A DNA stretch of 64,000 nt from an uncultured delta proteobacterium (GTDB lineage Bacteria > Desulfobacterota > Desulfobulbia > Desulfobulbales > Desulfurivibrionaceae). Below, in pieces: positions 1 to 64,000 of this stretch. Below the pieces are notes generated by a model. It was not told where the DNA came from and ran no database searches. It saw nothing but the letters and a program-made list of their open reading frames with translations. How positions within the stretch are numbered: position 1 is the stretch's first letter; each line of letters begins with the position of its first letter. The stretch is from the NCBI GenBank assembly GCA_903869265.1, contig CAIPYE010000015.1:310001-374000 (forward strand), written 5' to 3'. Made by a program: the position numbers and the translations under genes.

Positions 1-226
1 CAAGAGGCGTTGGGGTAATCGCTGTTACCTCAATGTACTTGCCGTCCGGCTTGTCTTTGAGGCGATTCATAATTTTAAGGAAATCGAGCTTGGCCAACCT
101 GCCCATGGGGAGAATTTCGTCTTTCTCAAGTCCTAATTTGTCTCGCCATTCCTCAGGGGTGGGCATGTTCTTTTCGGCAGCCTCGGAAATCTGCCAATCT
201 GCCATATTCACCGCATCAAAAGCCAT
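1..226 (-). CDS. fhs: Formate--tetrahydrofolate ligase, N-terminal fragment
   Basis: Only the first 75 codons are present; the gene runs off the left edge. The family enzyme joins formate to tetrahydrofolate with ATP, giving 10-formyl-THF for one-carbon metabolism. What is seen: an ATG with a strong AGGAG-type ribosome site, then a short helical leader, the pattern [10 protein letters not shown], and at the window edge [14 protein letters not shown], which leads into the TPTPLGEGKxTT nucleotide-binding loop expected in this family. The gene lies just downstream of thyX on the same strand, with about 100 bases between, and both enzymes use folate. The assignment rests on this short N-terminal match, so the family is likely but not certain. 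Confidence 0.72.
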
Positions 227-326
227 TTCGTTCTCCTTCTTAAATAAGTTGTTCTCGATTCCACTGTATCAACAAAAACATGGGGCCCAGGCTCCAGCTC
301 GCACCCCGGATTTTCCCATCCTTACC

Positions 327-1283
327 CTATTCCGTGGCAAAGGAGGCATCCGCAAAAACAGCCGGAAATCGCTCCTGGAAAGCCTTGGCCAGCGGGATCA
401 TTACCTCGCGCATGGAAGGCTCGGCATTCTTGGGGGTGCGCAGCTTAAAGATGTGCAGCCACTCCAGCAGATTGGCAAAGACGATGATCTCGGTCTTGCA
501 GGAGTTGGGCAGCACGGTGCGGGCGGCCTGGGGCGAAGAGGTGGCCAGGAGCTTGAGATAGATCTTCTCCGTCTCCAGCATGGCTTTTTCCCAGAGCTTG
601 TATTCCTTGCTCCCCTCGGCAAAAAACATGGGGCTGATAAAGGTGATCTCGTTGCCGAACTTGTCATCGGCATAGCGGCAATAGCGCTGGCTTTCCTGCA
701 AAAAGGAACAGGGCCGGTGCCGGACGATCTCGTGGGTCACCGCCCGATTGGTGATAAAGCGCACCGCCACATAGCGGTGTTTGGCCAACAGATCCGCGGA
801 CAGACCCTCGACCTCGTCCAGCGAAAGCCGGGTGACGACAACCCCGTCCTGGGGGAGCCAGCCGCGTTTCGGCGCCAGATCGGAGAAAAAGAGCGGATAC
901 AGTTCGGCAAGATAGCCGGCCATCCCCTTGATCACCTTGACCTTGCCGTAATCGCGGGCCAGTTCCCGGAAAGCCCGGATCGTCCCGGTGATGAGCAGCG
1001 CCTTTTTCTCCAGCCGGTCAAACTGGATGAATTTGGGGATCACGCTCAAAAACTGGGCCACCAGGGATTCGCTGTCGATCTCAACCCGCAGGGTCAAGGC
1101 CGCCATCTCCAAGACCGAATTGTGCCCATGCTTGACGATCCCCTTCACAAAAGGGACAGCCGAGTCCTCTGTGATCTTGTCCTCGGATTTGTAGCACAGG
1201 CGGCCGCACGCCTCGATGCGCACAGCCAGGGACTGATGGTCCAGTTCCTCAAGGATCTGAAACGAAGCCGGTATAACCTTCAT
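327..1283 (-). CDS. thyX: Flavin-dependent thymidylate synthase ThyX
   Basis: Makes dTMP from dUMP with methylene-THF, FAD and NADPH; cytosolic. The 318-residue protein carries the diagnostic ThyX motif RHRxxSxxxxSxRY at residues 188-201 (RHR, Ser193, Ser198, Arg200, Tyr201). It is longer than the minimal ThyX of about 220-250 residues; the extra length is at the N-terminus and in the middle, and the upstream half keeps the HNSVLEM pattern of the fold. It lies 24 bases downstream of nifS on the same strand and probably belongs to the nifU-nifS transcript. No thyA is seen in the window, so this may be the organism's route to thymidylate (inference). Confidence 0.95.
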   Translation of the reverse strand: MKVIPASFQILEELDHQSLAVRIEACGRLCYKSEDKITEDSAVPFVKGIVKHGHNSVLEMAALTLRVEIDSESLVAQFLSVIPKFIQFDRLEKKALLITGTIRAFRELARDYGKVKVIKGMAGYLAELYPLFFSDLAPKRGWLPQDGVVVTRLSLDEVEGLSADLLAKHRYVAVRFITNRAVTHEIVRHRPCSFLQESQRYCRYADDKFGNEITFISPMFFAEGSKEYKLWEKAMLETEKIYLKLLATSSPQAARTVLPNSCKTEIIVFANLLEWLHIFKLRTPKNAEPSMREVMIPLAKAFQERFPAVFADASFATE

Positions 1284-1307
1284 GTTGTTATCCTTATCGC
1301 GTTTCTA

Positions 1308-2522
1308 TTAGGAACAGCTGCACTTGCATTGACTGGAGCCGACCTTGCCCTTATGTTCGCTCTTCCAAAACGGCGACATCTCGCGGAGCTGGGCAATGAC
1401 CGGGGGCAACTTCTCCAGGACAAAGTCCACCTCGGCCTCGGTGTTGTACACGCTGAGGCTCAGGCGGATCGAGCCGTGCGCCGCGGTAAAGGGTACGCCC
1501 ATGGCCCGCATCACATGCGAAGGCTCAAGCGACCCGGAGGTGCAGGCGGACCCGGAAGAAGCGCAGATACCGAAGCGGTCGAGATGGAGCAAAATCGCCT
1601 CGCCTTCCACATACTCAAAGCTGATATTGGTCGTATTGGGCAGACGCAGGGTCTTGTGCCCATTAAGCAACGAGCTTGGGATGCTGGCCAGCAGCCCATC
1701 TTCCAGCTTGTCCCGCAGACCCTTCACCCTGGTATTTTCATCCTGCATCTGCTGGGCCGCCATCTCACAGGCCTTGCCCAGGCCGACGATGGCGGCCACG
1801 TTTTCCGTGCCGCCCCGGCGGCCATGCTCCTGGTGTCCGCCAATGATAAAGGGGACAAAAGGCGTGCCCTTGCGAACATAGAGAACACCGATCCCCTTGG
1901 GAGCATGTAATTTATGCCCGGAAAGCGAGAGGAAATCAATCGGTACTTGTGACAGGTTTATGGGAATTTTTCCCACCGCCTGCACCGCATCGGTATGGAA
2001 CAAAATCCCCCGGCTCTTGGCGATCTCAGCCATTTCCTTGATGGGAAAGATAACCCCGGTCTCGTTGTTTGCCCACATGGCGCTGACAATGGCGGTTTCG
2101 TCGCTGAGGCTCTCTTCGTAGAGTTTGAGATCCAGGGTGCCATCGCTGTTCACCGGCAACTGGGTGATCCGGTGCTTGTGGCCGGTGAGCTTGTCCAGGC
2201 TTTCGCAGAGGTTTTTCACCGCCGGATGCTCAACCCGGGTGGTGACGATGTGCCGCTTTTCCGGAAAGGACTGTAGGGCCGAGAGAATGGCGGTGGAGTC
2301 GGACTCCGTACCGCAGCTGGTAAAGATCAGCTCATCGGGACGAGCGCCAAGCAGCGAGGCGATCTTGCCCCTGGCCTCTTCAACCGCCCGCCCCACCTGG
2401 CCGCCAAAGGTGTGCATGCTGGAGGGGTTGCCGTACAAATCGGAATAATAGGGGAGCATGACCGCAACCACCTCCGGGGCAACCCGGGTGGTGGCGTTGT
2501 TGTCCATGTAGACCGTGTTCAT
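1308..2522 (-). CDS. nifS: Cysteine desulfurase (NifS/IscS type)
   Basis: PLP enzyme that removes sulfur from cysteine and hands it to the NifU scaffold for Fe-S cluster assembly. The 404-residue product starts MNTVYMDNNATT, typical of NifS. The PLP lysine is Lys204 in SGHKLHAPKG and the catalytic cysteine is Cys327 in SGSACTSG. The start codon overlaps the nifU stop codon in a TAATG, which fixes the start and implies translational coupling. The C-terminus ends in a short cysteine-rich tail (CKCSCS) that is not needed in the family and may bind metal. No nitrogenase genes are nearby, so the pair probably serves general Fe-S biogenesis. Confidence 0.95.
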   Translation of the reverse strand: MNTVYMDNNATTRVAPEVVAVMLPYYSDLYGNPSSMHTFGGQVGRAVEEARGKIASLLGARPDELIFTSCGTESDSTAILSALQSFPEKRHIVTTRVEHPAVKNLCESLDKLTGHKHRITQLPVNSDGTLDLKLYEESLSDETAIVSAMWANNETGVIFPIKEMAEIAKSRGILFHTDAVQAVGKIPINLSQVPIDFLSLSGHKLHAPKGIGVLYVRKGTPFVPFIIGGHQEHGRRGGTENVAAIVGLGKACEMAAQQMQDENTRVKGLRDKLEDGLLASIPSSLLNGHKTLRLPNTTNISFEYVEGEAILLHLDRFGICASSGSACTSGSLEPSHVMRAMGVPFTAAHGSIRLSLSVYNTEAEVDFVLEKLPPVIAQLREMSPFWKSEHKGKVGSSQCKCSCS

Positions 2523-3355
2523 TATTTCCCCTCCTCGACGATCAAGGTGTCCAGCACCTGTTCGCGCAGCTTCTTTTCCACATATTCCTTCAGGGTGGTC
2601 TGCGATTTCTTGCAGGAAACGCACGCTCCGCGCAGGGAAACAATAACATAATCGCCATCCACGTCGATCAGCTCGATATCGCCGCCGTCCTTGCGCAGGG
2701 CGGGCCGCACCTCGCGTTCAAGCACCTCCTCGATCCGCTTGATTTTTTGGATGGTGGTCATCCGACCGGGCCGCTTGTCCGGAATGATCTGCCTCGGTTC
2801 CCGCCGGCTCTCCCGGAGGATCTCCTCAAGCCGGTCGAGGCATTTGCCGCAGCCGCCGCCAGCCTTGGTGAAGTTGGTGATTTCCTCAACGGTCTGGAGC
2901 TTGTTTTCCTCGATGGCTCGCTTTATCTCAAGATCGGTCACCCCGAAGCATTCGCAGACCACCTCCCCTTCCGCCATGGGCAGAGGAAGACCGCGATAGT
3001 TGGCAATCGCCGCCTCCAGCGCCTCGCGGCCCATGACCGAGCAGTGCATTTTCTCCTTGGGCAGGCCGCCGAGATAATCGGCGATATCCTGATTGGTAAC
3101 CTTGGCCGCCTCGTCGAGGGTCATCCCCTTGATTATCTCGGTAAGGGCTGAGGACGAGGCAATGGCGCTGGCGCAACCGAAGGTCTGAAACTTGGCCTCA
3201 CCGATCCGGTCGTTGTCGTCCAGTTTGATAAAAAGTTTGAGGGCATCGCCGCAGGCAAGGGAACCGACCTCGCCAATCCCGTCCGCATTCTCAATCTCCC
3301 CCACATTCCGGGGATTCATGAAATGATCCCGAACCTTGTCCGTATATTCCCACAT
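2522..3355 (-). CDS. nifU: Fe-S cluster scaffold NifU (three-domain)
   Basis: Scaffold on which NifS-derived sulfur and iron are assembled. All three NifU domains are visible in 277 residues: an IscU-like N-terminal domain with Cys35, Cys61 and Cys105; a central BFD-type [2Fe-2S] domain with Cys134, Cys136, Cys169 and Cys172; and a C-terminal Nfu domain with CVSC (Cys245 and Cys248). The ATG at 3355 has a GGGAGA ribosome site seven bases upstream; an in-frame codon 18 bases earlier has none. It is followed directly by nifS, with overlapping stop and start codons. Full-length NifU outside nitrogen-fixing loci is common in anaerobic Desulfobacterota. Confidence 0.95.
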   Translation of the reverse strand: MWEYTDKVRDHFMNPRNVGEIENADGIGEVGSLACGDALKLFIKLDDNDRIGEAKFQTFGCASAIASSSALTEIIKGMTLDEAAKVTNQDIADYLGGLPKEKMHCSVMGREALEAAIANYRGLPLPMAEGEVVCECFGVTDLEIKRAIEENKLQTVEEITNFTKAGGGCGKCLDRLEEILRESRREPRQIIPDKRPGRMTTIQKIKRIEEVLEREVRPALRKDGGDIELIDVDGDYVIVSLRGACVSCKKSQTTLKEYVEKKLREQVLDTLIVEEGK

Positions 3356-3620
3356 AGTATTTTCTCCCGGCAATCAAAGCAAAAGGGGCGGGCCGTGCGG
3401 CAGCCAAACTTCCCGCACACACGCGCGCCATCCAAGTTCATCGTTCTTCAAGCTCCCTCTCCCGCAGGTAAGCGTAGACTCCGGGGGGAAAGGGGACTTT
3501 CCGGCACTCTGCAATCTTCCGACCGGACAATACTGATCCGTTACGGAACTCAACAATTTAGTTTTTCAAGGTCCAAAAAGCAACAATAATCCGTGGGCTT
3601 TTGCCCTGCCTCTTCCCCCG
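3356..3620 (-). other. Intergenic spacer with nifU control region
   Basis: Noncoding stretch between uvrC and nifU. On the minus strand it holds TTCCGTAACGGAT, a near-palindrome at about 3537-3549, between a loose TTGTTG and TATTGT pair that could be a promoter for nifU. The same palindrome recurs between tolB and cpoB. No clear IscR-type box or hairpin terminator was recognised. Confidence 0.35.
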
Positions 3621-5489
3621 CTACCCTTTTGCCGGATTCTTCTCCCCCTGCCCTGCGCCCTCCTCGCCATGCAAATGCGCCCAGATCTGGGCAGCCAAGG
3701 CCGGACCAATGCCCGGCACCGCAGCAAGCTCCGCCACGCTGGCTTGGGCCAGACGCTGCATACTGCCGAGCTCCCGCAACAGCAACTCCCGGCGCCCCTT
3801 GCCCACTCCGGGAATCTGCGCAAGAGAAGAGGTCAGAGCCTCTTTTCCCCGCAATCTCCGGTGAATGGTTATGCCGTAGCGATGCGCCTCGTCCCTGATC
3901 CGCATGAGATAGAGGAGCACCGGGGAATGGCGGTCCAGGATGATCGGGTTTTTCCGCCCTGGCCGGTAGAGTTTTTCCCCTTCCCCTGCCTTCTCTTTGG
4001 CAATCCCCGCCAGTTCAAGCGTGCCGGAAATACCCGCCTCCGTCAGGGCGTGCATGGCCACGCCGAGCTGACCCTTGCCGCCGTCAACCAGAAGGAGATC
4101 GGGTAGATCATTTTCCGCAAGACCCTTGGCAAAACGCCGTCTCAACACCTCTCCCATCATGGCGTAATCGTCCGGCCCTTCCACCGTATGGATTCCATAG
4201 TGACGGTAGCGATCCTTGGCCATCTCGCCACCGACAAAACAAACCAGGGAACCCACCGCCTGCTTACCATTGAGGTTGGAGATATCCAGACATTCGATTC
4301 GCTCCGGAAGCCTTGCCAGGCCGAGGGCTTTTTGCAGGGCTCCGGCCAGAGCCTGCCAGGAGGTCTGCCGTGTTTTTCTCGCCACCAAAACCTGCCGGGC
4401 ATTGGTTTCGGCCATCTCCAGCAGCCGCACCCGGTCCCCCCTTTGCGGGCAGGCAATGGTCACGGTGGTGCCCCGCTGTTCGCTCAGCCATTCCGCCAGG
4501 AGCGGATCATCGGTGCCGGCAAAGGGCAGCAGAATCTCCTGGGGAAGATACCGCCCCTCCTCGCCGTAAAACCGGGAAAGCACCTCGGTCAGCACCTCAG
4601 GGTCCGTGCCCACCGGCTCGGAGAGAAAAAAGGCCTGCTGACCGGTGATCACGCCCTTGCGGATAAACAGCAGGGCCACGGCCACGGAAGCGTCTTGGCG
4701 GGCAAAGCCCAGCACATCCTGATCCCTGCCGTGCGCCGCCACCACCTGCTGCTTTTCCAGAGTCTTGTTCAAAGAACCGATCCGGTCCCGCAGTTGAGCC
4801 GCCTCCTCAAAGCGCAGGGCTTCCGCAGCCAGCGCCATCTTCCGGGACAACTCCTTGACCAGTTGCTGATTCTTCCCCTCCAGCACCAGGAGCACATTGT
4901 TGACCAGCTCCAGATACGCCTCGCGGCCAACCTTATCCGCACAGGGGGCAAGACAGCGGCCCATCTGGTGATTGAGACAGGGCCGGGCCTTGGGCTTGAG
5001 GCTCTTTTCCTTGCAGCGGCGCAGGGGGAACAACGAGTTGAGGTAACGGATGGTTTCCCACATGGCCGAGGGAGAGGAAAAAGGGCCGAAATACCGGGCC
5101 CCGTCCTTTGTCCGCCGCCGGGTCATCACCAGCCTGGGCCACTGCTCCTGCACCGTCACCTTGAGGAGCGGGTAACTCTTGTCGTCGCGGAGGATAACAT
5201 TGTACTTGGGCCGGTGCTGCTTGATCAGCGCGGATTCAAGGATCAGGGCATCCTTTTCCGTATTGGTGACAATGGTCTCAATGACGCGCACCTGGGAGAG
5301 CAGCATGGCGGTTTTGCCGTGCTGTCCCTGATCGATGCGGGCGTAGGAAGAAAGCCGCTTGCGGAGCTCCCTGGCCTTACCGACATAGAGCACCTCGCCC
5401 GCCCGGCTCTTCATCAGATAGACGCCGGGCTGCAAGGGAACGGTTGGGAGAAATTCTTTGAAATCAAATGGGGGCATGATCACCGTCAT
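3621..5489 (-). CDS. uvrC: UvrABC system protein C
   Basis: Excinuclease subunit that cuts both sides of a DNA lesion in nucleotide excision repair. The 622-residue protein has the normal length and domain order: N-terminal GIY-YIG nuclease (PGVYLMKS ... VLYVGKA), a cysteine-rich segment RPCLNHQMGRCLAPC that matches the Fe-S ligand region known in UvrC, a UVR coiled segment, the RNase H-like endonuclease domain (IECLDISNL, LLLVDGGKGQL) and C-terminal helix-hairpin-helix motifs (IPGVGKGRR, VPGIGPALA). An alternative start at 5477 is possible; neither has a strong ribosome site. It stands alone on the minus strand, followed by a spacer before nifU. Confidence 0.95.
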   Translation of the reverse strand: MTVIMPPFDFKEFLPTVPLQPGVYLMKSRAGEVLYVGKARELRKRLSSYARIDQGQHGKTAMLLSQVRVIETIVTNTEKDALILESALIKQHRPKYNVILRDDKSYPLLKVTVQEQWPRLVMTRRRTKDGARYFGPFSSPSAMWETIRYLNSLFPLRRCKEKSLKPKARPCLNHQMGRCLAPCADKVGREAYLELVNNVLLVLEGKNQQLVKELSRKMALAAEALRFEEAAQLRDRIGSLNKTLEKQQVVAAHGRDQDVLGFARQDASVAVALLFIRKGVITGQQAFFLSEPVGTDPEVLTEVLSRFYGEEGRYLPQEILLPFAGTDDPLLAEWLSEQRGTTVTIACPQRGDRVRLLEMAETNARQVLVARKTRQTSWQALAGALQKALGLARLPERIECLDISNLNGKQAVGSLVCFVGGEMAKDRYRHYGIHTVEGPDDYAMMGEVLRRRFAKGLAENDLPDLLLVDGGKGQLGVAMHALTEAGISGTLELAGIAKEKAGEGEKLYRPGRKNPIILDRHSPVLLYLMRIRDEAHRYGITIHRRLRGKEALTSSLAQIPGVGKGRRELLLRELGSMQRLAQASVAELAAVPGIGPALAAQIWAHLHGEEGAGQGEKNPAKG

Positions 5490-5725
5490 CCGGTGGTGTT
5501 CTTGTGCGGATAGGCCAAGGACTTTGCGATATGACTACCCCTCCCGTGCATTTTTGTCAAACAGGACGGGTCTCTTTATGGGGACCATCTCTATTTTTGC
5601 TTGGCCTAACAGAAAATACTTTGACAAGCGCAGGCGATTTCTTTACACCTTTTGCATGCTCCATTCCAAAATTTGGAAGAATTCTCAATTCCACGACGCA
5701 TCGGGCAATCCAAAAATATGATTTT

Positions 5726-5740
5726 TCAAGACCTGACCCC
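5726..5740 (-). repeat. 15-base motif shared with the 42.7 kb accessory patch
   Basis: The plus-strand sequence TCAAGACCTGACCCC occurs here and again at 42693-42707. In both places it sits just 3' of the last gene of a patch that contains attC-like sites. Origin unknown. Confidence 0.6.
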
Positions 5741-5772
5741 GATGACTTTCTTAACATCTGCAACAAACATTC

Positions 5773-6168
5773 TCATTTTCCAACATAGTCGATGACCATG
5801 CTGCGGAATATGCGTCCTTGATAACTCTGCTTGGTTGCATAGTTTGTTGACACATCTGACTGGGTATCTAACAGAATCAGCGCATCGCCACCTTTGCTAG
5901 CCGCCAAAGCTTTAAGCTTATCAATAGCCGAAATCTCATCTTTTGTTGAATCCCACTCCGTATAACTGGCAATTCCAAGTTCTCGGTATTCTTTCGTCGG
6001 TTTCTTTGTGATGAATACCTCAATCGATGCGACATTTTTTGGCGACGCACCCTGATTGATAGGTGAATACTTCAAAAATAGATCTTGTTTTACTCCTGCG
6101 CCGCCTCCGCATGCAGAAACAGAAAGTGCAACGATGACAATGGCAGTGTGGATAGGAATAATTTTCAT
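5773..6168 (-). CDS. Small lipoprotein, function unknown
   Basis: A 131-residue protein with a signal peptide and lipobox: hydrophobic residues 7-16 followed by LSVSAC, with Cys20 as the expected lipidation site and a glycine-rich linker after it. The mature part includes VASIEVFITKKPTKEYRELGIASY and a KALAASKGGDALILLDTQSD segment, a pattern seen in small envelope lipoproteins of unknown function. It is downstream of an attC-like palindrome and a small DNA-binding-like gene on the same strand, in a patch that looks acquired. No catalytic motif was found. Confidence 0.75.
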   Translation of the reverse strand: MKIIPIHTAIVIVALSVSACGGGAGVKQDLFLKYSPINQGASPKNVASIEVFITKKPTKEYRELGIASYTEWDSTKDEISAIDKLKALAASKGGDALILLDTQSDVSTNYATKQSYQGRIFRSMVIDYVGK

Positions 6169-6317
6169 CAGAATACCCTTTCTACTCTAGGTCCATGCAG
6201 GGTGAAGCTGGACATTTATATGACAAACATGTTGTTTTTTGGTTGTCCGCTAACGGTACGCACCAGGTCTCTTCCGGGTAAGGACGCTTGTGCGGTCACG
6301 TTGCCCTTTTGTATGTG

Positions 6318-6379
6318 GCCCAACCATTCATTCCAGCGGACAGCGCTTTTGCGGGGTCCGCTGGAATGAATGGTTGGGC
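6318..6379 (-). repeat. attC-like perfect palindrome
   Basis: Two 24-base arms (6318-6341 and 6356-6379) are exact reverse complements around a 14-base loop. The arm ends read GCCCAAC and GTTGGGC, fitting the integron R'' (RYYYAAC) and R' (GTTRRRY) core sites, and the inner TTCCAGCGGAC resembles many chromosomal attC sites. The palindrome is 3' of the 6394-6786 gene on the minus strand, where a cassette attC would be. Real attC sites usually carry unpaired extrahelical bases; this one has none, so it may be inactive, or it may be an ordinary strong terminator that happens to fit. Confidence 0.5.
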
Positions 6380-6393
6380 ATAAGTTATTTTCG

Positions 6394-6786
6394 TTAACTT
6401 TTTAGTTCAGGAACTGGCGGCCAAGTGGGGCGATTTGCCTTTACCCAATTTTTTAACTTTCTCCTAGCTGAGTCACCCCCAGTTTCGATCTTGAGTAGAG
6501 AGCAAATCGCCTTCCATGTGCTCAGCCCCTCTTTGCTCTTTAAATCGGGAACGCTCGCCGCCCATTTTTGAGGACTTGGTGATTGAACTTTCTTTGGCTC
6601 TTTTTTTGCCAAAGCCATAGATTCCGCTAAAAGCTGTTCTAACTCCTCGTCAACTTTCTTCGGCGTAATGTGCTGCTGAAGAAGACGCTTCAGTGCATCA
6701 TTAAACGAAAGATTCTCAAACGGCTTGGGTTTCGCAAGCCTCTCAACCAAGGCAGCTAACTCTTCGTCAACAGTGAATTTTGGCAT
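6394..6786 (-). CDS. Small protein with ribbon-helix-helix/SeqA-like N-terminus
   Basis: A 130-residue protein. The N-terminus (MPKFTVDEEL, then FNDALKRLLQQH near residues 28-39) resembles the strand-helix-helix DNA-binding region found in SeqA and VapB-like proteins. The middle is lysine- and proline-rich (KKEPKKVQSPSPQ), and the C-terminus is a compact helical stretch ending RRKLKNWVKANRPTWPPVP. The ATG has an AGGAG ribosome site. Directly upstream are three copies of an ATCACTAGT motif, two forming a large inverted repeat, so autoregulation is likely. It could be an orphan antitoxin or a small nucleoid protein; no partner toxin is adjacent. Confidence 0.6.
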   Translation of the reverse strand: MPKFTVDEELAALVERLAKPKPFENLSFNDALKRLLQQHITPKKVDEELEQLLAESMALAKKEPKKVQSPSPQKWAASVPDLKSKEGLSTWKAICSLLKIETGGDSARRKLKNWVKANRPTWPPVPELKS

Positions 6787-6814
6787 ATTTTTCTCCTATG
6801 TCAGGGCTAAGGAA

Positions 6815-6875
6815 CATCACTAGTAGATCATTTTTTATCACTAGTGTCAAGTGAAATATACTAGTGATAAAAAAT
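6815..6875 (-). promoter_or_regulatory. Probable operator of the 6394-6786 gene
   Basis: Two 16-base arms, 6830-6845 and 6860-6875, are perfect inverted repeats (ATTTTTTATCACTAGT and its complement) separated by 14 bases; a third half-copy, CATCACTAGT, lies at 6815-6824. The group ends about 30 bases before the start codon of a gene with a DNA-binding-like N-terminus, as expected for an autoregulatory operator. Confidence 0.55.
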
Positions 6876-6967
6876 CCCACGATGCTGACATAGAAGCGTG
6901 TGTGAATCGTCGAGGGGGCATATCTTGAAAAGTTAGTTCCCCCGTTTTAAGAAAACTTCCCCACCAC

Positions 6968-7001
6968 AAAAAATCCCCCGACACCTCTCGGCACCGGGGG
7001 A
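6968..7001 (-). terminator. Rho-independent terminator, copy 1 of a duplicated sequence
   Basis: On the minus strand a GC-rich stem (TCCCCCG with CGGGGGA, GAGA loop) is followed by a run of six T. The surrounding 70 bases (6968-7037) match 8542-8610 at about 85 percent by eye, so the IS lies between two diverged copies of one sequence. Confidence 0.65.
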
Positions 7002-7080
7002 TTTTCATAACCAGCAAAAACACGGTACGCAGTATTCGGGGGACATCCATGATAAGTAAAGTCAAGGGGAAAACGGAGGT

Positions 7081-7369
7081 TTCCCGTCGCCCTCCCGGAC
7101 GTCATCCGGCGGCCTTATTTGTTGCCCTTCTTTCCGGCCAATCTTTTTAAATCTCTTCTTGTGGTCCGTCGACAGATCCGACGACCAGACATCCATTTGC
7201 CGTCTTCGGGGATATCCCGTCACGGAAGATTGAGTTTGGGCCAACCCGCCGGCCTTGAAACACTATAATTGACGTGCAGCTTTGTTCGGCTCACGTGGTC
7301 CCCAGAAAAGCAAGGCCCGGCGGGAAGATCGTTGGAGCAAAAGGGCTCTTTTGTTTTCTGTCTACCGTG
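7081..7369 (-). ncRNA. Candidate bridge RNA region of the IS
   Basis: About 290 noncoding bases follow the transposase inside the element. IS1111-type elements are known to encode their guide (bridge) RNA in this position. Visible local hairpins include CCGGA-cgtca-TCCGG at 7095-7109 and a bulged stem GGTCCGTCG with CGACGACC at 7163-7186. Boundaries, loops and guide segments were not determined; the call is inference from position and structure. Confidence 0.35.
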
Positions 7370-8401
7370 TTACGCGACCTGTCTTGGCGCTTCTGCGGTA
7401 AACGGGGTGCCGCGCCGATCAACCGCCAACAGAAATTCCACCAGCATGCGGGCGACCGCCAATGTCGCCCGGTTACGGTTGCCGCGTTGCAACTCCTTGT
7501 CGTGCAGCACGGCCAGTTGCGGATTCCAGCGGGGCGACAGTTTGGCGGCCTCGATCAGCATGGTCTGTAGATGCTTGTTGCGTTTCTTGGAGATCGGTCC
7601 CCGTTGCTCTTTCCCGGCTGATTCCCGCTGAGCACTGCACAAGCCGCAGTAACTGACCGCCTGGCGGGAATTGCTGAACCGTCCGGAATCGCCCACTTCC
7701 AGAACCCAAGTCAGGGCCATGATCTCTCCCACGCCCGGAATGCTCTGCAACCGTTCGACCCTCTCCCGGATAAGATCCTTCTCCCGCAAAGTGCTGACCA
7801 GCTTTTTCTGGATGGCCGTGAACAGTTCCAGATTGCTCCGGCTCAACCGCAGCAGGTCATTGACCGAATCCGGCACGTCCTCCAGCCGCCCCAGCAGCTC
7901 ACCGAAATATTTCTTTCCGTGCAGGCGCTGCTTGTTGTGGGGAGCACCGACCTCCATGAGCAGGCCGGAGATCTTGTTCTTCATTTTGACGGCAGTACGG
8001 ACAACCAGATTCCGATAGCGCAGAATCCGCCGCAGCTCCCGTAATTCCTCGGACATCATGGTGCATTCCGGCAACAGGTTGACCCGCAGGAGGTCCGCGA
8101 GCTTTTCCGCATCGGCCCGGTCGTTCTTCTTTTTGGCCGCCGTGATCGCCTTGAGCATTTCCGGATGAGCAACCTTCAGCTCCACGGCATGGGGCCTGAG
8201 AAAATCATAAATCCAGCCGGTGAAGAGCGTCGCCTCCATTGCACCCATCCAGGGGCCAGGCAGGCCAGCCAGCCATTGTCGTAATTCTTTGCGTTCGGCG
8301 CTGACCACTCCTTGTCGCACGGGCTTGCCCCCGACGGTTTTGATGCAGTAGGCAATGGTTTTCTTGTGAACGTCGAGACCGATGTAGTAGATTGTTTCCA
8401 T
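7370..8401 (-). CDS. IS110/IS1111-family transposase (DEDD recombinase)
   Basis: A 343-residue recombinase. The N-terminal RuvC-like DEDD domain shows GLDVHKK (first Asp), MGAMEAT (Glu) and KNDRADAEKLADLL (paired Asp). The C-terminal transposase_20 domain shows IPGVGEIMALTWV and AVSYCGL, where the family's catalytic serine sits, followed by KKRNKHLQTMLIEAA. The length is normal and the frame is open, so it may be active. The family makes no target duplication and uses an RNA guide to choose its site. The gene is on the same strand as its neighbours but is clearly not part of their operon. Confidence 0.93.
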   Translation of the reverse strand: METIYYIGLDVHKKTIAYCIKTVGGKPVRQGVVSAERKELRQWLAGLPGPWMGAMEATLFTGWIYDFLRPHAVELKVAHPEMLKAITAAKKKNDRADAEKLADLLRVNLLPECTMMSEELRELRRILRYRNLVVRTAVKMKNKISGLLMEVGAPHNKQRLHGKKYFGELLGRLEDVPDSVNDLLRLSRSNLELFTAIQKKLVSTLREKDLIRERVERLQSIPGVGEIMALTWVLEVGDSGRFSNSRQAVSYCGLCSAQRESAGKEQRGPISKKRNKHLQTMLIEAAKLSPRWNPQLAVLHDKELQRGNRNRATLAVARMLVEFLLAVDRRGTPFTAEAPRQVA

Positions 8402-8484
8402 GGGAGCCTCCTTGTGGGTCTGACTCGGGGCGATTTATTCGACCCTGCCGCTCATTATGAGCTGTCCGCCACCTGGAGGCTCCC
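8402..8484 (-). repeat. Inverted repeat upstream of the transposase
   Basis: GGGAGCCTCC (8402-8411) and GGAGGCTCCC (8475-8484) are exact complements 63 bases apart, placed between the IS end and the transposase start. It may fold in the transcript leader or mark the end of the element. Confidence 0.5.
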
Positions 8485-8540
8485 GTTTTCTCTACTTATC
8501 CATTCAAACACCTTACCTAACTTCGATCCCCCAAAAATAC

Positions 8541-8575
8541 AAAAAAAGCCCCCGACACCTTGCGGCACCGGGGGC
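8541..8575 (-). terminator. Rho-independent terminator of the molybdoenzyme operon, copy 2
   Basis: On the minus strand GCCCCCG pairs with CGGGGGC around a GCAA loop, followed by seven T. It starts about 30 bases after the ferredoxin-subunit stop codon. A diverged copy lies beyond the IS at 6968-7001. Confidence 0.75.
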
Positions 8576-8604
8576 TTTTCATAACCGGAAAAACGCGATA
8601 CGAC

Positions 8605-9420
8605 TTATTCCTTCTCGTCCTCACTCAAACCCTTGACAATCATCGCCCCTGCCAAGCCAAGCATGCCAAAACTCTTGGCCTTATCCATGGCCGGTTTCAG
8701 CATATGGGCCATGATGGTCCGGCGCAGATTGGCCTGCGGCATGGCCTGCGGGGTTGAGGTGGTGGTCAGCAGGTGCATGTCCTTTTTGTTGCCGTAATAC
8801 CGAACGTTGGGGCCGATCTTCACCTTGGCGCTTTCCAGCTTGACCGCACCCTTCTGCACATACTTGGACACCTCGGAATTGGGATCGCTCAGATCCCCGA
8901 ATATCCGGGCGCGGGCCAGACAGGTCTGCACACAGGCAGGCTCAAGCCCAGCAGCCACACGCTCCACGCAGAAGGTGCACTTGTCGGCCTTGGGATCGCC
9001 CTCTTCCTCGTTCACGTAGCGGGCGCTGTACGGGCAGGCATCGGCGCAGGCGCCGCAGCCGAGGCAACGTTCCTTGTCGATCTGCACCGTGCCGTTGAAA
9101 GGGTCCTTCCAGGTGGCGGCCACTTCCATCTTCTTGGTCGCCCCGGTTTTCGGATCGGTAAAAGTGGCCTCAACCTTGTCTGCGGGACAGACTTCCACAC
9201 AGGCAGGTTTGTCGCAGTGGTTGCACAGGCCGGGATAATAGGTGGACGCCAAACCCTGAGGGGTCTTGCTGGGACCGAGGCGTTTTACCCAATTTCTTCT
9301 CCGATCCCTGTCCGCCGAATCCTTGCCCACGGGAACCTCCCACTCCGCCCGGCAGGCAATGGCACAGGCGTGGCAACCCACACATTTCTCAAGATCTATA
9401 ATCATTCCGTATTGACTCAC
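8605..9420 (-). CDS. Four-cluster [4Fe-4S] ferredoxin subunit (PsrB/PhsB/NrfC-like)
   Basis: Electron-transfer subunit of a molybdoenzyme, 271 residues. Four cysteine groups are visible: CVGCHACAIAC (Cys13-Cys23), CNHCDKPACVEVC, CLGCGACADACP and CTFC with a later CVQTC, enough for four [4Fe-4S] clusters. After the last cluster a C-terminal tail of about 80 residues includes KSFGMLGLAGAMIVKG, a short hydrophobic patch that could touch the membrane. It follows the catalytic subunit by about 60 bases and precedes a terminator. No NrfD/PsrC membrane anchor gene follows, which is unusual for this arrangement. Confidence 0.9.
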   Translation of the reverse strand: MSQYGMIIDLEKCVGCHACAIACRAEWEVPVGKDSADRDRRRNWVKRLGPSKTPQGLASTYYPGLCNHCDKPACVEVCPADKVEATFTDPKTGATKKMEVAATWKDPFNGTVQIDKERCLGCGACADACPYSARYVNEEEGDPKADKCTFCVERVAAGLEPACVQTCLARARIFGDLSDPNSEVSKYVQKGAVKLESAKVKIGPNVRYYGNKKDMHLLTTTSTPQAMPQANLRRTIMAHMLKPAMDKAKSFGMLGLAGAMIVKGLSEDEKE

Positions 9421-9483
9421 GGCAGTTCCTCCAAAACAAAATAGTTAATTTCTCTGGGGCATCATCAGTTAGATAACCGCCGC

Positions 9484-11739
9484 TCATGCGGGAATGCTCA
9501 GCACCTTGCCATTTTTGATGAACTTGACGAAATTATTCCGCATACCATGCGCGCCGGTTTCAGGATCAACCGCCAGCTTGGTGATGAGGCTCTGATCGTC
9601 GATACCCTTGCCAACAGCAACTGTCATGGCCGGGTTCATACAGCCGTAGCCGTGAGCCATGTAAATGGTATCCTTGCGGATGCCAGGGGTCACCTTGACA
9701 ACAGAAGAGGTTCTGGATTTCACCCCGTCCTGGTTGACCAGTTCAATACGATCGCCGTCTTGAAGTCCCATCTTTTTGGCAGATTCGTCATTGAGCCATA
9801 CCGGATTTTCCGGCATCTCATTGTGCAGCCAGGTATTGTTCTGGGAACGGCTGAAGGTGTGAACCGGCGACCGTCCGTACACCAGTCGGGCAAAGCCCTT
9901 GGGCGTATCGGGCACCGGAATGTAGGTGGGCACTGCGGGAAAGCCGGCCTCGGCAAGCTCCTGGCTGAAGAATTTCACCTTGAGCGTCGTGCCGTAAGGG
10001 TCAGCGCCGGGCTGCACATGGATGCCGCCCTCCTTGACCAGTTGTTCGATGGAAAGATTGGCCCCGGCAAGCATCTTCTCGGTCTTTTCTTCCTGGGTTT
10101 TCACCGGAATATGCTGCCCAAGGCCCATGCGTTTGGCCAGCTCATTGGTGATCCAGACCGGGTCCTTGCGCTCATGATCAGCGGCAGTCATGGATACCAA
10201 CGGCATGCGGGCGGCAATGTACTGCTCCTGCTTGCCGGACAGATCCCACTGGGTGCCGGCTTTGATCAAGTCATACCGTTCCAGGTAAGAGGATTCGGGA
10301 AGCAGGATGTCGGCGTACATGGTGATGTCGGTGGGCATGAGATCGCAGACCATGACGAAATCCATCTGCTGGAGCATCTTAATGGTCAGTTCCTGGCTGG
10401 GCACGGTCTGGATGGGGTTCTGGCCCCAGGCAATAAAGGCTTTGATCGCATACGGCTTACCGGAAACAGCGGCGTCACGGATCAAATCGGTCGGGGTGCC
10501 CGGAGGCGAAAACGGGTACTTCTTGGCCATCTTGTGCAGGGCATGCGCCTCAGCATGTTCTTCATTGATCTTGGGCCAAGCGCCTGCTTTGCCCACCTTG
10601 GGACCCTTCCCATTTACAAAACCGCCCTTGACGCCAATGGCGCCCAGAAGACCGGTGAGACAGGCCAGAGAACGTTCCCGCTGGAAGTCATTGCCGTTCC
10701 AGCTCACGTGGCGTCCCGGATGGATGGAGACATTAGGGGCGTTGGCAGCCAGCATCTCGGCCACTTCTTTAATCTGCTTGGCCGGGACATCACAAATCTT
10801 GGCAGCCCATTCAGGGGTGGCCTTGGAAATGCCTTCCTTGAATTTGTCAAAGCCTTCACCGTTGGCCTCCACATAGGCCTTGTTATATTTGCCGGTCTTG
10901 ATCAGATGATTCATGATTGCCAGCAAGAATGCGGTATCGGTGCCGGGTTTGATCTTGACCCATATATCCGCCTTCGCTACCGACGCGGAGAAACGGGGAT
11001 CAACCACGATCAACTTGGCGCCGTTCTCAAGGCCTTTCAGATAACGCTTCACATGGGAAACGTGTACATTCTCGCCAAAATGGCCGCCCAAAAGCAAAAT
11101 AGCTTTGGCATTCGCCATATCAACGTTTTCGTCCGGCGCGGTGTCCAGGGTGGCAACATAGGCCATGTCACGAATACCGCGACACTGGAAGAAAGATGCC
11201 TCAGAGATGTTGGGGGTACCAACGACATTCTCAAAGAAACTCATTGGGTATGTTGCTGATGCACCATGGGGGAACATGGCAATGCCGTGAGGACCATGCT
11301 TGTCCACCACACCCTTGAGTTTTGTGGCACACTCATCAAGGGCTTCATCCCAGGAAATCCTCTTCCACTGGGGCGCGCCGCGTTTGCCCACGTTCTTCAT
11401 GGGGAATTTTAAGCGGTCGGGATCGTAAAGCAGCTTGATTCCGGCGTTACCGCGGGCGCAGATACTCTGACCGTTATCGATGCTCTTGGGGTTGCCCTCA
11501 AGCTTCACCAGCTTGCCGTCCCGGACCTTGCCCACCAGCTGACAGCGCCAGAAGCACATCTCGCAGACACCTCCCACCACAGTTTTGGTGTCGGCAAAGC
11601 TGCCCGGTGCGGTAAAAGGTTTCTTGACAAACGGTGTGCTCGCATTCGCCCTGTTGGCAAAACAGCCGGACATCGCTGCCGTGGCCGCCGCAAGGGATGC
11701 GGTCTGGAGAAATTTACGTCTCGTCAGATTCAAAGCCAT
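9484..11739 (-). CDS. Tat-exported molybdopterin oxidoreductase, PsrA/PhsA-like catalytic subunit
   Basis: A 751-residue DMSO-reductase-family enzyme. A twin-arginine signal (TRRKFLQTA, Arg7-Arg8) predicts export in folded form. The N-terminal [4Fe-4S] site is Cys59, Cys62, Cys66 and Cys94 (CEMCFWRC ... CARG), and Cys186 in ASFFQCRG is the probable molybdenum ligand. The overall pattern (NAGIKLLYDPDRLKFPM, VVDPRFSASVAKAD) is closest to polysulfide, thiosulfate and related sulfur-compound reductases; the substrate cannot be read from sequence. The ATG comes one base after the torD stop codon with its ribosome site inside torD. No membrane subunit is encoded, so the complex is probably periplasmic or docks with another quinone partner. 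Confidence 0.9.
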   Translation of the reverse strand: MALNLTRRKFLQTASLAAATAAMSGCFANRANASTPFVKKPFTAPGSFADTKTVVGGVCEMCFWRCQLVGKVRDGKLVKLEGNPKSIDNGQSICARGNAGIKLLYDPDRLKFPMKNVGKRGAPQWKRISWDEALDECATKLKGVVDKHGPHGIAMFPHGASATYPMSFFENVVGTPNISEASFFQCRGIRDMAYVATLDTAPDENVDMANAKAILLLGGHFGENVHVSHVKRYLKGLENGAKLIVVDPRFSASVAKADIWVKIKPGTDTAFLLAIMNHLIKTGKYNKAYVEANGEGFDKFKEGISKATPEWAAKICDVPAKQIKEVAEMLAANAPNVSIHPGRHVSWNGNDFQRERSLACLTGLLGAIGVKGGFVNGKGPKVGKAGAWPKINEEHAEAHALHKMAKKYPFSPPGTPTDLIRDAAVSGKPYAIKAFIAWGQNPIQTVPSQELTIKMLQQMDFVMVCDLMPTDITMYADILLPESSYLERYDLIKAGTQWDLSGKQEQYIAARMPLVSMTAADHERKDPVWITNELAKRMGLGQHIPVKTQEEKTEKMLAGANLSIEQLVKEGGIHVQPGADPYGTTLKVKFFSQELAEAGFPAVPTYIPVPDTPKGFARLVYGRSPVHTFSRSQNNTWLHNEMPENPVWLNDESAKKMGLQDGDRIELVNQDGVKSRTSSVVKVTPGIRKDTIYMAHGYGCMNPAMTVAVGKGIDDQSLITKLAVDPETGAHGMRNNFVKFIKNGKVLSIPA

Positions 11740-11740
11740 T

Positions 11741-12307
11741 TCACAGTTCCTCCCTTGTAAAAAAATCGATAAGATTGACTAAAATTACATAAAAAGGGTG
11801 GCGACCCTTTTGTAACACTCGTGCCTGAAATTTAGGAAACCACGGTCTGAAATGCTGGGACAAAAACAGCTCTTCCGCATCGCTCTTGCCTTCCTCGGCA
11901 AGAAGAGCCAGAAATTCCAGTTCAAAGGTGATATGATCGGGGATATCCGCCTCGCCTGCCAGGTCGAAACCCTGCTCACGGTAAAAGGCCTTGGCCTTTT
12001 CCGCACTGGGGCCGTAGAGCATGCCGTCATCGCTGAGATAAACCGAACCGTATGGCGGCGCGATCACGGTGGGGATGGCGTTCACAAACAGTCGGGTGTG
12101 TTCCACCTGTAGCGGCTCAAGCCAATCAGCCTTTTCAAAGATTGACTGCCGAAGGGATTGCGCATCTGCATCCCAGCCAAGTTCGGCAAGAAAGGTATCG
12201 AACACGGAGAAATAATCCGGCCGCATCCAGTCGGGACTGGGATATCGCATGGACTGGGCGAGAAAACGGTAGATTTCCGCCATGCTGATTGAGGTGGTTT
12301 GGGTCAT
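11741..12307 (-). CDS. TorD/DmsD-family molybdoenzyme chaperone
   Basis: Cytosolic chaperone that holds the molybdoenzyme apoprotein and guards its Tat signal until cofactor is inserted. The 188-residue helical protein shows the family signature EHTRLFVNAIPTVIAPPYGS near residues 70-89 and a downstream FELEFLALLAEE helix. It is the first gene of the operon, and its stop is one base from the start of the catalytic subunit. The ribosome site (AAGTGAG) is moderate. A TGTGA-N6-TCATC box and a RegA-type site lie upstream. Confidence 0.9.
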   Translation of the reverse strand: MTQTTSISMAEIYRFLAQSMRYPSPDWMRPDYFSVFDTFLAELGWDADAQSLRQSIFEKADWLEPLQVEHTRLFVNAIPTVIAPPYGSVYLSDDGMLYGPSAEKAKAFYREQGFDLAGEADIPDHITFELEFLALLAEEGKSDAEELFLSQHFRPWFPKFQARVLQKGRHPFYVILVNLIDFFTREEL

Positions 12308-12351
12308 GGTCTCACTTTGGGTATTGATATATCGTTAAAAAAGGCTCTCCG

Positions 12352-12367
12352 GATGATATCCATCACA
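12352..12367 (-). promoter_or_regulatory. Possible CRP/FNR-family box upstream of torD
   Basis: On the minus strand TGTGA-N6-TCATC is one good half-site and one imperfect half-site of a CRP/FNR-type palindrome, about 45 bases before the torD start. An anaerobic or metabolic regulator would fit a reductase operon. Confidence 0.3.
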
Positions 12368-12469
12368 TCGAAGAGCAGGAAACAATACTGAGAAGATTCC
12401 CACCCGGTGAGCATTGCAAGGAGAGGAAACAACAAAAACGCTATAACACGAGCCTCCCTGGTTGCAAAT

Positions 12470-12484
12470 GCGTCAAATTGTCGC
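12470..12484 (+). promoter_or_regulatory. RegA/PrrA-type binding site
   Basis: GCGTC-AAATT-GTCGC matches the published RegA/PrrA half-site pattern GCGNC-N5-GNCGC exactly. It lies in the divergent region between torD and the regB-like kinase, 19 bases before the likely kinase start. It could mediate autoregulation and control of the molybdoenzyme operon. Confidence 0.55.
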
Positions 12485-12502
12485 ACCTGCAACCAAGGAG
12501 AA

Positions 12503-13957
12503 ATGTTGTTCTTCAACTTCCCACTGAATAATGGTATGCAGCAGCAGCAAAGGTTGTTTTTCAATAAAAAACGAGGCTATTCAGTGCATAGTGCCAGTCA
12601 ACATAACAATCTGCCAGAACATGACAAAAATACCGCCTCGGCCAGAATCGCCTTTGCCTGGCTGCTGCATTTGCGCTGGGGCGCGGTGGCAGCCCAAGTT
12701 CTCCTGGTACTCATCGCCCTCTTTTTTCTTAAAATCAATCTCCCCTACCGGATTATTTCCGGTATCCTGGCCTTTGAGATCATCACCAATCTCCTGTTCG
12801 CTTTCCTGAAAAAGAAAGAAAAGCCCATTGCCGACCAGCTTTTCACCCTGGTCATGTTTCTGGATACGGCCCTGCTCACCGGTCTTATCTACTATTCCGG
12901 CGGCCCCATGAACCCGTTCACCTTCCTGTATCTGGTACATATCACTCTGGGCGCCATCCTCATGACACCCGCCTGGTCATGGAGTCTGGTTGGGTTCACC
13001 ACCGGTTGCTATGCTGCCCTTTTTTTCTTGCCTGCCGATGGCCGGGTGGACCAATCCTGTCATCCGGAACCTGCGGTTCTGGCAACCCTGAGCGACCCCC
13101 TGAAAATCCATCTCCAAGGCATGTGGATCGCCTTTGCCGTAACCGCATTTTTTATTGTTTTCTTTGTCAGCCGGATTCAACTGGCCCTGGCCAGGCACCA
13201 GAAAACCCTTGCAGACCTGAAAGAGGAAAGAACAAAAAGCGAAAAAATGGCCTCCCTGGCCACCCTGGCTGCTGGGGCAGCCCATGAATTTTCCACCCCA
13301 TTGTCAACCATTGCCGTGGCTGCGGGCGAGATGCTCCATGCCCTGAAAAAAAACAGCGGGGAAAGCGGGGAAGAAGAATTTCCCGAACTTCTTGCCGATG
13401 TCGTCCTGATCCGCGATCAGGTAAAACGGTGCAAGGATATTCTCTTCCATTTGGCTGCCGATGCCGGAGACCAGATGGGTGAGCCTTTCACGGATTTTTC
13501 CATGAACACGCTCATGAAAAAACTGCTCGACACCTTGCCCAATCCCCTTAAAAATCAGGTACAATATACCGACAAAACAGGTGGGATCATTGTCAGGATG
13601 CCGCTTCGCACCCTGCGCCGCATTGTTCGGGGGCTCATCAAAAATGCTCTGGATGCCGCCCCGAACGCGCCGGTTCTGGTGGAATGCCGGCAGGACGCAG
13701 CCCGGCTTTATATTGAAGTCACGGACAATGGCTCCGGTATGGCCCCGGACATTGCCGCCCGGGCGGCTGAGCCGTTTTTCACCACTAAGGAGCCGGGCAA
13801 GGGGTTGGGGCTTGGCCTCTTTCTTGCCCAATCAATAGCCGAACGGTTTGGCGGGGGCCTGAACCTTATTTCCGAGGCAGGCAAGGGTTCGAAGGTGACG
13901 CTTTTCTTTAACCTGCAACAGATAACAGCCGGTACGCCGGAGGTACTTCATGGATAA
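12503..13957 (+). CDS. regB: RegB/PrrB-type redox-sensing histidine kinase
   Basis: Membrane sensor that phosphorylates the adjacent RegA-type regulator. The N-terminal half has six hydrophobic segments, with the RegB quinone-site motif GGPMNPF after the fourth. The H-box is LAAGAAHEFSTPL with His261; the N-box (NALDAAP), G1 (DNGSGM) and G2 (GKGLGLGLF) follow. RegB's H-box is normally HELGTPL, so this is a close variant. The ATG at 12503 has an AAGGAG just upstream; a GTG at 12407 would add 32 residues without improving the match. The stop overlaps the regulator start by eight bases. The likely input is quinone-pool redox state (family knowledge). Confidence 0.88.
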   Translation: MLFFNFPLNNGMQQQQRLFFNKKRGYSVHSASQHNNLPEHDKNTASARIAFAWLLHLRWGAVAAQVLLVLIALFFLKINLPYRIISGILAFEIITNLLFAFLKKKEKPIADQLFTLVMFLDTALLTGLIYYSGGPMNPFTFLYLVHITLGAILMTPAWSWSLVGFTTGCYAALFFLPADGRVDQSCHPEPAVLATLSDPLKIHLQGMWIAFAVTAFFIVFFVSRIQLALARHQKTLADLKEERTKSEKMASLATLAAGAAHEFSTPLSTIAVAAGEMLHALKKNSGESGEEEFPELLADVVLIRDQVKRCKDILFHLAADAGDQMGEPFTDFSMNTLMKKLLDTLPNPLKNQVQYTDKTGGIIVRMPLRTLRRIVRGLIKNALDAAPNAPVLVECRQDAARLYIEVTDNGSGMAPDIAARAAEPFFTTKEPGKGLGLGLFLAQSIAERFGGGLNLISEAGKGSKVTLFFNLQQITAGTPEVLHG

Positions 13958-14486
13958 GACGATTCTTCTGGTTGACGATGAGGAGCTGTTCCGAGAACGG
14001 CTGGAAAAAGCTTTTAGCCAGCGGGGATTCACGGTTTTCACCGCCGGTAATTTCGATGAGGCCGTACGGGTTATTGGCGAAGAGAAGCCTATCATGGGGG
14101 TGATCGATCTCAAAATGCCCGGCAAGTCTGGATTGGAGCTTATTGCCGCAGCCAGGGAAATCAACCCGGACATGCAGATGGTCGTGCTCACCGGCTACGG
14201 CAGCATAGCCACGGCCACGGAGGCGGTCCGACTGGGAGCACTCTATTATCTACCCAAGCCAGCAGATGTGGACGATATTCTCAGCGCTTTTGCCCGAAAC
14301 CCAGAGCTTAACCTGGAGGTGGACCAGGATGAATTCTCGGCCCCATCCCTGGCCAGAGCCGAGTGGGAACACATCAATCGCGTGCTCACCGACTGCGACG
14401 GCAACATCTCCCTGGCCGCCAAGAAACTCGATCTGCACCGAAGAACCCTGCAACGAAAGCTGCAAAAATATCCTCCCAGCAAATAA
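13950..14486 (+). CDS. regA: RegA/PrrA/ActR-type response regulator
   Basis: A 178-residue regulator: receiver domain with phosphorylation site Asp53 (GVIDLKMPG), acidic pair in LLVDDEE and lysine in LPKPAD; then a Fis-type helix-turn-helix at the C-terminus (WEHINRVL, SLAAKKLDLHRRTLQRKLQK). The HRRTLQR recognition segment is the hallmark of the RegA family. It overlaps the kinase gene, so both are co-translated. A matching RegA-type site is in the divergent promoter region. Targets probably include the kinase operon and the molybdoenzyme operon (inference). Confidence 0.92.
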   Translation: MDKTILLVDDEELFRERLEKAFSQRGFTVFTAGNFDEAVRVIGEEKPIMGVIDLKMPGKSGLELIAAAREINPDMQMVVLTGYGSIATATEAVRLGALYYLPKPADVDDILSAFARNPELNLEVDQDEFSAPSLARAEWEHINRVLTDCDGNISLAAKKLDLHRRTLQRKLQKYPPSK

Positions 14487-14515
14487 ACCGGCAACCCTCC
14501 CATAAGGAGACGGAC

Positions 14516-15070
14516 ATGCACACCAAACAACCTGACAACACTTACGGAAATAGGTTTATCCTATTGGCGTTGAGCGTGACAATGCTGCTGACCAGCGGCC
14601 TAGCCTTGGCCGCTGGTCCGGAACCCCAAACAATCACCGAGGGGATGACTTGCGCAGCCTGCGGCATGTATCCGCAGCGCTACCCGCAATGGCAGACCCA
14701 GGTGATTTTCACCGATGGCACCATGGCCGCCTTTGACGGCAACAAATGCATGTTCCGCTTCCTTCTCAATATGCAGAAATTCGCGCCCGAACGTAAGCCT
14801 GAGCAGATAGCCGCCATCTGGGTCAAGGATTTCAAAACCAGCAAGTGGCTTGACGGCAAAGCAGCCCATTACGTGATCGACAGCAAGGAGATGGGGCCAA
14901 TGGGTAAGGAACTTATCCCCTTTGCCACCCGTGCCGCTGCGGAAGAATTCCAGAAGGCCAATGGTGGAACCATCGAAACTTACGCAAACATCAGCATGGC
15001 CACCATAAAACCGCTCATGGGCGGGGGAATGCACATGCAGATGAATACGCAGCACCCTCCCATGCAATAA
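14516..15070 (+). CDS. nosL: NosL-family copper-binding protein
   Basis: A 184-residue exported protein. A signal peptide (hydrophobic residues 14-31, ending near LALAAG) leads into MTCAACGMYPQRYPQW, the NosL cysteine/methionine copper site, and DGTMAAFDGNKCMFRFL. The C-terminus is methionine/histidine-rich (GGGMHMQMNTQHPPMQ), which would bind Cu(I). Classical NosL delivers copper to nitrous oxide reductase, but no nosZ is in the window; the gene instead follows a RegAB pair by 29 bases. The ATG at 14516 has a strong AAGGAG site. It may act as a periplasmic copper chaperone for another enzyme. Confidence 0.88.
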   Translation: MHTKQPDNTYGNRFILLALSVTMLLTSGLALAAGPEPQTITEGMTCAACGMYPQRYPQWQTQVIFTDGTMAAFDGNKCMFRFLLNMQKFAPERKPEQIAAIWVKDFKTSKWLDGKAAHYVIDSKEMGPMGKELIPFATRAAAEEFQKANGGTIETYANISMATIKPLMGGGMHMQMNTQHPPMQ

Positions 15071-15257
15071 ATCCACCCGGCAAGGCACGGGAACCTCCCC
15101 TCTGCCTTGCTGAGCCCTGCCCAACGTCAGACCTGCCATCCACAGTTGTCATGATCAACGGAAACAACAGCTTTACGGGATACTGCCCTTTCGTGCCCCC
15201 TTAATCTTCACATCCCCAGTTTGCATATAACTATTTGATTTTACGCAACTTTTATTG

Positions 15258-15285
15258 TTGACTTCCCACCTGAAAGACTTATTAT
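15258..15285 (+). promoter_or_regulatory. Sigma70-type promoter for the small membrane-protein pair
   Basis: TTGACT (15258-15263) and TATTAT (15280-15285) with a 16-base spacer, about 55 bases before the start codon of the 71-residue gene. Confidence 0.5.
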
Positions 15286-15342
15286 GTGATCAAGGAGTGA
15301 ATGTATCTCTGGAAATTTCATAACACGGGAAGGAGGCAAACC

Positions 15343-15558
15343 ATGAAACAGACATCATTAGCAAAAACGAGAACCCGGACCAAAGCTGTAACGAGAGAAG
15401 CAACGGACATCGGAATTTCAACAGGAGCCTTGACCGTTTTTGGCACCCTCTCAACCATGACGGGACTGTGGGCAGTGGCCTGTTTTGTCGGTGCATTAAT
15501 CGCCACCGGAGGCCCCTTTGCTCTGGCCAGCGCCTGGATTTCCGCAGTAGCCGGATGA
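15343..15558 (+). CDS. Small glycine-rich membrane protein (pair member 1)
   Basis: A 71-residue protein: a basic N-terminus (KTRTRTKAVTR), then two hydrophobic segments, ALTVFGTLSTM and LWAVACFVGALIATGG, and a tail ALASAWISAVAG. The AAGGAGG seven bases before this ATG selects it over an ATG at 15301. Its pattern (GL-x5-F-x-G-x-LI, W-I-x-A-x2-G) resembles the next gene product, suggesting a duplicated pair. The stop codon overlaps the next start. Function not recognised; it may form a small membrane complex with its neighbour. Confidence 0.65.
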   Translation: MKQTSLAKTRTRTKAVTREATDIGISTGALTVFGTLSTMTGLWAVACFVGALIATGGPFALASAWISAVAG

Positions 15559-15845
15559 TGAGAAACAAAAGCTACTCGCCGTCCACGCTGGGGACAGCTC
15601 ACATGCGGGATGACTTCCCCATGACAAAGGCAAGGATAAAAATAAAAAATCCCGCCTTTCTCGGAGAACCGGGCCCCAGCACAGATGTTGGCCATGAAGT
15701 TTCCAAGGCTGGCCTGGGAGTTATTCTCTGTGCAGCAGCGATCATCGGACTGAACGGTTTTCTCTTTTTCATCGGAGGACTTATTAAAAGTTACGGCATC
15801 ACAGGGTTAGTGAAGGGATGGATCATCGCCTGCACCGGCATATAA
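15555..15845 (+). CDS. Small glycine-rich membrane protein (pair member 2)
   Basis: A 96-residue protein whose ATG overlaps the previous gene's TGA (ATGATGA), giving translational coupling; a shorter form from the ATG at 15621 is also possible. A charged N-terminal half is followed by AGLGVILCAAAIIGLNGFLF and FIGGLIKSYGITGLVKGWII. The second half aligns by eye with the C-terminal half of the preceding protein. A terminator follows at 15901. Function unknown; the pair lies upstream of an FtsH-type protease. Confidence 0.6.
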   Translation: MMRNKSYSPSTLGTAHMRDDFPMTKARIKIKNPAFLGEPGPSTDVGHEVSKAGLGVILCAAAIIGLNGFLFFIGGLIKSYGITGLVKGWIIACTGI

Positions 15846-15900
15846 CTGCAACCCCTCTCACGGAAACATCTTCAAAACAAACGCGTAAAAACACAAATAC

Positions 15901-15940
15901 AAGCCCGGAATGTACTCTGCGTATGTTCCGGGCTTTTTTT
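15901..15940 (+). terminator. Rho-independent terminator
   Basis: AAGCCCGGAA (15901-15910) and TTCCGGGCTT (15926-15935) are perfect complements and are followed by a T-run. It ends the small membrane-protein pair. Confidence 0.85.
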
Positions 15941-15948
15941 ATTTATAA

Positions 15949-15978
15949 TTGGCAGCCGAATACTGCTTCCAGTACAAT
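15949..15978 (+). promoter_or_regulatory. Possible sigma70 promoter of the ftsH-type gene
   Basis: TTGGCA (15949-15954) and TACAAT (15973-15978) with an 18-base spacer, directly after the terminator and 82 bases before the start codon. Confidence 0.4.
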
Positions 15979-16059
15979 GAATAAATAAGAACTCCATCCG
16001 AAAACCCGTAAAAGCCAGCCCGTTGCGCGCAAGCGCATCGCCAGCAGAACGAGGTTGCC

Positions 16060-17955
16060 ATGACCAAATTTGTCTACACGCTCTTCCTCATCGCCGTACT
16101 CGGTGTTCTTGGCTTTGCCACCGCTCTGTTCTGGAAGCTGGAAAACACCCACCCCCCCATGAAATACAACGACTTCCTGACCAGCCTGGAAAACAGCGAG
16201 GTCGCCGAAGTGCACATAAAAGGGGGCAACATCAGGCTCACGGATATTTATGGCCGTGAATTTTCAACCTTTTCTCCCGATGTGGCTGCTCTCATGGGAA
16301 AACTGTCCCAAAAGAAGATTTCCATCATCACGGAAGACGATCGCCCTTCGCCATTCTTGAACCTCTACACTATCACGCTGCCGATCAGCATCATTCTGAT
16401 AGGCTGGCTGTTGCTGATGCGTAATCAGCAACGAAAATCGGAAGAGGAGCCTGAGTTTGCCAAAAACAAGGCGATTCATTTCGACAAAAACAACAAATCC
16501 ATCACTTTTGATGATGTTGCCGGTATCCCAGAAGCCAAAGAAGAACTTAAGGAAATTGTCAACTTCCTCAAAGAACCCAAAAAGTTCAGCCGTCTCGGCG
16601 CCAGCCTGCCAAAAGGTATTCTGCTGCAAGGTCTTCCCGGCACAGGTAAAACCATGCTGGCAAAGGCCATTGCCGGCGAGGCTGGAGTTCCGTTTTACAG
16701 CTTCAGCGGCTCCGATTTCGTGGAAATGTTCGTGGGGGTTGGCGCCTCCAGGGTCCGGGATCTCTTTCGGGAAGCCAAGAAAAATGCTCCCTGCATCGTT
16801 TTCATCGATGAGATCGATGCAGTCGGCGCACATCGCAGTGCAACAGGCTCTGTCGGTGGACAGGACGAGCGGGGGCAAACGCTGAACGCCTTGCTCGTCG
16901 AGATGGATGGCTTCAGCCGTGACGACACCATCATCGTTCTGGCCGCCACCAACAGACCGGACATCCTTGATCCGGCCCTGAGACGCCCCGGTCGTTTTGA
17001 CAGGCAGATCACCATCTTGCCTCCAGACGTCAAGGGGAGACTGAAAATCATCCAGGTGCACAGCAAACGTTTGACTATTTCGGAAAACGTCGATTTGGAG
17101 GAGGTTGCCCGAAACACCCCAGGCTTTACCGGCGCGGAACTGGCAAATCTCGTAAACGAAGCAGCTCTCATCGCGGCACGTGAAAATAAGGAGTCCATCG
17201 AAACAAGCGATTTCACCGAAGCAAAGGACCGGATTCTCATCGGGGTCGAGCGCAAGGGCTTCGTGATCAGCAAGGATGACCGCCGGACCATGGCCTATCA
17301 CGAGGCAGGGCATGCCATTGTTGCCCGTCATCTTCCCGAGGCCGACCCCATTCAAAAGATCAGCATTATCCCCCGTGGCCGGGCCATGGGCCACACCCAG
17401 CAGCAAACCCTTATCGACCGCCAGTCCTATACCAAAGAATATCTGCAGGCCAGGCTTACCATTCTCATGGCCGGCAGGGCTGCAGAAAAAATCGGCCTCA
17501 ACCAGCAAACCACCGGAGCAGAGGACGATCTCTTGCGTGCCACCCAGATCGCCACCAAGATGGTGTGCCAGTGGGGAATGAATGAGATAATCGGCCCCCT
17601 GGCCTATGCCAAATCCGAGGAAGGCTTTCTCGGTGACCAGGCAAGCCCACTGATCTATAGCGAAATCACTGCCAGACATATCGACATGGAGGTGCGAAAA
17701 CTGGTGGAAGAATGCTACCAAAAAGCACACGCCATTCTCCTGCAAGAAAAACCTTTCTTAGAGCACCTTGCGGCAACCCTCCTGCAAACCGAAACCCTGG
17801 ACAGAGAAGAAATGGAAATAATTTTCGAATGCTCCCGCAATAAACAGGCTTCGGGGGCAGCGGAATCCAGCGAAGAAGACGCCCATGAGTGCATGACCTG
17901 CCCGACCGCAAGCCGCCCATGCGCCAATCTTCCTTCACGGGCAGACAAGCATTGA
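16060..17955 (+). CDS. ftsH: FtsH-type ATP-dependent zinc metalloprotease
   Basis: Membrane AAA protease of 631 residues that extracts and degrades membrane and short-lived proteins. Two membrane helices bracket a periplasmic domain (residues 4-26 and 102-121). Walker A is GLPGTGKT (191-198), Walker B is CIVFIDEID, the second region of homology is [10 protein letters not shown], and the zinc site is HEAGH (414-418). The first loop has LPG where most FtsH have PPG. The C-terminus carries a cysteine-bearing tail ([11 protein letters not shown]). It is a single gene with its own terminator-promoter boundary, possibly an accessory rather than the main FtsH copy. Confidence 0.93.
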
Positions 17956-18205
17956 AAACAGGCCCCGAGAGACACGACACCTTATGCGCCTTTCTTATAT
18001 TTTTTTGCGATATTGCGACCAACCAAAAAACAGACACTTATTGTTTCAGCAAATCTTGTCTGTTTTTGGCACCGCAATGCTGACACCTCGTGTTTGCACG
18101 TAACATGCTAAAATTATTTACTTTTTATTTGAGAATGCCTATTGTAGATTACAGGTAACCAGCACTTCCCGGAATATGAAAACTATCGCGACAGGAGGAT
18201 GAACA

Positions 18206-19654
18206 TTGGTCAACTTCACCGAGATCATCAAGACGTTTATCAAGAGCGTTGCTCGCAGCAGGGTTTCCCTGATGGGAGCCGTCCTGGCCACGATTACTTT
18301 TCCAATTTTGCTGGTTGCGGCTGTCCTCGACATCATGAGAATTGTGGAGAACCCCTATTTCGGGTTCATCATCTATATGGTTCTCGGCCCGCTCTTCACG
18401 GTGAGTCTACTCCTTGTCTTTCTTGGAATCTTTTTCTTTAAGGGCAAAGAAGAAGTCGGCATCTTCACCTATGATTCCTTAAAAGAGCTGTTCACCGCCC
18501 CGAACCGATTCGCCCAGGTGCGAAAGATTGTTTTCTTGATAACCGGCCTCACTCTGCTCAACCTTTTCATCCTCGGCCTCATTTCCTACACCGGATACCA
18601 CTACACCGAATCCATCGGCTTTTGCGGGCAATTATGCCACACAGTCATGGCCCCGGAATACACCACCTACAAAAATTCTCCCCACTCACGGGTCCGCTGC
18701 GTAGAATGTCATATCGGCCAAGGCGCCCAGTGGTTTGTAAAATCGAAGATTTCCGGAATCAGACAAATCTTTGCCGTCGCTTTCAAAACCTACAGCCGGC
18801 CGATCCAAACACCGGTCCACGGTCTGCGTCCGGCCCGGGAGACCTGTGAGGAATGCCACCGGCCTGAATTGTTTCATGGGGATAAGCTTTACATTAAGGA
18901 CAAATTCATGCCCGACGAAAAAAACACCCATCTCCAGACGGTACTTCTTCTGAAGGTGGGCTCTGGCGGCTACCGGGGCAGCAATGCCAACGGCATTCAC
19001 TGGCATGTGGCCCCAGAAAACAGCATAACCTATACACACACGGATACGGCCCGGGAAAAGATCAGCGAAGTAAGCCTCTCCAAGCCGGACGGGACCCGGG
19101 TTATTTTCACAAAGGAGGCTGAAACAACTTCCGGATCCAGCGGAAAGGTCCGGACCATGGATTGCATCGACTGCCACAATCGCCCGACCCACATCTATCT
19201 CTCGCCCGATGAAGCGCTGGACCTAAAGCTGGCCCATGGGGATATCCCTGTGTCCCTCCCCTACATAAAGAAAATTGCCCTGGAGTTGATCACGAAACCG
19301 TATGCCAGTCAGGAAGAGGCCAGAAACAGCATTGCCACTGAAATCCGGGCCAGATACAGGAGGGATTATCCGCTTCTGGTGAACAACAACATGCCGCTTC
19401 TCGGACAGGCTATCAGCGGTATCCAGGCTGCCTATACAGAAAATGTCTTCCCGGAGATGAAGATAGAATGGAACACCTACAGAAATTTCCTTGGCCACAA
19501 GAATGATTCAGGCTGTTTCCGCTGCCACGATGAAAGCCATAGCACCAAGGCCGGGGAAACCATCTCCATGGACTGCGACACCTGCCATATCATCTTGGCC
19601 GAGAACGAAAAAGCACCCAAGGTTCTGGAAACACTGCGCGGCCGCGGCCTGTAA
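18206..19654 (+). CDS. NapC/NirT-family inner-membrane multiheme cytochrome c (ImcH-like)
   Basis: A 482-residue quinol-linked cytochrome. Three N-terminal hydrophobic helices anchor it. Six heme-binding motifs follow: CGQLCH (a CX3CH), CVECH, CEECH, CIDCH, CFRCH and CDTCH. Membrane-anchored NapC relatives such as Geobacter ImcH pass electrons from menaquinol to periplasmic carriers in metal or extracellular electron transfer. Translation starts at TTG, which has AGGAGG seven bases upstream; the ATG at 18199 is in another frame. A MerR regulator with a cysteine cluster follows by about 100 bases on the same strand, and the two may form a regulated unit. Confidence 0.88.
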   Translation: MVNFTEIIKTFIKSVARSRVSLMGAVLATITFPILLVAAVLDIMRIVENPYFGFIIYMVLGPLFTVSLLLVFLGIFFFKGKEEVGIFTYDSLKELFTAPNRFAQVRKIVFLITGLTLLNLFILGLISYTGYHYTESIGFCGQLCHTVMAPEYTTYKNSPHSRVRCVECHIGQGAQWFVKSKISGIRQIFAVAFKTYSRPIQTPVHGLRPARETCEECHRPELFHGDKLYIKDKFMPDEKNTHLQTVLLLKVGSGGYRGSNANGIHWHVAPENSITYTHTDTAREKISEVSLSKPDGTRVIFTKEAETTSGSSGKVRTMDCIDCHNRPTHIYLSPDEALDLKLAHGDIPVSLPYIKKIALELITKPYASQEEARNSIATEIRARYRRDYPLLVNNNMPLLGQAISGIQAAYTENVFPEMKIEWNTYRNFLGHKNDSGCFRCHDESHSTKAGETISMDCDTCHIILAENEKAPKVLETLRGRGL

Positions 19655-19757
19655 TTTCTGCAAAATACAGGAGAGGGCTTCCCCCATCGGGCGACCTTCT
19701 CCTGCTTTTGTTTAAAAGAGCACGATACACACAAAACGGACACTTACGGAGCACCAC

Positions 19758-20201
19758 ATGACACTTGATAACAGCGAACCCATATACCCGATCAGTGTTG
19801 CGGCGAAACTACTCTCCGTTCATCCGCGAACTTTACGGATCTACGAAGAGGAAGGTCTGATTAAACCGGCAAGGCAAGGCAACAAACGTTATTTTTCAAA
19901 CAATGACATCGAATGGATCACCTGCCTGCGCACCCTGATCCACGAAAAGGGTATCAGTATCCCCGGCATCAAGATGCTGCTCGAACTCACTCCCTGCTGG
20001 GAAATCACCAAATGCCCCCCCGAAAAAAGGGACGGCTGTTCGGCCTATATCGACCGATCCATCCCTTGCTGGCAACGAGCCAGTACAGCCTGCGCCAAGG
20101 AGTTTGGACAATGCGACAATTGCGAGGTATATATCCGGGCCATGAAGCAGGTCAAGGAACTGGCCACGACCTGCGACACCACTAAACCTTCACCGAAATG
20201 A
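19758..20201 (+). CDS. MerR-family regulator with C-terminal cysteine cluster
   Basis: A 147-residue regulator. Residues 10-75 form the winged helix of MerR proteins (ISVAAKLLSVHPRTLRIYEE, then KRYFSNNDIEWI). The C-terminal part is unusual: a CW...C...C...CW...C...CxxCEVY array with seven cysteines, like the two-CW metal- or cluster-binding domain. The start has a GGAGC ribosome site. Position next to a multiheme cytochrome suggests control by redox state, metal or an Fe-S cluster. The HspR-like N-terminus makes a heat-shock role possible, but the cysteines argue for redox or metal sensing. Confidence 0.8.
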   Translation: MTLDNSEPIYPISVAAKLLSVHPRTLRIYEEEGLIKPARQGNKRYFSNNDIEWITCLRTLIHEKGISIPGIKMLLELTPCWEITKCPPEKRDGCSAYIDRSIPCWQRASTACAKEFGQCDNCEVYIRAMKQVKELATTCDTTKPSPK

Positions 20202-20205
20202 CCGC

Positions 20206-21735
20206 TTACACCGAAGGATCTTTTACAAGAACGCTTTGTGCTCTCTGGCTTTTCCAGTTTCTGACAAAATCGAACAGCGTGCGCACGGCGATGCCGGAAG
20301 GCCCTTTAGGAATATAGGATTTCTCGGTGAAATCCCAGGCCGTACCGGCAATATCCAGATGGGCCCAGGGAGTCTCCCCGACAAACTCCTTAAGAAAAGC
20401 GGCGGCGGTAATGGTGCCGCCGTCTTTTTTCCCGACGTTTTTGAGATCGGCAATCTCGGATTTGAGCTGTTTGGCGTACTCCTGGTCCAGGGGCAGCCGC
20501 CACAGCGGTTCGCCACTGCGATCCCCCGCAGCAAGCAACCTATCGCATAAGTCATCGTTGTTGGACAACAGCCCAGTGCGGTGATGGCCAAGACCGACGA
20601 TGACGGCGCCGGTCAGGGTGGCAACGTCAATCACCATGTCCGGCTTGTATTTTTTGATGCCGTAGGCCAGGGCATCGGCCAAAATAAGACGCCCCTCGGC
20701 GTCGGTGTTGACCACCTCCACTGTTTTGCCACCATACTGGGTGATCACGTCCCCTGGCTTTAACGCGGCCGGGCCGGGCAAATTTTCCGTGGCCGGAACC
20801 ATCGCCACCAAGTTCAACCCCTTGAGTTTCGCCTGGGCAACCGCCTGCATGGCGCAGAGAACCGCAGCCCCTCCGCACATATCATACTTCATCTCTTCCA
20901 TGCCCGCGCTGGGCTTGAGCGAGATGCCGCCGGAATCAAAGGTGAGTCCCTTGCCCACCAGCAACAGGGTGGGCGCGCTTGGCCTTACTGCATACTCAAG
21001 GATTACCATTTCAGGGGGACAGGCCGAGCCTTGATTGACAGCCAAAATCCCCCCCATGCCCAGCTTTTTCAGCCGGGCCTGATCCAGGACCGTACACGTC
21101 ATCCCGTGGGCTGCGGCCAACCGCCGGCCATATTCGGAAAAATGGACTGGCGTCCAGTGGCTGGCCGGCTCATTAGCCATATCCCGGGCCTGACATGCGG
21201 ACTGAGCGCCGATTTCACCCAGCCTAAGCGCCCTATCCAACCTTTTGTGGTCAACGGCATACAGAGCAGCCTGCTGCAACATCTCTCCCGATGCATCCGG
21301 ATCATTTTTTGTTTTGTATTTCTTAAACCGGTAGGCACCCAACACAAGGCCTTCGGACAACCCTTCGACCATCTCGGCCATATCACCGGCAATATCTGGC
21401 AAAACAAGCAACAGCTCCTGAACCTTGCTCTTCATGGCCACGGAGGCGATGGTCCCGCCCGCCTTACGGAACAACTCCCGGTTCAGCGCATCTTTGCCCA
21501 GCCCGACAACCAGTATCCGCTTTGCAGAGGGGATGTCCTGTTCTCTTTTTTCAGGATAGAAAAGCAGATGTTCTCCCTCTTTTCCGGAAAAATCCCCAAG
21601 TGCGTACACCCGCCGGATAACTTCGTCTACCGCCCCTTTGCCACAGCGGGGGAAACCCTTGCCTGACTGACGCGTCAGATAGACCAAAAGATCACCGACA
21701 TAGGTCTTTGGCCCAATCTTACTGAACTGCAACAT
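20206..21735 (-). CDS. pepA: Leucyl aminopeptidase (M17)
   Basis: Cytosolic dinuclear-metal aminopeptidase that removes N-terminal amino acids. The 509-residue protein has the M17 signature NTDAEGRLILADAL and upstream metal-binding segments VGKGLTFDSGGISLKP and KYDMCGGAAV. The ATG at 21735 has GAGGAA nine bases upstream and is preferred over a TTG at 21750. It converges on the MerR gene with only four bases between their stops, and is divergent from nothing nearby; the HDOD gene follows upstream on the same strand. Confidence 0.95.
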   Translation of the reverse strand: MLQFSKIGPKTYVGDLLVYLTRQSGKGFPRCGKGAVDEVIRRVYALGDFSGKEGEHLLFYPEKREQDIPSAKRILVVGLGKDALNRELFRKAGGTIASVAMKSKVQELLLVLPDIAGDMAEMVEGLSEGLVLGAYRFKKYKTKNDPDASGEMLQQAALYAVDHKRLDRALRLGEIGAQSACQARDMANEPASHWTPVHFSEYGRRLAAAHGMTCTVLDQARLKKLGMGGILAVNQGSACPPEMVILEYAVRPSAPTLLLVGKGLTFDSGGISLKPSAGMEEMKYDMCGGAAVLCAMQAVAQAKLKGLNLVAMVPATENLPGPAALKPGDVITQYGGKTVEVVNTDAEGRLILADALAYGIKKYKPDMVIDVATLTGAVIVGLGHHRTGLLSNNDDLCDRLLAAGDRSGEPLWRLPLDQEYAKQLKSEIADLKNVGKKDGGTITAAAFLKEFVGETPWAHLDIAGTAWDFTEKSYIPKGPSGIAVRTLFDFVRNWKSQRAQSVLVKDPSV

Positions 21736-21795
21736 GAAAGTGTTCCTCAAAGTTTATTAGTGAATTGTGGAAAGCCAATACGCCAAACGCGGCAA

Positions 21796-22992
21796 TCATG
21801 CGGCAATGGATACGATTTTATCCATGGTCAGAACATGGGCATATTGCAGCCATTGCTCCACAGGCAGATTCGGGGGGAGGAGATTGAAATCAGTGGTGAT
21901 TGCCTCCCCGTTGGCAGCCTTGAGAAGACACCGGTCGGCAATGGCCACACATAACGGTACTCCATGCAAGGAGTTGAGAGGCTGACTGTGGTTTGCCGCT
22001 ACGTCAACCATGACCAGGGGAAGATTCCACCAGAGGAGCAGGGCGCTGCCCAAATCCAAATGGGAGATGCCAAAAATCTGTTCTTCCATCTCGTTGGCAA
22101 ACAGGCCATATCGTCGCAGGAAAACAGGGGAATGGTGTAAAGCCTCATCAAGGGAGGTAAGAAAAACCAGCTTACCGATGTCATGGAGAAGCCCTGCGGT
22201 AACTGCGGTTTTCTCCTGATCCGGGGCAAGTCTCTTGGCTATAAATCCGGCCAGCTTGCCACACTGGATGCTGTGATCAATGATGTCCAGGGCGTGACGA
22301 TGATACTTTTTGGGATACTGAAAGTGGTTGAGCGCACAGACAAAAAGGACCATTTTCCGTGTTCTGCTGATCCCAAGATAGCTTACCGCCCGGTGAAGAT
22401 CATCAATTTTCATCCCCCTGGAAAAATGAACGGAATTGACCATCTGCAAGAGCCGAGCGGCAAGAACTGGATCCTTGCCAAGAACCTCGACAACCTGGGT
22501 CAAAGCATAATCGGGTTTTTGGAGAATGGCTTCAAGTTCATGCACCACGGGCGGGAGCATAGGAAGACCCTGGCCATGGTGCATGAACTCCCAACATTTA
22601 CGAATTCGAATCCGCGAACGCACGGCAAGATCATGCTCCAGTGAGCGCCCCAGCTCTTTACTCAAGGGCAGACAAAACGCCCGATGCGCCGCCCCGGTCG
22701 CCACAAGCCTCACCAGTGCATCAGCCTCTGTCTTTTCCGAAAAAATAATCCTGATTGCATGGGGGCAGGCAGTGGTGACATATCGCAGGAAATCCTGCTC
22801 TTGCATGCCAGGCATGTTGAGATTGCACAGAACAACATCTGGCACAACCCCGGCAAGAAGTTGTTTGAATTCTTCGATGGTTGTGCAATAACAGACAAGA
22901 TGCGGCCAGCACCCCAGCAATTTCTGGAAAGCGGTCGTGCGTGACGGGTCGGAGTCAACAATAAAGACCGAACATTTTTTCATGCAAACCAT
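21796..22992 (-). CDS. HDOD-domain signalling protein with degenerate receiver
   Basis: About 398 residues in two parts. Residues 1-130 have the receiver fold (KCSVFIVDSDPS; VVLCNLNMPG), but the phosphorylation Asp is replaced by Asn in CNLNMPG and the usual KP near the end reads LPLSK, so it probably is not phosphorylated. From about residue 140 an HDOD domain follows (LPMLPPVVHELEAIL, LGKDPVLAARLLQMVNS, LLHDIGKLVFL). HDOD proteins take part in signalling, often around motility or c-di-GMP, usually without catalysis. Alternative start at 22983 (MKKCSVF). It is upstream of pepA on the same strand with about 60 bases between. Confidence 0.85.
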   Translation of the reverse strand: MVCMKKCSVFIVDSDPSRTTAFQKLLGCWPHLVCYCTTIEEFKQLLAGVVPDVVLCNLNMPGMQEQDFLRYVTTACPHAIRIIFSEKTEADALVRLVATGAAHRAFCLPLSKELGRSLEHDLAVRSRIRIRKCWEFMHHGQGLPMLPPVVHELEAILQKPDYALTQVVEVLGKDPVLAARLLQMVNSVHFSRGMKIDDLHRAVSYLGISRTRKMVLFVCALNHFQYPKKYHRHALDIIDHSIQCGKLAGFIAKRLAPDQEKTAVTAGLLHDIGKLVFLTSLDEALHHSPVFLRRYGLFANEMEEQIFGISHLDLGSALLLWWNLPLVMVDVAANHSQPLNSLHGVPLCVAIADRCLLKAANGEAITTDFNLLPPNLPVEQWLQYAHVLTMDKIVSIAA

Positions 22993-23268
22993 AGGTTGCA
23001 GATCCCCTTCCGACCTCGCTGCCCGAGGCCATGGTGGCACATTCAGAAAACAGAAGCTGTTTTCGCCATCTCAAAAAACTGAAGGAGTTCGGTGGTGTTG
23101 TCCGGGTACAGCTACCCTTGTCTCTGTAGAGGTTATTGAAGGAGATATTTTTAACATATAATACAGAGTAACCCTTACGCAACAATAATTGCATGATAAA
23201 ATAAAATAATTGCATTAGATTCCTGACTGCTTTCATAAACAGCTTTCCAAGCCAATTACCTGAAAAAA

Positions 23269-24324
23269 ATGGAGGCCCGCTTGATCCTGCAATTATGCCT
23301 GTCCGTCGGCCTTGCCATAATAATCGCCGCCCTGTGCAGCATCTGCGAAGCAGCGCTGTACTCAGTGCCGGTGAGTCACATTGAAATCATCAGCCAGAAT
23401 CACAAACGGGTCGGTCGTATCCTCATGGATATGAAAAGGGATATCCACCGACCCATCACTGCGGTCCTCACCCTGAACACCATTGCCAACACGGCAGGCG
23501 CCGTGGTCTCCGGGGCTGCGGCCGCTGCGGTGTTTGGCGCCGACAGCCTGGTCTGGTTTTCTGCGCTCTTCACAATATTAATTCTTCTTTTTTCAGAAAT
23601 ACTCCCCAAAACCCTCGGCGTTTCCTACTGCCGGGAGCTGACCATCTGGATTGCCTACCCCCTCCACTGGATGGTAAAACTGCTGAGCCCATTCATTCTG
23701 ATAATTCAGGCCATCACCCGGCTTCTCCCGGCCAAGGACGACGGCCTCCTGGTTTCGGCCCAGGAAATCCAAGCCCTGGCCAGACAAAGCCATAAGTCCG
23801 GAGAGATCAGCCTACAGGAACGGCGGGTCATCACCAACATTCTCGATCTGAAAGATAAAAACGTCCGCCAGATCATGACCCCTATCACCGTCACCTTCAT
23901 GCTTGATGCCAACCTGACCGTAGCCGAGGCAATGCAGGCCGACGAGATTCTTCTCAATATGCACAGCCGGATTCCGGTCTATGAAAAAAATACCGACGAA
24001 GTGGTTGGCATTATCCTGCACAAGGAGCTGTTCAGCCAGGCGGTTCAAGGAGGAGCCGAGGGGAAAACCCTACGGGAATTCATGCAGCCTGTGCATTTTG
24101 TCCCGGAGACAGGACGTCTGACCACTATCATGCTCGAGTTTTTCGAGCACCGCAAACATCTCTTTGTGGTGGTGGATGAATACGGCTCGGTCACCGGTGT
24201 TGTCAGCCTTGAGGACATCATTGAAGAAATAGTGGGCAGAGAAATCATTGATGAATCGGATCGGGCCACTAACATGCGGGATTTTGCCAAACGCAAACGC
24301 CTCTCCTCCCTGGCCCAGCGTTAA
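23269..24324 (+). CDS. CNNM/CBS-domain membrane protein (CorB/CorC-type)
   Basis: About 351 residues. The N-terminal DUF21/CNNM domain has three to four membrane helices (LILQLCLSVGLAIIIAAL, SAAAAAVFGADSLVW region, FTILILLFSEILPKTLG), with the family's SEILPKTLG motif. Two CBS domains follow (DKNVRQIMTPITVTF; LREFMQPVHFVPET, ending YGSVTGVVSLEDIIEEIVG). Members export or regulate magnesium or other divalent cations. The C-terminal CorC transporter-associated domain is absent. A TTG at 23281 has GGAGG five bases upstream, within the first codons, and may be the real start. Confidence 0.87.
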   Translation: MEARLILQLCLSVGLAIIIAALCSICEAALYSVPVSHIEIISQNHKRVGRILMDMKRDIHRPITAVLTLNTIANTAGAVVSGAAAAAVFGADSLVWFSALFTILILLFSEILPKTLGVSYCRELTIWIAYPLHWMVKLLSPFILIIQAITRLLPAKDDGLLVSAQEIQALARQSHKSGEISLQERRVITNILDLKDKNVRQIMTPITVTFMLDANLTVAEAMQADEILLNMHSRIPVYEKNTDEVVGIILHKELFSQAVQGGAEGKTLREFMQPVHFVPETGRLTTIMLEFFEHRKHLFVVVDEYGSVTGVVSLEDIIEEIVGREIIDESDRATNMRDFAKRKRLSSLAQR

Positions 24325-24395
24325 CCAAATGATCTTGCTCTATTGAAATGACAAGAACGGTTCCTAAACCCGATAAACAGGATAAGTGCGTTAAC

Positions 24396-24434
24396 GAAAT
24401 TGTTTTCTGCTCAAAAAACGCAGAAAACAATTTC
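24396..24434. terminator. Bidirectional hairpin between convergent genes
   Basis: GAAATTGTTTTCTGC (24396-24410) and GCAGAAAACAATTTC (24420-24434) are perfect 15-base complements with a nine-base loop, located between the CNNM gene and the polyferredoxin gene stops. The stem is AT-rich, without a long T-run. Confidence 0.6.
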
Positions 24435-24441
24435 TAACTTA

Positions 24442-25797
24442 CTAAAAAATAACAGTCAGATAGAGAAAGAGCAGCGCGACAATCAGTAGATTGATTCCGA
24501 GAAAATTCCGAAAGCGAACATGCCCCTCGAAATCATTGAGACAGAACTGCCAGAGGATGTAACACCCGGCGATGGAACCATTGAGCATGAAAAAAGCCGA
24601 GAGGATCTGTACTGGAAAATCCGGGATGGTAAAGAAAAATTTCTCCAGAAACGCGACGCCAGCCTGACGCCCAAAGGTGGGGATAAAATCGCCAACCCCG
24701 GCGGCAAAATATCCCAGCCGGTACACAAGCTCCCCGGTGAAGGCCATGGGGATCAAAATGGGAACCATGGGCGAAAATTTGCCAAACATGGGATCCTCAT
24801 TGATCCCGAACAGGCGGGCGCCAAAACGGATAATTGTCAGGCTCAAGCCAAAACCGAGCAACAGCAGCAGGCTAAAAAGAACCGCATCCGACCAGCCGGA
24901 AAAAGCGGCAAGCTGACTGTATATCTCCTTTTTCCGCAGGAAACGAGCAAGCTGAGAGCCTATGAGGAACGGCACGATATACGAACAGGTGATGTAGCGG
25001 CCCTTGTTGCGGATCAACTCCGAATAAGGATTTCGCAAAAGCAGCTGCGGTGAATCCCGGTCACAAAAAGGCAGGCAATGGCCGCAAACCAGACAATGCA
25101 GGTTATGCTGGACATTATAGGCACCAAGATAGACCGGGCACCCCTGCTTGCCATCAAGCCCTTTTTTGCAGGCAAAGGTTTCGCAGCCGCGACATTTTTC
25201 ATGGTCCGGCCTGAACTCGGTGATGGAAAGGGTTGCCGCCGCGCCACTGATGCGGCCAAGAGGACAGAGATGCCTGCACCAGGCCTGCCCGGGGAAAAGA
25301 ACCGCGAGCAGGGCCGCGCCAAAAACGATGGATAAAACAAAACAGGAAGTGCCGACCGGCGAACGGTCAAGCCCCACAACGACCTCCGTCCAGATGATAA
25401 GAGCCAGCAGAATAACCGAGGCATACACGCCATATTTTTGCAAGATTTTCGGCACAGTTAAAGAAAGGGTTATCCCCCTCCGTTGCAAGAAGACGCCAAG
25501 CCCTGGAAATGGACAGATCCCGCACCACATCCGCCCCACAAAAAACCAACTCAACACAATGCTTGGCCAGATGAGGCCCCAGGACAGGAATACCGCGACA
25601 TTGCTACGCGCATCCCTGGGGCCGAAAAGCCCGGAAATAACCACCAGGGCAAAGAGAATATCGCCGGCGGTTCGCAGGTAGGCATAGTGATGCCGGGCGG
25701 CCAGAAACCTTCTTATTCCGGGAAAGACCCGAAACAGATCCAGCCGCTGCTCGTCTATGGAGATAAGACTCTTAAGGGCGCGGGTCCACCAGGTCAC
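24442..25797 (-). CDS. Membrane polyferredoxin (NapH/CcoG-like)
   Basis: A 451-residue integral membrane protein with about eight to nine hydrophobic segments. Two membrane-edge CX3CP motifs are present (MWCGICPFPGLG; WCRHLCPLGRI), as in NapH, NosR and CcoG. Two ferredoxin-type clusters follow: CRGCETFACKKG with a later CPVY, and CLVCGHCLPFC. Such proteins pass electrons across the membrane to periplasmic acceptors. It follows the HtrA gene by four bases, so the two are one transcript. The specific partner is unknown; a role in electron supply to redox envelope proteins is possible. Confidence 0.8.
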   Translation of the reverse strand: MTWWTRALKSLISIDEQRLDLFRVFPGIRRFLAARHHYAYLRTAGDILFALVVISGLFGPRDARSNVAVFLSWGLIWPSIVLSWFFVGRMWCGICPFPGLGVFLQRRGITLSLTVPKILQKYGVYASVILLALIIWTEVVVGLDRSPVGTSCFVLSIVFGAALLAVLFPGQAWCRHLCPLGRISGAAATLSITEFRPDHEKCRGCETFACKKGLDGKQGCPVYLGAYNVQHNLHCLVCGHCLPFCDRDSPQLLLRNPYSELIRNKGRYITCSYIVPFLIGSQLARFLRKKEIYSQLAAFSGWSDAVLFSLLLLLGFGLSLTIIRFGARLFGINEDPMFGKFSPMVPILIPMAFTGELVYRLGYFAAGVGDFIPTFGRQAGVAFLEKFFFTIPDFPVQILSAFFMLNGSIAGCYILWQFCLNDFEGHVRFRNFLGINLLIVALLFLYLTVIF

Positions 25798-25801
25798 ATC
25801 G

Positions 25802-26932
25802 TTATCCTATCTCTTCCAGTACCACTGGCAGTTGCATCTGCCGCTCTTCTCGCTCGATGGTCAGGGTAACCGTATCCCCGACTTTATAGTGATCCAGGGC
25901 ATTGCGCAAGTCGTCGTAGGAAAAAACCTTATGCCCATCAACCGCGACAATGACATCTCCGAAGACTATCTCCCCCCGAACCCGGCGTGTTCCCCTCAGG
26001 CCTGCGGCCTCGGCGGAACTACCCGGCTGGATATTCATGACCAGTACCCCTGTCACCCCTACCCGCCTGGCAATCTGATCATCCGCCACTGAAATGCTGA
26101 GACCGGGACGAATCAGCCGCCCATGCTGGATAATCTCCGGAATCACCTTGGCCACTACGTCCACCGGCACGGCAAAGCCGATGCCAGCACTGCCTCCGGA
26201 GGGGCTGTAAATGGCGGTATTCACCCCGATAAGACGCCCGGCGCTGTCAAGGAGAGGCCCACCCGAGTTGCCGGGGTTGATGGCGGCGTCCGTCTGGATT
26301 ACTCCCTGGATGGTTCTACCGGTTGCCGATTGGATCTCCCGCCCTAGGGCGCTGACAATGCCGGAGGTGAGACTCTGGTCAAGCCCGAAAGGATTGCCGA
26401 TGGCGAAAACCTTCTGCCCCACCAACAGGTTATGGGATTCCCCCAAGGGAAGCGGGGCAAGTTTCCCTGTTGGAGCCGAGATCTGCAGCACCGCCAGATC
26501 CTTGTCCGGAGCAACGCCGACCAGAGTGGCCTGCCAGGTCGAACGATCCGCCAAGGTGACCTCAACCCGGCTGGCCGATTCGATGACATGATAGTTGGTC
26601 ACGATCCGGCCCTGCTTATCCCAGATAAAGCCGGAACCTGTCCCTTTAGGAATCTCATGGATATTGAGGCTGAAGATGTTCCGACGGACTTCAATATTGG
26701 TAATATAGACAACCGCGGGCGAGGCAGAACGAAACAAGGCGATGGTGCTTTGCTCGTCAGCCGCGAGATCTCCCCGCGCCGTCACCGGGATGGGGACGGC
26801 TGTCGGGGCTGTAGGCGCGGGAACAGGTCGCTGGTAAACGAAAAAAACCCACCAGCCGAGAAGGATGATAAGCAGCAGGACAGCAAGGGAAACACGTTTT
26901 TGCCTTGGGGCTTTTGCCGGAGGAATATTCAT
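25802..26932 (-). CDS. HtrA/DegQ-type periplasmic serine protease with PDZ domain
   Basis: A 376-residue envelope protease. An N-terminal membrane anchor (residues 14-32, VSLAVLLLIILLGWWVFFV) precedes a proline-rich linker and the trypsin-like domain with catalytic His115 (TNYHVIES), Asp145 (PDKDLAVL) and Ser223 (INPGNSGGPL). One PDZ domain ends the protein (VTGVLVMNIQPGSSAEAAGL), as in DegS-like enzymes. The ribosome site is weak and very close to the ATG. It is transcriptionally joined to a polyferredoxin gene, an uncommon pairing. Confidence 0.93.
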   Translation of the reverse strand: MNIPPAKAPRQKRVSLAVLLLIILLGWWVFFVYQRPVPAPTAPTAVPIPVTARGDLAADEQSTIALFRSASPAVVYITNIEVRRNIFSLNIHEIPKGTGSGFIWDKQGRIVTNYHVIESASRVEVTLADRSTWQATLVGVAPDKDLAVLQISAPTGKLAPLPLGESHNLLVGQKVFAIGNPFGLDQSLTSGIVSALGREIQSATGRTIQGVIQTDAAINPGNSGGPLLDSAGRLIGVNTAIYSPSGGSAGIGFAVPVDVVAKVIPEIIQHGRLIRPGLSISVADDQIARRVGVTGVLVMNIQPGSSAEAAGLRGTRRVRGEIVFGDVIVAVDGHKVFSYDDLRNALDHYKVGDTVTLTIEREERQMQLPVVLEEIG

Positions 26933-27198
26933 CCCTTAGCCTAAAGACTCAACAACTTTTTAGCGAAGAACGTGGTCGGGCGCACACGGTGAATATGAAT
27001 AACCGTTACAAGCACCATTGCGTTGTTGCCGATGCGTTGTGTCGTGATCGCAATATTCATGCTCTCAACCAGTCTGTGCGCCGAACATCAAGAGAATACA
27101 ACAAAAAATATAGCTTCTTTCAGCAAAAACCGCCAACCATAATGAACTGCTTGTAACGGATAAACAATTTCCTCCTGCTACAAGGGCCCACCTCTTTA

Positions 27199-27477
27199 TC
27201 ACAGCCAGCCTTGCAAAGCCTCGACAATTTTTTGCGCCTGATCAGGACTTGAAATATTGAATTTGGACTGCTGGCTGTATTCCCCGTTCACCTTGCGATA
27301 ACGACGGATGGAGTACTTATCCGGGCTGTATTCATTCTTTTTTGGATCCCACTGCTGATACCGAAAAAGAATGGTGGCCCAGGCGCCCTTGGACAGGACA
27401 ACCTTTTCGATTTCCTTGACGACCACGACCCCGTCTTCTTCATAGTTGATTGTTACCTCGTCAACGGTTGCCGCCAT
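27199..27477 (-). CDS. Small conserved protein, function unknown
   Basis: A 92-residue soluble protein with no signal peptide. It has an alternating pattern of charged and beta-prone residues (VTINYEEDGVVVVKEIEKVV; AWATILFRYQQWD; YSIRRYRKVNGEY) ending in a helix (QAQKIVEALQGWL). The ATG has a GGAGGG ribosome site. It is a monocistronic minus-strand gene between htrA and tRNA-fMet. It reads like a beta-sheet single-domain protein; no known family was recognised. Confidence 0.7.
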   Translation of the reverse strand: MAATVDEVTINYEEDGVVVVKEIEKVVLSKGAWATILFRYQQWDPKKNEYSPDKYSIRRYRKVNGEYSQQSKFNISSPDQAQKIVEALQGWL

Positions 27478-27555
27478 ATTCCCTCCTTAATTACTGATCA
27501 GCCAAACGGTCTACGAACGACAGCATCCGGTTTGCACTTCCCACAGGACGCTGCA

Positions 27556-27591
27556 ACAAAAAAAAGGACTCGGCAGATACGCCAAGTCCTT
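27556..27591 (-). terminator. Terminator downstream of tRNA-fMet
   Basis: On the minus strand AAGGACTTGGC pairs with GCCGAGTCCTT (one G-U pair) around a six-base loop, followed by a run of nine T. Confidence 0.85.
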
Positions 27592-27601
27592 AACATTTAC
27601 A

Positions 27602-27678
<77 letters not shown>

Positions 27679-27731
27679 TCAGTGGCGACATAATACTCTT
27701 TCCTGGAAGAATGTCAAGGTAAATAAAGGGA

Positions 27732-28175
27732 TTAAGGCACGTCCAATGAGTGTTCCCGCAAGGCACCAAGCACCATGGCCGGAAATTTTGTCAATCTGCC
27801 ATTGATATCCACAACCGCATGGGTGGTGTATCCCCGGACCAGCATTTTGCCGTCATTTTCCCGGATAATCCGGTAGTTGAAACGACAGGTTCGGGATTTC
27901 ACTTCAAGAAGACAGGTTTCAATCAGCAGCAGATCGTCATACTTAGCCGAGGCCTTATAACGCACATGACATTCCACCACCGGCAAAATAAACCCCTGCT
28001 GCTCGATTTCTTTGTAGGAGAACGCACGCTCCCGCATGAATTCGGTGCGTGCGGCCTCAAAATAGCGCAGGTAATTGGCATAGTACACAACCCCGCCGGA
28101 ATCGGTATCACCGTAAATCACCCGGTGGCGATACCGATACAACGGTTCGTGCATCTCAAAAGGCTCGTCCGCCAT
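27732..28175 (-). CDS. ybgC: YbgC-type acyl-CoA thioesterase (hotdog fold)
   Basis: A 147-residue hotdog-fold enzyme that hydrolyses acyl-CoA thioesters. The family signature VIYGDTDSGGVVYYANYLRY, with the catalytic Asp, lies at about residues 19-38. The ATG overlaps the apgM stop (TGATG), so translation is coupled; a GTG 21 bases earlier is less likely. In proteobacteria ybgC often neighbours tolQRAB; here the tol operon is about 3 kb away on the other strand. It ends the hom-apgM-ybgC unit. Confidence 0.9.
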   Translation of the reverse strand: MADEPFEMHEPLYRYRHRVIYGDTDSGGVVYYANYLRYFEAARTEFMRERAFSYKEIEQQGFILPVVECHVRYKASAKYDDLLLIETCLLEVKSRTCRFNYRIIRENDGKMLVRGYTTHAVVDINGRLTKFPAMVLGALREHSLDVP

Positions 28176-29380
28176 CACGCCCGTCCGAGAACCCACTTAA
28201 AAAACTGTCGACCATCTGCCAGCAGCTCCCCTACCAAGATGGCGCTTTGCTCATCATAGGGCAGTTCGCTCCCTGATTTCCCTGCCCGTGAATCATAGAT
28301 GGCCACCGGCACCGGGTCGACGCTGTGTGTTCTGGACGAAAGCGGGGTAAAATGATCCATGGCCACGGCCAAGCGAAAAGCATAGCCGCTGGCCATCAGC
28401 GCCTCAAAAATCGGCTTGACGATCTTGCCATCGAAATCCTCGATGGCCTGGAGCTTGTCCTTAAGACTGCCCTGATGCCCAGCCTCGTCCGGGGCTTCAA
28501 CATGCACAAAAACAAAATCCTTTGTTTTCAAGGCCTCGATGGCAGCGTTCGCCTTGCCAGCGTAGTTAGTGTCCAGATAGCCAGTGGCGCCGTCCACCTC
28601 AATGATTTCCAGGCCGGCATACACGCCGATGCCCTTGAGCAGATCAACCGCCGAAATCAAGGCCCCTTCGACACCAAACTGCTCCTTGATGGTCGACATG
28701 GACGGAGCCTTACCCTCCCCCCAAAGCCAGATAGCATTGGCGGGATTGCGCTGCTGTGCCTGCCGGTCACGATTGACCTGATGGTCGGCCAGATAGGCAA
28801 CGGCTTTGGCTAAGGCCTCTTGCAGATGGGGAATACTGTTATACCGCTGCCAGAATTCCGTGACCTCCTGCCCGGTATAATCATGGGGCGGTACGGTTAC
28901 CAGCGGTCCGACCTCGCCGGAATGCACGAGAAGATGGCGATAGCTTACTCCGGGGTAAAACCGCAACCGATCCGTACCGGCAACTTTTTCCAATCCCTCG
29001 ACAAGGATTCTTGCCTCCGGGCTGGAGATATGGCCGCTGCTGTAATCTTCCATAAATACCCGGGTTTCTTCAAAACGCAGGGTAACCAGGTTGCAGCGGA
29101 AGGCAATCTCATCGGGCGCCAAGGCCACGCCGAGACTGGCGGCCTCCAACGGAGCCCTGCCGCTGTAACACTCATGCGGGAGATATCCGAGCAGGGAAAG
29201 GTTGGCGACATCGCTGCCCGGCGGGAATCCCTCGGGCACGGTGCGCACCAGACAAAGCTCTCCCTCGCGGGCAATTCTGTCCATGGCAGGGGTTTGGGCA
29301 AAGGCCAGGGGAGTTTTGCCGCCCAATTCGGCAATGGGCAGATCGCCCATACCATCACCGACCAGGATAATGTATTTCAT
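28175..29380 (-). CDS. apgM: Cofactor-independent phosphoglycerate mutase, ApgM type
   Basis: Interconverts 3- and 2-phosphoglycerate. The 401-residue alkaline-phosphatase-fold enzyme starts MKYIILVGDGMGDLPI, and has PEGFPPGSDVANLSLLGY with the metal/phosphoserine region, plus EAPDEAGHQGSLKDK and AMDHFTPLSSRTHSVDPVPV carrying the metal-binding His/Asp residues. An alternative ATG at 29398 overlaps the hom stop; the conserved start is preferred. It lies directly between hom and ybgC and is part of the same transcript. Pairing with hom is common in this phylum. Confidence 0.93.
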   Translation of the reverse strand: MKYIILVGDGMGDLPIAELGGKTPLAFAQTPAMDRIAREGELCLVRTVPEGFPPGSDVANLSLLGYLPHECYSGRAPLEAASLGVALAPDEIAFRCNLVTLRFEETRVFMEDYSSGHISSPEARILVEGLEKVAGTDRLRFYPGVSYRHLLVHSGEVGPLVTVPPHDYTGQEVTEFWQRYNSIPHLQEALAKAVAYLADHQVNRDRQAQQRNPANAIWLWGEGKAPSMSTIKEQFGVEGALISAVDLLKGIGVYAGLEIIEVDGATGYLDTNYAGKANAAIEALKTKDFVFVHVEAPDEAGHQGSLKDKLQAIEDFDGKIVKPIFEALMASGYAFRLAVAMDHFTPLSSRTHSVDPVPVAIYDSRAGKSGSELPYDEQSAILVGELLADGRQFFKWVLGRA

Positions 29381-29387
29381 GGGGTTG

Positions 29388-30698
29388 CTATTCTGCATGG
29401 GCCTTCATGATACGAATCTTCACCGTCTTGTCAGTACAGATATCCAGAGCGTCAATCTCGGCCAGGGCCTTGCGCACCGAGGCTTCCTCCGCCTCGTAGG
29501 TCATCATGACCACAGGCACAGTGCCTTTTTTCTGCCTGCCCTTCTGGATAACCGATTCGATGCTGATGTTATGTCGCGCCAGAATCCCGGCGATGGAGGA
29601 AAGAACGCCCGGCTTGTCCATGGCGGTCATCCTGAAATAATAACAGCCGCGCAGGTTCTCCATGGGAGTAATACCCCGGGGTTTGATCTCCTCCGGCAGG
29701 TAGGAAAGACATGGCACCCGGTTGATGCTGTTACAAAGAATATTGCGGGCAATATCAACCACGTCCGCGGCAACCGCGCTGCCTGTCGGCATTTTGCCCG
29801 CGCCCTGACCATACAACAGGATATCCTCCACCATGTCCCCGGTGAACTGGATGCCGTTATAGGCCCCGCCGATATTGGCCAACATATCTTTTTCCGGGAC
29901 CATGGTCGGATGCACCCTGGCCTCCACGGTGTCGCCATGGTTGCGGCTGATGGCCAGAAGCTTAATGCGATAGCCGAACTCACGGGCAAAATCGATGTCG
30001 ATGGGCTCAATCTGGGAAATTCCTTCTATGCTGACATCGGCAAGGCTTACCTTCATGCCGTAGGCCATGGTCATCAATATCACCAGCTTGTGCGCCGTAT
30101 CAATACCCTCGACATCATAGGTGGGGTCGGCCTCGGCGTAACCCTTTGCCTGGGCCTCTTTCAGCACCTCGGCAAAGGGGATGCCTTCATCGGTCATCTT
30201 GTTGAGGATATAGTTGGCCGTCCCGTTCATGATGCCCATGATCGAAAGAATCTTGTTGGCAACAAGCCCCTCTTTCAGGGCTTTGATCACCGGAATGCCG
30301 CCGCCGACACTGGCCTCAAAGCCGATTTCGACATTTTTCCGGGACGCGGCTTCAAATATTTCCATGCCGTGCTGCGAGACGAGAGCCTTGTTGGCGGTGA
30401 CCACATGCTTGCCATGCTCAATGGCCTTGAGAATAAAGGTTTTCGCCGGTTCAATGCCGCCGATGAGTTCGACCACGATGTCGATCTCGGGATCCTTGAA
30501 AATCAGGTCCGCATCCCGAACAAGCTCCACATCATTAAATTGCGGGGGCAACGCTTCAATGCGGATATCCGCAACCCGACACAGACGGATGGAAAAGCCG
30601 GTTTTCCGCTGCAGACGCTCTGCCTGCTGCAAAAGAACCTCTGCCAAACCACTGCCAACGGTGCCAAAGCCCAGCAAGCCAATCTTGATTTCTTTCAT
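29388..30698 (-). CDS. hom: Homoserine dehydrogenase
   Basis: Reduces aspartate semialdehyde to homoserine for threonine and methionine synthesis. The 436-residue protein has an N-terminal NAD(P) site GLLGFGTVGSGL, the substrate and catalytic region GGGIPVIKAL ... GIMNGTANYILNKM, KGYAEADPTYDVEGIDTAHK, and a C-terminal ACT domain (MTAMDKPGVLSSIAGILARH). The ACT domain suggests threonine feedback. The ATG at 30698 has an AGGAAGG ribosome site; an upstream in-frame ATG at 30758 lacks support. It leads the hom-apgM-ybgC unit. Confidence 0.96.
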   Translation of the reverse strand: MKEIKIGLLGFGTVGSGLAEVLLQQAERLQRKTGFSIRLCRVADIRIEALPPQFNDVELVRDADLIFKDPEIDIVVELIGGIEPAKTFILKAIEHGKHVVTANKALVSQHGMEIFEAASRKNVEIGFEASVGGGIPVIKALKEGLVANKILSIMGIMNGTANYILNKMTDEGIPFAEVLKEAQAKGYAEADPTYDVEGIDTAHKLVILMTMAYGMKVSLADVSIEGISQIEPIDIDFAREFGYRIKLLAISRNHGDTVEARVHPTMVPEKDMLANIGGAYNGIQFTGDMVEDILLYGQGAGKMPTGSAVAADVVDIARNILCNSINRVPCLSYLPEEIKPRGITPMENLRGCYYFRMTAMDKPGVLSSIAGILARHNISIESVIQKGRQKKGTVPVVMMTYEAEEASVRKALAEIDALDICTDKTVKIRIMKAHAE

Positions 30699-31084
30699 GG
30701 GACCTTCCTGCAAATGTGTCCGGAAACGAAACGGGATGCTGATAAAACGGAGCAACACTGCCAGCCACCGTTCCGACGATGCTCAACCGAAATTAAATAC
30801 CTTTTTTGCCGAATGATGTCAAAAATATTCACGCTGGGCCTCTTACGGTTTCTCGCTGGTGTTTTTTTGAAAAACCTTGCTATCATTAATGACTCCCATT
30901 GACAAGATTCACAAAAAAAATTACAAGTAGCGGGAATATTCAGGGGCGCTATTCACCGGAATGTCACCGCATCATTTCCCCTTTTCTCGATAAGGATCAG
31001 CCCCAGCTGCTTCAACGATGTGTATTCTTGTGTGGGTTGTGCGTTTCAAGCCTCAACAAAATTAACTAAAGAGGACGACTGCAA
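30699..31084. other. Divergent spacer between hom and tolQ
   Basis: About 385 noncoding, AT-rich bases. On the plus strand a candidate promoter lies at 30899-30927. The minus-strand part presumably holds the hom promoter, but no box was distinct enough to call. No RNA gene or riboswitch was recognised. Confidence 0.5.
30899..30927 (+). promoter_or_regulatory. Possible sigma70 promoter of the tol operon
   Basis: TTGACA (30899-30904), 17-base spacer, TACAAG (30922-30927). The -35 is perfect, the -10 is weak. It would give a leader of about 150 bases before tolQ. Confidence 0.4.
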
Positions 31085-31789
31085 GTGGGAGAGCTTAATA
31101 TTATTTCAATGTTTTTGGGCGCCGGACTCACGGTCAAATTTGTCATGCTCATGCTGCTGTGCTTCTCTGTGTACTCGTGGTTCATTGTTTTCCAAAAATT
31201 TTCCCTATACAAAAGGGCGAGAATGGAAAGCGACGAATTTCTTGAAACCTTCTGGCAGAGCAAAAATCTTTCTGAAGCCGTCAGATTTGCCAACAATCTG
31301 ACCCTGTGCCCCGAGGCAAACATTTTCAGAACCGGTTATCACGAATTGCAGAAACTCGGCAAAACCACCGCCACCTCCCGCGGCACTGCCGACGAAACTC
31401 TGGAAACCCGCCTGGCTGGCATGGAACCCCTGAAAAGAGCGTTGCGCAAGGCGGAAAATCTCGAGTCCGCTCGGCTTTCCAAGTCGCTCTCCTTCCTGGC
31501 CACCACCGGCAGCACCGCTCCTTTTATCGGTCTTTTCGGTACGGTCTGGGGGATCATGACTTCCTTTCATGAAATAGGCATGCGCGGTTCAGCCTCGCTG
31601 GCCGTTGTGGCTCCCGGAGTCTCCGAGGCCCTGGTCGTAACAGCGGCAGGCCTTGCCGTGGCGATCCCCGCCGTTGTTTTTTACAATTATTATTCCAACC
31701 AGATGGCGGAGATTGAAAGCAGGATGCACAGCTTTTCCGTTGACTTTCTGAACCTCGTGGAACGGGACTTTATTTCCCGCCAGAGCTAA
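31085..31789 (+). CDS. tolQ: Tol-Pal system proton channel subunit TolQ
   Basis: Inner-membrane component that with TolR uses the proton gradient to drive Tol-Pal function in envelope constriction. The 234-residue protein has three membrane helices: one near residues 12-36 (LTVKFVMLMLLCFSVYSWFIV) and two in the conserved C-terminal block (GSTAPFIGLFGTVWGIMTSF; VSEALVVTAAGLAVAIPAVV). Translation starts at GTG with GAGGAC upstream. tolR follows by 22 bases. Confidence 0.93.
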   Translation: MGELNIISMFLGAGLTVKFVMLMLLCFSVYSWFIVFQKFSLYKRARMESDEFLETFWQSKNLSEAVRFANNLTLCPEANIFRTGYHELQKLGKTTATSRGTADETLETRLAGMEPLKRALRKAENLESARLSKSLSFLATTGSTAPFIGLFGTVWGIMTSFHEIGMRGSASLAVVAPGVSEALVVTAAGLAVAIPAVVFYNYYSNQMAEIESRMHSFSVDFLNLVERDFISRQS

Positions 31790-31811
31790 CAAATACCTAC
31801 AGGAATTCGCC

Positions 31812-32240
31812 ATGGGTCCGGTCGAAGACGGCAACTGCAAAAAACGGCTTGTTTCGGATATCAACGTCACCCCCCTGGTGGACGTCATGCTCGTGCTGCT
31901 GATCATTTTCATGATTACGGCCCCCATGATGACCCAGGGCGTTGATATTCATCTGCCGGAAACTACCGCCAAGCCCCTGCAGCAGGAAAAGAGTCCCATC
32001 ATCGTAACAATCACGAAAAAAGGGGAGTTTTTGCTCAACAACACCAAAGGCTCCCGGGCTGCCATCAAGGAATCACTGGCTAACCTTGCCAAAAAAGGCA
32101 CAAACGACACGGTTCTGCTCAGAGCCGACAAAGAAGTGCCCTACGGTGTGGTGGTTTCTCTCATGTCTGACATCAAGGCCGTTGGTTTTGATAAACTTGG
32201 CATGATAACCCAACCCGAAATCGACAAACCCAAAAGATAG
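31812..32240 (+). CDS. tolR: Tol-Pal system protein TolR (ExbD family)
   Basis: A 142-residue partner of TolQ. A short cytosolic start (KKRLVSDINVTPLVDVML) with the membrane Asp of VDVMLVL in the single helix (residues 22-37), then a periplasmic domain ending PYGVVVSLMSDIKAVGFDKL, as in ExbD/TolR. It sits between tolQ and the tolA-like gene with very short gaps. Confidence 0.93.
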   Translation: MGPVEDGNCKKRLVSDINVTPLVDVMLVLLIIFMITAPMMTQGVDIHLPETTAKPLQQEKSPIIVTITKKGEFLLNNTKGSRAAIKESLANLAKKGTNDTVLLRADKEVPYGVVVSLMSDIKAVGFDKLGMITQPEIDKPKR

Positions 32241-32250
32241 CAGACACACC

Positions 32251-33159
32251 GTGCCTTTTCGTCCACTCAAATCCGAACTGCCCGATGAACAATGGCAAAA
32301 ACCATTATTTTTGACCATTACCGTGCATGTTTGTTTTTTGCTCTTTGGCTTTTTCGCCCCAAATTTTCTGCATTTTCAGCAAAAAATTCCAGAGGTGTAT
32401 ACGGTCAATCTTTTCTCCGTGGAAGATCTTGGCGGGCCAGCTCCGGCAGCGCCAAGCAAGACTGCCGTTGCCCCCCAGGCTGCCCCCCCGCAACCCAAGG
32501 CTGCGCCTGAACCAGAAAAGCCGACGCCTCCACAAAAAACACAGCCTGCGCCCGAACCGCCAACAGTCGCCAAGGACGCCATCTCGCTTAAGCCGATAAA
32601 AACGAAAGAAAAAGCAGACATTGATAAAGTAAAGATGTTACGGGATAAGCTGCTCGCCGAAAACAAAGAGAAACAGACAAAGGACGCAGCAGAAAAAGCC
32701 CGGGCGGATGCGGACAAAAAAGCAAAAGGAGCGGTTGACAGCCTGAAACAGGCGCTCATGGCAGGACAGCAACTTGCCGCCGGAAAGGCAGCCGCCGGAG
32801 CCGCCACGGCCGCTGCTCAGGCAGGCAGCGGATCCGGTAGTGGGCCAAGCGGCGGAATCGCGGTCGACGAAAATCTCCGACGCTACCTTATTGCCGTGAA
32901 CAGCCAAATCCAAGAGCACTGGGTACTGCCGGATCTGCAAAATTGGAAGGAAAACGTCGAAGCAATTGTCATTATTCGGGTCAGACGCGATGGCACTGTT
33001 GTCGAAACCACCTTCAAGAAAAAAGCAGACAATGTATTTTTTAATCAATTTGTTGAAAAAACCCTGAAACTCTCTACCCCCCTGCCGCCATTCCCCATCG
33101 GCATCAACCAGTCGGAAATGGAAATCGGCCTGAAATTCAGGCCAGGCGAAGTCTTTTAA
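32251..33159 (+). CDS. tolA: TolA-like periplasm-spanning protein with TonB-type C-terminus
   Basis: A 302-residue protein with the TolA layout: one membrane helix (about 18-38), a long proline- and alanine/lysine-rich spacer, a helical stretch (KVKMLRDKLLAENKEKQTK), a glycine-serine linker, and a C-terminal TonB/TolA domain (QIQEHWVLPDLQ; VEAIVIIRVRRDGTV). It starts at GTG 11 bases after tolR. Sequence divergence of the spacer is normal. The gene order tolQ-tolR-tolA-tolB supports the name more than sequence alone. Confidence 0.88.
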   Translation: MPFRPLKSELPDEQWQKPLFLTITVHVCFLLFGFFAPNFLHFQQKIPEVYTVNLFSVEDLGGPAPAAPSKTAVAPQAAPPQPKAAPEPEKPTPPQKTQPAPEPPTVAKDAISLKPIKTKEKADIDKVKMLRDKLLAENKEKQTKDAAEKARADADKKAKGAVDSLKQALMAGQQLAAGKAAAGAATAAAQAGSGSGSGPSGGIAVDENLRRYLIAVNSQIQEHWVLPDLQNWKENVEAIVIIRVRRDGTVVETTFKKKADNVFFNQFVEKTLKLSTPLPPFPIGINQSEMEIGLKFRPGEVF

Positions 33160-33160
33160 T

Positions 33161-34513
33161 ATGGATCCTTTCATGAAAAACAACTGCCCTCAAACAACTG
33201 GACCCCGTACCTCGCTTCGCGCCATTGTCGGCGGCACGCTGGCGATGATCCTCTTTTGCCTCTCCCTGCTGCTCAGTTCTCCCAGCACTGCCGAGGCCAT
33301 AGTCTACCTCGACATCACCTCGGCCAACTTCCGCAAGGTGAACATCGCGGTTCCCTATTTTGTCGACAAAAAACAACCGGGCACCATCAATGACGGCGGG
33401 AAGAAAATGGCTGATCTCCTGGGACGAGCCCTGGCCTTTCACGGGTTTATAGATATAATCAACCCCTCTGCGTACGGCGGCAGCCAGACCTGGGATTGGC
33501 CCGCTCTTGGCGCAGAGTTTACGGTGCTTGGCCAATATGAAATGACTGCCAATGGCCTCGTCCTGGAACTGCGCCTCAACGAGATCCAATCAGGGCATAT
33601 GATCCTTGGCCGCCGTTACCAGACCCCCGTCAGCCAACACCAGGAAAGCATAAAAAAATTCTGCGATGAAGTCATCCTCCAACTCACCGGAGAACGCGGG
33701 GTAAGCCAGAGTCAGATTGCCTTTGTCTCAACGGCAACAGGGCACAAAGAGATCTGGCTGGCCGATGTTCTTGGCGATAATATCCGCCAGGTAACCCAGC
33801 ATGAATATCTGGCCGTTGCCCCTAAATTCTCACCGGACAACAAATGGCTGGCCTACACCTCGTACCACCGGAACAACCCAAATCTCTATATCACTGCGCT
33901 GAGTAGCCTCAAAACCACCCGCGCCATTTCCCGCCAGAAAGGTCTTAATATGGCGCCCGCCTGGTCCCCGGACGGCAGCGTCATCGCCGTAACCCTCAGC
34001 AAATCCTCCAACCCGGATATCTATCTCATTGATATCAACGGCAACGAGTTGCGGCGGCTGACGAATGGCGAAGGGGTCAACGTATCGCCGACCTGGTCGC
34101 CGGACGGAAAAAGGCTGGCCTTTGTTTCCGACCGAAGCGGCACCCCGCAAATCTATGTCATGGACGTCGCCACCAAGTCCGTCCAGCGGATAACTTATCT
34201 TGGCAACGAAAACAGCACCCCGAGCTGGTCGCCCAAAGGAGACTGGATCGCCTATACAGGCAGGGTAAACGGCAACACCCAGATTTTGTTGATCAAACCG
34301 GAAGGCGGCACCCCTGTCCAGTTGACGCAAACAGCAGGAGATCATGAATCGCCGAGTTGGTCGCCGGATGGCCGACAACTTGTCTTTTCAAGAAAACGGA
34401 ACAACAAACAGGAAATATGTGCCATCTTTAAAAACGGCATGGGACTTCGTCCGCTTTTCAATCTCACGGGCGCACAATCCAACCCGCAATGGTCCCCACG
34501 TCAAGACCTGTAA
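33161..34513 (+). CDS. tolB: Tol-Pal system periplasmic beta-propeller TolB
   Basis: A 450-residue exported protein. A signal peptide (residues 23-46, ending near TAEA) is followed by the TolB N-terminal domain (VNIAVPYFVDKK) and a six-bladed WD-like propeller with repeated blades such as APKFSPDNKWLAYTS, APAWSPDGSVIAVTL, SPTWSPDGKRLAFVS and SPSWSPDGRQLVFSR. The ATG follows the tolA stop by one base. Pal, the usual partner, is not encoded next to it. Confidence 0.96.
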   Translation: MDPFMKNNCPQTTGPRTSLRAIVGGTLAMILFCLSLLLSSPSTAEAIVYLDITSANFRKVNIAVPYFVDKKQPGTINDGGKKMADLLGRALAFHGFIDIINPSAYGGSQTWDWPALGAEFTVLGQYEMTANGLVLELRLNEIQSGHMILGRRYQTPVSQHQESIKKFCDEVILQLTGERGVSQSQIAFVSTATGHKEIWLADVLGDNIRQVTQHEYLAVAPKFSPDNKWLAYTSYHRNNPNLYITALSSLKTTRAISRQKGLNMAPAWSPDGSVIAVTLSKSSNPDIYLIDINGNELRRLTNGEGVNVSPTWSPDGKRLAFVSDRSGTPQIYVMDVATKSVQRITYLGNENSTPSWSPKGDWIAYTGRVNGNTQILLIKPEGGTPVQLTQTAGDHESPSWSPDGRQLVFSRKRNNKQEICAIFKNGMGLRPLFNLTGAQSNPQWSPRQDL

Positions 34514-34532
34514 GCCGTTGCCACAAAATAAC

Positions 34533-34614
34533 CTTGCTATGGCAATAGCAAGAACGGCATAAGTATCCGTAACGACATAATCAAAAAAACAACGGTTATT
34601 CCGTAACGGATACT
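34533..34614 (+). repeat. Hairpin and inverted repeat between tolB and cpoB
   Basis: An eight-base stem CTTGCTAT with ATAGCAAG (34533-34552, GGCA loop) is followed by AGTATCCGTAACG (34562-34574) and CGTAACGGATACT (34602-34614), imperfect complements 27 bases apart. They may attenuate transcription or process the mRNA. The CCGTAACGGAT core recurs before nifU. Confidence 0.5.
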
Positions 34615-34643
34615 AAGCTTTTCATTTTGCCAGGAGACATCTC

Positions 34644-35636
34644 ATGAAACGATCACTGACCAATCTTGCCCTGATCCTGTGTCTTTCCCCTTTGCTCATG
34701 CAATGCGCTGCGGAAAAGGATGTCCGGGGCCTTGACCTGCGGCTCCGAACCACGGATACAAAAATCGAGGAAATGGACAACGTTGTCACCGCCATGAAAA
34801 ATCAGCGCGGCTCCCAGGCAGAACTGGCGAATCAGCTTGAGCAGATCAAATCACGCCTGTTGCAGCTTGAAGCAAGGGTTGAGGAAAAAAATATCCAGAC
34901 CAGAAAAATTCAGGAAGAACAGGCTTCTTTGAAACAAAATACCAATAACCAACTTGAGCAACTGCGCGGCCAGATAGCAGAACTCGGCGGCAAAGTGAGT
35001 GGCGTCAACGCCCAAGTTGCTTCCGTCTCCGGCGACTTTAGTAAAATACAGGAAGACCGGGCCAAAGAAGCGGTGGACCGTGCGGACCGAGCCTCCAAGG
35101 CTGCAGAAGAAGCGCGCAAAAAAGCCGAGATAGCCAGCGGCCCACGCACCATCGAACCGGAAGAAACCAAGAAAAAACCTGGCAAAACGGAAGAAACGGC
35201 TAAACCGGAAGAAAAAGCAAAACCGGCTTCCGAGAAACCGGCAGCCAAGGACGCAGAGACAAACACCAGCGACACCGTCTACAATAAAGGACTTGCCGCC
35301 TACAAGGCTAATAAATACAAAGAGGCGTACAACGCCTTTTCTGGCTACCTGGAGAAAAACCGCACTGCGCCCCTGGCCCCAAACGCCAGATTCTGGTTGG
35401 GGGAATGCCTTTTTCAACAGAAGGAATTCGAGCTTGCCATTCTGGAGTATCAGAAGGTAATCGCCGATTATCCCAAGAGCAACAAGGCCTCGGCCGCTTT
35501 GTTCAAACAGGGGGAGGCATTTGAAAAACTCTCCGAAAAAGACACGGCCAAAATCGTTTATAAAAAGCTCATTGACGATTACCCCAAAAGCGAGCAGGTT
35601 GAGATGGCGCAGAAACGGCTGAAAGCCCTGAAATAA
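34644..35636 (+). CDS. cpoB: CpoB/YbgF-type lipoprotein
   Basis: A 330-residue Tol-associated protein that coordinates peptidoglycan synthesis and outer-membrane constriction in model species. A signal peptide ends in the lipobox LLMQC (Cys21), so unlike E. coli CpoB this version is lipidated. An extended coiled coil (residues 30-140) follows, then a lysine/glutamate/proline-rich linker and three TPR-type repeats (YNKGLAAYKANKYKEAYNAF, ARFWLGECLFQQKEFELAI, LFKQGEAFEKLSEKDTAK). It ends the tol operon. Confidence 0.92.
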   Translation: MKRSLTNLALILCLSPLLMQCAAEKDVRGLDLRLRTTDTKIEEMDNVVTAMKNQRGSQAELANQLEQIKSRLLQLEARVEEKNIQTRKIQEEQASLKQNTNNQLEQLRGQIAELGGKVSGVNAQVASVSGDFSKIQEDRAKEAVDRADRASKAAEEARKKAEIASGPRTIEPEETKKKPGKTEETAKPEEKAKPASEKPAAKDAETNTSDTVYNKGLAAYKANKYKEAYNAFSGYLEKNRTAPLAPNARFWLGECLFQQKEFELAILEYQKVIADYPKSNKASAALFKQGEAFEKLSEKDTAKIVYKKLIDDYPKSEQVEMAQKRLKALK

Positions 35637-35676
35637 CACTGCCCCCGCAACAGGGGACAATATCACAAAACACCAT

Positions 35677-35716
35677 AAAAAAAGGGGCCTCGCTTGATTG
35701 CGAGTCCCCTTTTTTT
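35677..35716. terminator. Bidirectional terminator
   Basis: An AAAAAAAGGGG arm pairs with CCCCTTTTTTT, with an inner TCGC/GCGA stem around TTGATT. It separates the convergent cpoB and ppsA genes and has a T-run in both directions. Confidence 0.88.
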
Positions 35717-35738
35717 ATGGTTCTGACTACGGAGAAGT

Positions 35739-38177
35739 TTAAGGATTAATCCCCATCTCTTTCTCCTTGGCAGCCACGGCCAGACGTGTCTTGACCGCGG
35801 TGTCGGGGATAAGGCTCATGGAATCAATGCCGCACTCCACCAGGAAGGTGGCGAACTCGGGGAAATCCGAGGGACCCTGACCGCAGATGCCGATCTTCTT
35901 CCCGCGCCGTTTGGCAGTGGCAATGACCATCTTGATCATCTCCTTAACCGCATCATCCCGCTCGTCGGCGACACCGGCCAGAAAACCGGAATCGCGGTCA
36001 AGGCCGTAGGTGAGCTGGGTCAGGTCATTGGAACCGATGGAGAAGCCATCGAAGATGTCGGCAAAGGCATCGGCCAAGATCACGTTGGACGGGATCTCAC
36101 ACATCACATACAGCTCCAGACCATTCTCGCCCTGAACCAGACCGCATTCCTTCATGACCTGAATAACCTTCCTGCCCTCATCGGGGGTACGACAGAAGGG
36201 CACCATCAGCTTGATGTTGGTGAGCCCCATATCGTTACGCGCCTTGAGCAATCCCTTGCATTCCAGCTCAAAAGCAGGCCGATACTTGGGATCATAATAC
36301 CGCGACGCCCCACGCCAACCGATCATCGGATTCTCCTCGTGCGGCTCATAAAAGGTGCCGCCGGTAAGATTGGCATATTCGTTGGACTTGAAGTCGGAAA
36401 GGCGGACGATGACATCCTTGGGATAAAAGCCTGCAGCGATGCGGCCCACACCCTCGGCAACCTTGTCGATGAAGAACTGTTTCTTATCCGCATAAGCGGT
36501 GGTCTTCTTGTCGATCAACCTCACCACTGCCTGCTTTTCCGAATCCGAAGATCTCTTCAACTCTTCGTAATTGAAAAGAGCCAGGGGATGAATGCCGATA
36601 TGGGAGTTGATGACGAACTCTTCCCGGGCCAGGCCAACGCCGTCATTGGGAATCTGACACTCGGAGAAAGCCTTCTCCGGGATGGCCAGGTTCATCATAA
36701 TTTTTGTTTTGGTCTTGGGCAGGTTGGAAAGGTCGAGCCGATCGATTTCGAACTTCAACAACCCATCATACACCAACCCCTTCTCGCCCTCTGCCGAAGA
36801 AACGGTGATGTCCTGGCCGTTGGAGATCTTCTTGGAACCGTCGCCGGTGCCAATGACGCAGGGGATGCCCAACTCACGGGAGATAATGGCGGCATGACAG
36901 GTCCGGCCGCCGCGGTTGGTGACGATGGCCGAAGCAATCTTCATGATCGGCTCCCAGTCGGGATCAGTCATGTCGGTGACCAGCACCTCGCCCTTCTTAA
37001 AGCTGTGGATGTCGACAACAGCGGCGATTACGTTGGCCTTGCCCTGGCCAATCTTGGTGCCGACCGCCAAACCTTCGACCAAAACCTTGCCTTTCTCCTT
37101 CAGCTTATAGGTTTCAATGGAACCCTTATTGCTCTGAGAATGCACGGTTTCGGGACGAGCCTGCACGATGAACAGCTTGCCGGTGCCGACGTTCACGCCA
37201 TCGCCGTCCTTGGCCCATTCGATATCCATGCCCTTGCCGTAGTGATCCTCGATGATACAGGCCCATTTGGCAAGCTGGAGAATTTCATCATCGTTGATCA
37301 CGTACTTGCCGCGCTCTTCCGGCGTGGTATCGATCGTCTTTACCGGCTCTTCGGTCTTGGGATCGTTGTCGTAGATCATCTTGATTTCTTTGCTGCCGAT
37401 GGTCTTGCCAACGATGGGACGCTTGCCCTGTTTGAGGGTCGGCTTGAAAACGTAGAACTCATCGGGATTGACCGCACCCTGAACCACGGTTTCTCCCAAG
37501 CCCCAGGCGCCGGTGATAAAGACCGCATCCTCGAAACCGCTTTCGGTATCGATGGAGAACATGACGCCGGAAGAGGCGGAGTCACTGCGCGCCATCTTCT
37601 GCACCACGATGGAAAGATAGACGTCAAACTGACCAAAACCCTTGTCATGCCGGTAGGAGATGGCCCGGTCGGTGAAAAGGCTGGCAAAACAGCGGCGGCA
37701 GGCATCAATGAGCTGCTCCGGGCCGCGGATATTCAGATAGGTTTCCTGCTGACCGGCAAAGGAGGCGTCCGGCAGATCCTCGGCAGTTGCGGAAGAACGC
37801 ACGGCCACGTCAACACTGGGGCCGTACATCTCTTCCATTTTCTTGTACGAATCAAGGATCTCCGTGCGCAGATCATCGGGGAACTCGGCAGTGCGGATAA
37901 TATTACGCGCTTTCTCGCCGCGGGCCTGAAGATTGTGCAGATCATGGGTGTCAAGGTCGGCCAGGGCATCTTCAATGGCCTGGGCGATCCCGGCGGTTTT
38001 CAGCAGATGCCGGTAGGCATAGGCGGTGATGGAAAAACCATTCGGAACATCAACACCTTTTGAGGTAAGCTTCTGATGCATTTCACCCAAAGATGCATTC
38101 TTGCCGCCAACCAGCGGTACATCCTCGATGCCGATATCATCAAACCAGAGAATGAAAGCCTCATCATGTTTGCCCAT
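35739..38177 (-). CDS. ppsA: Phosphoenolpyruvate synthase
   Basis: Makes phosphoenolpyruvate from pyruvate and ATP, for gluconeogenesis. The 812-residue protein has the N-terminal ATP-binding domain (VPLVGGKNASLGEM; VAVRSSATAEDLPDASFAGQ), the swivelling phosphohistidine domain (NRGGRTCHAAIISRELG, catalytic His) and the C-terminal TIM barrel (SIGSNDLTQLTYGLDRDSG; GICGQGPSDFPEFA). Length and order are normal for PpsA rather than pyruvate phosphate dikinase. A good promoter lies about 90 bases upstream. Confidence 0.95.
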   Translation of the reverse strand: MGKHDEAFILWFDDIGIEDVPLVGGKNASLGEMHQKLTSKGVDVPNGFSITAYAYRHLLKTAGIAQAIEDALADLDTHDLHNLQARGEKARNIIRTAEFPDDLRTEILDSYKKMEEMYGPSVDVAVRSSATAEDLPDASFAGQQETYLNIRGPEQLIDACRRCFASLFTDRAISYRHDKGFGQFDVYLSIVVQKMARSDSASSGVMFSIDTESGFEDAVFITGAWGLGETVVQGAVNPDEFYVFKPTLKQGKRPIVGKTIGSKEIKMIYDNDPKTEEPVKTIDTTPEERGKYVINDDEILQLAKWACIIEDHYGKGMDIEWAKDGDGVNVGTGKLFIVQARPETVHSQSNKGSIETYKLKEKGKVLVEGLAVGTKIGQGKANVIAAVVDIHSFKKGEVLVTDMTDPDWEPIMKIASAIVTNRGGRTCHAAIISRELGIPCVIGTGDGSKKISNGQDITVSSAEGEKGLVYDGLLKFEIDRLDLSNLPKTKTKIMMNLAIPEKAFSECQIPNDGVGLAREEFVINSHIGIHPLALFNYEELKRSSDSEKQAVVRLIDKKTTAYADKKQFFIDKVAEGVGRIAAGFYPKDVIVRLSDFKSNEYANLTGGTFYEPHEENPMIGWRGASRYYDPKYRPAFELECKGLLKARNDMGLTNIKLMVPFCRTPDEGRKVIQVMKECGLVQGENGLELYVMCEIPSNVILADAFADIFDGFSIGSNDLTQLTYGLDRDSGFLAGVADERDDAVKEMIKMVIATAKRRGKKIGICGQGPSDFPEFATFLVECGIDSMSLIPDTAVKTRLAVAAKEKEMGINP

Positions 38178-38268
38178 TGTGTTCTGCTCCCTAATTATTT
38201 ATTTAAAAGTTCAGGACGTGGAACGCACTGAAAAATCCATTGATTTGCGACGAACATCACGCCAGCAA

Positions 38269-38297
38269 TGTATAGCGAATCTTGTCTTGCGGGTCAA
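38269..38297 (-). promoter_or_regulatory. Sigma70-type promoter of ppsA
   Basis: On the minus strand TTGACC, a 17-base spacer and TATACA, ending about 90 bases before the ppsA start. Confidence 0.6.
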
Positions 38298-38331
38298 TCG
38301 AAACCTGAGCAAACACCAAAAAAATGACCCG

Positions 38332-38360
38332 TTGCTCAGCAGATATGTGCATAGTATAAC
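38332..38360 (+). promoter_or_regulatory. Possible promoter of the phosphohexomutase gene
   Basis: TTGCTC (38332-38337), 17-base spacer, TATAAC (38355-38360), 65 bases before the start codon. Confidence 0.42.
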
Positions 38361-38424
38361 ATAATGTACCCGGGCCTGTATTTTTTTGTTCCTCTCCATC
38401 TTCCTGTAAGCCAGAGGTTTCCCC

Positions 38425-40152
38425 ATGATCAGCCAAGACATCGACCGCCTTTTTAACGAACATCTCGTGCCAACCAACCATGCGGCCAGCGACTATTTCG
38501 GACTCATCAAAAAACTGGTAGACCTGAAAAACAACGCCCTTCCGGACTCCCAGGACTTCCGCCAGGCAAACGAGGCCATTGCCAAAGCATATGCACTGGT
38601 GGAAGATGAAATACGCACCAACACCAATCCCCCGCGCAAAGAGGTATCCTTCGGCACCTCCGGCTGGAGAGGGATCATCGGCAAGGATTTCTCCCTGCAC
38701 TCCGTAACCCTGGTTGCCCAGGCCATCGTTAATATGTACCGCAACCTGGACCAGGACGACTCCCTGGCTCCGGCCCTGGGGGTACGCAGTTTCAAAGAGG
38801 CGCAGCAACGGGGCGCCGTGGTCGGCTTTGACAACCGGTTCGGCGGCAGCCTCCTGGCTCAGCGGGTTATCGAGGTCTTGACCGGCAACGGCATTGGTGT
38901 TCATTATGCCCATGAGGCCACCACCGGCACCCTTTCCGCTGCGGTTCTTATTTTGCAGGCAGCGTTTTCGGTGAATCTCACCCCCAGCCACAACCCCCTG
39001 GAATATGCCGGTTTCAAATTCAATGCGGCGGATGCCGGGCCGGCGGCCTCGGAGATCACCCGCCGGATCACGGAAAATGCACGGCAGCTCATCGCCGGAG
39101 GAATTACCCAGCCACTGACTCCGAATGCCGCCCTGGTGAAGCAATGCGACGCCCTGGCCTGCTGGCAGGAACTGGTCGCCAAGGGCGCATCCCTGCACGG
39201 CCTGAACTACAAAGAAATTCTTGTCTCCTTCCATGGTGCCACGGATTGCGTGGTTGTTGTTGACTGCGTCCATGGAGCCAGCCGGGTGCACATGCGCTCC
39301 CTGTTCGGCAACCAATCATCAGAGAGGCTCATCTTCTTACGGGACCAGGCAGACCCCACCTTCGGCGGGGTTGCGCCCGAGCCCTCCTCGCAGAACATGC
39401 AGCAGGTTCTCGCCACCCTGCGCCAGAGACCGGAGCCGTTCAAGCTCGGGGTTATCATCGACCCTGACGCCGACCGCATCCGTTTCACCGACGGCACCAT
39501 CGAGATCGACATGAACCTTTTCGGGGCCATGGCCTATCATTATCTGCATGAACAAAAGGGCAAGCACGGCCTGGTGGCTAAGACCGTGGCGACCAGCAAC
39601 TTTGCCAACGCCATTGCCAAAGGATTGCACGAGGAAATCTTTGAACCACGGGTAGGATTCAAAGAGTTCAAGCCGGTGATCGGCAAAGCCCTGGTCTGTT
39701 TCGAGGAATCAGACGGCATCACCGTCATTGGCCACACCCCGGAAAAAGACGCATATATCGGCCTGATCCTCGCTCTGGACATGATGCTCAGCCTGAAAAA
39801 GAATCTTGGCGACTACCTTGGCGAGATTCAGGCAGAGTACGGCCAGTACTATCCAGCCAAGGGGGGGGTCGAGGTAAGCCAGCAGGGAAAAGTGCTGCTG
39901 GACACCCTGGCCGGACTGGAAAAATACGCGGTCGGGACCACGATTGATATTGGCGGACAAGCAAAGAAGATTACCGAGGTAATCACCATTGACGGCAGAA
40001 AGATGATTCTGGAAGACAACAGTTGGCTGATGATCAGACCGTCCGGCACGGAGCCTAAGGTTCGCTTTTACGTCGAGGCGAGAAGCGAATCGGGCAAGGA
40101 CGGTCTTTTTGCCGCAGCCAAAGCTATGCTCTCCGAAATCGGGCTTCTCTGA
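38425..40152 (+). CDS. Alpha-D-phosphohexomutase (phosphoglucomutase/phosphomannomutase)
   Basis: Moves phosphate between C1 and C6 of a hexose phosphate. The 575-residue protein has all four family elements: catalytic Ser188 in LTPSHNP, the metal loop DPDADRIRF, the sugar-binding EESDGI segment and the phosphate-binding loop RPSGTEPKVRFYVEA. The N-terminus (residues 1-70) is longer than the minimal family. Specificity for glucose or mannose cannot be told. It is divergent from ppsA, and both serve carbohydrate synthesis; a diguanylate cyclase gene follows 11 bases later. Confidence 0.9.
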   Translation: MISQDIDRLFNEHLVPTNHAASDYFGLIKKLVDLKNNALPDSQDFRQANEAIAKAYALVEDEIRTNTNPPRKEVSFGTSGWRGIIGKDFSLHSVTLVAQAIVNMYRNLDQDDSLAPALGVRSFKEAQQRGAVVGFDNRFGGSLLAQRVIEVLTGNGIGVHYAHEATTGTLSAAVLILQAAFSVNLTPSHNPLEYAGFKFNAADAGPAASEITRRITENARQLIAGGITQPLTPNAALVKQCDALACWQELVAKGASLHGLNYKEILVSFHGATDCVVVVDCVHGASRVHMRSLFGNQSSERLIFLRDQADPTFGGVAPEPSSQNMQQVLATLRQRPEPFKLGVIIDPDADRIRFTDGTIEIDMNLFGAMAYHYLHEQKGKHGLVAKTVATSNFANAIAKGLHEEIFEPRVGFKEFKPVIGKALVCFEESDGITVIGHTPEKDAYIGLILALDMMLSLKKNLGDYLGEIQAEYGQYYPAKGGVEVSQQGKVLLDTLAGLEKYAVGTTIDIGGQAKKITEVITIDGRKMILEDNSWLMIRPSGTEPKVRFYVEARSESGKDGLFAAAKAMLSEIGLL

Positions 40153-40163
40153 AGGCGCGTTGC

Positions 40164-41426
40164 ATGACAAAAAATGAGCAAAACCGCCAGCTCCTTCTGG
40201 TGGAAGACAGTAAATCCCTGGGCCTGATGGTGAAAAACAAGATTGAATCGAGCCTTGCTCTCTCCGTATCCCTGGCAAAATCCTTTGCCGAAGCAAAACA
40301 CCTCATCGCTAACCAGCAAAATCATTTTTTTCTAGCTGTCCTCGACCTCACCCTGCCAGACGCCTCGGGAAACGAGGTAGTGGACTATGTCCTGACCCAC
40401 AATATTCCGCCCATCATCTTTGCGGGCAAATTCAGCCAAAAACTACGGGACACCCTCTGGCAAAAGATGATTATCGACTATGTGCTCAAGGAAAACCCCC
40501 AGAGTATCGACTATCTCCTGGGACTTGTTCGGCGCATCGCCAACAACAGCGGGGTCAAGGCACTGGTCGTAGACGACTCGCGCTCGTCGCGCCTTGAGCT
40601 GAGCAACCTGCTGACCATCCACCGCTTCTGCGTGTATGAAGCGGCAAACGGCATGGACGCCCTACCCATCCTTGAACAGCACCCGGACATCAAGCTCCTG
40701 ATCACCGACAACGACATGCCAAAAATGACCGGGCTACAATTGACCAAAGAGATCCGCCGACGTCACGCCAAGGAAGAACTGGCCATCATCGGACTTTCCG
40801 GCAGCGACGACAAGGCCATCTCCACGCAGTTCATCAAAAATGGGGCCAACGATTTTTTGAGCAAACCTTTTTCGCACGAGGAATTTTACTGCCGGGTCAA
40901 CCAGAACATGGATCTGCTCGAGTATATCCAACAGATCAAAGAAAGCTCGAACCGGGATTACCTCACCGGCCTTTACAACCGCCGATACTTCTTTGAGATG
41001 GGCAAAAAGCTCCTGGCCAGCGCCAACCGAGGGCATCTTGGGGTGGCCATGGCCCTGCTGGATATCGATTTTTTCAAAAAGGTCAATGACACATACGGCC
41101 ATGACGCAGGAGATCAGGTGCTTAAGTCTCTCGGCGCCATGCTGCAACGCCGCTTCCGCGAAACGGATATCGTCTGCCGTTACGGCGGTGAGGAAATCTG
41201 CATCCTGGTTGTCAATATGGCAGGAGAAAGTATCTTTGATGTCTTTGACAGCGTCCGGGAAAATATCGCCCGAACCCTAATTGATTTGGGTGGAGAGAAA
41301 ATCCAGATCACGGCCAGCATCGGCGTGTGCCTGGAAGCAAAGGAATCTATGGAAGACATGATCACCATTGCCGACAAAATGCTCTATATGGCCAAAGCAT
41401 GCGGGCGCAATCAGGTCCGGTTTTAG
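40164..41426 (+). CDS. Two-receiver diguanylate cyclase (PleD-like architecture)
   Basis: A 420-residue response regulator. The first receiver has Asp in AVLDLTLPDASG, the second in LITDNDMPKMTG with KP in FLSKPFSHEEF. A GGDEF-type domain follows (DYLTGLYNRRYFFEMGKK; LDIDFFKKVNDTYGHDAGD; active site GGEEI). Synthesises cyclic di-GMP when the receivers are phosphorylated (family knowledge). The GGEEI signature is an accepted active variant. It starts 11 bases after the phosphohexomutase and is probably co-transcribed. Confidence 0.92.
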   Translation: MTKNEQNRQLLLVEDSKSLGLMVKNKIESSLALSVSLAKSFAEAKHLIANQQNHFFLAVLDLTLPDASGNEVVDYVLTHNIPPIIFAGKFSQKLRDTLWQKMIIDYVLKENPQSIDYLLGLVRRIANNSGVKALVVDDSRSSRLELSNLLTIHRFCVYEAANGMDALPILEQHPDIKLLITDNDMPKMTGLQLTKEIRRRHAKEELAIIGLSGSDDKAISTQFIKNGANDFLSKPFSHEEFYCRVNQNMDLLEYIQQIKESSNRDYLTGLYNRRYFFEMGKKLLASANRGHLGVAMALLDIDFFKKVNDTYGHDAGDQVLKSLGAMLQRRFRETDIVCRYGGEEICILVVNMAGESIFDVFDSVRENIARTLIDLGGEKIQITASIGVCLEAKESMEDMITIADKMLYMAKACGRNQVRF

Positions 41427-41479
41427 CCCCAGCCTCCGGTCGGTTTCGCCTGAAGTCCCGAGACCCGTTCAAAAAACAA

Positions 41480-41504
41480 AAGGGGTCTTAAAAATGAACC
41501 CCTT
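41480..41504. terminator. Weak hairpin between convergent genes
   Basis: AAGGGGT (41480-41486) pairs with ACCCCTT (41498-41504) around an A/T-rich loop, between the cyclase and antitoxin stops. Confidence 0.4.
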
Positions 41505-41518
41505 CACTGCCCAGCAAA

Positions 41519-41797
41519 TCAAGCGGCATCCTGAAGAGTCACTTCCACATGCTTGCCCAGGCGGGCAAGCATATTCACCAGCATGTCGATGGTGAAGCGG
41601 TTAATTTTTCCGCGCACCAGATCGCTGATCCTGGGCTGGGTAACGCCCATCTTTTTGGCCGCCTGTTTTTGGGTCATGCCCTGCTTTTTTATACAGCTCT
41701 CAATATCCATCATGAGACGGCTTTTGATTTTCATGCTTTCCCGTTCGGCGGGATCGGTTTCCAACGCATCCCATACACTCTTGAATGTCTCTGTCAT
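41519..41797 (-). CDS. HigA-type antitoxin (XRE helix-turn-helix)
   Basis: A 92-residue antitoxin. The C-terminal two thirds is an XRE helix-turn-helix (MTQKQAAKKMGVTQPRISDLV), followed by INRFTIDMLVNMLARLGKHVEVTL, typical of antitoxins paired with Gp49-type HigB toxins. The ATG at 41797 has GGGAGG upstream and overlaps the toxin stop by four bases (ATGA), so it is translated with the toxin and second in order. It should bind and neutralise the toxin and repress the operon (family knowledge). Confidence 0.88.
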   Translation of the reverse strand: MTETFKSVWDALETDPAERESMKIKSRLMMDIESCIKKQGMTQKQAAKKMGVTQPRISDLVRGKINRFTIDMLVNMLARLGKHVEVTLQDAA

Positions 41798-42108
41798 GGC
41801 GTCCTCCCGATTTCTTTGTAGCGTTTTTTGGCCAATTCTATGTCCGCCTTGGCGGTTCGTTGTGTCTTTTTCTGAAAGGCGTGCAGAACATGGACTGCAT
41901 CGGCAAACTTGGCGACATAGAGTATCCGATACTGGCCGCTTTCTTCTCTGATTCTGATCTCGCAAACACCAGGGCCAATGTTCAGCATGGGCTTCAAGTC
42001 TGACGGCTCAAGCCCCTGCTGCACCTTACTAAGCTGATATCCAACCTCCCCACGTGCGTCCGGAGGGAAAGCGCAAAGATCCTTTTTCGATGTGCCGTGA
42101 AAACTTAT
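41794..42108 (-). CDS. HigB-type (Gp49-like) toxin, atypical start codon
   Basis: RelE-superfamily mRNA interferase. The C-terminal half is clear (GPGVCEIRIREESGQYRIL; FADAVHVLHAFQKKTQRT). The first ordinary start codon in frame, GTG at 42024, would give 76 residues and drop the family's N-terminus. Reading upstream in the same frame restores it: SFHGTSKKDLCAFPPDARG and GEVGYQLSKVQQGLEP match the expected N-terminal strands and helix. The codon where ATG is expected, at 42108, reads ATA, three bases after a GAGGGAA ribosome site. From there the product is 104 residues, normal for the family. It may use AUA, or be inactivated by ATG-to-ATA mutation. Confidence 0.7.
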   Translation of the reverse strand: MSFHGTSKKDLCAFPPDARGEVGYQLSKVQQGLEPSDLKPMLNIGPGVCEIRIREESGQYRILYVAKFADAVHVLHAFQKKTQRTAKADIELAKKRYKEIGRTP

Positions 42109-42299
42109 TTCCCTCAGTTTTATATATAATATTTTATATACAGAAAGCCAAGAAAAAACTGGGAGTAGTCCAAACTATCCCAGTTTCTTTTCCAGATCGT
42201 CGGCCCGGAGGTGATGGCGACAAACCGCAAATGCACCTAAAAAATCCAGTTGGCGGAATATCTGGTTAGTTTTCGCTCTGACACCCAATATTACCTCCT

Positions 42300-42617
42300 T
42301 TACTTTTTGCAATGACGCAGACATGAATAAAGCACAGCATTGCAAGCCGCTGTGTCCTGCCACGAAAATGCTGTCATGAGACAGTCACGATAACTGTCTT
42401 GGCAATCCTGAGCACAAGTATCGTCTGGGGGCTGTGGAAGTGGAGGCGGCGGAGGTTGTTGAGGCGGAGGTGGCGGCTCTTCCTTGCAACATCTATCTGC
42501 CCCACAACAATATGACCCGGCGGGACAATACTTCCCACTTCCTGGAGGGCATTCGTCAGCTTGTGCGGAGGTCGCCAACACAGCAAACATTATAATAATT
42601 AATGCTAGCGTCTTCAT
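42300..42617 (-). CDS. Secreted cysteine-rich protein with polyproline linker
   Basis: A 105-residue exported protein. Signal peptide residues 1-20 (cleavage near TSAQA). A first cysteine module has six cysteines in ECPPGSGKYCPAGSYCC and CGADRCC; its CC/CC spacing resembles granulin- or knottin-like folds. A proline-rich hinge follows (PPPPPQQPPPPPLPQPP). A second module carries CAQDCQDSYRDC and CNAVLYSCLRHC, helical with CX3C-type spacing. The ATG has a GGGAGAG ribosome site. Function unknown; it may be an envelope structural or binding protein, or a small effector. Confidence 0.65.
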   Translation of the reverse strand: MKTLALIIIMFAVLATSAQADECPPGSGKYCPAGSYCCGADRCCKEEPPPPPQQPPPPPLPQPPDDTCAQDCQDSYRDCLMTAFSWQDTAACNAVLYSCLRHCKK

Positions 42618-42692
42618 GGAGTCTCTCCCTTAAAATACATAAACACTGAGGATGAAAAAAACAGGGAGATGTCCCTAGTTTCTCCTAGTTTC

Positions 42693-42707
42693 TCAAGACC
42701 TGACCCC
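42693..42707 (-). repeat. Second copy of the 15-base motif
   Basis: Plus-strand TCAAGACCTGACCCC, identical to 5726-5740. A diverged relative, AAGACCTAACCCC, follows at 42715-42727. Confidence 0.6.
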
Positions 42708-42717
42708 AGCCCGTAAG

Positions 42718-42775
42718 ACCTAACCCCACACCGGATAAACACGTATGCGGCATCGCCTGGAGCTAATGGTTAGAT
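42718..42775 (-). repeat. Degenerate attC candidate at the end of cassette B
   Basis: On the minus strand ATCTAAC (R''-like, 42769-42775) and GTTAGGT (R'-like, 42718-42724) are 58 bases apart end to end, the classic attC size, and the stop codon of the preceding gene lies inside. The inner part does not pair well, so the site is weak evidence on its own. Confidence 0.3.
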
Positions 42776-43302
42776 TTCTCTTCTTTTGACGAGTACGTGA
42801 ATTCTTCTTCATAGAACGACTTGTATTTGATGACTAGGTCTGCACGTTTAAAGGCATGCTCGATGGCCTCTTTGGTAAGCGGCGCAGGACTCTTGAACTG
42901 GATTGCCAAGATCGTGCATTTCTCCTTCGCGGCCATGGAGTATCCCTTGGCCATGTAGGCTTGCTGGGACTGATACCCCACATTCGGAAATAGGATCTTC
43001 AACCCTTTCTCAATGGGTTCTGTTCCTTCGCCCGCAATTAACCTTTCGTCAACCGTGACCGTGAAGCTCTCGATTATGGCAGGACCAAGACCGTTATTCA
43101 TAACCTCTACGGCGTAGATGCCCTGGTCTGAGTTTCGGTGAGACCATGAAGTAATGTGCGGCCTGAAAGAAAGCTTGTTATGCCTCTGCATCTGCTTCCC
43201 TTGCCACACCGTATAAGTGAGGGCGCACAACGCGATTACAGCACTTGATATTCCAGCAACTGTTTGCCAATCCAATGCTATGTCCCCCGAGAAATCTAAC
43301 AT
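42763..43302 (-). CDS. Membrane-anchored protein of unknown function, cassette B gene
   Basis: A 179-residue protein with one N-terminal membrane helix (about 12-33, TVAGISSAVIALCALTYTVW) and a soluble beta-rich domain (YAVEVMNNGLGPAIIESFTV, later TILAIQFKSPAPL). The layout is common in small hypothetical genes of mobile cassettes. The ATG at 43302 is inside the attC R' core site, so translation starts at the cassette boundary; a TTG near 43272 with GGGGG upstream is an alternative. The stop lies in a second attC-like site. No catalytic residues recognised. Confidence 0.65.
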   Translation of the reverse strand: MLDFSGDIALDWQTVAGISSAVIALCALTYTVWQGKQMQRHNKLSFRPHITSWSHRNSDQGIYAVEVMNNGLGPAIIESFTVTVDERLIAGEGTEPIEKGLKILFPNVGYQSQQAYMAKGYSMAAKEKCTILAIQFKSPAPLTKEAIEHAFKRADLVIKYKSFYEEEFTYSSKEEKSNH

Positions 43303-43360
43303 TCAAATTGAGGGACGCGCCAAAAGCGGTGCGCCCCTCAATTTGAATGTAGTGTTAGGT
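43294..43360 (-). repeat. attC site between cassette genes A and B
   Basis: A 67-base site. Ends fit the integron core sites on the minus strand: ACCTAAC (R'') and GTTAGAT (R'). A 14-base stem (43301-43314 with 43335-43348) plus GCGC pairing surrounds a 10-base loop. Two extra bases on one arm (43315-43316) and a five-base unpaired spacer on the other side (43349-43353) give the asymmetry that lets integrases choose a strand. The upstream gene stops inside the site and the next starts at its edge. Confidence 0.65.
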
Positions 43361-43926
43361 AATCCTGCTCGCAGGAACCGACTTTCCGGCAGCTTTGATT
43401 TTGCCATGACATCGAAGAGTGCTTTGCTGACTAAGGCATCGTCACTGCCGCCTACGATGAAACATGCGTGAGACACATAAGCAAAACAATGAACACCACC
43501 AGAGCGAAGGGTGCTGAGTTTTTTCTCTAGGGATGCATATTCATTGCCCCGCTGGAGGCTTTGATCAAAAACCAAGGTCAGTGAATTGGGGCGTGATTTG
43601 ATAAGGTATTCAAGCTCGCTTGCGAATAGATATTCTGGTGCCTTCACGCTCTTTGTGGTTTTCATTTTGAGACCCGTGTCGGGGTCAAGAAAAAGATGCC
43701 CACACTCAGAAGCATACGCAAGATATGAGGAACGGTCCGTGGTGGTGGTCAATACTTCCGATGAAATTACGTGAGCACCAAGAAAACGTTTGAATGCGGC
43801 AAGTTCGTCGATTGTCGCGGACTCGGTGAGCATGGGATGTACCGACCAATCGCCAAGGTGCCTGAGCCAGTTTATGAGCGACAACTTTACGATGTCGTAA
43901 GAGTCGCCGAAGTAGCGCATGTGCAT
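43303..43926 (-). CDS. Protein of unknown function, cassette A gene
   Basis: A 207-residue soluble protein. Notable segments are MRYFGDSYDIVKLSLINWL, ECGHLFLDPDTGLK and SLTLVFDQSLQRGNEY; the DPDTG and the F-D-Q segment look like active-site loops of an enzyme, but no family was recognised with confidence. The last 19 or so codons are written by the attC site itself, so the native C-terminus may be cassette-derived. It starts 15 bases after a GTTAGGC core site. No integrase is nearby. Confidence 0.6.
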   Translation of the reverse strand: MHMRYFGDSYDIVKLSLINWLRHLGDWSVHPMLTESATIDELAAFKRFLGAHVISSEVLTTTTDRSSYLAYASECGHLFLDPDTGLKMKTTKSVKAPEYLFASELEYLIKSRPNSLTLVFDQSLQRGNEYASLEKKLSTLRSGGVHCFAYVSHACFIVGGSDDALVSKALFDVMAKSKLPESRFLRAGLPNTTFKLRGAPLLARPSI

Positions 43927-43939
43927 ATGTTTTCTCGCA

Positions 43940-43946
43940 GCCTAAC
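43940..43946 (-). other. Upstream cassette boundary (core-site-like GTTAGGC)
   Basis: On the minus strand GTTAGGC fits G^TTRRRY and lies 14 bases before the cassette A start codon. An imperfect hairpin (ATTAAAA with TTTTAAT) precedes it, but no R'' partner was found, so it may be the remains of an older attC or attI. Confidence 0.35.
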
Positions 43947-44130
43947 ATTAAAATTGACCGGATTTCCGTTTTTAATACTTCTTCGCCATTTCGATCTCGG
44001 ATTTCCGGATGCTAAAGGGGAAAAAGGCCCTAAAAATACTCTTTATGTCCATTCTGAGCATCTTATACGGAATACAGTGAATTCTCCAAAACTATTATCC
44101 GCTTCCACAATCTCAGCCGGATAACCCCAT

Positions 44131-45975
44131 TCACTCCGTCAATTTTTCTCCAAGCCCAGAGGCCCGATCCACCCTTCTGCCCACCGCCGCCTCGATTTCC
44201 TGAGGTCTACCAACCAGGGCCACCTGACGCCTGGCCCGACTGATCCCGGTATAAAGGAGTTCCCTGCTCAACAATGCCGAATCCTCTCCGGGTAGGACCA
44301 GAGCAACCCGGTCAAATTCAGAACCCTGGCTCTTGTGGATGGTCATGGCAAAGGCTGTTTCGTGCGCAGGCAGCTGGCGCAGGGAATAGGAACGAACCCA
44401 CTCCCTGCCTTCCGAAAAGAAAAAGGCCTTGAACCCCTCGCCGTCTTCTGCTGGCCAAAGGATGCCGGTCTCGCCGTTAAAAAGCCGCAACGGGTAGGAG
44501 TTGGCCTGAATCAGCACCGGTCTCCCCTTGTACCACGGGGTGTTGGGCTCAATCAGCCGGTGCAGGGACAAAACCTTTTCCGCATATCGGTTCAGAGAGG
44601 AAACACCCATCGGCCCGGTCCGGTGGGCGCAGAGCAGGCGGAACCGCTCAAACAGCTCCAGGGCCGCAAACGGGCTGGCAGCCTCCAGAAAGGGCCGATA
44701 TCCGGCCAGGATCATTTCCGCCAGGGGGTGACTCGGATCACTCTGCACAAGCGGAGGCAATAAGCTGACCTCTGCCGAGCCCTGCTGGCACAGGGAAACC
44801 GCCTCCTCCGCCTTCCCTGCATGTATTGCGCTCGCCAGCGCACCGATCCCCTCGTGCGGGGAAAACCGGAAGCTTTCCATAAGCCTAACCACGCACCGGG
44901 CCAGGGGATTTTTCCCCGCCCCAACGCCGTCCATGACCGCCGCGCAGATATCCCCCAGGATGGAGCCTGCCTCCACCGAGGAAAGCTGGTCCTTGTCTCC
45001 AAGCAGCACCAGCCGCGCCGTGGGCTCCACCGCCGCAAAGAGCTTGGCCATGAGGGCCACGTCAATCATGGACGCCTCATCGACCACCACCACCTCCCAG
45101 GGCAATGGGTTCTCACGGTTATAGCGGAAGGTGGTCGGGGTTTCCGGCCGGTAGCCAAGGGCCCGATGGATGGTGGACGCCTTGGCGGGCATGGCCGCAA
45201 CCAGCTCCGGCACCATTGTCTCTCCCTTTTTCTTCTGCAGGGATTCGGTGAGCCGGGCCGCTGCCTTGCCCGTGGGGGCAAGGAGCAGGATGCGCGGCAA
45301 CGGCTCTCCGGACGCCTGGGCATAGAGCAGGACCAAGGCCAGATATTTGGTGACAAGGGTGGTTTTGCCGGTGCCGGGTCCGCCGGTGATCAAACCCAGA
45401 CGCTGCCGAAAAATCCCGGCGCAAGCCTCGCGTTGCGGACCATTTTGCGCCGTGCCAGAGAAGAGTTGAGCAAGACAGGAGGCAAGCAAATCCTCCTGCA
45501 CAGCCACCGGGTTCGCTGCCCTGGCACGAATCTCCCGGACCAACTCCTCCTCATAGAGCCAGTAGCGTTGCAGATACAGCCGATGTTCTTCGAACACCAA
45601 CGGGGCAAGATTGCCATCCCGGCTCACCAGAGGGCTTTGCTGAAGTTCCGCGAGCAAATCTGCAAGCGAAGGCTCGATTGACTCCCCCCCCCTTAACGGG
45701 AGGAGGGTTGGGGGTGGATGAAGTTGCGACCTGCCGGGTTCATCGCTGTTTCCCCCTCTCCCTGACCCTCCCCCGCCGGGGGGGAGGGAACTTTCCACCA
45801 GCCGTTTGAGATCGAGGCAGACATGACCATTGGCCACCGCTTTCCGGGCAAGGGCGGCGAGGACAAGGACCTGGTGGGTCGCAGTGGGAGCAAACCGCTG
45901 GAGGGTTCTGACAAAATAGCGGTCGAACTGGTCCAGCATCCCGCTGGCAATGAGCTGCTCAATCTCCCGGATCAT
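44131..45975 (-). CDS. recD: RecBCD helicase subunit RecD
   Basis: 5'-to-3' helicase of RecBCD in double-strand break repair, 614 residues. Walker A is ITGGPGTGKTT, Walker B VVVDEASMIDVALM, with STIHRALGYRP and TIHKSQGSEFDRVALVLP as later helicase motifs. Residues of about 63-100 are not RecD-like: a proline/glycine-rich stretch encoded by a palindromic REP-like repeat inserted in frame. The ATG at 45975 overlaps recB by 17 bases. The insert lies in the N-terminal domain, away from the ATPase core, so activity is probably kept. Confidence 0.93.
   Translation of the reverse strand: MIREIEQLIASGMLDQFDRYFVRTLQRFAPTATHQVLVLAALARKAVANGHVCLDLKRLVESSLPPGGGGSGRGGNSDEPGRSQLHPPPTLLPLRGGESIEPSLADLLAELQQSPLVSRDGNLAPLVFEEHRLYLQRYWLYEEELVREIRARAANPVAVQEDLLASCLAQLFSGTAQNGPQREACAGIFRQRLGLITGGPGTGKTTLVTKYLALVLLYAQASGEPLPRILLLAPTGKAAARLTESLQKKKGETMVPELVAAMPAKASTIHRALGYRPETPTTFRYNRENPLPWEVVVVDEASMIDVALMAKLFAAVEPTARLVLLGDKDQLSSVEAGSILGDICAAVMDGVGAGKNPLARCVVRLMESFRFSPHEGIGALASAIHAGKAEEAVSLCQQGSAEVSLLPPLVQSDPSHPLAEMILAGYRPFLEAASPFAALELFERFRLLCAHRTGPMGVSSLNRYAEKVLSLHRLIEPNTPWYKGRPVLIQANSYPLRLFNGETGILWPAEDGEGFKAFFFSEGREWVRSYSLRQLPAHETAFAMTIHKSQGSEFDRVALVLPGEDSALLSRELLYTGISRARRQVALVGRPQEIEAAVGRRVDRASGLGEKLTE
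45681..45792. repeat. REP-like palindromic repeat inserted within recD
   Basis: About 110 bases with G-rich and C-rich arms: plus-strand CCCCCCCCTTAACGGGAGGA at the left and CCCTCCCCCGCCGGGGGGGA at the right are roughly complementary. This type of CCCTCCCC palindrome is widespread in proteobacterial genomes. It is translated here as a Pro/Gly-rich loop without breaking the frame. Confidence 0.6.
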
Positions 45976-48900
45976 GGCCGCCCTCCCTTGCCAGGCTCTC
46001 AAATATCGCGGAGAGCTGTTCGATGCGGGCCAGGGGTGGCAGGTCGGCAAACACCCCGAATTCAGAGCCGAAATCCGGGTGCATCCCCTTGAAAAACAGG
46101 TACAAGACCCCGCCGAAATCCCGATCATACGCATAGCCGGGCAACCGGCAGGTCAGATAGCGATGCAGGGCCACGGTGTAGATGTGGTATTGGAGAAAAT
46201 AATGATGGTGGGCCATGGCCGCAGGCAGTTTGTTCCGGGCGTAATCATCCCGGCTGAGCCCGAGATGGTTGCTCTTGTAATCCATCAGATACCATTTGCC
46301 CTCAAAAATGCAGACCAGATCGATAAACCCCTTGAGAAAGCCGCGCAGCGGGATAAAGCGTAAAGCACGCAGGCTCTCAACATACCCGGCAGGAATCCCC
46401 TGGGGATGGTCGATAAACGGGCAGGCCAGAAGCTCGGCGGAGAGACTGGCATCCTCGCCCAAGCCTGCGCCCACCGGAAAAGTGAATGGCATCTCATTGA
46501 GCCGCTGCGCGTCGGTGAGATCACCCAGACAAAATGGGTCCGTTGCGCAGAGAGGGGTTTTGAGCACCTCAGCAAAGGCCCGGCAGACCGGGGCAAGCCA
46601 CTGCTGCTCCGGATAGCCGTAAAAACGCAGCTGCTCCCGCACCAGCTCCTGCAATAGAGCGGGGTTCTCTTGCGGAAACGAGGCTAATTCAAAAATGGTG
46701 TGGAAAAAATTGCCCGCCACCGGGCCCTTGGGAAACTGGGCCAGGGGAACCAGAGCAGCAGAGGGAATCTCCGTCGCCATCTCCGGGACCACTGACTCCT
46801 CCGACACCCTTTCGCCCGGAGCTTCCGGCTCCCGTTCCCCTGGGTCATGGCTGCTCTGCGCTGTGAGATGGGAAAAGCTTCCGATCCGCCAGACCTGGGC
46901 CAGCTTGCGCACCGGGGTGCGGCAGATCAACTCCGCCGCCTCAGTCGGCCGGGCCGCTTCGCCCATCGAAGCCGTGCCCGGCAGAAGCTGCCGCACCTGC
47001 CAACCTTGGCTTGCCTTGGCCCGAGCCCGCAGCCGGTCCAACAGATCCTGTCCGGTGTAGCGTTTGAGCTGCTGTTGCAACGCTTCCGGGCTGGAGGCTG
47101 CTTCGGGCTCACCCTGATCGCCATGGAGAAGCCAAGCCAGCGCGCTGGTATCGTACCCGGAGACCGGGGCCCAGAGGATATGGCAGCTATGCCGGGCTCG
47201 GGTCATCGCGACATAGGCAAGGCGCAGCTCTTCGGCAAAGCGCTCACCTGTCGCAAGAGCCCGGGCTGCATCATCGGGAAACAGGACGATCCTCCCCTGC
47301 CAGTCCGCCGCCGGATCATGGAGGGAGACAAAGGGCTGCCTGGATGTGCCACCGCCCCCCAGGCAGAGATAGGGACAATACACAATCGGATACTCAAGCC
47401 CCTTGCTCCGGTGGATGGTGACCAGCTGCACACCATCCTCGTCGCTTTCCAAGCGCAGCTCCGCCTCTTCTCCGCTCTCGCCTGCGGCAATGGTTTGGCT
47501 GAGCCAGTCCACCAGCATCTCCGGGCTGAAATGGTTCCGGCTCTCCGTCTCCTGAAGCAGTTCAGCAAGATGACGCAGATTGGTCAGTCTCCGCTCTCCA
47601 TCCTCCAACAACAGCAGCCGCCCGGTAACGGAATGCTCCTGCCAGGCAGCCAGCAGCATCCGCATGACCCCGTTTTTCTGCCAGACCTCCTGCCAGGATG
47701 AAACTCGCCCCATGAGTGCGTACAGCTCAGATTCCGCCTGATTGAGGTGGTCAAGGTCATTGCCGGTAAAGCCGAGCATCGTGGTGGCCAGCCCCTTGCG
47801 GAGCAGCTGTTCGTTGCCCGGTTCGGCCACCGCCGCGAGAAGACGCAGGCATTCCTGCGCCTCGACACTCCCCCAGACACTGGCCTTACTCTGGAGCACC
47901 CCGTTGATCCCCCTGCCGCGCAAGGCTGCCTGGATCTCCGCTGCCTGGATATTGGTGCGGACCAGCACGGCAATGTCCCCGGCCCGAACGGAGCGCTCCC
48001 CAATCAACGTATCCCCAGCCAGCAGCCCGGCGATATCTCCGGCAACCAGCTCCGGGATCAGGGGTTCAAGCTGTTTCTTGACCAGCCGCCCTCCCCTGGT
48101 TGGGCACAGACCCTCGGGCAGGGTGAAAAACTGGAGAGGGGAAGAGCCAAGGCTCGGGGAATGCCAGAGATCTTCCGCCCCAGGCCGCGCATCGACCTGG
48201 GCGTAGCTGATCCGGGCATCGACAAAGGGGTGTGCCAGTCCGCCGAAAAGAGCGTTCAGCGCCGCGACCATTTTCCGGTCGGCCCGCCAGTTGGTGGTCA
48301 TCGTCTGTTTTTCAGATTCCGCCTGACCGGCAGCCTCAAGGTAGGCATAGATATCCGCGCCACGGAAACCATAGATCGCCTGCTTGGGATCGCCGATCAG
48401 AAAAAGCGCCTCCTTGCCCCCTTTCCCATAGATGGTCCGAAAGATGCGGTACTGAACCGGGTCGGTGTCCTGAAATTCATCGATGAGAGCCACCGGGAAG
48501 CGGGTGCGGATCGCCTGTCCAAGCTGTGCGCCCTGCGTCCCCCGCAATGCCCGGTCCAATCCGGTGAGGAGTTCATCAAAAGATTGCTGCTGGACACCCA
48601 GCAGACGCTTGGGCAGTTCCGCCCGGATATAGCGCGCCGCCCCGGCGAAGAACCGCGCCTGACTGCTGGCCCCCATAGCCTCGGCCTGGGCAACCAGTCT
48701 ACCCCATACCTCGAAGAAAGGATTGTTGTGCACCACCCCTTTTTTCAGAGCCGTTGGAGTAAAGACCTTGCCATCCGGCTGAAAGATATTTTCCCCGCCG
48801 AGCAGTTCCGTATGTCGCGGCGGGGAAAAGGCAACAGGCTCATCGTTGGCGAAAAAATCAGCAAGCCGATCCAGCAGACCATTGGCCAGCAGGGTTTTGA

Positions 48901-49636
48901 AGGGCGCGGTCAACCCCCCCGCTTGGGAAAAGTATTGACCCAGGGTCTCGCGTTGCTCATGCCAGCATCCCCGCGCTTCGGTATAGAGTCGGCAATACTC
49001 CTGCATCAGGGCAGGAACTTCTTCCTCCGCCGGGACCTCGCCGACAATGGCAAAATCGCCATGCCGGATCGCTTCCTGAGTCAAGGCGCGCAACTGACCG
49101 GGAGAAACACCTTGTCTGATGAGGCTTGCCACCCGATGATCGCAATCGTAAAAAAATCCGCTCCAGTAATCGTCGGTGATCTCCCGCACCAGAGCCCCGG
49201 TGGCGCCGGTGAGTTCCAGATCAAAGAGCAGCCCGGTTTCCAGGGCGTGCTGCTGCAAGACCCGATGGGCAAAGCCGTGGATGGTGGAGACTGCAGCCTT
49301 GTCAATGTCACTCACCGCCCGGGCGAGAAGACGACGGTCTGCCTCATGGTCGAGGCTGCGCTCTAAAAGTTGGCATAAAAAGGGATCATTCCCGCCGTCC
49401 TGATCCTGAAACCCCTGCACCGCCGTCCGCAGCCGGGTCCTGATCCGCTCATGCAATTCGGCGGTGGCCGCCTCGGTAAAGGTGACCACCAGAATCTGCT
49501 CCACGGTCAGCCTCCGCTCCAGCAAGAGACGCAGATAGAGGGAGGTGATGGAATAGGTCTTGCCAGTGCCGGCGCTGGCCTCAATGAGCTGCACGCCGGT
49601 ACTGGCTATGAGGAGCGGATCAAAACCCCGGCTCAT
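45959..49636 (-). CDS. recB: RecBCD helicase-nuclease subunit RecB
   Basis: A 1225-residue 3'-to-5' helicase and nuclease. Walker A is EASAGTGKT at residues 19-27, with VVTFTEAATAELHERI, STIHGFAHRVLQ, LIDEFQDTDPVQYRIF and VTIHRSKGLEYPIVY as UvrD-type motifs. The C-terminal RecB nuclease is present (GFIDLVCIF, then YLMDYKSN). The ATG overlaps the recC stop by four bases, and the end overlaps recD. Length is normal. Confidence 0.95.
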   Translation of the reverse strand: MSRGFDPLLIASTGVQLIEASAGTGKTYSITSLYLRLLLERRLTVEQILVVTFTEAATAELHERIRTRLRTAVQGFQDQDGGNDPFLCQLLERSLDHEADRRLLARAVSDIDKAAVSTIHGFAHRVLQQHALETGLLFDLELTGATGALVREITDDYWSGFFYDCDHRVASLIRQGVSPGQLRALTQEAIRHGDFAIVGEVPAEEEVPALMQEYCRLYTEARGCWHEQRETLGQYFSQAGGLTAPFKTLLANGLLDRLADFFANDEPVAFSPPRHTELLGGENIFQPDGKVFTPTALKKGVVHNNPFFEVWGRLVAQAEAMGASSQARFFAGAARYIRAELPKRLLGVQQQSFDELLTGLDRALRGTQGAQLGQAIRTRFPVALIDEFQDTDPVQYRIFRTIYGKGGKEALFLIGDPKQAIYGFRGADIYAYLEAAGQAESEKQTMTTNWRADRKMVAALNALFGGLAHPFVDARISYAQVDARPGAEDLWHSPSLGSSPLQFFTLPEGLCPTRGGRLVKKQLEPLIPELVAGDIAGLLAGDTLIGERSVRAGDIAVLVRTNIQAAEIQAALRGRGINGVLQSKASVWGSVEAQECLRLLAAVAEPGNEQLLRKGLATTMLGFTGNDLDHLNQAESELYALMGRVSSWQEVWQKNGVMRMLLAAWQEHSVTGRLLLLEDGERRLTNLRHLAELLQETESRNHFSPEMLVDWLSQTIAAGESGEEAELRLESDEDGVQLVTIHRSKGLEYPIVYCPYLCLGGGGTSRQPFVSLHDPAADWQGRIVLFPDDAARALATGERFAEELRLAYVAMTRARHSCHILWAPVSGYDTSALAWLLHGDQGEPEAASSPEALQQQLKRYTGQDLLDRLRARAKASQGWQVRQLLPGTASMGEAARPTEAAELICRTPVRKLAQVWRIGSFSHLTAQSSHDPGEREPEAPGERVSEESVVPEMATEIPSAALVPLAQFPKGPVAGNFFHTIFELASFPQENPALLQELVREQLRFYGYPEQQWLAPVCRAFAEVLKTPLCATDPFCLGDLTDAQRLNEMPFTFPVGAGLGEDASLSAELLACPFIDHPQGIPAGYVESLRALRFIPLRGFLKGFIDLVCIFEGKWYLMDYKSNHLGLSRDDYARNKLPAAMAHHHYFLQYHIYTVALHRYLTCRLPGYAYDRDFGGVLYLFFKGMHPDFGSEFGVFADLPPLARIEQLSAIFESLAREGGHDPGD

Positions 49637-52600
49637 AACTCCTCCATATGGTTGAGCATGGGCGCAAAGATGCGGATGGCAAGCTCAGCAAAGGGTGGGG
49701 AAACAGGCAGGACATCACCAAAAAGTTGTCGGCAGTAAGGGTCTTCGCCCTCGCCTGGGGTAAAGTTGTTGCCAAGGTACTCCTCTTCGGCCCTGGCAAA
49801 GGCAGTAATTCGCCGCCCCTGTTCGCTTCCCTTGCCTGAGGCAACAGTCTGGGCAAAAACAAAAGCGCTTTTTGGGAAAAATGGCAGGGCCGCATTGGAG
49901 CCGTCAGCGAACAGAAGTGCCAGCTCAAGCAGCAGGTGTGCCGCTTCGGGTACCGGAGAAAAACGGAGAACCTGGGCCGTGCCCTTGTCGCGGCCTCTGC
50001 CGATCAGCACGGTTTCACAACGCTGGTCATCCGGGGCCACGGCGGAGAGAAAAAGATGCTCAAGCCAGACCGGCAGCAGTATCTTGCCATGGAGCAGGCT
50101 GTTGGTCCAGTATACATGCCCGCCAGGGTATATCCCGCTCAACTCGCCATGCAGGGTGATCTCCGGAGAAAGAACGAGTTCCCGGCGCACAGGCGGGAGT
50201 TCTTGGTCACCCTCCCCTGGTCCATGTTGAAGAAGCTGCTCCACGATGGGCCGCACCGTCTCCCTGATTTCGGCAAAAACCGCCTGGGCGCCCTGACCCA
50301 GGGGAACCAGACCCTCCCCCCGCCAGCGGGCGAGAATGATTTCCGGCTTTGCCAGCCCTTCGCCTTTCATGGCCAGCAAATCCCTGCTCAGCTGATATCT
50401 TTCCAGGCCATCGAGGTGGATGGGTTCACGATCCTGAATCTCCCGGCTTCTTTCCTGCAAGAAAAGGCCGAGCCGGTTTTCAAGAAACCAGCGGACCGGA
50501 TGCGAAAAATATCGGGACAAATCCAATAGGGAAATGGGGGCAGGGCTCAAGGACACAGGCAGCAAAGGCTCGGGCAGAAAGTTGTGTCTGGCGCGGCTCC
50601 CTGCCTGTCTTGCCTGGGCCGCCCGACAGTATTCCGTGGCAAAACTGCACAACCGTCCATCCGCTCCGGAAAAATATTTCTGGCTGAAGGGCTGGAGCGG
50701 ATGCCGAACCACGATCCGCTCCACCAGCCTTTTTCTCCGCGCCTCGAAATTGTCCCCGCCAGAATCGGAACCATCATCCCCAAGGCTGAAACTCTCGGCC
50801 AGGCTGTCGATCAGCTCTTCAACCACCACGGCGGAGGGAAGTTCCTTGTTGTCGCGCAGGGTGTTGCCCTGATAAAACACCAGAAATTTGCCACGGGTGG
50901 CAAGCAAGGCTTCGAGAAAAACATACCGGTCATCGTTGCGCTTGGCCCGGTCACCCCGCTGCGGATAGCGGGCGATAAGATCAAAGCTCTGCGGATGTTC
51001 CACCCGAGGGAATTCCCCGTCGTTCATGCCAAGCAGACAGATAACCTTAAAGGGGATTGAGCGCATGGGCAGCATACCGCAGAAGGTGAGGCCGCCCTCA
51101 AGAAAGCCCTGGGCCGTTGCCTGGCCGGAGAGCTTTTCTTTAAGCAGGATGACAAGCCCGCTCAGGTCAATGGGTTGACTGAACCCGGCATCTTGGGCCT
51201 CAAGGTTGATCTGGGCCAGGCTGTCACGGATTTTCTGGAGTTGCCAGGCCTGGGGAGAATCATCGAGGAAAAGGGCCGCCAGCAAATCGTGCAAAATACG
51301 TTGCCAGTCTTGCATTTCCCTGGCGACGGACAGCTTTTCCGCCTGCCCAAACAGGGTCTCGCAAAAATGGATGAACCGGCCGGCAAGCTCCGCAGCCTGG
51401 CCTTCGATCTCCTCATAGGCCAGAACCTCGCCCAGGAAAGCCCCGTCCGTGCGGACGGCATAGCCAAGGGCCAAGCGATCAAAGCCGAACCGCCAGGTGT
51501 TTTGCCGTTCCTTGGGCTGCTGCAACGCCTCCCGGTGCAGCTCGTCAATACCCCATCTGATTCCGGTCTTTTCCACCCAGAGCCTGATCTTGTCCATATC
51601 CTCAGGAGCAATGCCAAAATTGGAGTGGATTGGCTCGCAGGCCAGCAGTTCCAGCACCTCCGAGACCGTCATTCTGCCGGGGGCCATCTGGAGAAATCGA
51701 AATAAAACATCGATGAGCGGGGTGCCGCTCAACAGGGACCGGTCCGCGATCCGAAAGGGGATAAAACGCTTGTCCTCCGGGGAGAGCCCAAAAACCGCCT
51801 CGATGAGCGGGGCATAGGCCGAAACCTCGGGCAGCATGACCACGATGTCGCGGGGGACCAGGGCCGGATCATCCTGGAGCAGGGCCAGCAATTGATCCTG
51901 CAAGACCTCGACCTCGCGGAGACGGCTATGGCAGGCATGGATGCGGATGGAATCATCATCTCCGGCAAGGATTTGGGGCGCGGCGGTGCCGCCTGCCGGA
52001 GAGCGATGGTCCAGATGCTGGATATCGTTTTGCAGCACCTCCAACATGGTCTGCGGCGCAGCATGTCCGGTGTAGTATTCTCCCGCCTCGACATAGGGAA
52101 CCGAGCCTTCAAGAACCTCTTGAAAATCCCGGGCCATACCGCCCATGGAACCAAGAAGCGGATGGCCGATCTCCAGATAGAGGTCCGCCTCGTCCAGACC
52201 GGAAGGCACACGGGCCAGGGCACGGAGGGCCTCGGCCTGGGAGCGGATGTCAGCAAAGTAGCCTTCCGCAGGGGAAAAAAGATGAAAATGCACCGGCAGA
52301 ATATGCGCCAGCTCGCCCATGATGCCCAGATAAACCGTGGGCAGGGTATCGATGCCAAAAAGGGAAACCCTGGTGGGCAAGAGATGGGAAAAGGGAATGT
52401 CGCCTGCGGCCAGTGCTTGCCTGGCTTGCAGCATGAGTCGGGCCGGGGAGCAGCAGCCCAGATGCGCCACCAGCAGCCGCCAGAGCTTGGGCTGCCAGAG
52501 ATCCTCAGCCAGATCATGGGCAAAGGCCCGGTTCTCTCCTTCCTCCCAGGCAAGAATCATCTCAGGCCGGTACACCGCGTACTGATCAAAGAGATTGGCG

Positions 52601-53016
52601 ATCTGCCGGGCAAGCTGGAGTTTCTTGCTCAACGGGCCATCGACGAGATAAGAGGTCAGGGGAGAAAAATCAGGGTCGTGGCGACAGTCATCCAGAAGAG
52701 CGCAGATCACAAAGGCAAGCCGTTCTCGGCTATACCTCTGCACCCGGTCGCCCTCTTCGCCAAGGGTTGCCCGCAGGACGCGCTGGATAAACTGCCGGGG
52801 ATGGGGAAAGTCGGGGTTGGCCCACACCCCGAACCTGCCGGAAAGCTGCATGGCAAGCCAGGTCGCCATGCCCTTGCTTTGCACGACGATGCATTCGGGC
52901 GCAAGCGGCGAGGAAAGCGGCGTACACAAAACGTCTGTCAGCGAGTCCAGCAGGGATTCAACCCTATTGGCACGATACACATGCATGGCGCTTTTCATGA
53001 CCGTATCCGACACCAT
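49633..53016 (-). CDS. recC: RecBCD subunit RecC
   Basis: A 1127-residue RecC, which holds RecB and RecD and recognises Chi in model species. It starts near HVYRANRVESLLDSL, then IVVQSKGMATWLAMQLSG and FPHPRQFIQRVL as in the N-terminal inactive helicase, FHLFSPAEGYFADI and RFIPFRIADRSLLSG in the middle. In-frame ATGs at 52998 and 52986 are also possible. It leads the recC-recB-recD unit, 22 bases after cheV. Confidence 0.93.
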   Translation of the reverse strand: MVSDTVMKSAMHVYRANRVESLLDSLTDVLCTPLSSPLAPECIVVQSKGMATWLAMQLSGRFGVWANPDFPHPRQFIQRVLRATLGEEGDRVQRYSRERLAFVICALLDDCRHDPDFSPLTSYLVDGPLSKKLQLARQIANLFDQYAVYRPEMILAWEEGENRAFAHDLAEDLWQPKLWRLLVAHLGCCSPARLMLQARQALAAGDIPFSHLLPTRVSLFGIDTLPTVYLGIMGELAHILPVHFHLFSPAEGYFADIRSQAEALRALARVPSGLDEADLYLEIGHPLLGSMGGMARDFQEVLEGSVPYVEAGEYYTGHAAPQTMLEVLQNDIQHLDHRSPAGGTAAPQILAGDDDSIRIHACHSRLREVEVLQDQLLALLQDDPALVPRDIVVMLPEVSAYAPLIEAVFGLSPEDKRFIPFRIADRSLLSGTPLIDVLFRFLQMAPGRMTVSEVLELLACEPIHSNFGIAPEDMDKIRLWVEKTGIRWGIDELHREALQQPKERQNTWRFGFDRLALGYAVRTDGAFLGEVLAYEEIEGQAAELAGRFIHFCETLFGQAEKLSVAREMQDWQRILHDLLAALFLDDSPQAWQLQKIRDSLAQINLEAQDAGFSQPIDLSGLVILLKEKLSGQATAQGFLEGGLTFCGMLPMRSIPFKVICLLGMNDGEFPRVEHPQSFDLIARYPQRGDRAKRNDDRYVFLEALLATRGKFLVFYQGNTLRDNKELPSAVVVEELIDSLAESFSLGDDGSDSGGDNFEARRKRLVERIVVRHPLQPFSQKYFSGADGRLCSFATEYCRAAQARQAGSRARHNFLPEPLLPVSLSPAPISLLDLSRYFSHPVRWFLENRLGLFLQERSREIQDREPIHLDGLERYQLSRDLLAMKGEGLAKPEIILARWRGEGLVPLGQGAQAVFAEIRETVRPIVEQLLQHGPGEGDQELPPVRRELVLSPEITLHGELSGIYPGGHVYWTNSLLHGKILLPVWLEHLFLSAVAPDDQRCETVLIGRGRDKGTAQVLRFSPVPEAAHLLLELALLFADGSNAALPFFPKSAFVFAQTVASGKGSEQGRRITAFARAEEEYLGNNFTPGEGEDPYCRQLFGDVLPVSPPFAELAIRIFAPMLNHMEEL

Positions 53017-53038
53017 GCGGCAGAGCTAGGACAAAAAA

Positions 53039-53995
53039 TCAGGCCGCCTGGCGCCGCCGGAGACAGTCCTGCAGCCGGGAGACAAGCTGGCCGAGTTCGG
53101 GCTTGGAGATCTGATCGTCCGCGCCCACGGCGTGTCCTTTGTGCAGGGCCAGATCATTGACCAACGAGGAAAAAAGCATGACGGGAATGCCATCGTATCC
53201 GGTATTTTCCTTGATCCGTTTACAGAGATTATGCCCGTCCATGCGCGGCATTTCTATATCGCTGACCACAGCCAGCACCTCATCGTGCAGGGTGCCGTTG
53301 GTTCTCAGTTTTTCCAGATATTCCCAGGCATCCTGCCCGTCGGAGTGGGCGACAACCCGGTATCCCGCCCTTTCCAGCGTTTTTCGAATCTGATCCTGAA
53401 TAACGTGCGAATCATCGGCAATAACCACAGCCTTGTCGGCCTGGTCGGCATCGGGACGCCCGGATATGGCATGGGCTTCGGAGTCAATAACCATAGTGGG
53501 ATCGATGGTGGCGATAATGCTCTCGAAATCAACCATCTGAATGATATTGCCATCCACGAGGCACACCCCGGTAAGGGAGCTGTAGTGGGAAATGATTGGC
53601 GGCGGCGGCAAGATTTTCGTCCAGCTAACCCGATACACCTTATCCACCCCATGGGCGATGAAACCGAAAAACTTGCCATTGATCTCGGTGACGATGACCA
53701 CCCATTTGGCCCGTGCCTCCGGGGAATGGTCCGGCTCATAACCAAACCAATCACAGAGATCAACCAGGGGGATGGTCCGATCCCTCAGCAGGAAAACGCC
53801 TTTCATGGACGAAACGCTTTCCGGAATTTCAGTCAAGGTTTCAGGCATGGCAACCAACTCACGAACCTTGGCAGCATTGATGCCGTAGGCCGTCCTGCTG
53901 ATGGAATCGGTGGTCTGATCACGCCACTGGAGAAAAAAGGTTATGATCTCCAGCTCGTTTGTTCCGGATTGCAATAAAATGTCGGTCTGGCTCAT
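53039..53995 (-). CDS. cheV: CheV-type chemotaxis coupling protein
   Basis: A 318-residue fusion of CheW and a receiver domain. Residues 12-165 are CheW-like (LEIITFFLQWRD ... YGINAAKVRELV; GVFLLRDRTIPLVDLCDW). A receiver follows with Asp in AVVSDIEMPRMDG and AVVIADDSHVIQDQ. It links receptors to CheA. The ATG at 53995 has a GGAG ribosome site. No other chemotaxis gene is in the window. Its tight spacing with recC may only reflect a chance arrangement. Confidence 0.92.
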   Translation of the reverse strand: MSQTDILLQSGTNELEIITFFLQWRDQTTDSISRTAYGINAAKVRELVAMPETLTEIPESVSSMKGVFLLRDRTIPLVDLCDWFGYEPDHSPEARAKWVVIVTEINGKFFGFIAHGVDKVYRVSWTKILPPPPIISHYSSLTGVCLVDGNIIQMVDFESIIATIDPTMVIDSEAHAISGRPDADQADKAVVIADDSHVIQDQIRKTLERAGYRVVAHSDGQDAWEYLEKLRTNGTLHDEVLAVVSDIEMPRMDGHNLCKRIKENTGYDGIPVMLFSSLVNDLALHKGHAVGADDQISKPELGQLVSRLQDCLRRRQAA

Positions 53996-54157
53996 GTAGG
54001 GACTCCAAGGTGTCAGGATACTGCCAAGGATGACTGTTATCTTTAACAACTATAGGAAAGCGGGAAATTACTCAACTAAATAATCAAGCGCGGCAGAGTG
54101 GGGGAGATCCCGGACAAAACCAGCTGGACATTGGCAACCGTCCTTTCTGGTGCATGC

Positions 54158-55384
54158 TTAGAAAGTGGGCATGGGCATCAGGCCCCATTTGTGATTGTCC
54201 GTGGTTATTACCACAGACCGGACCGCATGGCTAGAGGCTTCCAGGTCAACAAGCAGAACCGGCCGCCGCTTCAAACCGACCTTGAAGATGTTTGCCGGGG
54301 GCACAGGGTGACCGCTGGCATCATCCACCCGCATGAAAATGAGCCGCTCGACCTCAAAATTGGTTTCCACCGAACCCCAGGTCCGGACAAAGTTATAAAA
54401 AATCCGAAAAAACCTGCCCAGGCCGCCGCTGAAGCGATGCTGGTGCCATTCGAGAATCTCGGGAAACCGCGCCAGCATGTGGTCGGAAAACCGCCGGTCC
54501 TCCTCGGTGAGCAAAGCATTGAGGAAAAAATCCCCAGGCAGCAGATACACCACATTGGCCTCCTTGCCTTGGAGGGCCTCCCGCACCTGAGCCGAGCCAA
54601 GGGCCGCTTGGTACACCGCAAGAATCTCCTGATCCGGACGGGAAAACACGGAAACAACCAGCCGGGAATCCGCAGCCCTGACCAAGGGCAATGTCCGCAC
54701 CGTATAGCTGCGCAAGGCAAAAGCCAACAACACGGCCAGAGTCATGGTCAGACAATAGGCCGCGACAATTCCCAGCCATTTTGGCCGAATCCGGCCAAAG
54801 ATCCGCCGGTACAGCCACCCCCCCGGTTCGCCGGGCAGAAACATGGGCGTTGTGGCCATGTAGTGTTCATAGGCCTCGGGCTGCTCCTGCTGCATCCGCC
54901 ATTCTTCATTGCGGGCCAAGGCATAATAAACAAAGAGCATGGTGATATACATGATCAGAATGATAAAACGCGGCCAGTACAGCATCAGACCAAACCCGGA
55001 GATGGCGAGAAACAGATATTGCGGATGACGAATCTTGCCATAAAAACTGCGGACCACCACCCCCTTGCCGGTGAAACGCCCGTAGTAGAGCGGAATGGCC
55101 GCCAGGGCAAAAAACAGCAACCCGACAACCATGAGAACCTGCAACAAGGAGATGGCCCTGATCAGCGGATCATCGGGAAAAACCAAATGCGGCAGAAAAA
55201 ATTCCGTGGACCAGCTGGTGAGCGGGCTTGCGGCAAGGGCCTGCAGCACAGGCCCATACACCGAATAAAAATAGAGGGCAAAAGGAGAAATCATGATGAT
55301 GATTTCAATGCCGATGAGGCAGTAGGCAATAATTGTCCAGAGAACAAGCAACTTCTTCCCCTTGTCGACTACACCCATCCCCAT
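54158..55384 (-). CDS. Membrane protein with isoprenylcysteine methyltransferase-like core and unknown C-terminal domain
   Basis: A 408-residue protein. Several hydrophobic helices (residues 12-40, 78-100, 125-160, 205-225) surround an ICMT/PEMT-like segment, GKIRHPQYLFLAISGFGL and YYALARNEEW, which is the S-adenosylmethionine-binding pattern of these methyltransferases. From about residue 230 a soluble domain of no recognised family follows (LVRAADSRLVVSVFSRPDQEIL). The gene comes 21 bases after a decayed histidine kinase and could once have been in its operon. Function unknown. Confidence 0.65.
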   Translation of the reverse strand: MGMGVVDKGKKLLVLWTIIAYCLIGIEIIIMISPFALYFYSVYGPVLQALAASPLTSWSTEFFLPHLVFPDDPLIRAISLLQVLMVVGLLFFALAAIPLYYGRFTGKGVVVRSFYGKIRHPQYLFLAISGFGLMLYWPRFIILIMYITMLFVYYALARNEEWRMQQEQPEAYEHYMATTPMFLPGEPGGWLYRRIFGRIRPKWLGIVAAYCLTMTLAVLLAFALRSYTVRTLPLVRAADSRLVVSVFSRPDQEILAVYQAALGSAQVREALQGKEANVVYLLPGDFFLNALLTEEDRRFSDHMLARFPEILEWHQHRFSGGLGRFFRIFYNFVRTWGSVETNFEVERLIFMRVDDASGHPVPPANIFKVGLKRRPVLLVDLEASSHAVRSVVITTDNHKWGLMPMPTF

Positions 55385-55405
55385 GCCCTCCTCCCAAAAA
55401 AGCAG

Positions 55406-56518
55406 TTACAGCAGATGCCCGACGAAACCGTAAATCGTATCGGAAAGCTTCTGCAAATCGATGGGTTTGCGCAGAAGCGCGTGAGCCCCACTGTGTTCGA
55501 GCATCTCCTCCAGACCGATACCGCTACCGGTATCACTGAAACGGATTTCAATCCCATCATCCTGTGGCCTGGTTTCGACAATAATCCGCTTGTCACCCGA
55601 ATACATGGCATCACGGGCATTGCTCACCAGGTTGAGAAACACCTGGGCCAGCTGATCCTCATCCGCTTCGATACAGGGAAGATCATGGGTATAATACCGC
55701 TCAACCCGCACGTTGTCCAGATTCAGGTCATGCTCAAGCAGAGCGGCGGTCTTGTCAAACAGGGCGTGCACATCGACCATGCGGACCATGCGGACCTCAA
55801 AGGCGTGCTGGTGGGGAAACGACCTGAGGCTGTTGGTGATCTTAGTGACACGTTTGATCTGGACCAGCATTTCATCAAGGTTTTTCCGCATACTCCCGGG
55901 AATCTTCTCAAGCTGCATGACCTGAGCCAGGGTTCCGATAATGTTAAGTGGGTTGAATATTTCATGGGCCACTCCCGAGGCCAGCGTACCGATGGAGGCC
56001 AGTTTTTCCTGACGGATTGCGACCTGCTGGGCAACCTGTAGATTGTCCAGGGCCTTTTGCAACGCATCCTTCGAATCCCGCAAGGGCTTGTCTCACGGGT
56101 CGCGACCTCCTCAAGCCCCATGATATTCCGGGATATCTCCTGCCTGCCCTCTGGACTCGCCAACTCAAGAACCCTGGCACATGCCGGGCCAGATTGGTCA
56201 TACGCCCCTTGGCGATGCAGGCATCCGCCCCCATGGCCGCGAAATCAAGCTCCTCCTCTGCGGCGATGGCTGAAAGTATGACAAGGAATACCCTTGCAGA
56301 TGGGGCATGTTCCGGATGATCCGACACAACTTCTCGCCGCTGATGTTGGGCATCACCAAATCGACAAAAATGATATCCGACGCATAGGATTTCAGGATAT
56401 CAAGGGCGCTCAGGCCATCCTCGGCGATACGCACCTCATGCCCGCTCTTTTCCAACAGATTGGCAATGAGTTTGAGCACCAGGGGATGGTTATCAACGAC
56501 AAGAATCTTGCTGCCCAT
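55406..56518 (-). pseudogene. Decayed hybrid histidine kinase (REC-HisKA-truncated HATPase-REC tail)
   Basis: Pieces of one protein are spread over three reading frames. The first receiver (KILVVDNHPLVLKLIANLLE; VDLVMPNISG) runs to about 56290; the next frame continues it (VFLVILSAIAAEEELDFAAM); the third covers LASPEGRQEISRNIMGLEEV; the first frame then resumes with the kinase (EKLASIGTLASGVAHEIFNP, His in VAHEI; N-box LVSNARDAM). Shifts near 56290 and 56170 fall in G-runs, another near 56090. The shifts sum to three, so the frame is restored. The HATPase stops after DTGSGI and joins a receiver tail (HALLRKPIDLQKLSDTIYGF): an internal deletion of the G2 region and most of a second receiver. 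Confidence 0.75.
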
Positions 56519-56896
56519 TTTTTCCCGTGCGCCTCTCAATCTAAAAAATCATTTTTCAAACATTTTACCTATTCTAGCATAGCCTGTTCTTGCCCTAAAT
56601 TTTTTCTCACCGGAAACAATGCACAAAAAAACACCTGCGAATTCAATCGAGCGCCTGACCCCATCCTCATCATTGTTTTGCAAATTGACTTCTGACAAAA
56701 GGAGAGTATAATCTCGCACCAAAACCATGACGCCCAGGCCTTGGTCCGATCAGCCTGCACATTTAGGAGCCGTCACGAAACAACCCTTTGCTTTCTTGGC
56801 CATTTTGTTACGGCTCCTTATGCCGTTTTATCCATGATCCGATGACAATATTATTTTTTCACAACCTTTTAGGTTAACCCGCATCACGGAGAGTTT
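56519..56896 (+). other. Noncoding spacer before secDF
   Basis: About 380 noncoding bases. It holds a strong promoter (56685-56712) and, in the leader, a distant complement AGGAGCCGT (about 56763-56771) with ACGGCTCCT (about 56809-56817). No protein start with a good ribosome site was found before secDF. Confidence 0.5.
56685..56712 (+). promoter_or_regulatory. Sigma70 promoter of secDF
   Basis: TTGACT (56685-56690) and TATAAT (56707-56712), 16-base spacer. Transcription would start near 56719 and leave a leader of about 180 bases. Confidence 0.7.
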
Positions 56897-59470
56897 ATGT
56901 CGAGTTCCCTGCGCTGGAAAATAATCCTCCTGCTCTTTGTCACCATCTTTGCCACCCTGACCGTTGCTCCTTCCTTCACCAAGGTTCCTGCCTGGTGGCA
57001 GAAATATCTCGCTCCGGCAGGGCTGAAGCTGGGCCTGGATCTCCAAGGCGGCATGCATCTGGTCCTCAAGGTGGATCTCAAGAAGGCCATTGAAAACAAT
57101 CTGGACCTGTCGGTTCAGGATCTCAAGGAAGCCCTGGCCGAGAAAAAGATCACCGTGGTCCGCACCGCTTCCGGCGACGCACGCAAGATCATTCTGACCC
57201 TGCCCAACACCGGGGCCCTGGAAACAGTCAAGCAGACCATTACCAAAGATTTCCCCGACCTTGCCGTCGATTTCCAGACCGACCAAGGAACCTTCCCGCG
57301 GATTCTCGTCAGCCTGAAACAGTCAAAAATAGATTTTATCAACAACAAGGCGGTTGACCAGTCCCTGGAGATTCTCCGCAACCGGGTCGACCAGTTCGGC
57401 GTGGCCGAACCGGCCATTGTTCGACAGGGAACCGATGAAATCGTCATTCAGCTTCCCGGCGTCAAGGATCCGCAACGCGCTCTCAATCTCATCGGGCGCA
57501 CTGCCCAGCTTGAGTTCAAACTGGTGGATGACACACCAGGTCTCAACCTGCAGCAGCTCATCGGCCAGGCCATCCAGGCCGGCCAGTGGCAGGAAGGCGG
57601 CACCCGAAAACAGCTCAATCTCGCTTTGCAGAGCAGACTCCCGGCCGGAACCGAGATCTATTTTGAAAAAGAGGTAAACAAAACCACCCACAAGGAAACA
57701 CGGGTGCCCGTCCTGCTCAAGAGCCAGGTGCTGTTGACCGGCGACATGGTCAAGGATGCCCAGGTTCGGGTGGGTGGTAATTTTAACGAGCCCTATGTAG
57801 GCCTCGACTTTACCGGGCGTGGCGGCACGATTTTCGGCCAGGTCACGGAAAAAAGCGTGGGCAAACGCTTTGCCATTGTCCTGGATGAGGTGGTTCGCTC
57901 GGCTCCGGTAATCCGGGAAAAGATTCTCGGCGGCAGCGCCCAGATATCCGGCAGCTTCAGCTACGAAGAGGCAAGCGACCTGGCCATTGTCCTGCGCATC
58001 GGTGCTTTGCCCGCTCCGGTGGAAATCGTCCAGAATCTTACCGTGGGCGCTTCGCTCGGCCAGGATTCCATCAACAAAGGGCTGATGAGCGGTCTCTTCG
58101 GCACCATCCTGGTGGTGTTGTTCATGGCCGTTTACTACCGGCTCTCCGGGGTCATCGCCAATCTCTGCATGGTCTTAAACATCATCCTGCTCTTTGCCGG
58201 ACTCGCCTTAATGGGCGGCACCCTGACCCTGCCGGGCATTGCCGGCATCATCCTCTCCATCGGCATGGCGGTGGACTCGAACATCGTCATCTTCGAACGA
58301 ATGCGCGAGGAATTCGCCTTGGGCAAATCCGTGCGCTCCGGGGTCGAAGCCGGTTATGCCAAGGCACTCTGGACCATCATCGACGCCCATGTGACCACGC
58401 TGATCACCGCCCTGGCCCTGTTTCTCTTCGGCACCGGCCCGATCAAGGGCTTTGCCGCCACCCTGTCTCTGGGCATCATCTTCAATCTCTTCTCCACCCT
58501 GTTTGCCTCCAAGCTGTTCTACGAGTCCATGCAGGGCAAATGGAAGCTCAAGAAGCTTTCCTTTATGCTGTTTCTCAAGAACCCGCAGCTTGATTACATG
58601 CGGATCAAGAACCTGACCTTTGCCATCTCCGGCACCTGTGCACTCATCGGTTGCCTGGCCTTTGTCCAGATCCTCCGTGGTCAGGCCAACATGGGCGTTG
58701 ATTTCTCCGGCGGCACCCTGCTCCAGTACCAGTCCACCCAACCCTTCTCCCTGGGCGAGGTGCGCGCCGCCCTGACAAAGGGAAATCTTGAAGGCGTGGA
58801 ACTGCAAAAGGTCGAGGGCGAAAACCGGCTGATCGTCAAGATAAAAAACAGCGAAAAGGTGGTGGGCCACGTTTCCGAAACGGTCACCGCCCAGCTGAAC
58901 ACCAATTTTCCTGACAAGCACTTCGTTGTGGAGAATCAGTCGGAAATCGGCTCCTCGGTGAGCGACACCTTGCGCTCCAAGGCACTGCTGTCCATAATCA
59001 TCTCCCTGTTGGGGGTGGTCGTGTACCTGGGGTTGCGTTTCGACCTCCGTTTCGGCATTGCCGCCACCCTGGCCACACTCCATGACGTTCTGGCGGTGCT
59101 CGGTCTCGTCTGGCTGCTCAACATGGAGATCACCCTGCTCACCGTCACCGCGCTCCTGACCCTGGCCGGGTATTCCCTAAACGACACGGTCATCATCTTC
59201 GACCGGATCCGCGAAAACCTGCACAAAAGTGCCGACCCGGAAAACATCACCGATGCCCTGATCAATACCAGCACCAACGAGGTGTTAAGCCGTTCCATCG
59301 TCACCTCGCTCACCGTTTTCCTGGTTCTCATGGCCCTGTACGTTTTGGGCGGCTCGGTAATCCACGATTTTTCCTTCGCCCTGCTGGTGGGGGTCATGGT
59401 GGGCACCTACTCGTCAGTCTTCGTGGCCAGCCCCCTGCTCACCCTCTGGCACCGTGGTAAAACCGCCTAA
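56897..59470 (+). CDS. secDF: Fused protein translocase subunit SecDF
   Basis: An 857-residue fusion of SecD and SecF, which use the proton gradient to help preprotein export. The first half has the SecD periplasmic head (LGLDLQGGMHLVLKVDLKKA), the P1 region and six membrane helices with GLDFTGRGGTIFGQVT and GIAGIILSIGMAVDSNIVIFERM. After a basic linker the SecF half starts with a helix (IKNLTFAISGTCALIGCLAF) and has NMGVDFSGGTLLQYQ and AGYSLNDTVIIFDRIRENL. Fused forms are known in several phyla. A two-base gap separates it from the next gene. Confidence 0.95.
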   Translation: MSSSLRWKIILLLFVTIFATLTVAPSFTKVPAWWQKYLAPAGLKLGLDLQGGMHLVLKVDLKKAIENNLDLSVQDLKEALAEKKITVVRTASGDARKIILTLPNTGALETVKQTITKDFPDLAVDFQTDQGTFPRILVSLKQSKIDFINNKAVDQSLEILRNRVDQFGVAEPAIVRQGTDEIVIQLPGVKDPQRALNLIGRTAQLEFKLVDDTPGLNLQQLIGQAIQAGQWQEGGTRKQLNLALQSRLPAGTEIYFEKEVNKTTHKETRVPVLLKSQVLLTGDMVKDAQVRVGGNFNEPYVGLDFTGRGGTIFGQVTEKSVGKRFAIVLDEVVRSAPVIREKILGGSAQISGSFSYEEASDLAIVLRIGALPAPVEIVQNLTVGASLGQDSINKGLMSGLFGTILVVLFMAVYYRLSGVIANLCMVLNIILLFAGLALMGGTLTLPGIAGIILSIGMAVDSNIVIFERMREEFALGKSVRSGVEAGYAKALWTIIDAHVTTLITALALFLFGTGPIKGFAATLSLGIIFNLFSTLFASKLFYESMQGKWKLKKLSFMLFLKNPQLDYMRIKNLTFAISGTCALIGCLAFVQILRGQANMGVDFSGGTLLQYQSTQPFSLGEVRAALTKGNLEGVELQKVEGENRLIVKIKNSEKVVGHVSETVTAQLNTNFPDKHFVVENQSEIGSSVSDTLRSKALLSIIISLLGVVVYLGLRFDLRFGIAATLATLHDVLAVLGLVWLLNMEITLLTVTALLTLAGYSLNDTVIIFDRIRENLHKSADPENITDALINTSTNEVLSRSIVTSLTVFLVLMALYVLGGSVIHDFSFALLVGVMVGTYSSVFVASPLLTLWHRGKTA

Positions 59471-59472
59471 CC

Positions 59473-60207
59473 ATGCGCCCCGATCTTGCCCCAGAGCATG
59501 TCCGGCCCCTGACCCCGGACGAGACCTTCCGGTTCAGCTGCCATCCCGGCGTTGCCTGCTTTACCGACTGCTGCCGGGAACTGGAACTTGCCTTGAGCCC
59601 CTACGATGTGCTCCGGTTGAGCAGACACCTGGGGCTTGCCCCCTCTGCTTTTCTCGACCAGTACGTGCTGGTCGAGCAGGCAGAAGGCAACGCCTTTCCC
59701 CAGGCTTATTTATGCATGGTGGATGATGGCCGGGCCAGCTGCCCGTTTGTGACCGCCGCCGGTTGTAGCGTCTATGCGGATCGCCCCGGCGCCTGCCGAA
59801 CCTATCCCTTGGGACGCGGGGCCTTCACCACCCCGGACGGCGACCGGCACGAGATGCATGTCCTCCTCTCCGAGCCACACTGCAAAGGGTTCAACGAGGG
59901 CGCCCATCTGGACATCACCGCCTGGCAGAAGGACCAGGACCTGGCCACCTACAACGCCATGAACGACGAACTTCTTGGCATCCTCCACCATCCCCGCCTG
60001 AAAAACGGGCATCCGCCGGAAGAGCTTGAAGAGGAGATTTTCCAGTTTCTCTACAGCCTGGATACCTTTAGACAGCAATTCCTCGACTCCACTCTTACCC
60101 TGCCCATCCCCATCACGAAAAACGAGCGACAGGAGCTTGTCACGGAAGACCTTGCCTTGCTCCGTCTCGGCATCAGATGGTTGGACCATGTCCTCTCCCG
60201 GCGCTGA
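59473..60207 (+). CDS. YkgJ-type cysteine-cluster protein
   Basis: A 244-residue protein with the YkgJ metal- or Fe-S-cluster signature: FSCHPGVACFTDCCRELEL near residues 22-40, and later CPFVTAAGCSVYADRPGACRTYPLG, CX7C-type spacing, with a third region SEPHCKGF. The family is probably a zinc- or iron-cluster binder of unclear role. The start follows secDF by two bases and it overlaps the HD hydrolase by 20 bases, so all three are probably one transcript. Confidence 0.85.
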   Translation: MRPDLAPEHVRPLTPDETFRFSCHPGVACFTDCCRELELALSPYDVLRLSRHLGLAPSAFLDQYVLVEQAEGNAFPQAYLCMVDDGRASCPFVTAAGCSVYADRPGACRTYPLGRGAFTTPDGDRHEMHVLLSEPHCKGFNEGAHLDITAWQKDQDLATYNAMNDELLGILHHPRLKNGHPPEELEEEIFQFLYSLDTFRQQFLDSTLTLPIPITKNERQELVTEDLALLRLGIRWLDHVLSRR

Positions 60208-60925
60208 CAATAAGCTGGCCTGTCTCTCCGCCGGAGAGCTGCAAGGCGAACCGCCGCTCGGTCGGGAACTCACCGAGCGGCTGCTGGCCATTTCCCACGA
60301 ATACTGCCAGGCCGAAGGCGGCTGCCATGGCCCGGACCACACTGAACGGGTCCACAACCTGGCTCTCCACATCGGTCGCCTGATGAACGCTCGCCTGGAT
60401 ATCCTCAGCGCCGCAGCCCTGCTCCACGACATCGGCCGCAGCCACGAAATGCTGTCCCAGGGCAAGATCTGCCATGCCACCAAAGGTGCGGAGATGGCCC
60501 GCATCATTCTCACGGGCTTAGATTTTTCCCCGGAGAGGCAGAAAGCGATCCTGCACTGCATCGAATCGCACCGCTACCGCAACAAAAAGGTGCCGGAAAC
60601 CCTGGAAGCCAAAATCCTTTTTGACGCAGACAAGCTGGACTCCATCGGCGCCATCGGTATCGGCCGGGCCTTTCTCTTTGCCGGCCAGGTCGGGGCCCGA
60701 TTGCACAACCGGGGTGTGGATGTGAAGAAAACCCGGTCCTACTCAACCGAAGACACGGCTTATCGAGAATTTCTAGTAAAGCTCTGCAAGATAAAAGACA
60801 AGATGCTGACCCCGGAAGGCAAACGGTTGGCCGCCGAGCGGCATGAGTTCATGGAGATCTTTTTCAAACGATTGGACAAAGAGATCCACGGCAGCCCCCG
60901 CAATACTCCCGACAATTCAAAATAG
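60188..60925 (+). CDS. HD-domain phosphohydrolase
   Basis: A 245-residue HD-fold protein. The metal-binding elements GPDHTERVHNLALHIGRL, ALLHDIGRSHE (the HD pair) and, further on, FDADKLDSIGAIGIGRAFL are all present. Members include nucleotide and cyclic-nucleotide phosphohydrolases; the substrate is unknown. The ATG at 60188 lies inside the upstream gene's end, overlapping by 20 bases. The TatC-like gene follows. Confidence 0.85.
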   Translation: MSSPGADNKLACLSAGELQGEPPLGRELTERLLAISHEYCQAEGGCHGPDHTERVHNLALHIGRLMNARLDILSAAALLHDIGRSHEMLSQGKICHATKGAEMARIILTGLDFSPERQKAILHCIESHRYRNKKVPETLEAKILFDADKLDSIGAIGIGRAFLFAGQVGARLHNRGVDVKKTRSYSTEDTAYREFLVKLCKIKDKMLTPEGKRLAAERHEFMEIFFKRLDKEIHGSPRNTPDNSK

Positions 60926-60940
60926 CCCAGGCAACCACCC

Positions 60941-61639
60941 GTGGACATCACCACCCAACGTATCGCCATCATCATCAAAGACCTGCGGAGGGCGGTCCTG
61001 GCCATGGTGCTTGCCCTGCTTTTGGGCTGCATAGGCTTTTACAGCATCTCCCGCCAGTTGCTGGCACAAATCCAGAGTCATCTTCACCAGAAACTCGCCT
61101 TCTTCACGGTGGCCGAGCCTTTTCTCGCCCATCTCACCTTCTCCCTGGCCATGACGATCTTCACCATCATGCCCATGCTCAGCTACTTTCTCTGGCGCGC
61201 CCTGGCCAAGCCCTTCAAGCTCTCTCGCCTCCTGGTCTTTTGGTTCGTGCTTTTCACCTGCTTTCTCTTTTACAGCGGGGCTGGTTTCTGCTATTTCGTC
61301 ACCCTGCCCTATGGCATCGATTTCCTCTTGGATTTTCAGACCGAACAGCTCCGGCCCGTTATCTCCATCAGCGAGTTCGTCTCCTTTGTCTCGATCTTTG
61401 TCCTCGCCTTCGGGTTGATCTTTGAACTGCCCATCTTCATGATCTTCATGGCCAAGATAAAGATCCTGCCCAGATCGTTCTTTGAAAAAAACCGCCGCTA
61501 CGCCGTGCTGGTTATCAGCATCATCGCCGCCCTCCTCACCCCGACCCCCGATGTGTTCAACATGATGCTCATGGGCATCCCCCTTTATATGCTCTACGAA
61601 GTGGGGATCATTGTGCTGAAGCTGCTACGGATCGCGTGA
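60941..61639 (+). CDS. tatC: Divergent TatC-family twin-arginine translocase subunit
   Basis: A 232-residue six-helix membrane protein. The TatC landmarks FCYFVTLPYGIDFLLDF, PVISISEFVSFVSIFVLAFGLIFELPI and LLTPTPDVFNMMLMGIPLYML are present. At the N-terminus the usual HLxELRxR motif, which binds twin-arginine signals, is replaced by IIKDLRRAV, so the conserved glutamate is missing. It starts at GTG. No tatA or tatB is adjacent. It may be an altered-specificity or structural paralog rather than the main TatC. Confidence 0.78.
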   Translation: MDITTQRIAIIIKDLRRAVLAMVLALLLGCIGFYSISRQLLAQIQSHLHQKLAFFTVAEPFLAHLTFSLAMTIFTIMPMLSYFLWRALAKPFKLSRLLVFWFVLFTCFLFYSGAGFCYFVTLPYGIDFLLDFQTEQLRPVISISEFVSFVSIFVLAFGLIFELPIFMIFMAKIKILPRSFFEKNRRYAVLVISIIAALLTPTPDVFNMMLMGIPLYMLYEVGIIVLKLLRIA

Positions 61640-61957
61640 ACACACGCTATTTCCCCCGGCCAAAACCGTTGCCGATTGCCAGCCGTTTAATAAAGACGGA
61701 GGACTACTAATGGGAACCCCATAATTTTCATAGGGTCATGACTAGAATAGGGGATTTTTCCGGATGATTTTGAAAGGCTAACAGGCCAAGAATCAACGCT
61801 TAATCCTCTGGGCGACCAAGAAAAGTGACAAGAAAAGCAACCCTCTCCCGTTTTGCCACAAAACTCGACGATTGCATGAACTGCGCATCTATGCTATCTA
61901 ACAGGAATAATAAGGAAAAAAATTAGTCAAATCCCAGGCTCAACCGGGGAAAACCAT
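61640..61957 (+). other. Spacer before the ftsB-like gene
   Basis: About 318 noncoding bases. A purine-rich segment precedes an AACCGGGGAAAACC ribosome-site region. No hairpin, RNA gene or convincing promoter was recognised. Confidence 0.4.
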
Positions 61958-62287
61958 TTGCAACGGGCTGCCATGCTAGCGAACCTTTCAGAGAGTGACC
62001 GCAAGAAAGTACTGCTGTACAGCGTGCTCATTGTCACGGTGGTCGGGGCTTGGTCGGTATTCGGGCCGTACGGGGTCTTGAAATATTACGGGGTGACCAA
62101 GGAACTCAACGAGATCCTGGCTCAGAATGAACAGTTGCGCGAGGCCAATACCGCGCTGAAACAGGAAATCAACAAGTTGAAACACGACCCGGTCTATTTG
62201 GAAGACGTGGCGCGGCGGCAATTCGGCCTCATTAAAAAGAATGAGGTTATCTACGAATTTCCCGAGAAAAAGAAGCGGCACGAATAA
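61958..62287 (+). CDS. ftsB: FtsB/DivIC-type septum-formation protein
   Basis: A 109-residue divisome protein. One membrane helix (about 19-37, VLLYSVLIVTVVGAWSVFGPYG) is followed by a coiled coil (KELNEILAQNEQLREANTAL) and the conserved DPVYLEDVARRQFGLIKKNE. FtsB links FtsL and FtsQ in division. It appears to start at TTG with GGGGAA eight bases upstream; an ATG at 61973 is an alternative. It is a single gene that faces gmhB. Confidence 0.9.
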   Translation: MQRAAMLANLSESDRKKVLLYSVLIVTVVGAWSVFGPYGVLKYYGVTKELNEILAQNEQLREANTALKQEINKLKHDPVYLEDVARRQFGLIKKNEVIYEFPEKKKRHE

Positions 62288-62359
62288 CTAACGGGCTCGC
62301 AAAAAAGGAAAAAGGCCACAGGTCCGCAACAGAAATCGAAGAGTTACCCAGCAATAACC

Positions 62360-62389
62360 GTTGTAATCGCGTTTTGTTGCGATTTCAAC
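62360..62389. terminator. Hairpin between convergent ftsB and gmhB
   Basis: GTTGTAATCGC (62360-62370) pairs 10 of 11 with GCGATTTCAAC (62379-62389), loop of eight bases. No long T-run follows, so termination may be imperfect. Confidence 0.42.
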
Positions 62390-62418
62390 AATAAGCCCGA
62401 CCTCCTCTCCCCAGTATT

Positions 62419-62994
62419 TTACTCCGCCATATCCTGCACAATCCACTGCGCCGCCGCATAGAGATCATCCGCCACATGGGTCGGTTGCACCTGTTGCGCC
62501 GGGCCAATGTACTCGTAATCCCCCCGGCCATAGCCGGTGAGCACCAAAACCCCCTTGGCCTGCACCGCCGCCGCCGCCTTGAGATCCGACCAGCGGTCTC
62601 CCACCACATAAGAGCGTCCAAGGTCCAGATCAAGCTCCGCCGCCGCCCGAAGAAAAAGCCCCGGCTTTGGTTTCCGGCAGTCGCAAGCAAGACGGAAGCG
62701 CTCTTCCTTGGCCTCGGGATGATGGGGGCAGTAGTAAATGCCATTCACCTGGGCTCCACCCTCGGCCAGCGCCCCGTTCATCTTGGCATGCACCTCTCCG
62801 ATCAGGCTCTCGGGGAAATAGCCCCGGGCAAGGCCGGACTGGTTACTGACCACCACCACCGGAATCCCCTGTTCGTTAAGCAAACGGATACCCGCCGCAG
62901 CCCCTGGCAGCATGACAAAGCGGGAGATGTGGTTGATGTAGCCCATCTGCTCGTTGATGGTGCCATCCCTGTCGAGAAACACGGCCGGTCGCAT
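62419..62994 (-). CDS. gmhB: D-glycero-beta-D-manno-heptose-1,7-bisphosphate 7-phosphatase
   Basis: A 191-residue HAD phosphatase in the ADP-heptose pathway. The catalytic Asp pair is in FLDRDGTIN (Asp8 and Asp10), followed by VVVSNQSGLARG and the zinc-binding loop YYCPHHPEAKE ... LACDCRKPKPG, a signature of GmhB. It starts four bases after the waaF stop and is probably co-transcribed with it. Confidence 0.94.
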   Translation of the reverse strand: MRPAVFLDRDGTINEQMGYINHISRFVMLPGAAAGIRLLNEQGIPVVVVSNQSGLARGYFPESLIGEVHAKMNGALAEGGAQVNGIYYCPHHPEAKEERFRLACDCRKPKPGLFLRAAAELDLDLGRSYVVGDRWSDLKAAAAVQAKGVLVLTGYGRGDYEYIGPAQQVQPTHVADDLYAAAQWIVQDMAE

Positions 62995-62998
62995 AGTC

Positions 62999-64000
62999 TC
63001 ATCCCTCCTCGGTTTTCAGAAGTCTACAGGTTGCCGCGTACACCTCATCCACCCCGATCTCCAACATGCAGGCAAAATCGTTCGAAGGGCAATGGGTTTT
63101 CAGGCACGGGCTACAGGGCAGATTCTTGTTCACCACCTCCACCCTGGGAGAGAACGGCCCGGTGGCCACGCTGTCGGTGGAGCCGAATATGGCGACCAGC
63201 GGCGTTTTCTGGGCGGCAGCCACATGCATCAGCCCCGAATCGTTGGTGACAAAGGCATCGCACATCCCGATCAGGGCCATGGCCTGGGCCAGGGTGGTCT
63301 TGCCCGTGAGATCATGCACCTGCCCCACCGCTGCCGCCCCAATCTCCGCCGCAGCCTCGGTATCGGCGGTTGTGCCGAAAACCAACAAGGTCGCCCCCAA
63401 TTCCTCGGCCAGACGCTTGGCCAGCCCGGCATACCGCTCCGCTGGCCACCGCTTGGCCGGGCCGTAGGCTGCGCCGGGATTTAAGCCAACCACCGGCCTG
63501 CCCGCCTTGGCGGCGAGAAAGTCCCTGGCCCAGGCCATGGCGGAATCCGGCAGGGCAAGAAACAGCTCCTGAGGGGCGCACACCAAACCAAGGTCCTTGA
63601 GCATCTCCTGGTAATAATAGACCTGATGCCGCTCCCGGGTGCTTTTCCGAATGGCAATCCCATGACTCAACAGCAGACCGCGACCATCCCGCCGGTATCC
63701 GGCCCGAACCGGTATCCCGGCAATCAGCACCAGCAAGGCGGCAGAAAAGGCATTCTGCAACAAAATGGCCAGATCAAACCGCTGAGCGGCAAGCTCCCGC
63801 CCCAGACGCCACATCCCGGCCACCCCCTTATGCCTGCCTTTTTTCTCATAGAGCATGACCCGGTCCACATGGGGGCTGGCTGTGAAGATATCCGCCACCC
63901 AAGGATAGGCCAGGATGGTTATTTCGGCAGCGGGGAAATTCTCCCTGATGGTCCGCACCGCCGGGGTGGTCATGATGGCGTCGCCGATCCAGTTGGTCGA
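62999..64000 (-). CDS. waaF: ADP-heptose:LPS heptosyltransferase II, C-terminal part
   Basis: Adds the second heptose to the lipopolysaccharide inner core. The gene runs off the right edge; 333 codons are in the window. The right end reads STNWIGDAIMTTPAVRTI, the WaaF N-terminal signature, so only the first few codons are missing. GLNPGAAYGPAKRWP and TNDSGLMHVAAAQKTPLVAIFGSTD are the donor-sugar-binding motifs of glycosyltransferase family 9. A cysteine group follows (LPCSPCLKTHCPSNDFAC). Confidence 0.95.
   Translation of the reverse strand, partial: STNWIGDAIMTTPAVRTIRENFPAAEITILAYPWVADIFTASPHVDRVMLYEKKGRHKGVAGMWRLGRELAAQRFDLAILLQNAFSAALLVLIAGIPVRAGYRRDGRGLLLSHGIAIRKSTRERHQVYYYQEMLKDLGLVCAPQELFLALPDSAMAWARDFLAAKAGRPVVGLNPGAAYGPAKRWPAERYAGLAKRLAEELGATLLVFGTTADTEAAAEIGAAAVGQVHDLTGKTTLAQAMALIGMCDAFVTNDSGLMHVAAAQKTPLVAIFGSTDSVATGPFSPRVEVVNKNLPCSPCLKTHCPSNDFACMLEIGVDEVYAATCRLLKTEEG

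Follow-up and report, generated by a model that had tools for sequence, protein, structure and literature searches.

Cassette arrays without an integrase are commonly regarded as debris. In the sections of PMC9024848 considered here, a cluster of attC sites lacking an integrase (CALIN) is defined as having no integron integrase and at least two attC sites found with a covariance model. The locus described in the present study, which lies beside recD in the genome of an uncultured delta proteobacterium, resembles these CALINs in that a cassette with an attC is found in a genome without a detected integrase, whereas it differs in having one well-formed attC and an attI-like platform with a putative intI start, and in being one of at least five sites of one or two cassettes. 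Integrase-less arrays at positions common to genomes have also been described in Xanthomonas, one of the positions being near recD in X. cissicola (PMC12444791); those arrays are not at ilvD, where the canonical intI locus is found, and the sections of that source on which we draw do not mention a conserved attI platform at each place.

Cassettes are also known outside complete integrons, with a G^TT junction, after insertion at attG or secondary sites (PMC12901181; PMC10127599), whereas the acceptor in the present locus is a conserved attI-like sequence homologous to intI-adjacent DNA. In class 1 and class 2 integrons, pieces of attI occur away from intI and tied to cassettes, as delta-attI cassettes (PMC12901181); in those cassettes, the attI piece takes the place of the terminal attC, whereas here it is upstream, at the insertion point. 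We recognised no description of scattered or solitary attI platforms in the open-licence literature.

We consider it likely that the recD locus is an integrase-less integron remnant, with real cassettes that were exchanged by an integron integrase (IntI) at G^TT in an array that is now probably frozen. Should attI platforms prove to be scattered and reused, the capture of cassettes would not be restricted to a single locus beside intI, and tools that demand intI or at least two attC sites would overlook many single-cassette sites. The origin of isolated attC genes would then become testable through positions that are common to species, as at recD and at the site on contig C10 described below.

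Organization of the recD locus

The window, i.e., the whole stretch of 64,000 nucleotides that was analysed, covers positions 310,001-374,000 of the forward strand of contig CAIPYE010000015.1 (GCA_903869265.1), from a genome of 17 contigs that is 99.2% complete. On the minus strand, recD (ORF end at 44131) is followed by approximately 170 bp of non-coding DNA, GTTAGGC, gene A, an attC, gene B, and a last core pair. A preceding sequence-only reading had described the core GTTAGGC, gene A, the attC, and gene B in this order, and all four are present at the coordinates below; it had not included the attI-like platform 5' of gene A, the further sites in the same genome, or a palindrome at 6318-6379. 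The features are as follows.

44066..44112, plus strand: probable decayed 5' end of intI, approximately 15 codons, reading away from the cassettes; faint in this copy
43940..44112, minus strand: attI-like platform between recD and gene A, approximately 170 bp, left edge approximate; has copies elsewhere and in relatives that diverge after GTT
43946-43940, minus strand: putative attI core GTTAGGC, end of the platform
43303..43926, minus strand: gene A, first cassette gene, 207 aa, predicted Rossmann/methyltransferase-like fold (ORF, L157 relative, AlphaFold2 model)
43294..43360, minus strand: attC of cassette A, with R'' ACCTAAC (43360-43354), a near-perfect palindromic stem, and R' GTTAGAT (43300-43294) (fold and score)
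42763..43302, minus strand: gene B, second cassette gene, at most 179 aa (ORF, phrog_35671, plasmid relatives)
42718..42775, minus strand: terminal core pair without a stem, ATCTAAC (42775-42769) and GTTAGGT (42724-42718); decayed attC or chance
42662..42677, minus strand: terminator-like hairpin and T run, 3' of the array (consensus scan)

The evidence for the terminator-like hairpin is weak because the scan of the region found 2 such elements against 1.7 expected by chance. No consensus promoter was found in 42600-44200 by a consensus scan, which thus lends no support to a cassette promoter Pc. In the integrons treated in the relevant part of PMC12901181, Pc is located within or close to intI. 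Expression of the cassettes from the platform upstream is plausible.

The attC hairpin and the terminal core pair

The 43294-43360 site had been regarded as a well-folded attC, and the present results agree: as single-stranded DNA, it folded with z scores of -9.65 and -8.39 on the two strands, and none of 200 shuffles was as good on either strand. A scanner built for this analysis, which requires matched R boxes and an L stem (R''/L''/L'/R'), gave it a score of 35.5, which places it among the top two attC-like sites of the window; in 40 shuffles of the window that kept dinucleotide composition, the maximum was 30.0 and the mean maximum 24.5. In the compared loci, 608,517 bases in all, the scanner returned 21 matches at 28 or higher on both strands, whereas a base-shuffled copy of these bases, scanned on one strand, returned none. 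An Rfam search of 40000-47000 gave chance matches only, none of which was attC-like.

Regarding the asymmetric unpaired bases that had been attributed to this attC, we found just a one-sided 5-nt spacer beside R'' and no clear extrahelical base; that description is not borne out. The stem arms are near-perfect complements. When the interior is aligned with that of an attC in the G010:C238 array, 2 of 30 positions differ if the plus strand is used and 9 of 30 if the minus strand is used, and the interior thus appears, from this alignment, to be inverted relative to the genes. Near-complementary arms with an apparently inverted interior have the look of a hairpin that was corrected or flipped.

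The terminal pair at 42775-42718 is of a different nature. Its cores, the second R''/R' pair that had been reported, agree at 6 of 7 positions; the pair has no internal stem (fold z 0.22 and 0.36) and gave no scanner match at 42718-42775. It is at best a decayed attC, and neither folding nor the scanner found a structured attC of its own after gene B. The array hence has one strong attC, by our own scanner, and one unstructured core pair against the two-attC threshold of a CALIN. Of the earlier description as two tandem CALIN-like cassettes, cassette A and the lack of an integrase stand, while the second attC is unstructured and the threshold is not clearly reached; strict CALIN status is unproven because the terminal pair has no stem. 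The locus is also not a complete integron, since no intI lies beside the attI-like core, where there is just the probable decayed intI start.

Cassette A and cassette B

Cassette A is bounded by a GTTRRRY-type core and by an attC with R'', a stem, and R'. A three-sequence profile of gene A retrieved 23 relatives from a collection of genome contigs, the nearest of which (L157) is in a Lake Pavin MAG named 'Deltaproteobacteria bacterium', with 82% protein identity in the best segment (80% in alignment A4). At the DNA level, 499 of 598 nt (83%) were identical between cassette A and L157, from 43949 (AATGTTAGGC) to 43352 (ACCTAACAC) in the window, and the alignment stopped at the GTTAGGC core and at the R'' box, with none beyond on either side; the attC interior is not shared, and the recD attC differs from that of the L157 copy. 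The boundaries of gene A are established by this independent copy elsewhere, which ends at the same points, and with the same boundaries between other flanks, gene A is, on this comparison, a real cassette. By eye, another short reading frame (MKNKFYGDNRDLVK) may be broken up by the copy in L157 (3940-3985), which could then be a secondary-site insertion.

The same comparison bears on the view that two ordinary accessory genes are separated here by a chance palindrome or a transcription terminator. Genes are often followed by hairpins, and the terminal pair is without a stem, as that view would have it; however, the matching core boxes, a score above those of all 40 shuffles, and homology to L157 that is exact to the cassette render it scarcely credible.

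Neither gene A nor gene B was found in the other 145 of the 146 relatives searched, and among 395 genomes drawn from the phylum, relatives of gene A occurred in 2 besides the source. Gene A had no match among plasmids, viral contigs, and phages, no Pfam match, and no PDB sequence match. An AlphaFold2 model from a 14-sequence alignment (pLDDT 91.6) has a Rossmann-type fold with a low-confidence C-terminal tail, which is the part encoded by the attC. The best structural match was RlmJ (Z 9.1, rmsd 3.5 A, 154 residues aligned), other methyltransferases and spermidine synthases were within Z 1 of it, and the Foldseek E value was 7e-4; the product is predicted to have a Rossmann/methyltransferase-like fold. 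The family alignment contains a conserved DPDTG motif, possibly the counterpart of DPPY in such enzymes.

Gene B may start, as judged by eye, at a TTG approximately 10 codons into the reading frame, with GGGGG upstream, and its product probably has an N-terminal membrane segment. The products of both genes had been described as lacking a recognised family. This is correct for Pfam, whereas gene B matches phrog_35671 (E 3.8e-12) and proteins in 21 plasmid records, with 25-39% identity; no relatives were found in viral contigs. A strict attC scan of 5 of the 21 plasmid loci gave matches in 2, one of which (L126) falls inside a gene. The other is an AT-rich hairpin of 138 nt with matched cores, approximately 420 bp before the Catenovulum relative of gene B (L130). 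The predicted structure of the gene B product had a pLDDT of 34.

Search for an integron integrase

The absence of intI, which had been noted for the window, was found to extend to the genome. Seven tyrosine-recombinase family matches were obtained in the source genome, none of which was above the TIGR02249 integron-integrase cut-off, and the two closest candidates were XerD, which exceeds the XerD cut-off, and a XerC-like protein that falls slightly below the one for XerC. IntI was above the cut-off in 9 of the 17 genomes of the genus and in 81 of the 146 relatives. Judged by contig and position, no IntI match is located beside recD in the genomes of the genus; the nearest, in G010, is on the opposite side of recD at a distance of approximately 15 kb.

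The attI-like platform and its copies

A search with the recD flank of the source genome yielded two further copies in this genome, and a 102-position profile followed by a 39-position profile (R2) raised the number to at least five sites, all of them 29 kb or more from the ends of their contigs: C10:118590; C14:29415; C15:254135; C15:353939 (the recD locus); and C4:35571. A further R2 match on C17 of the source genome (E 0.045) was dropped as noise. In the 146 genomes, R2, which was built from 16 of the 22 matches, gave at least 22 matches at E<=7.8e-4, at least five of which are in the source genome; among the matches listed, all are in the source genus or in one other genus of the family. 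The best of those listed from 119 order-level genomes had an E value of 9.2e-4.

Two of the listed matches are directly upstream of intI, namely, G010:C269 (80% over a 35-bp core) and G023:C49, and the IntIs at these two loci are approximately 71% identical over 329 residues. In G013:C45, intI is on the same contig as the platform, 15 kb away. The occurrence of the same sequence directly upstream of intI in two relatives marks the platform as attI-like and as a candidate for recombination with attC by the cognate IntI.

The left part of the platform appears to be derived from intI itself. In G008, 181 bp match the beginning of the G010:C269 intI at 67% identity (E 1.7e-10), with approximately 14 codons kept, and the translated stubs MRNTDKSCEFL and MWNKDKSIGYL may be compared with MWKKDKYIEFL of the intI start. 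The decayed start is clear in G008, G016:C281, and G010:C310, and faint in the recD copy of the source genome, which has ATA for ATG. A stretch containing TTGGAG/TATAAG was first read as a promoter and is better read as decayed intI start.

The copies are not uniform. The cores at the other four sites in the source genome are GTTATGT, GTTAGCC, GTTATGC, and GTTTCAT, not all of which have the consensus form; some copies in relatives have no GTT, and G016:C144 matches the platform with the core end missing. Common motifs were noted on both sides of two platforms at different places in the source genome (L150:6443, 7243-7281; L151:7486, 6643-6605), with TCTCGACGTTTTGT before and TGCCTGATCGRTTCACCC/CAGGATTTRCTCAAATCC after.

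Change of gene at GTT

Evidence for a change of gene comes from the same chromosomal position in two species, at which the upstream sequence is conserved and, in these alignments, a different gene is present from GTT onward. In 60-nt blocks, C10 of the source genome and G005:C28 were 95/87/85/92% identical before GTT and 41/42% after it, and G008 and G016:C281 were 92/95/84/90% identical before and 48/50% after; the background, from 300 random 60-mer pairs, had a mean identity of 44.5% and a maximum of 55%. The recD locus compared with G006:C47 was less clean, at 74/69/56/65% before and 49/55% after.

At recD, the comparison covered 17 flanks, drawn from the remaining 16 genomes in the genus; most relatives are fragmented assemblies. 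The sequence-only reading had proposed comparing relatives at the predicted G^TT points, and in both G006:C47 and G013 the platform DNA recurs between recD and the core, followed by an unrelated gene. The G013 copy was at background identity in the block comparison because a deletion shifts the register; by local alignment, it was 85% identical over 137-139 bp. The G003 flank matched the left 90-92 bp of the platform only and has no core.

Downstream of all five platforms in the source genome there is an ORF, 138-226 codons long, and then a hairpin that was read as an attC. The scanner calls an attC at recD only; the other four hairpins were read by eye and have imperfect cores, and their z scores of -2.1 to -5.1 are flattering, since each was computed against base shuffles and is the best value among many windows. 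The four other cassette genes have no Pfam family, as with genes A and B. An acceptable hairpin was seen at no more than 9 of the 16 sites inspected (the five in the source genome, G006_C47recD, G021_C37, G005_C77, and G011_C2), and the sites without one include G005_C28 (z 0.1) and G016_C281 (z -0.6).

Origin of the platform sites

In the mechanism that we propose for the remnant, the platform would consist of a decayed intI start, an intI-attI spacer, and an attI core ending in GTTAGGC, downstream of which would be cassette A with its attC and then cassette B with a final site that has decayed. An IntI of the G010:C269/G023:C49 type may have inserted the cassettes at G^TT, either in an ancestor or in trans; with no IntI in the genome now, the arrays would probably be stable until one arrives. 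Copies of the platform are present at four or more other places in the genome, each with a cassette-like gene of its own.

The cassettes may instead have been placed by IntI at ordinary chromosomal GTT sequences, in the manner of attG. Cassettes are known to enter genomes at attG or other secondary sites (PMC12901181; PMC10127599); however, approximately 35-170 bp upstream of the junction is conserved across places and beside intI, which the choice of ordinary targets fails to explain, and we regard this origin as improbable.

Two other accounts concern the manner in which the platform came to be at several places. According to one of them, small integrase-free units, composed of the intI start, attI, one or two cassettes, and attC, multiply in the genome and are loaded in trans by an IntI at another locus; a genome could then carry several cassette landing sites distant from intI. 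The C10 and recD copies of the source genome, G010:C181, and G005:C28 have a common left edge approximately 166 bp before GTT and a right edge at G^TT, the C10 and C14 copies have common flanking motifs on both sides, and in G011:C2 a remnant of the recD tail seems, by eye, to be present, all of which are in keeping with such dispersal. On the other hand, we identified neither a mobile element nor a target duplication nor an empty site, the left edges of the C4, C14, and C15:254k copies are different, and the common edge may instead reflect a kept promoter. We consider dispersal to be unlikely, though less so than insertion at ordinary GTT sequences.

According to the other account, each site began as a complete integron and decayed in place, with its own intI deleted and the start, attI, and first cassette left; the intI start would have been kept since it holds the cassette promoter, and movement of the platform would be unnecessary. 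Relatives carry up to four IntI matches per genome, which is consistent with this account. The recD flanks of L062, L064, and L065 have a different attI-like sequence and the start of a G015-like intI, with 27-45 in-frame codons aligned by tblastn at 53-74% identity (E 3e-7 to 8e-5), whereas that of G011 is of a third kind, with 84% identity over 214 bp to DNA adjoining the intI of G011 itself on another contig; pieces of the two G011 arrays also match at 92-93% at attC-like places. The 3' side of recD has thus received three kinds of integron pieces.

Counted from the likely ATG, approximately 14 intI codons are kept in L064 and L065, up to 32 in L062 at lower identity, and approximately 11-14 in G011, so that all three kinds of recD flank keep approximately 11-15 codons, L062 reaching 32. 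Selection for a promoter there would explain the similarly short intI starts under decay in place, and these starts, being about equally short, raise the probability of decay in place and lower that of dispersal. Points against decay in place are the nearly identical left edge of copies at different places, as described above, and the little intI that is kept at the sites examined with tblastn, none of which retained most of an intI except G023:C49. We place decay in place somewhat short of an even chance.

Other features of the window

A second near-perfect attC-like palindrome, GCCCAAC..GTTGGGC at 6318-6379, also had a scanner score of 35.5. It is located after a minus-strand gene (6394-6786, 130 aa), and the platform profiles gave no match near it; we take it to be a candidate lone attC-like site.

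Between the array and a GGDEF gene, neighbouring Gp49/RelE-like and HTH_37 genes (41519-42024) are toxin-antitoxin-like, and this part is without a match in the homologous stretch of G005 (L014). After the array, 42300-42617 encodes a small Cys/Pro-rich protein that is probably secreted, and a cysteine-rich protein was also seen by eye after the recD array in G004 (L064).
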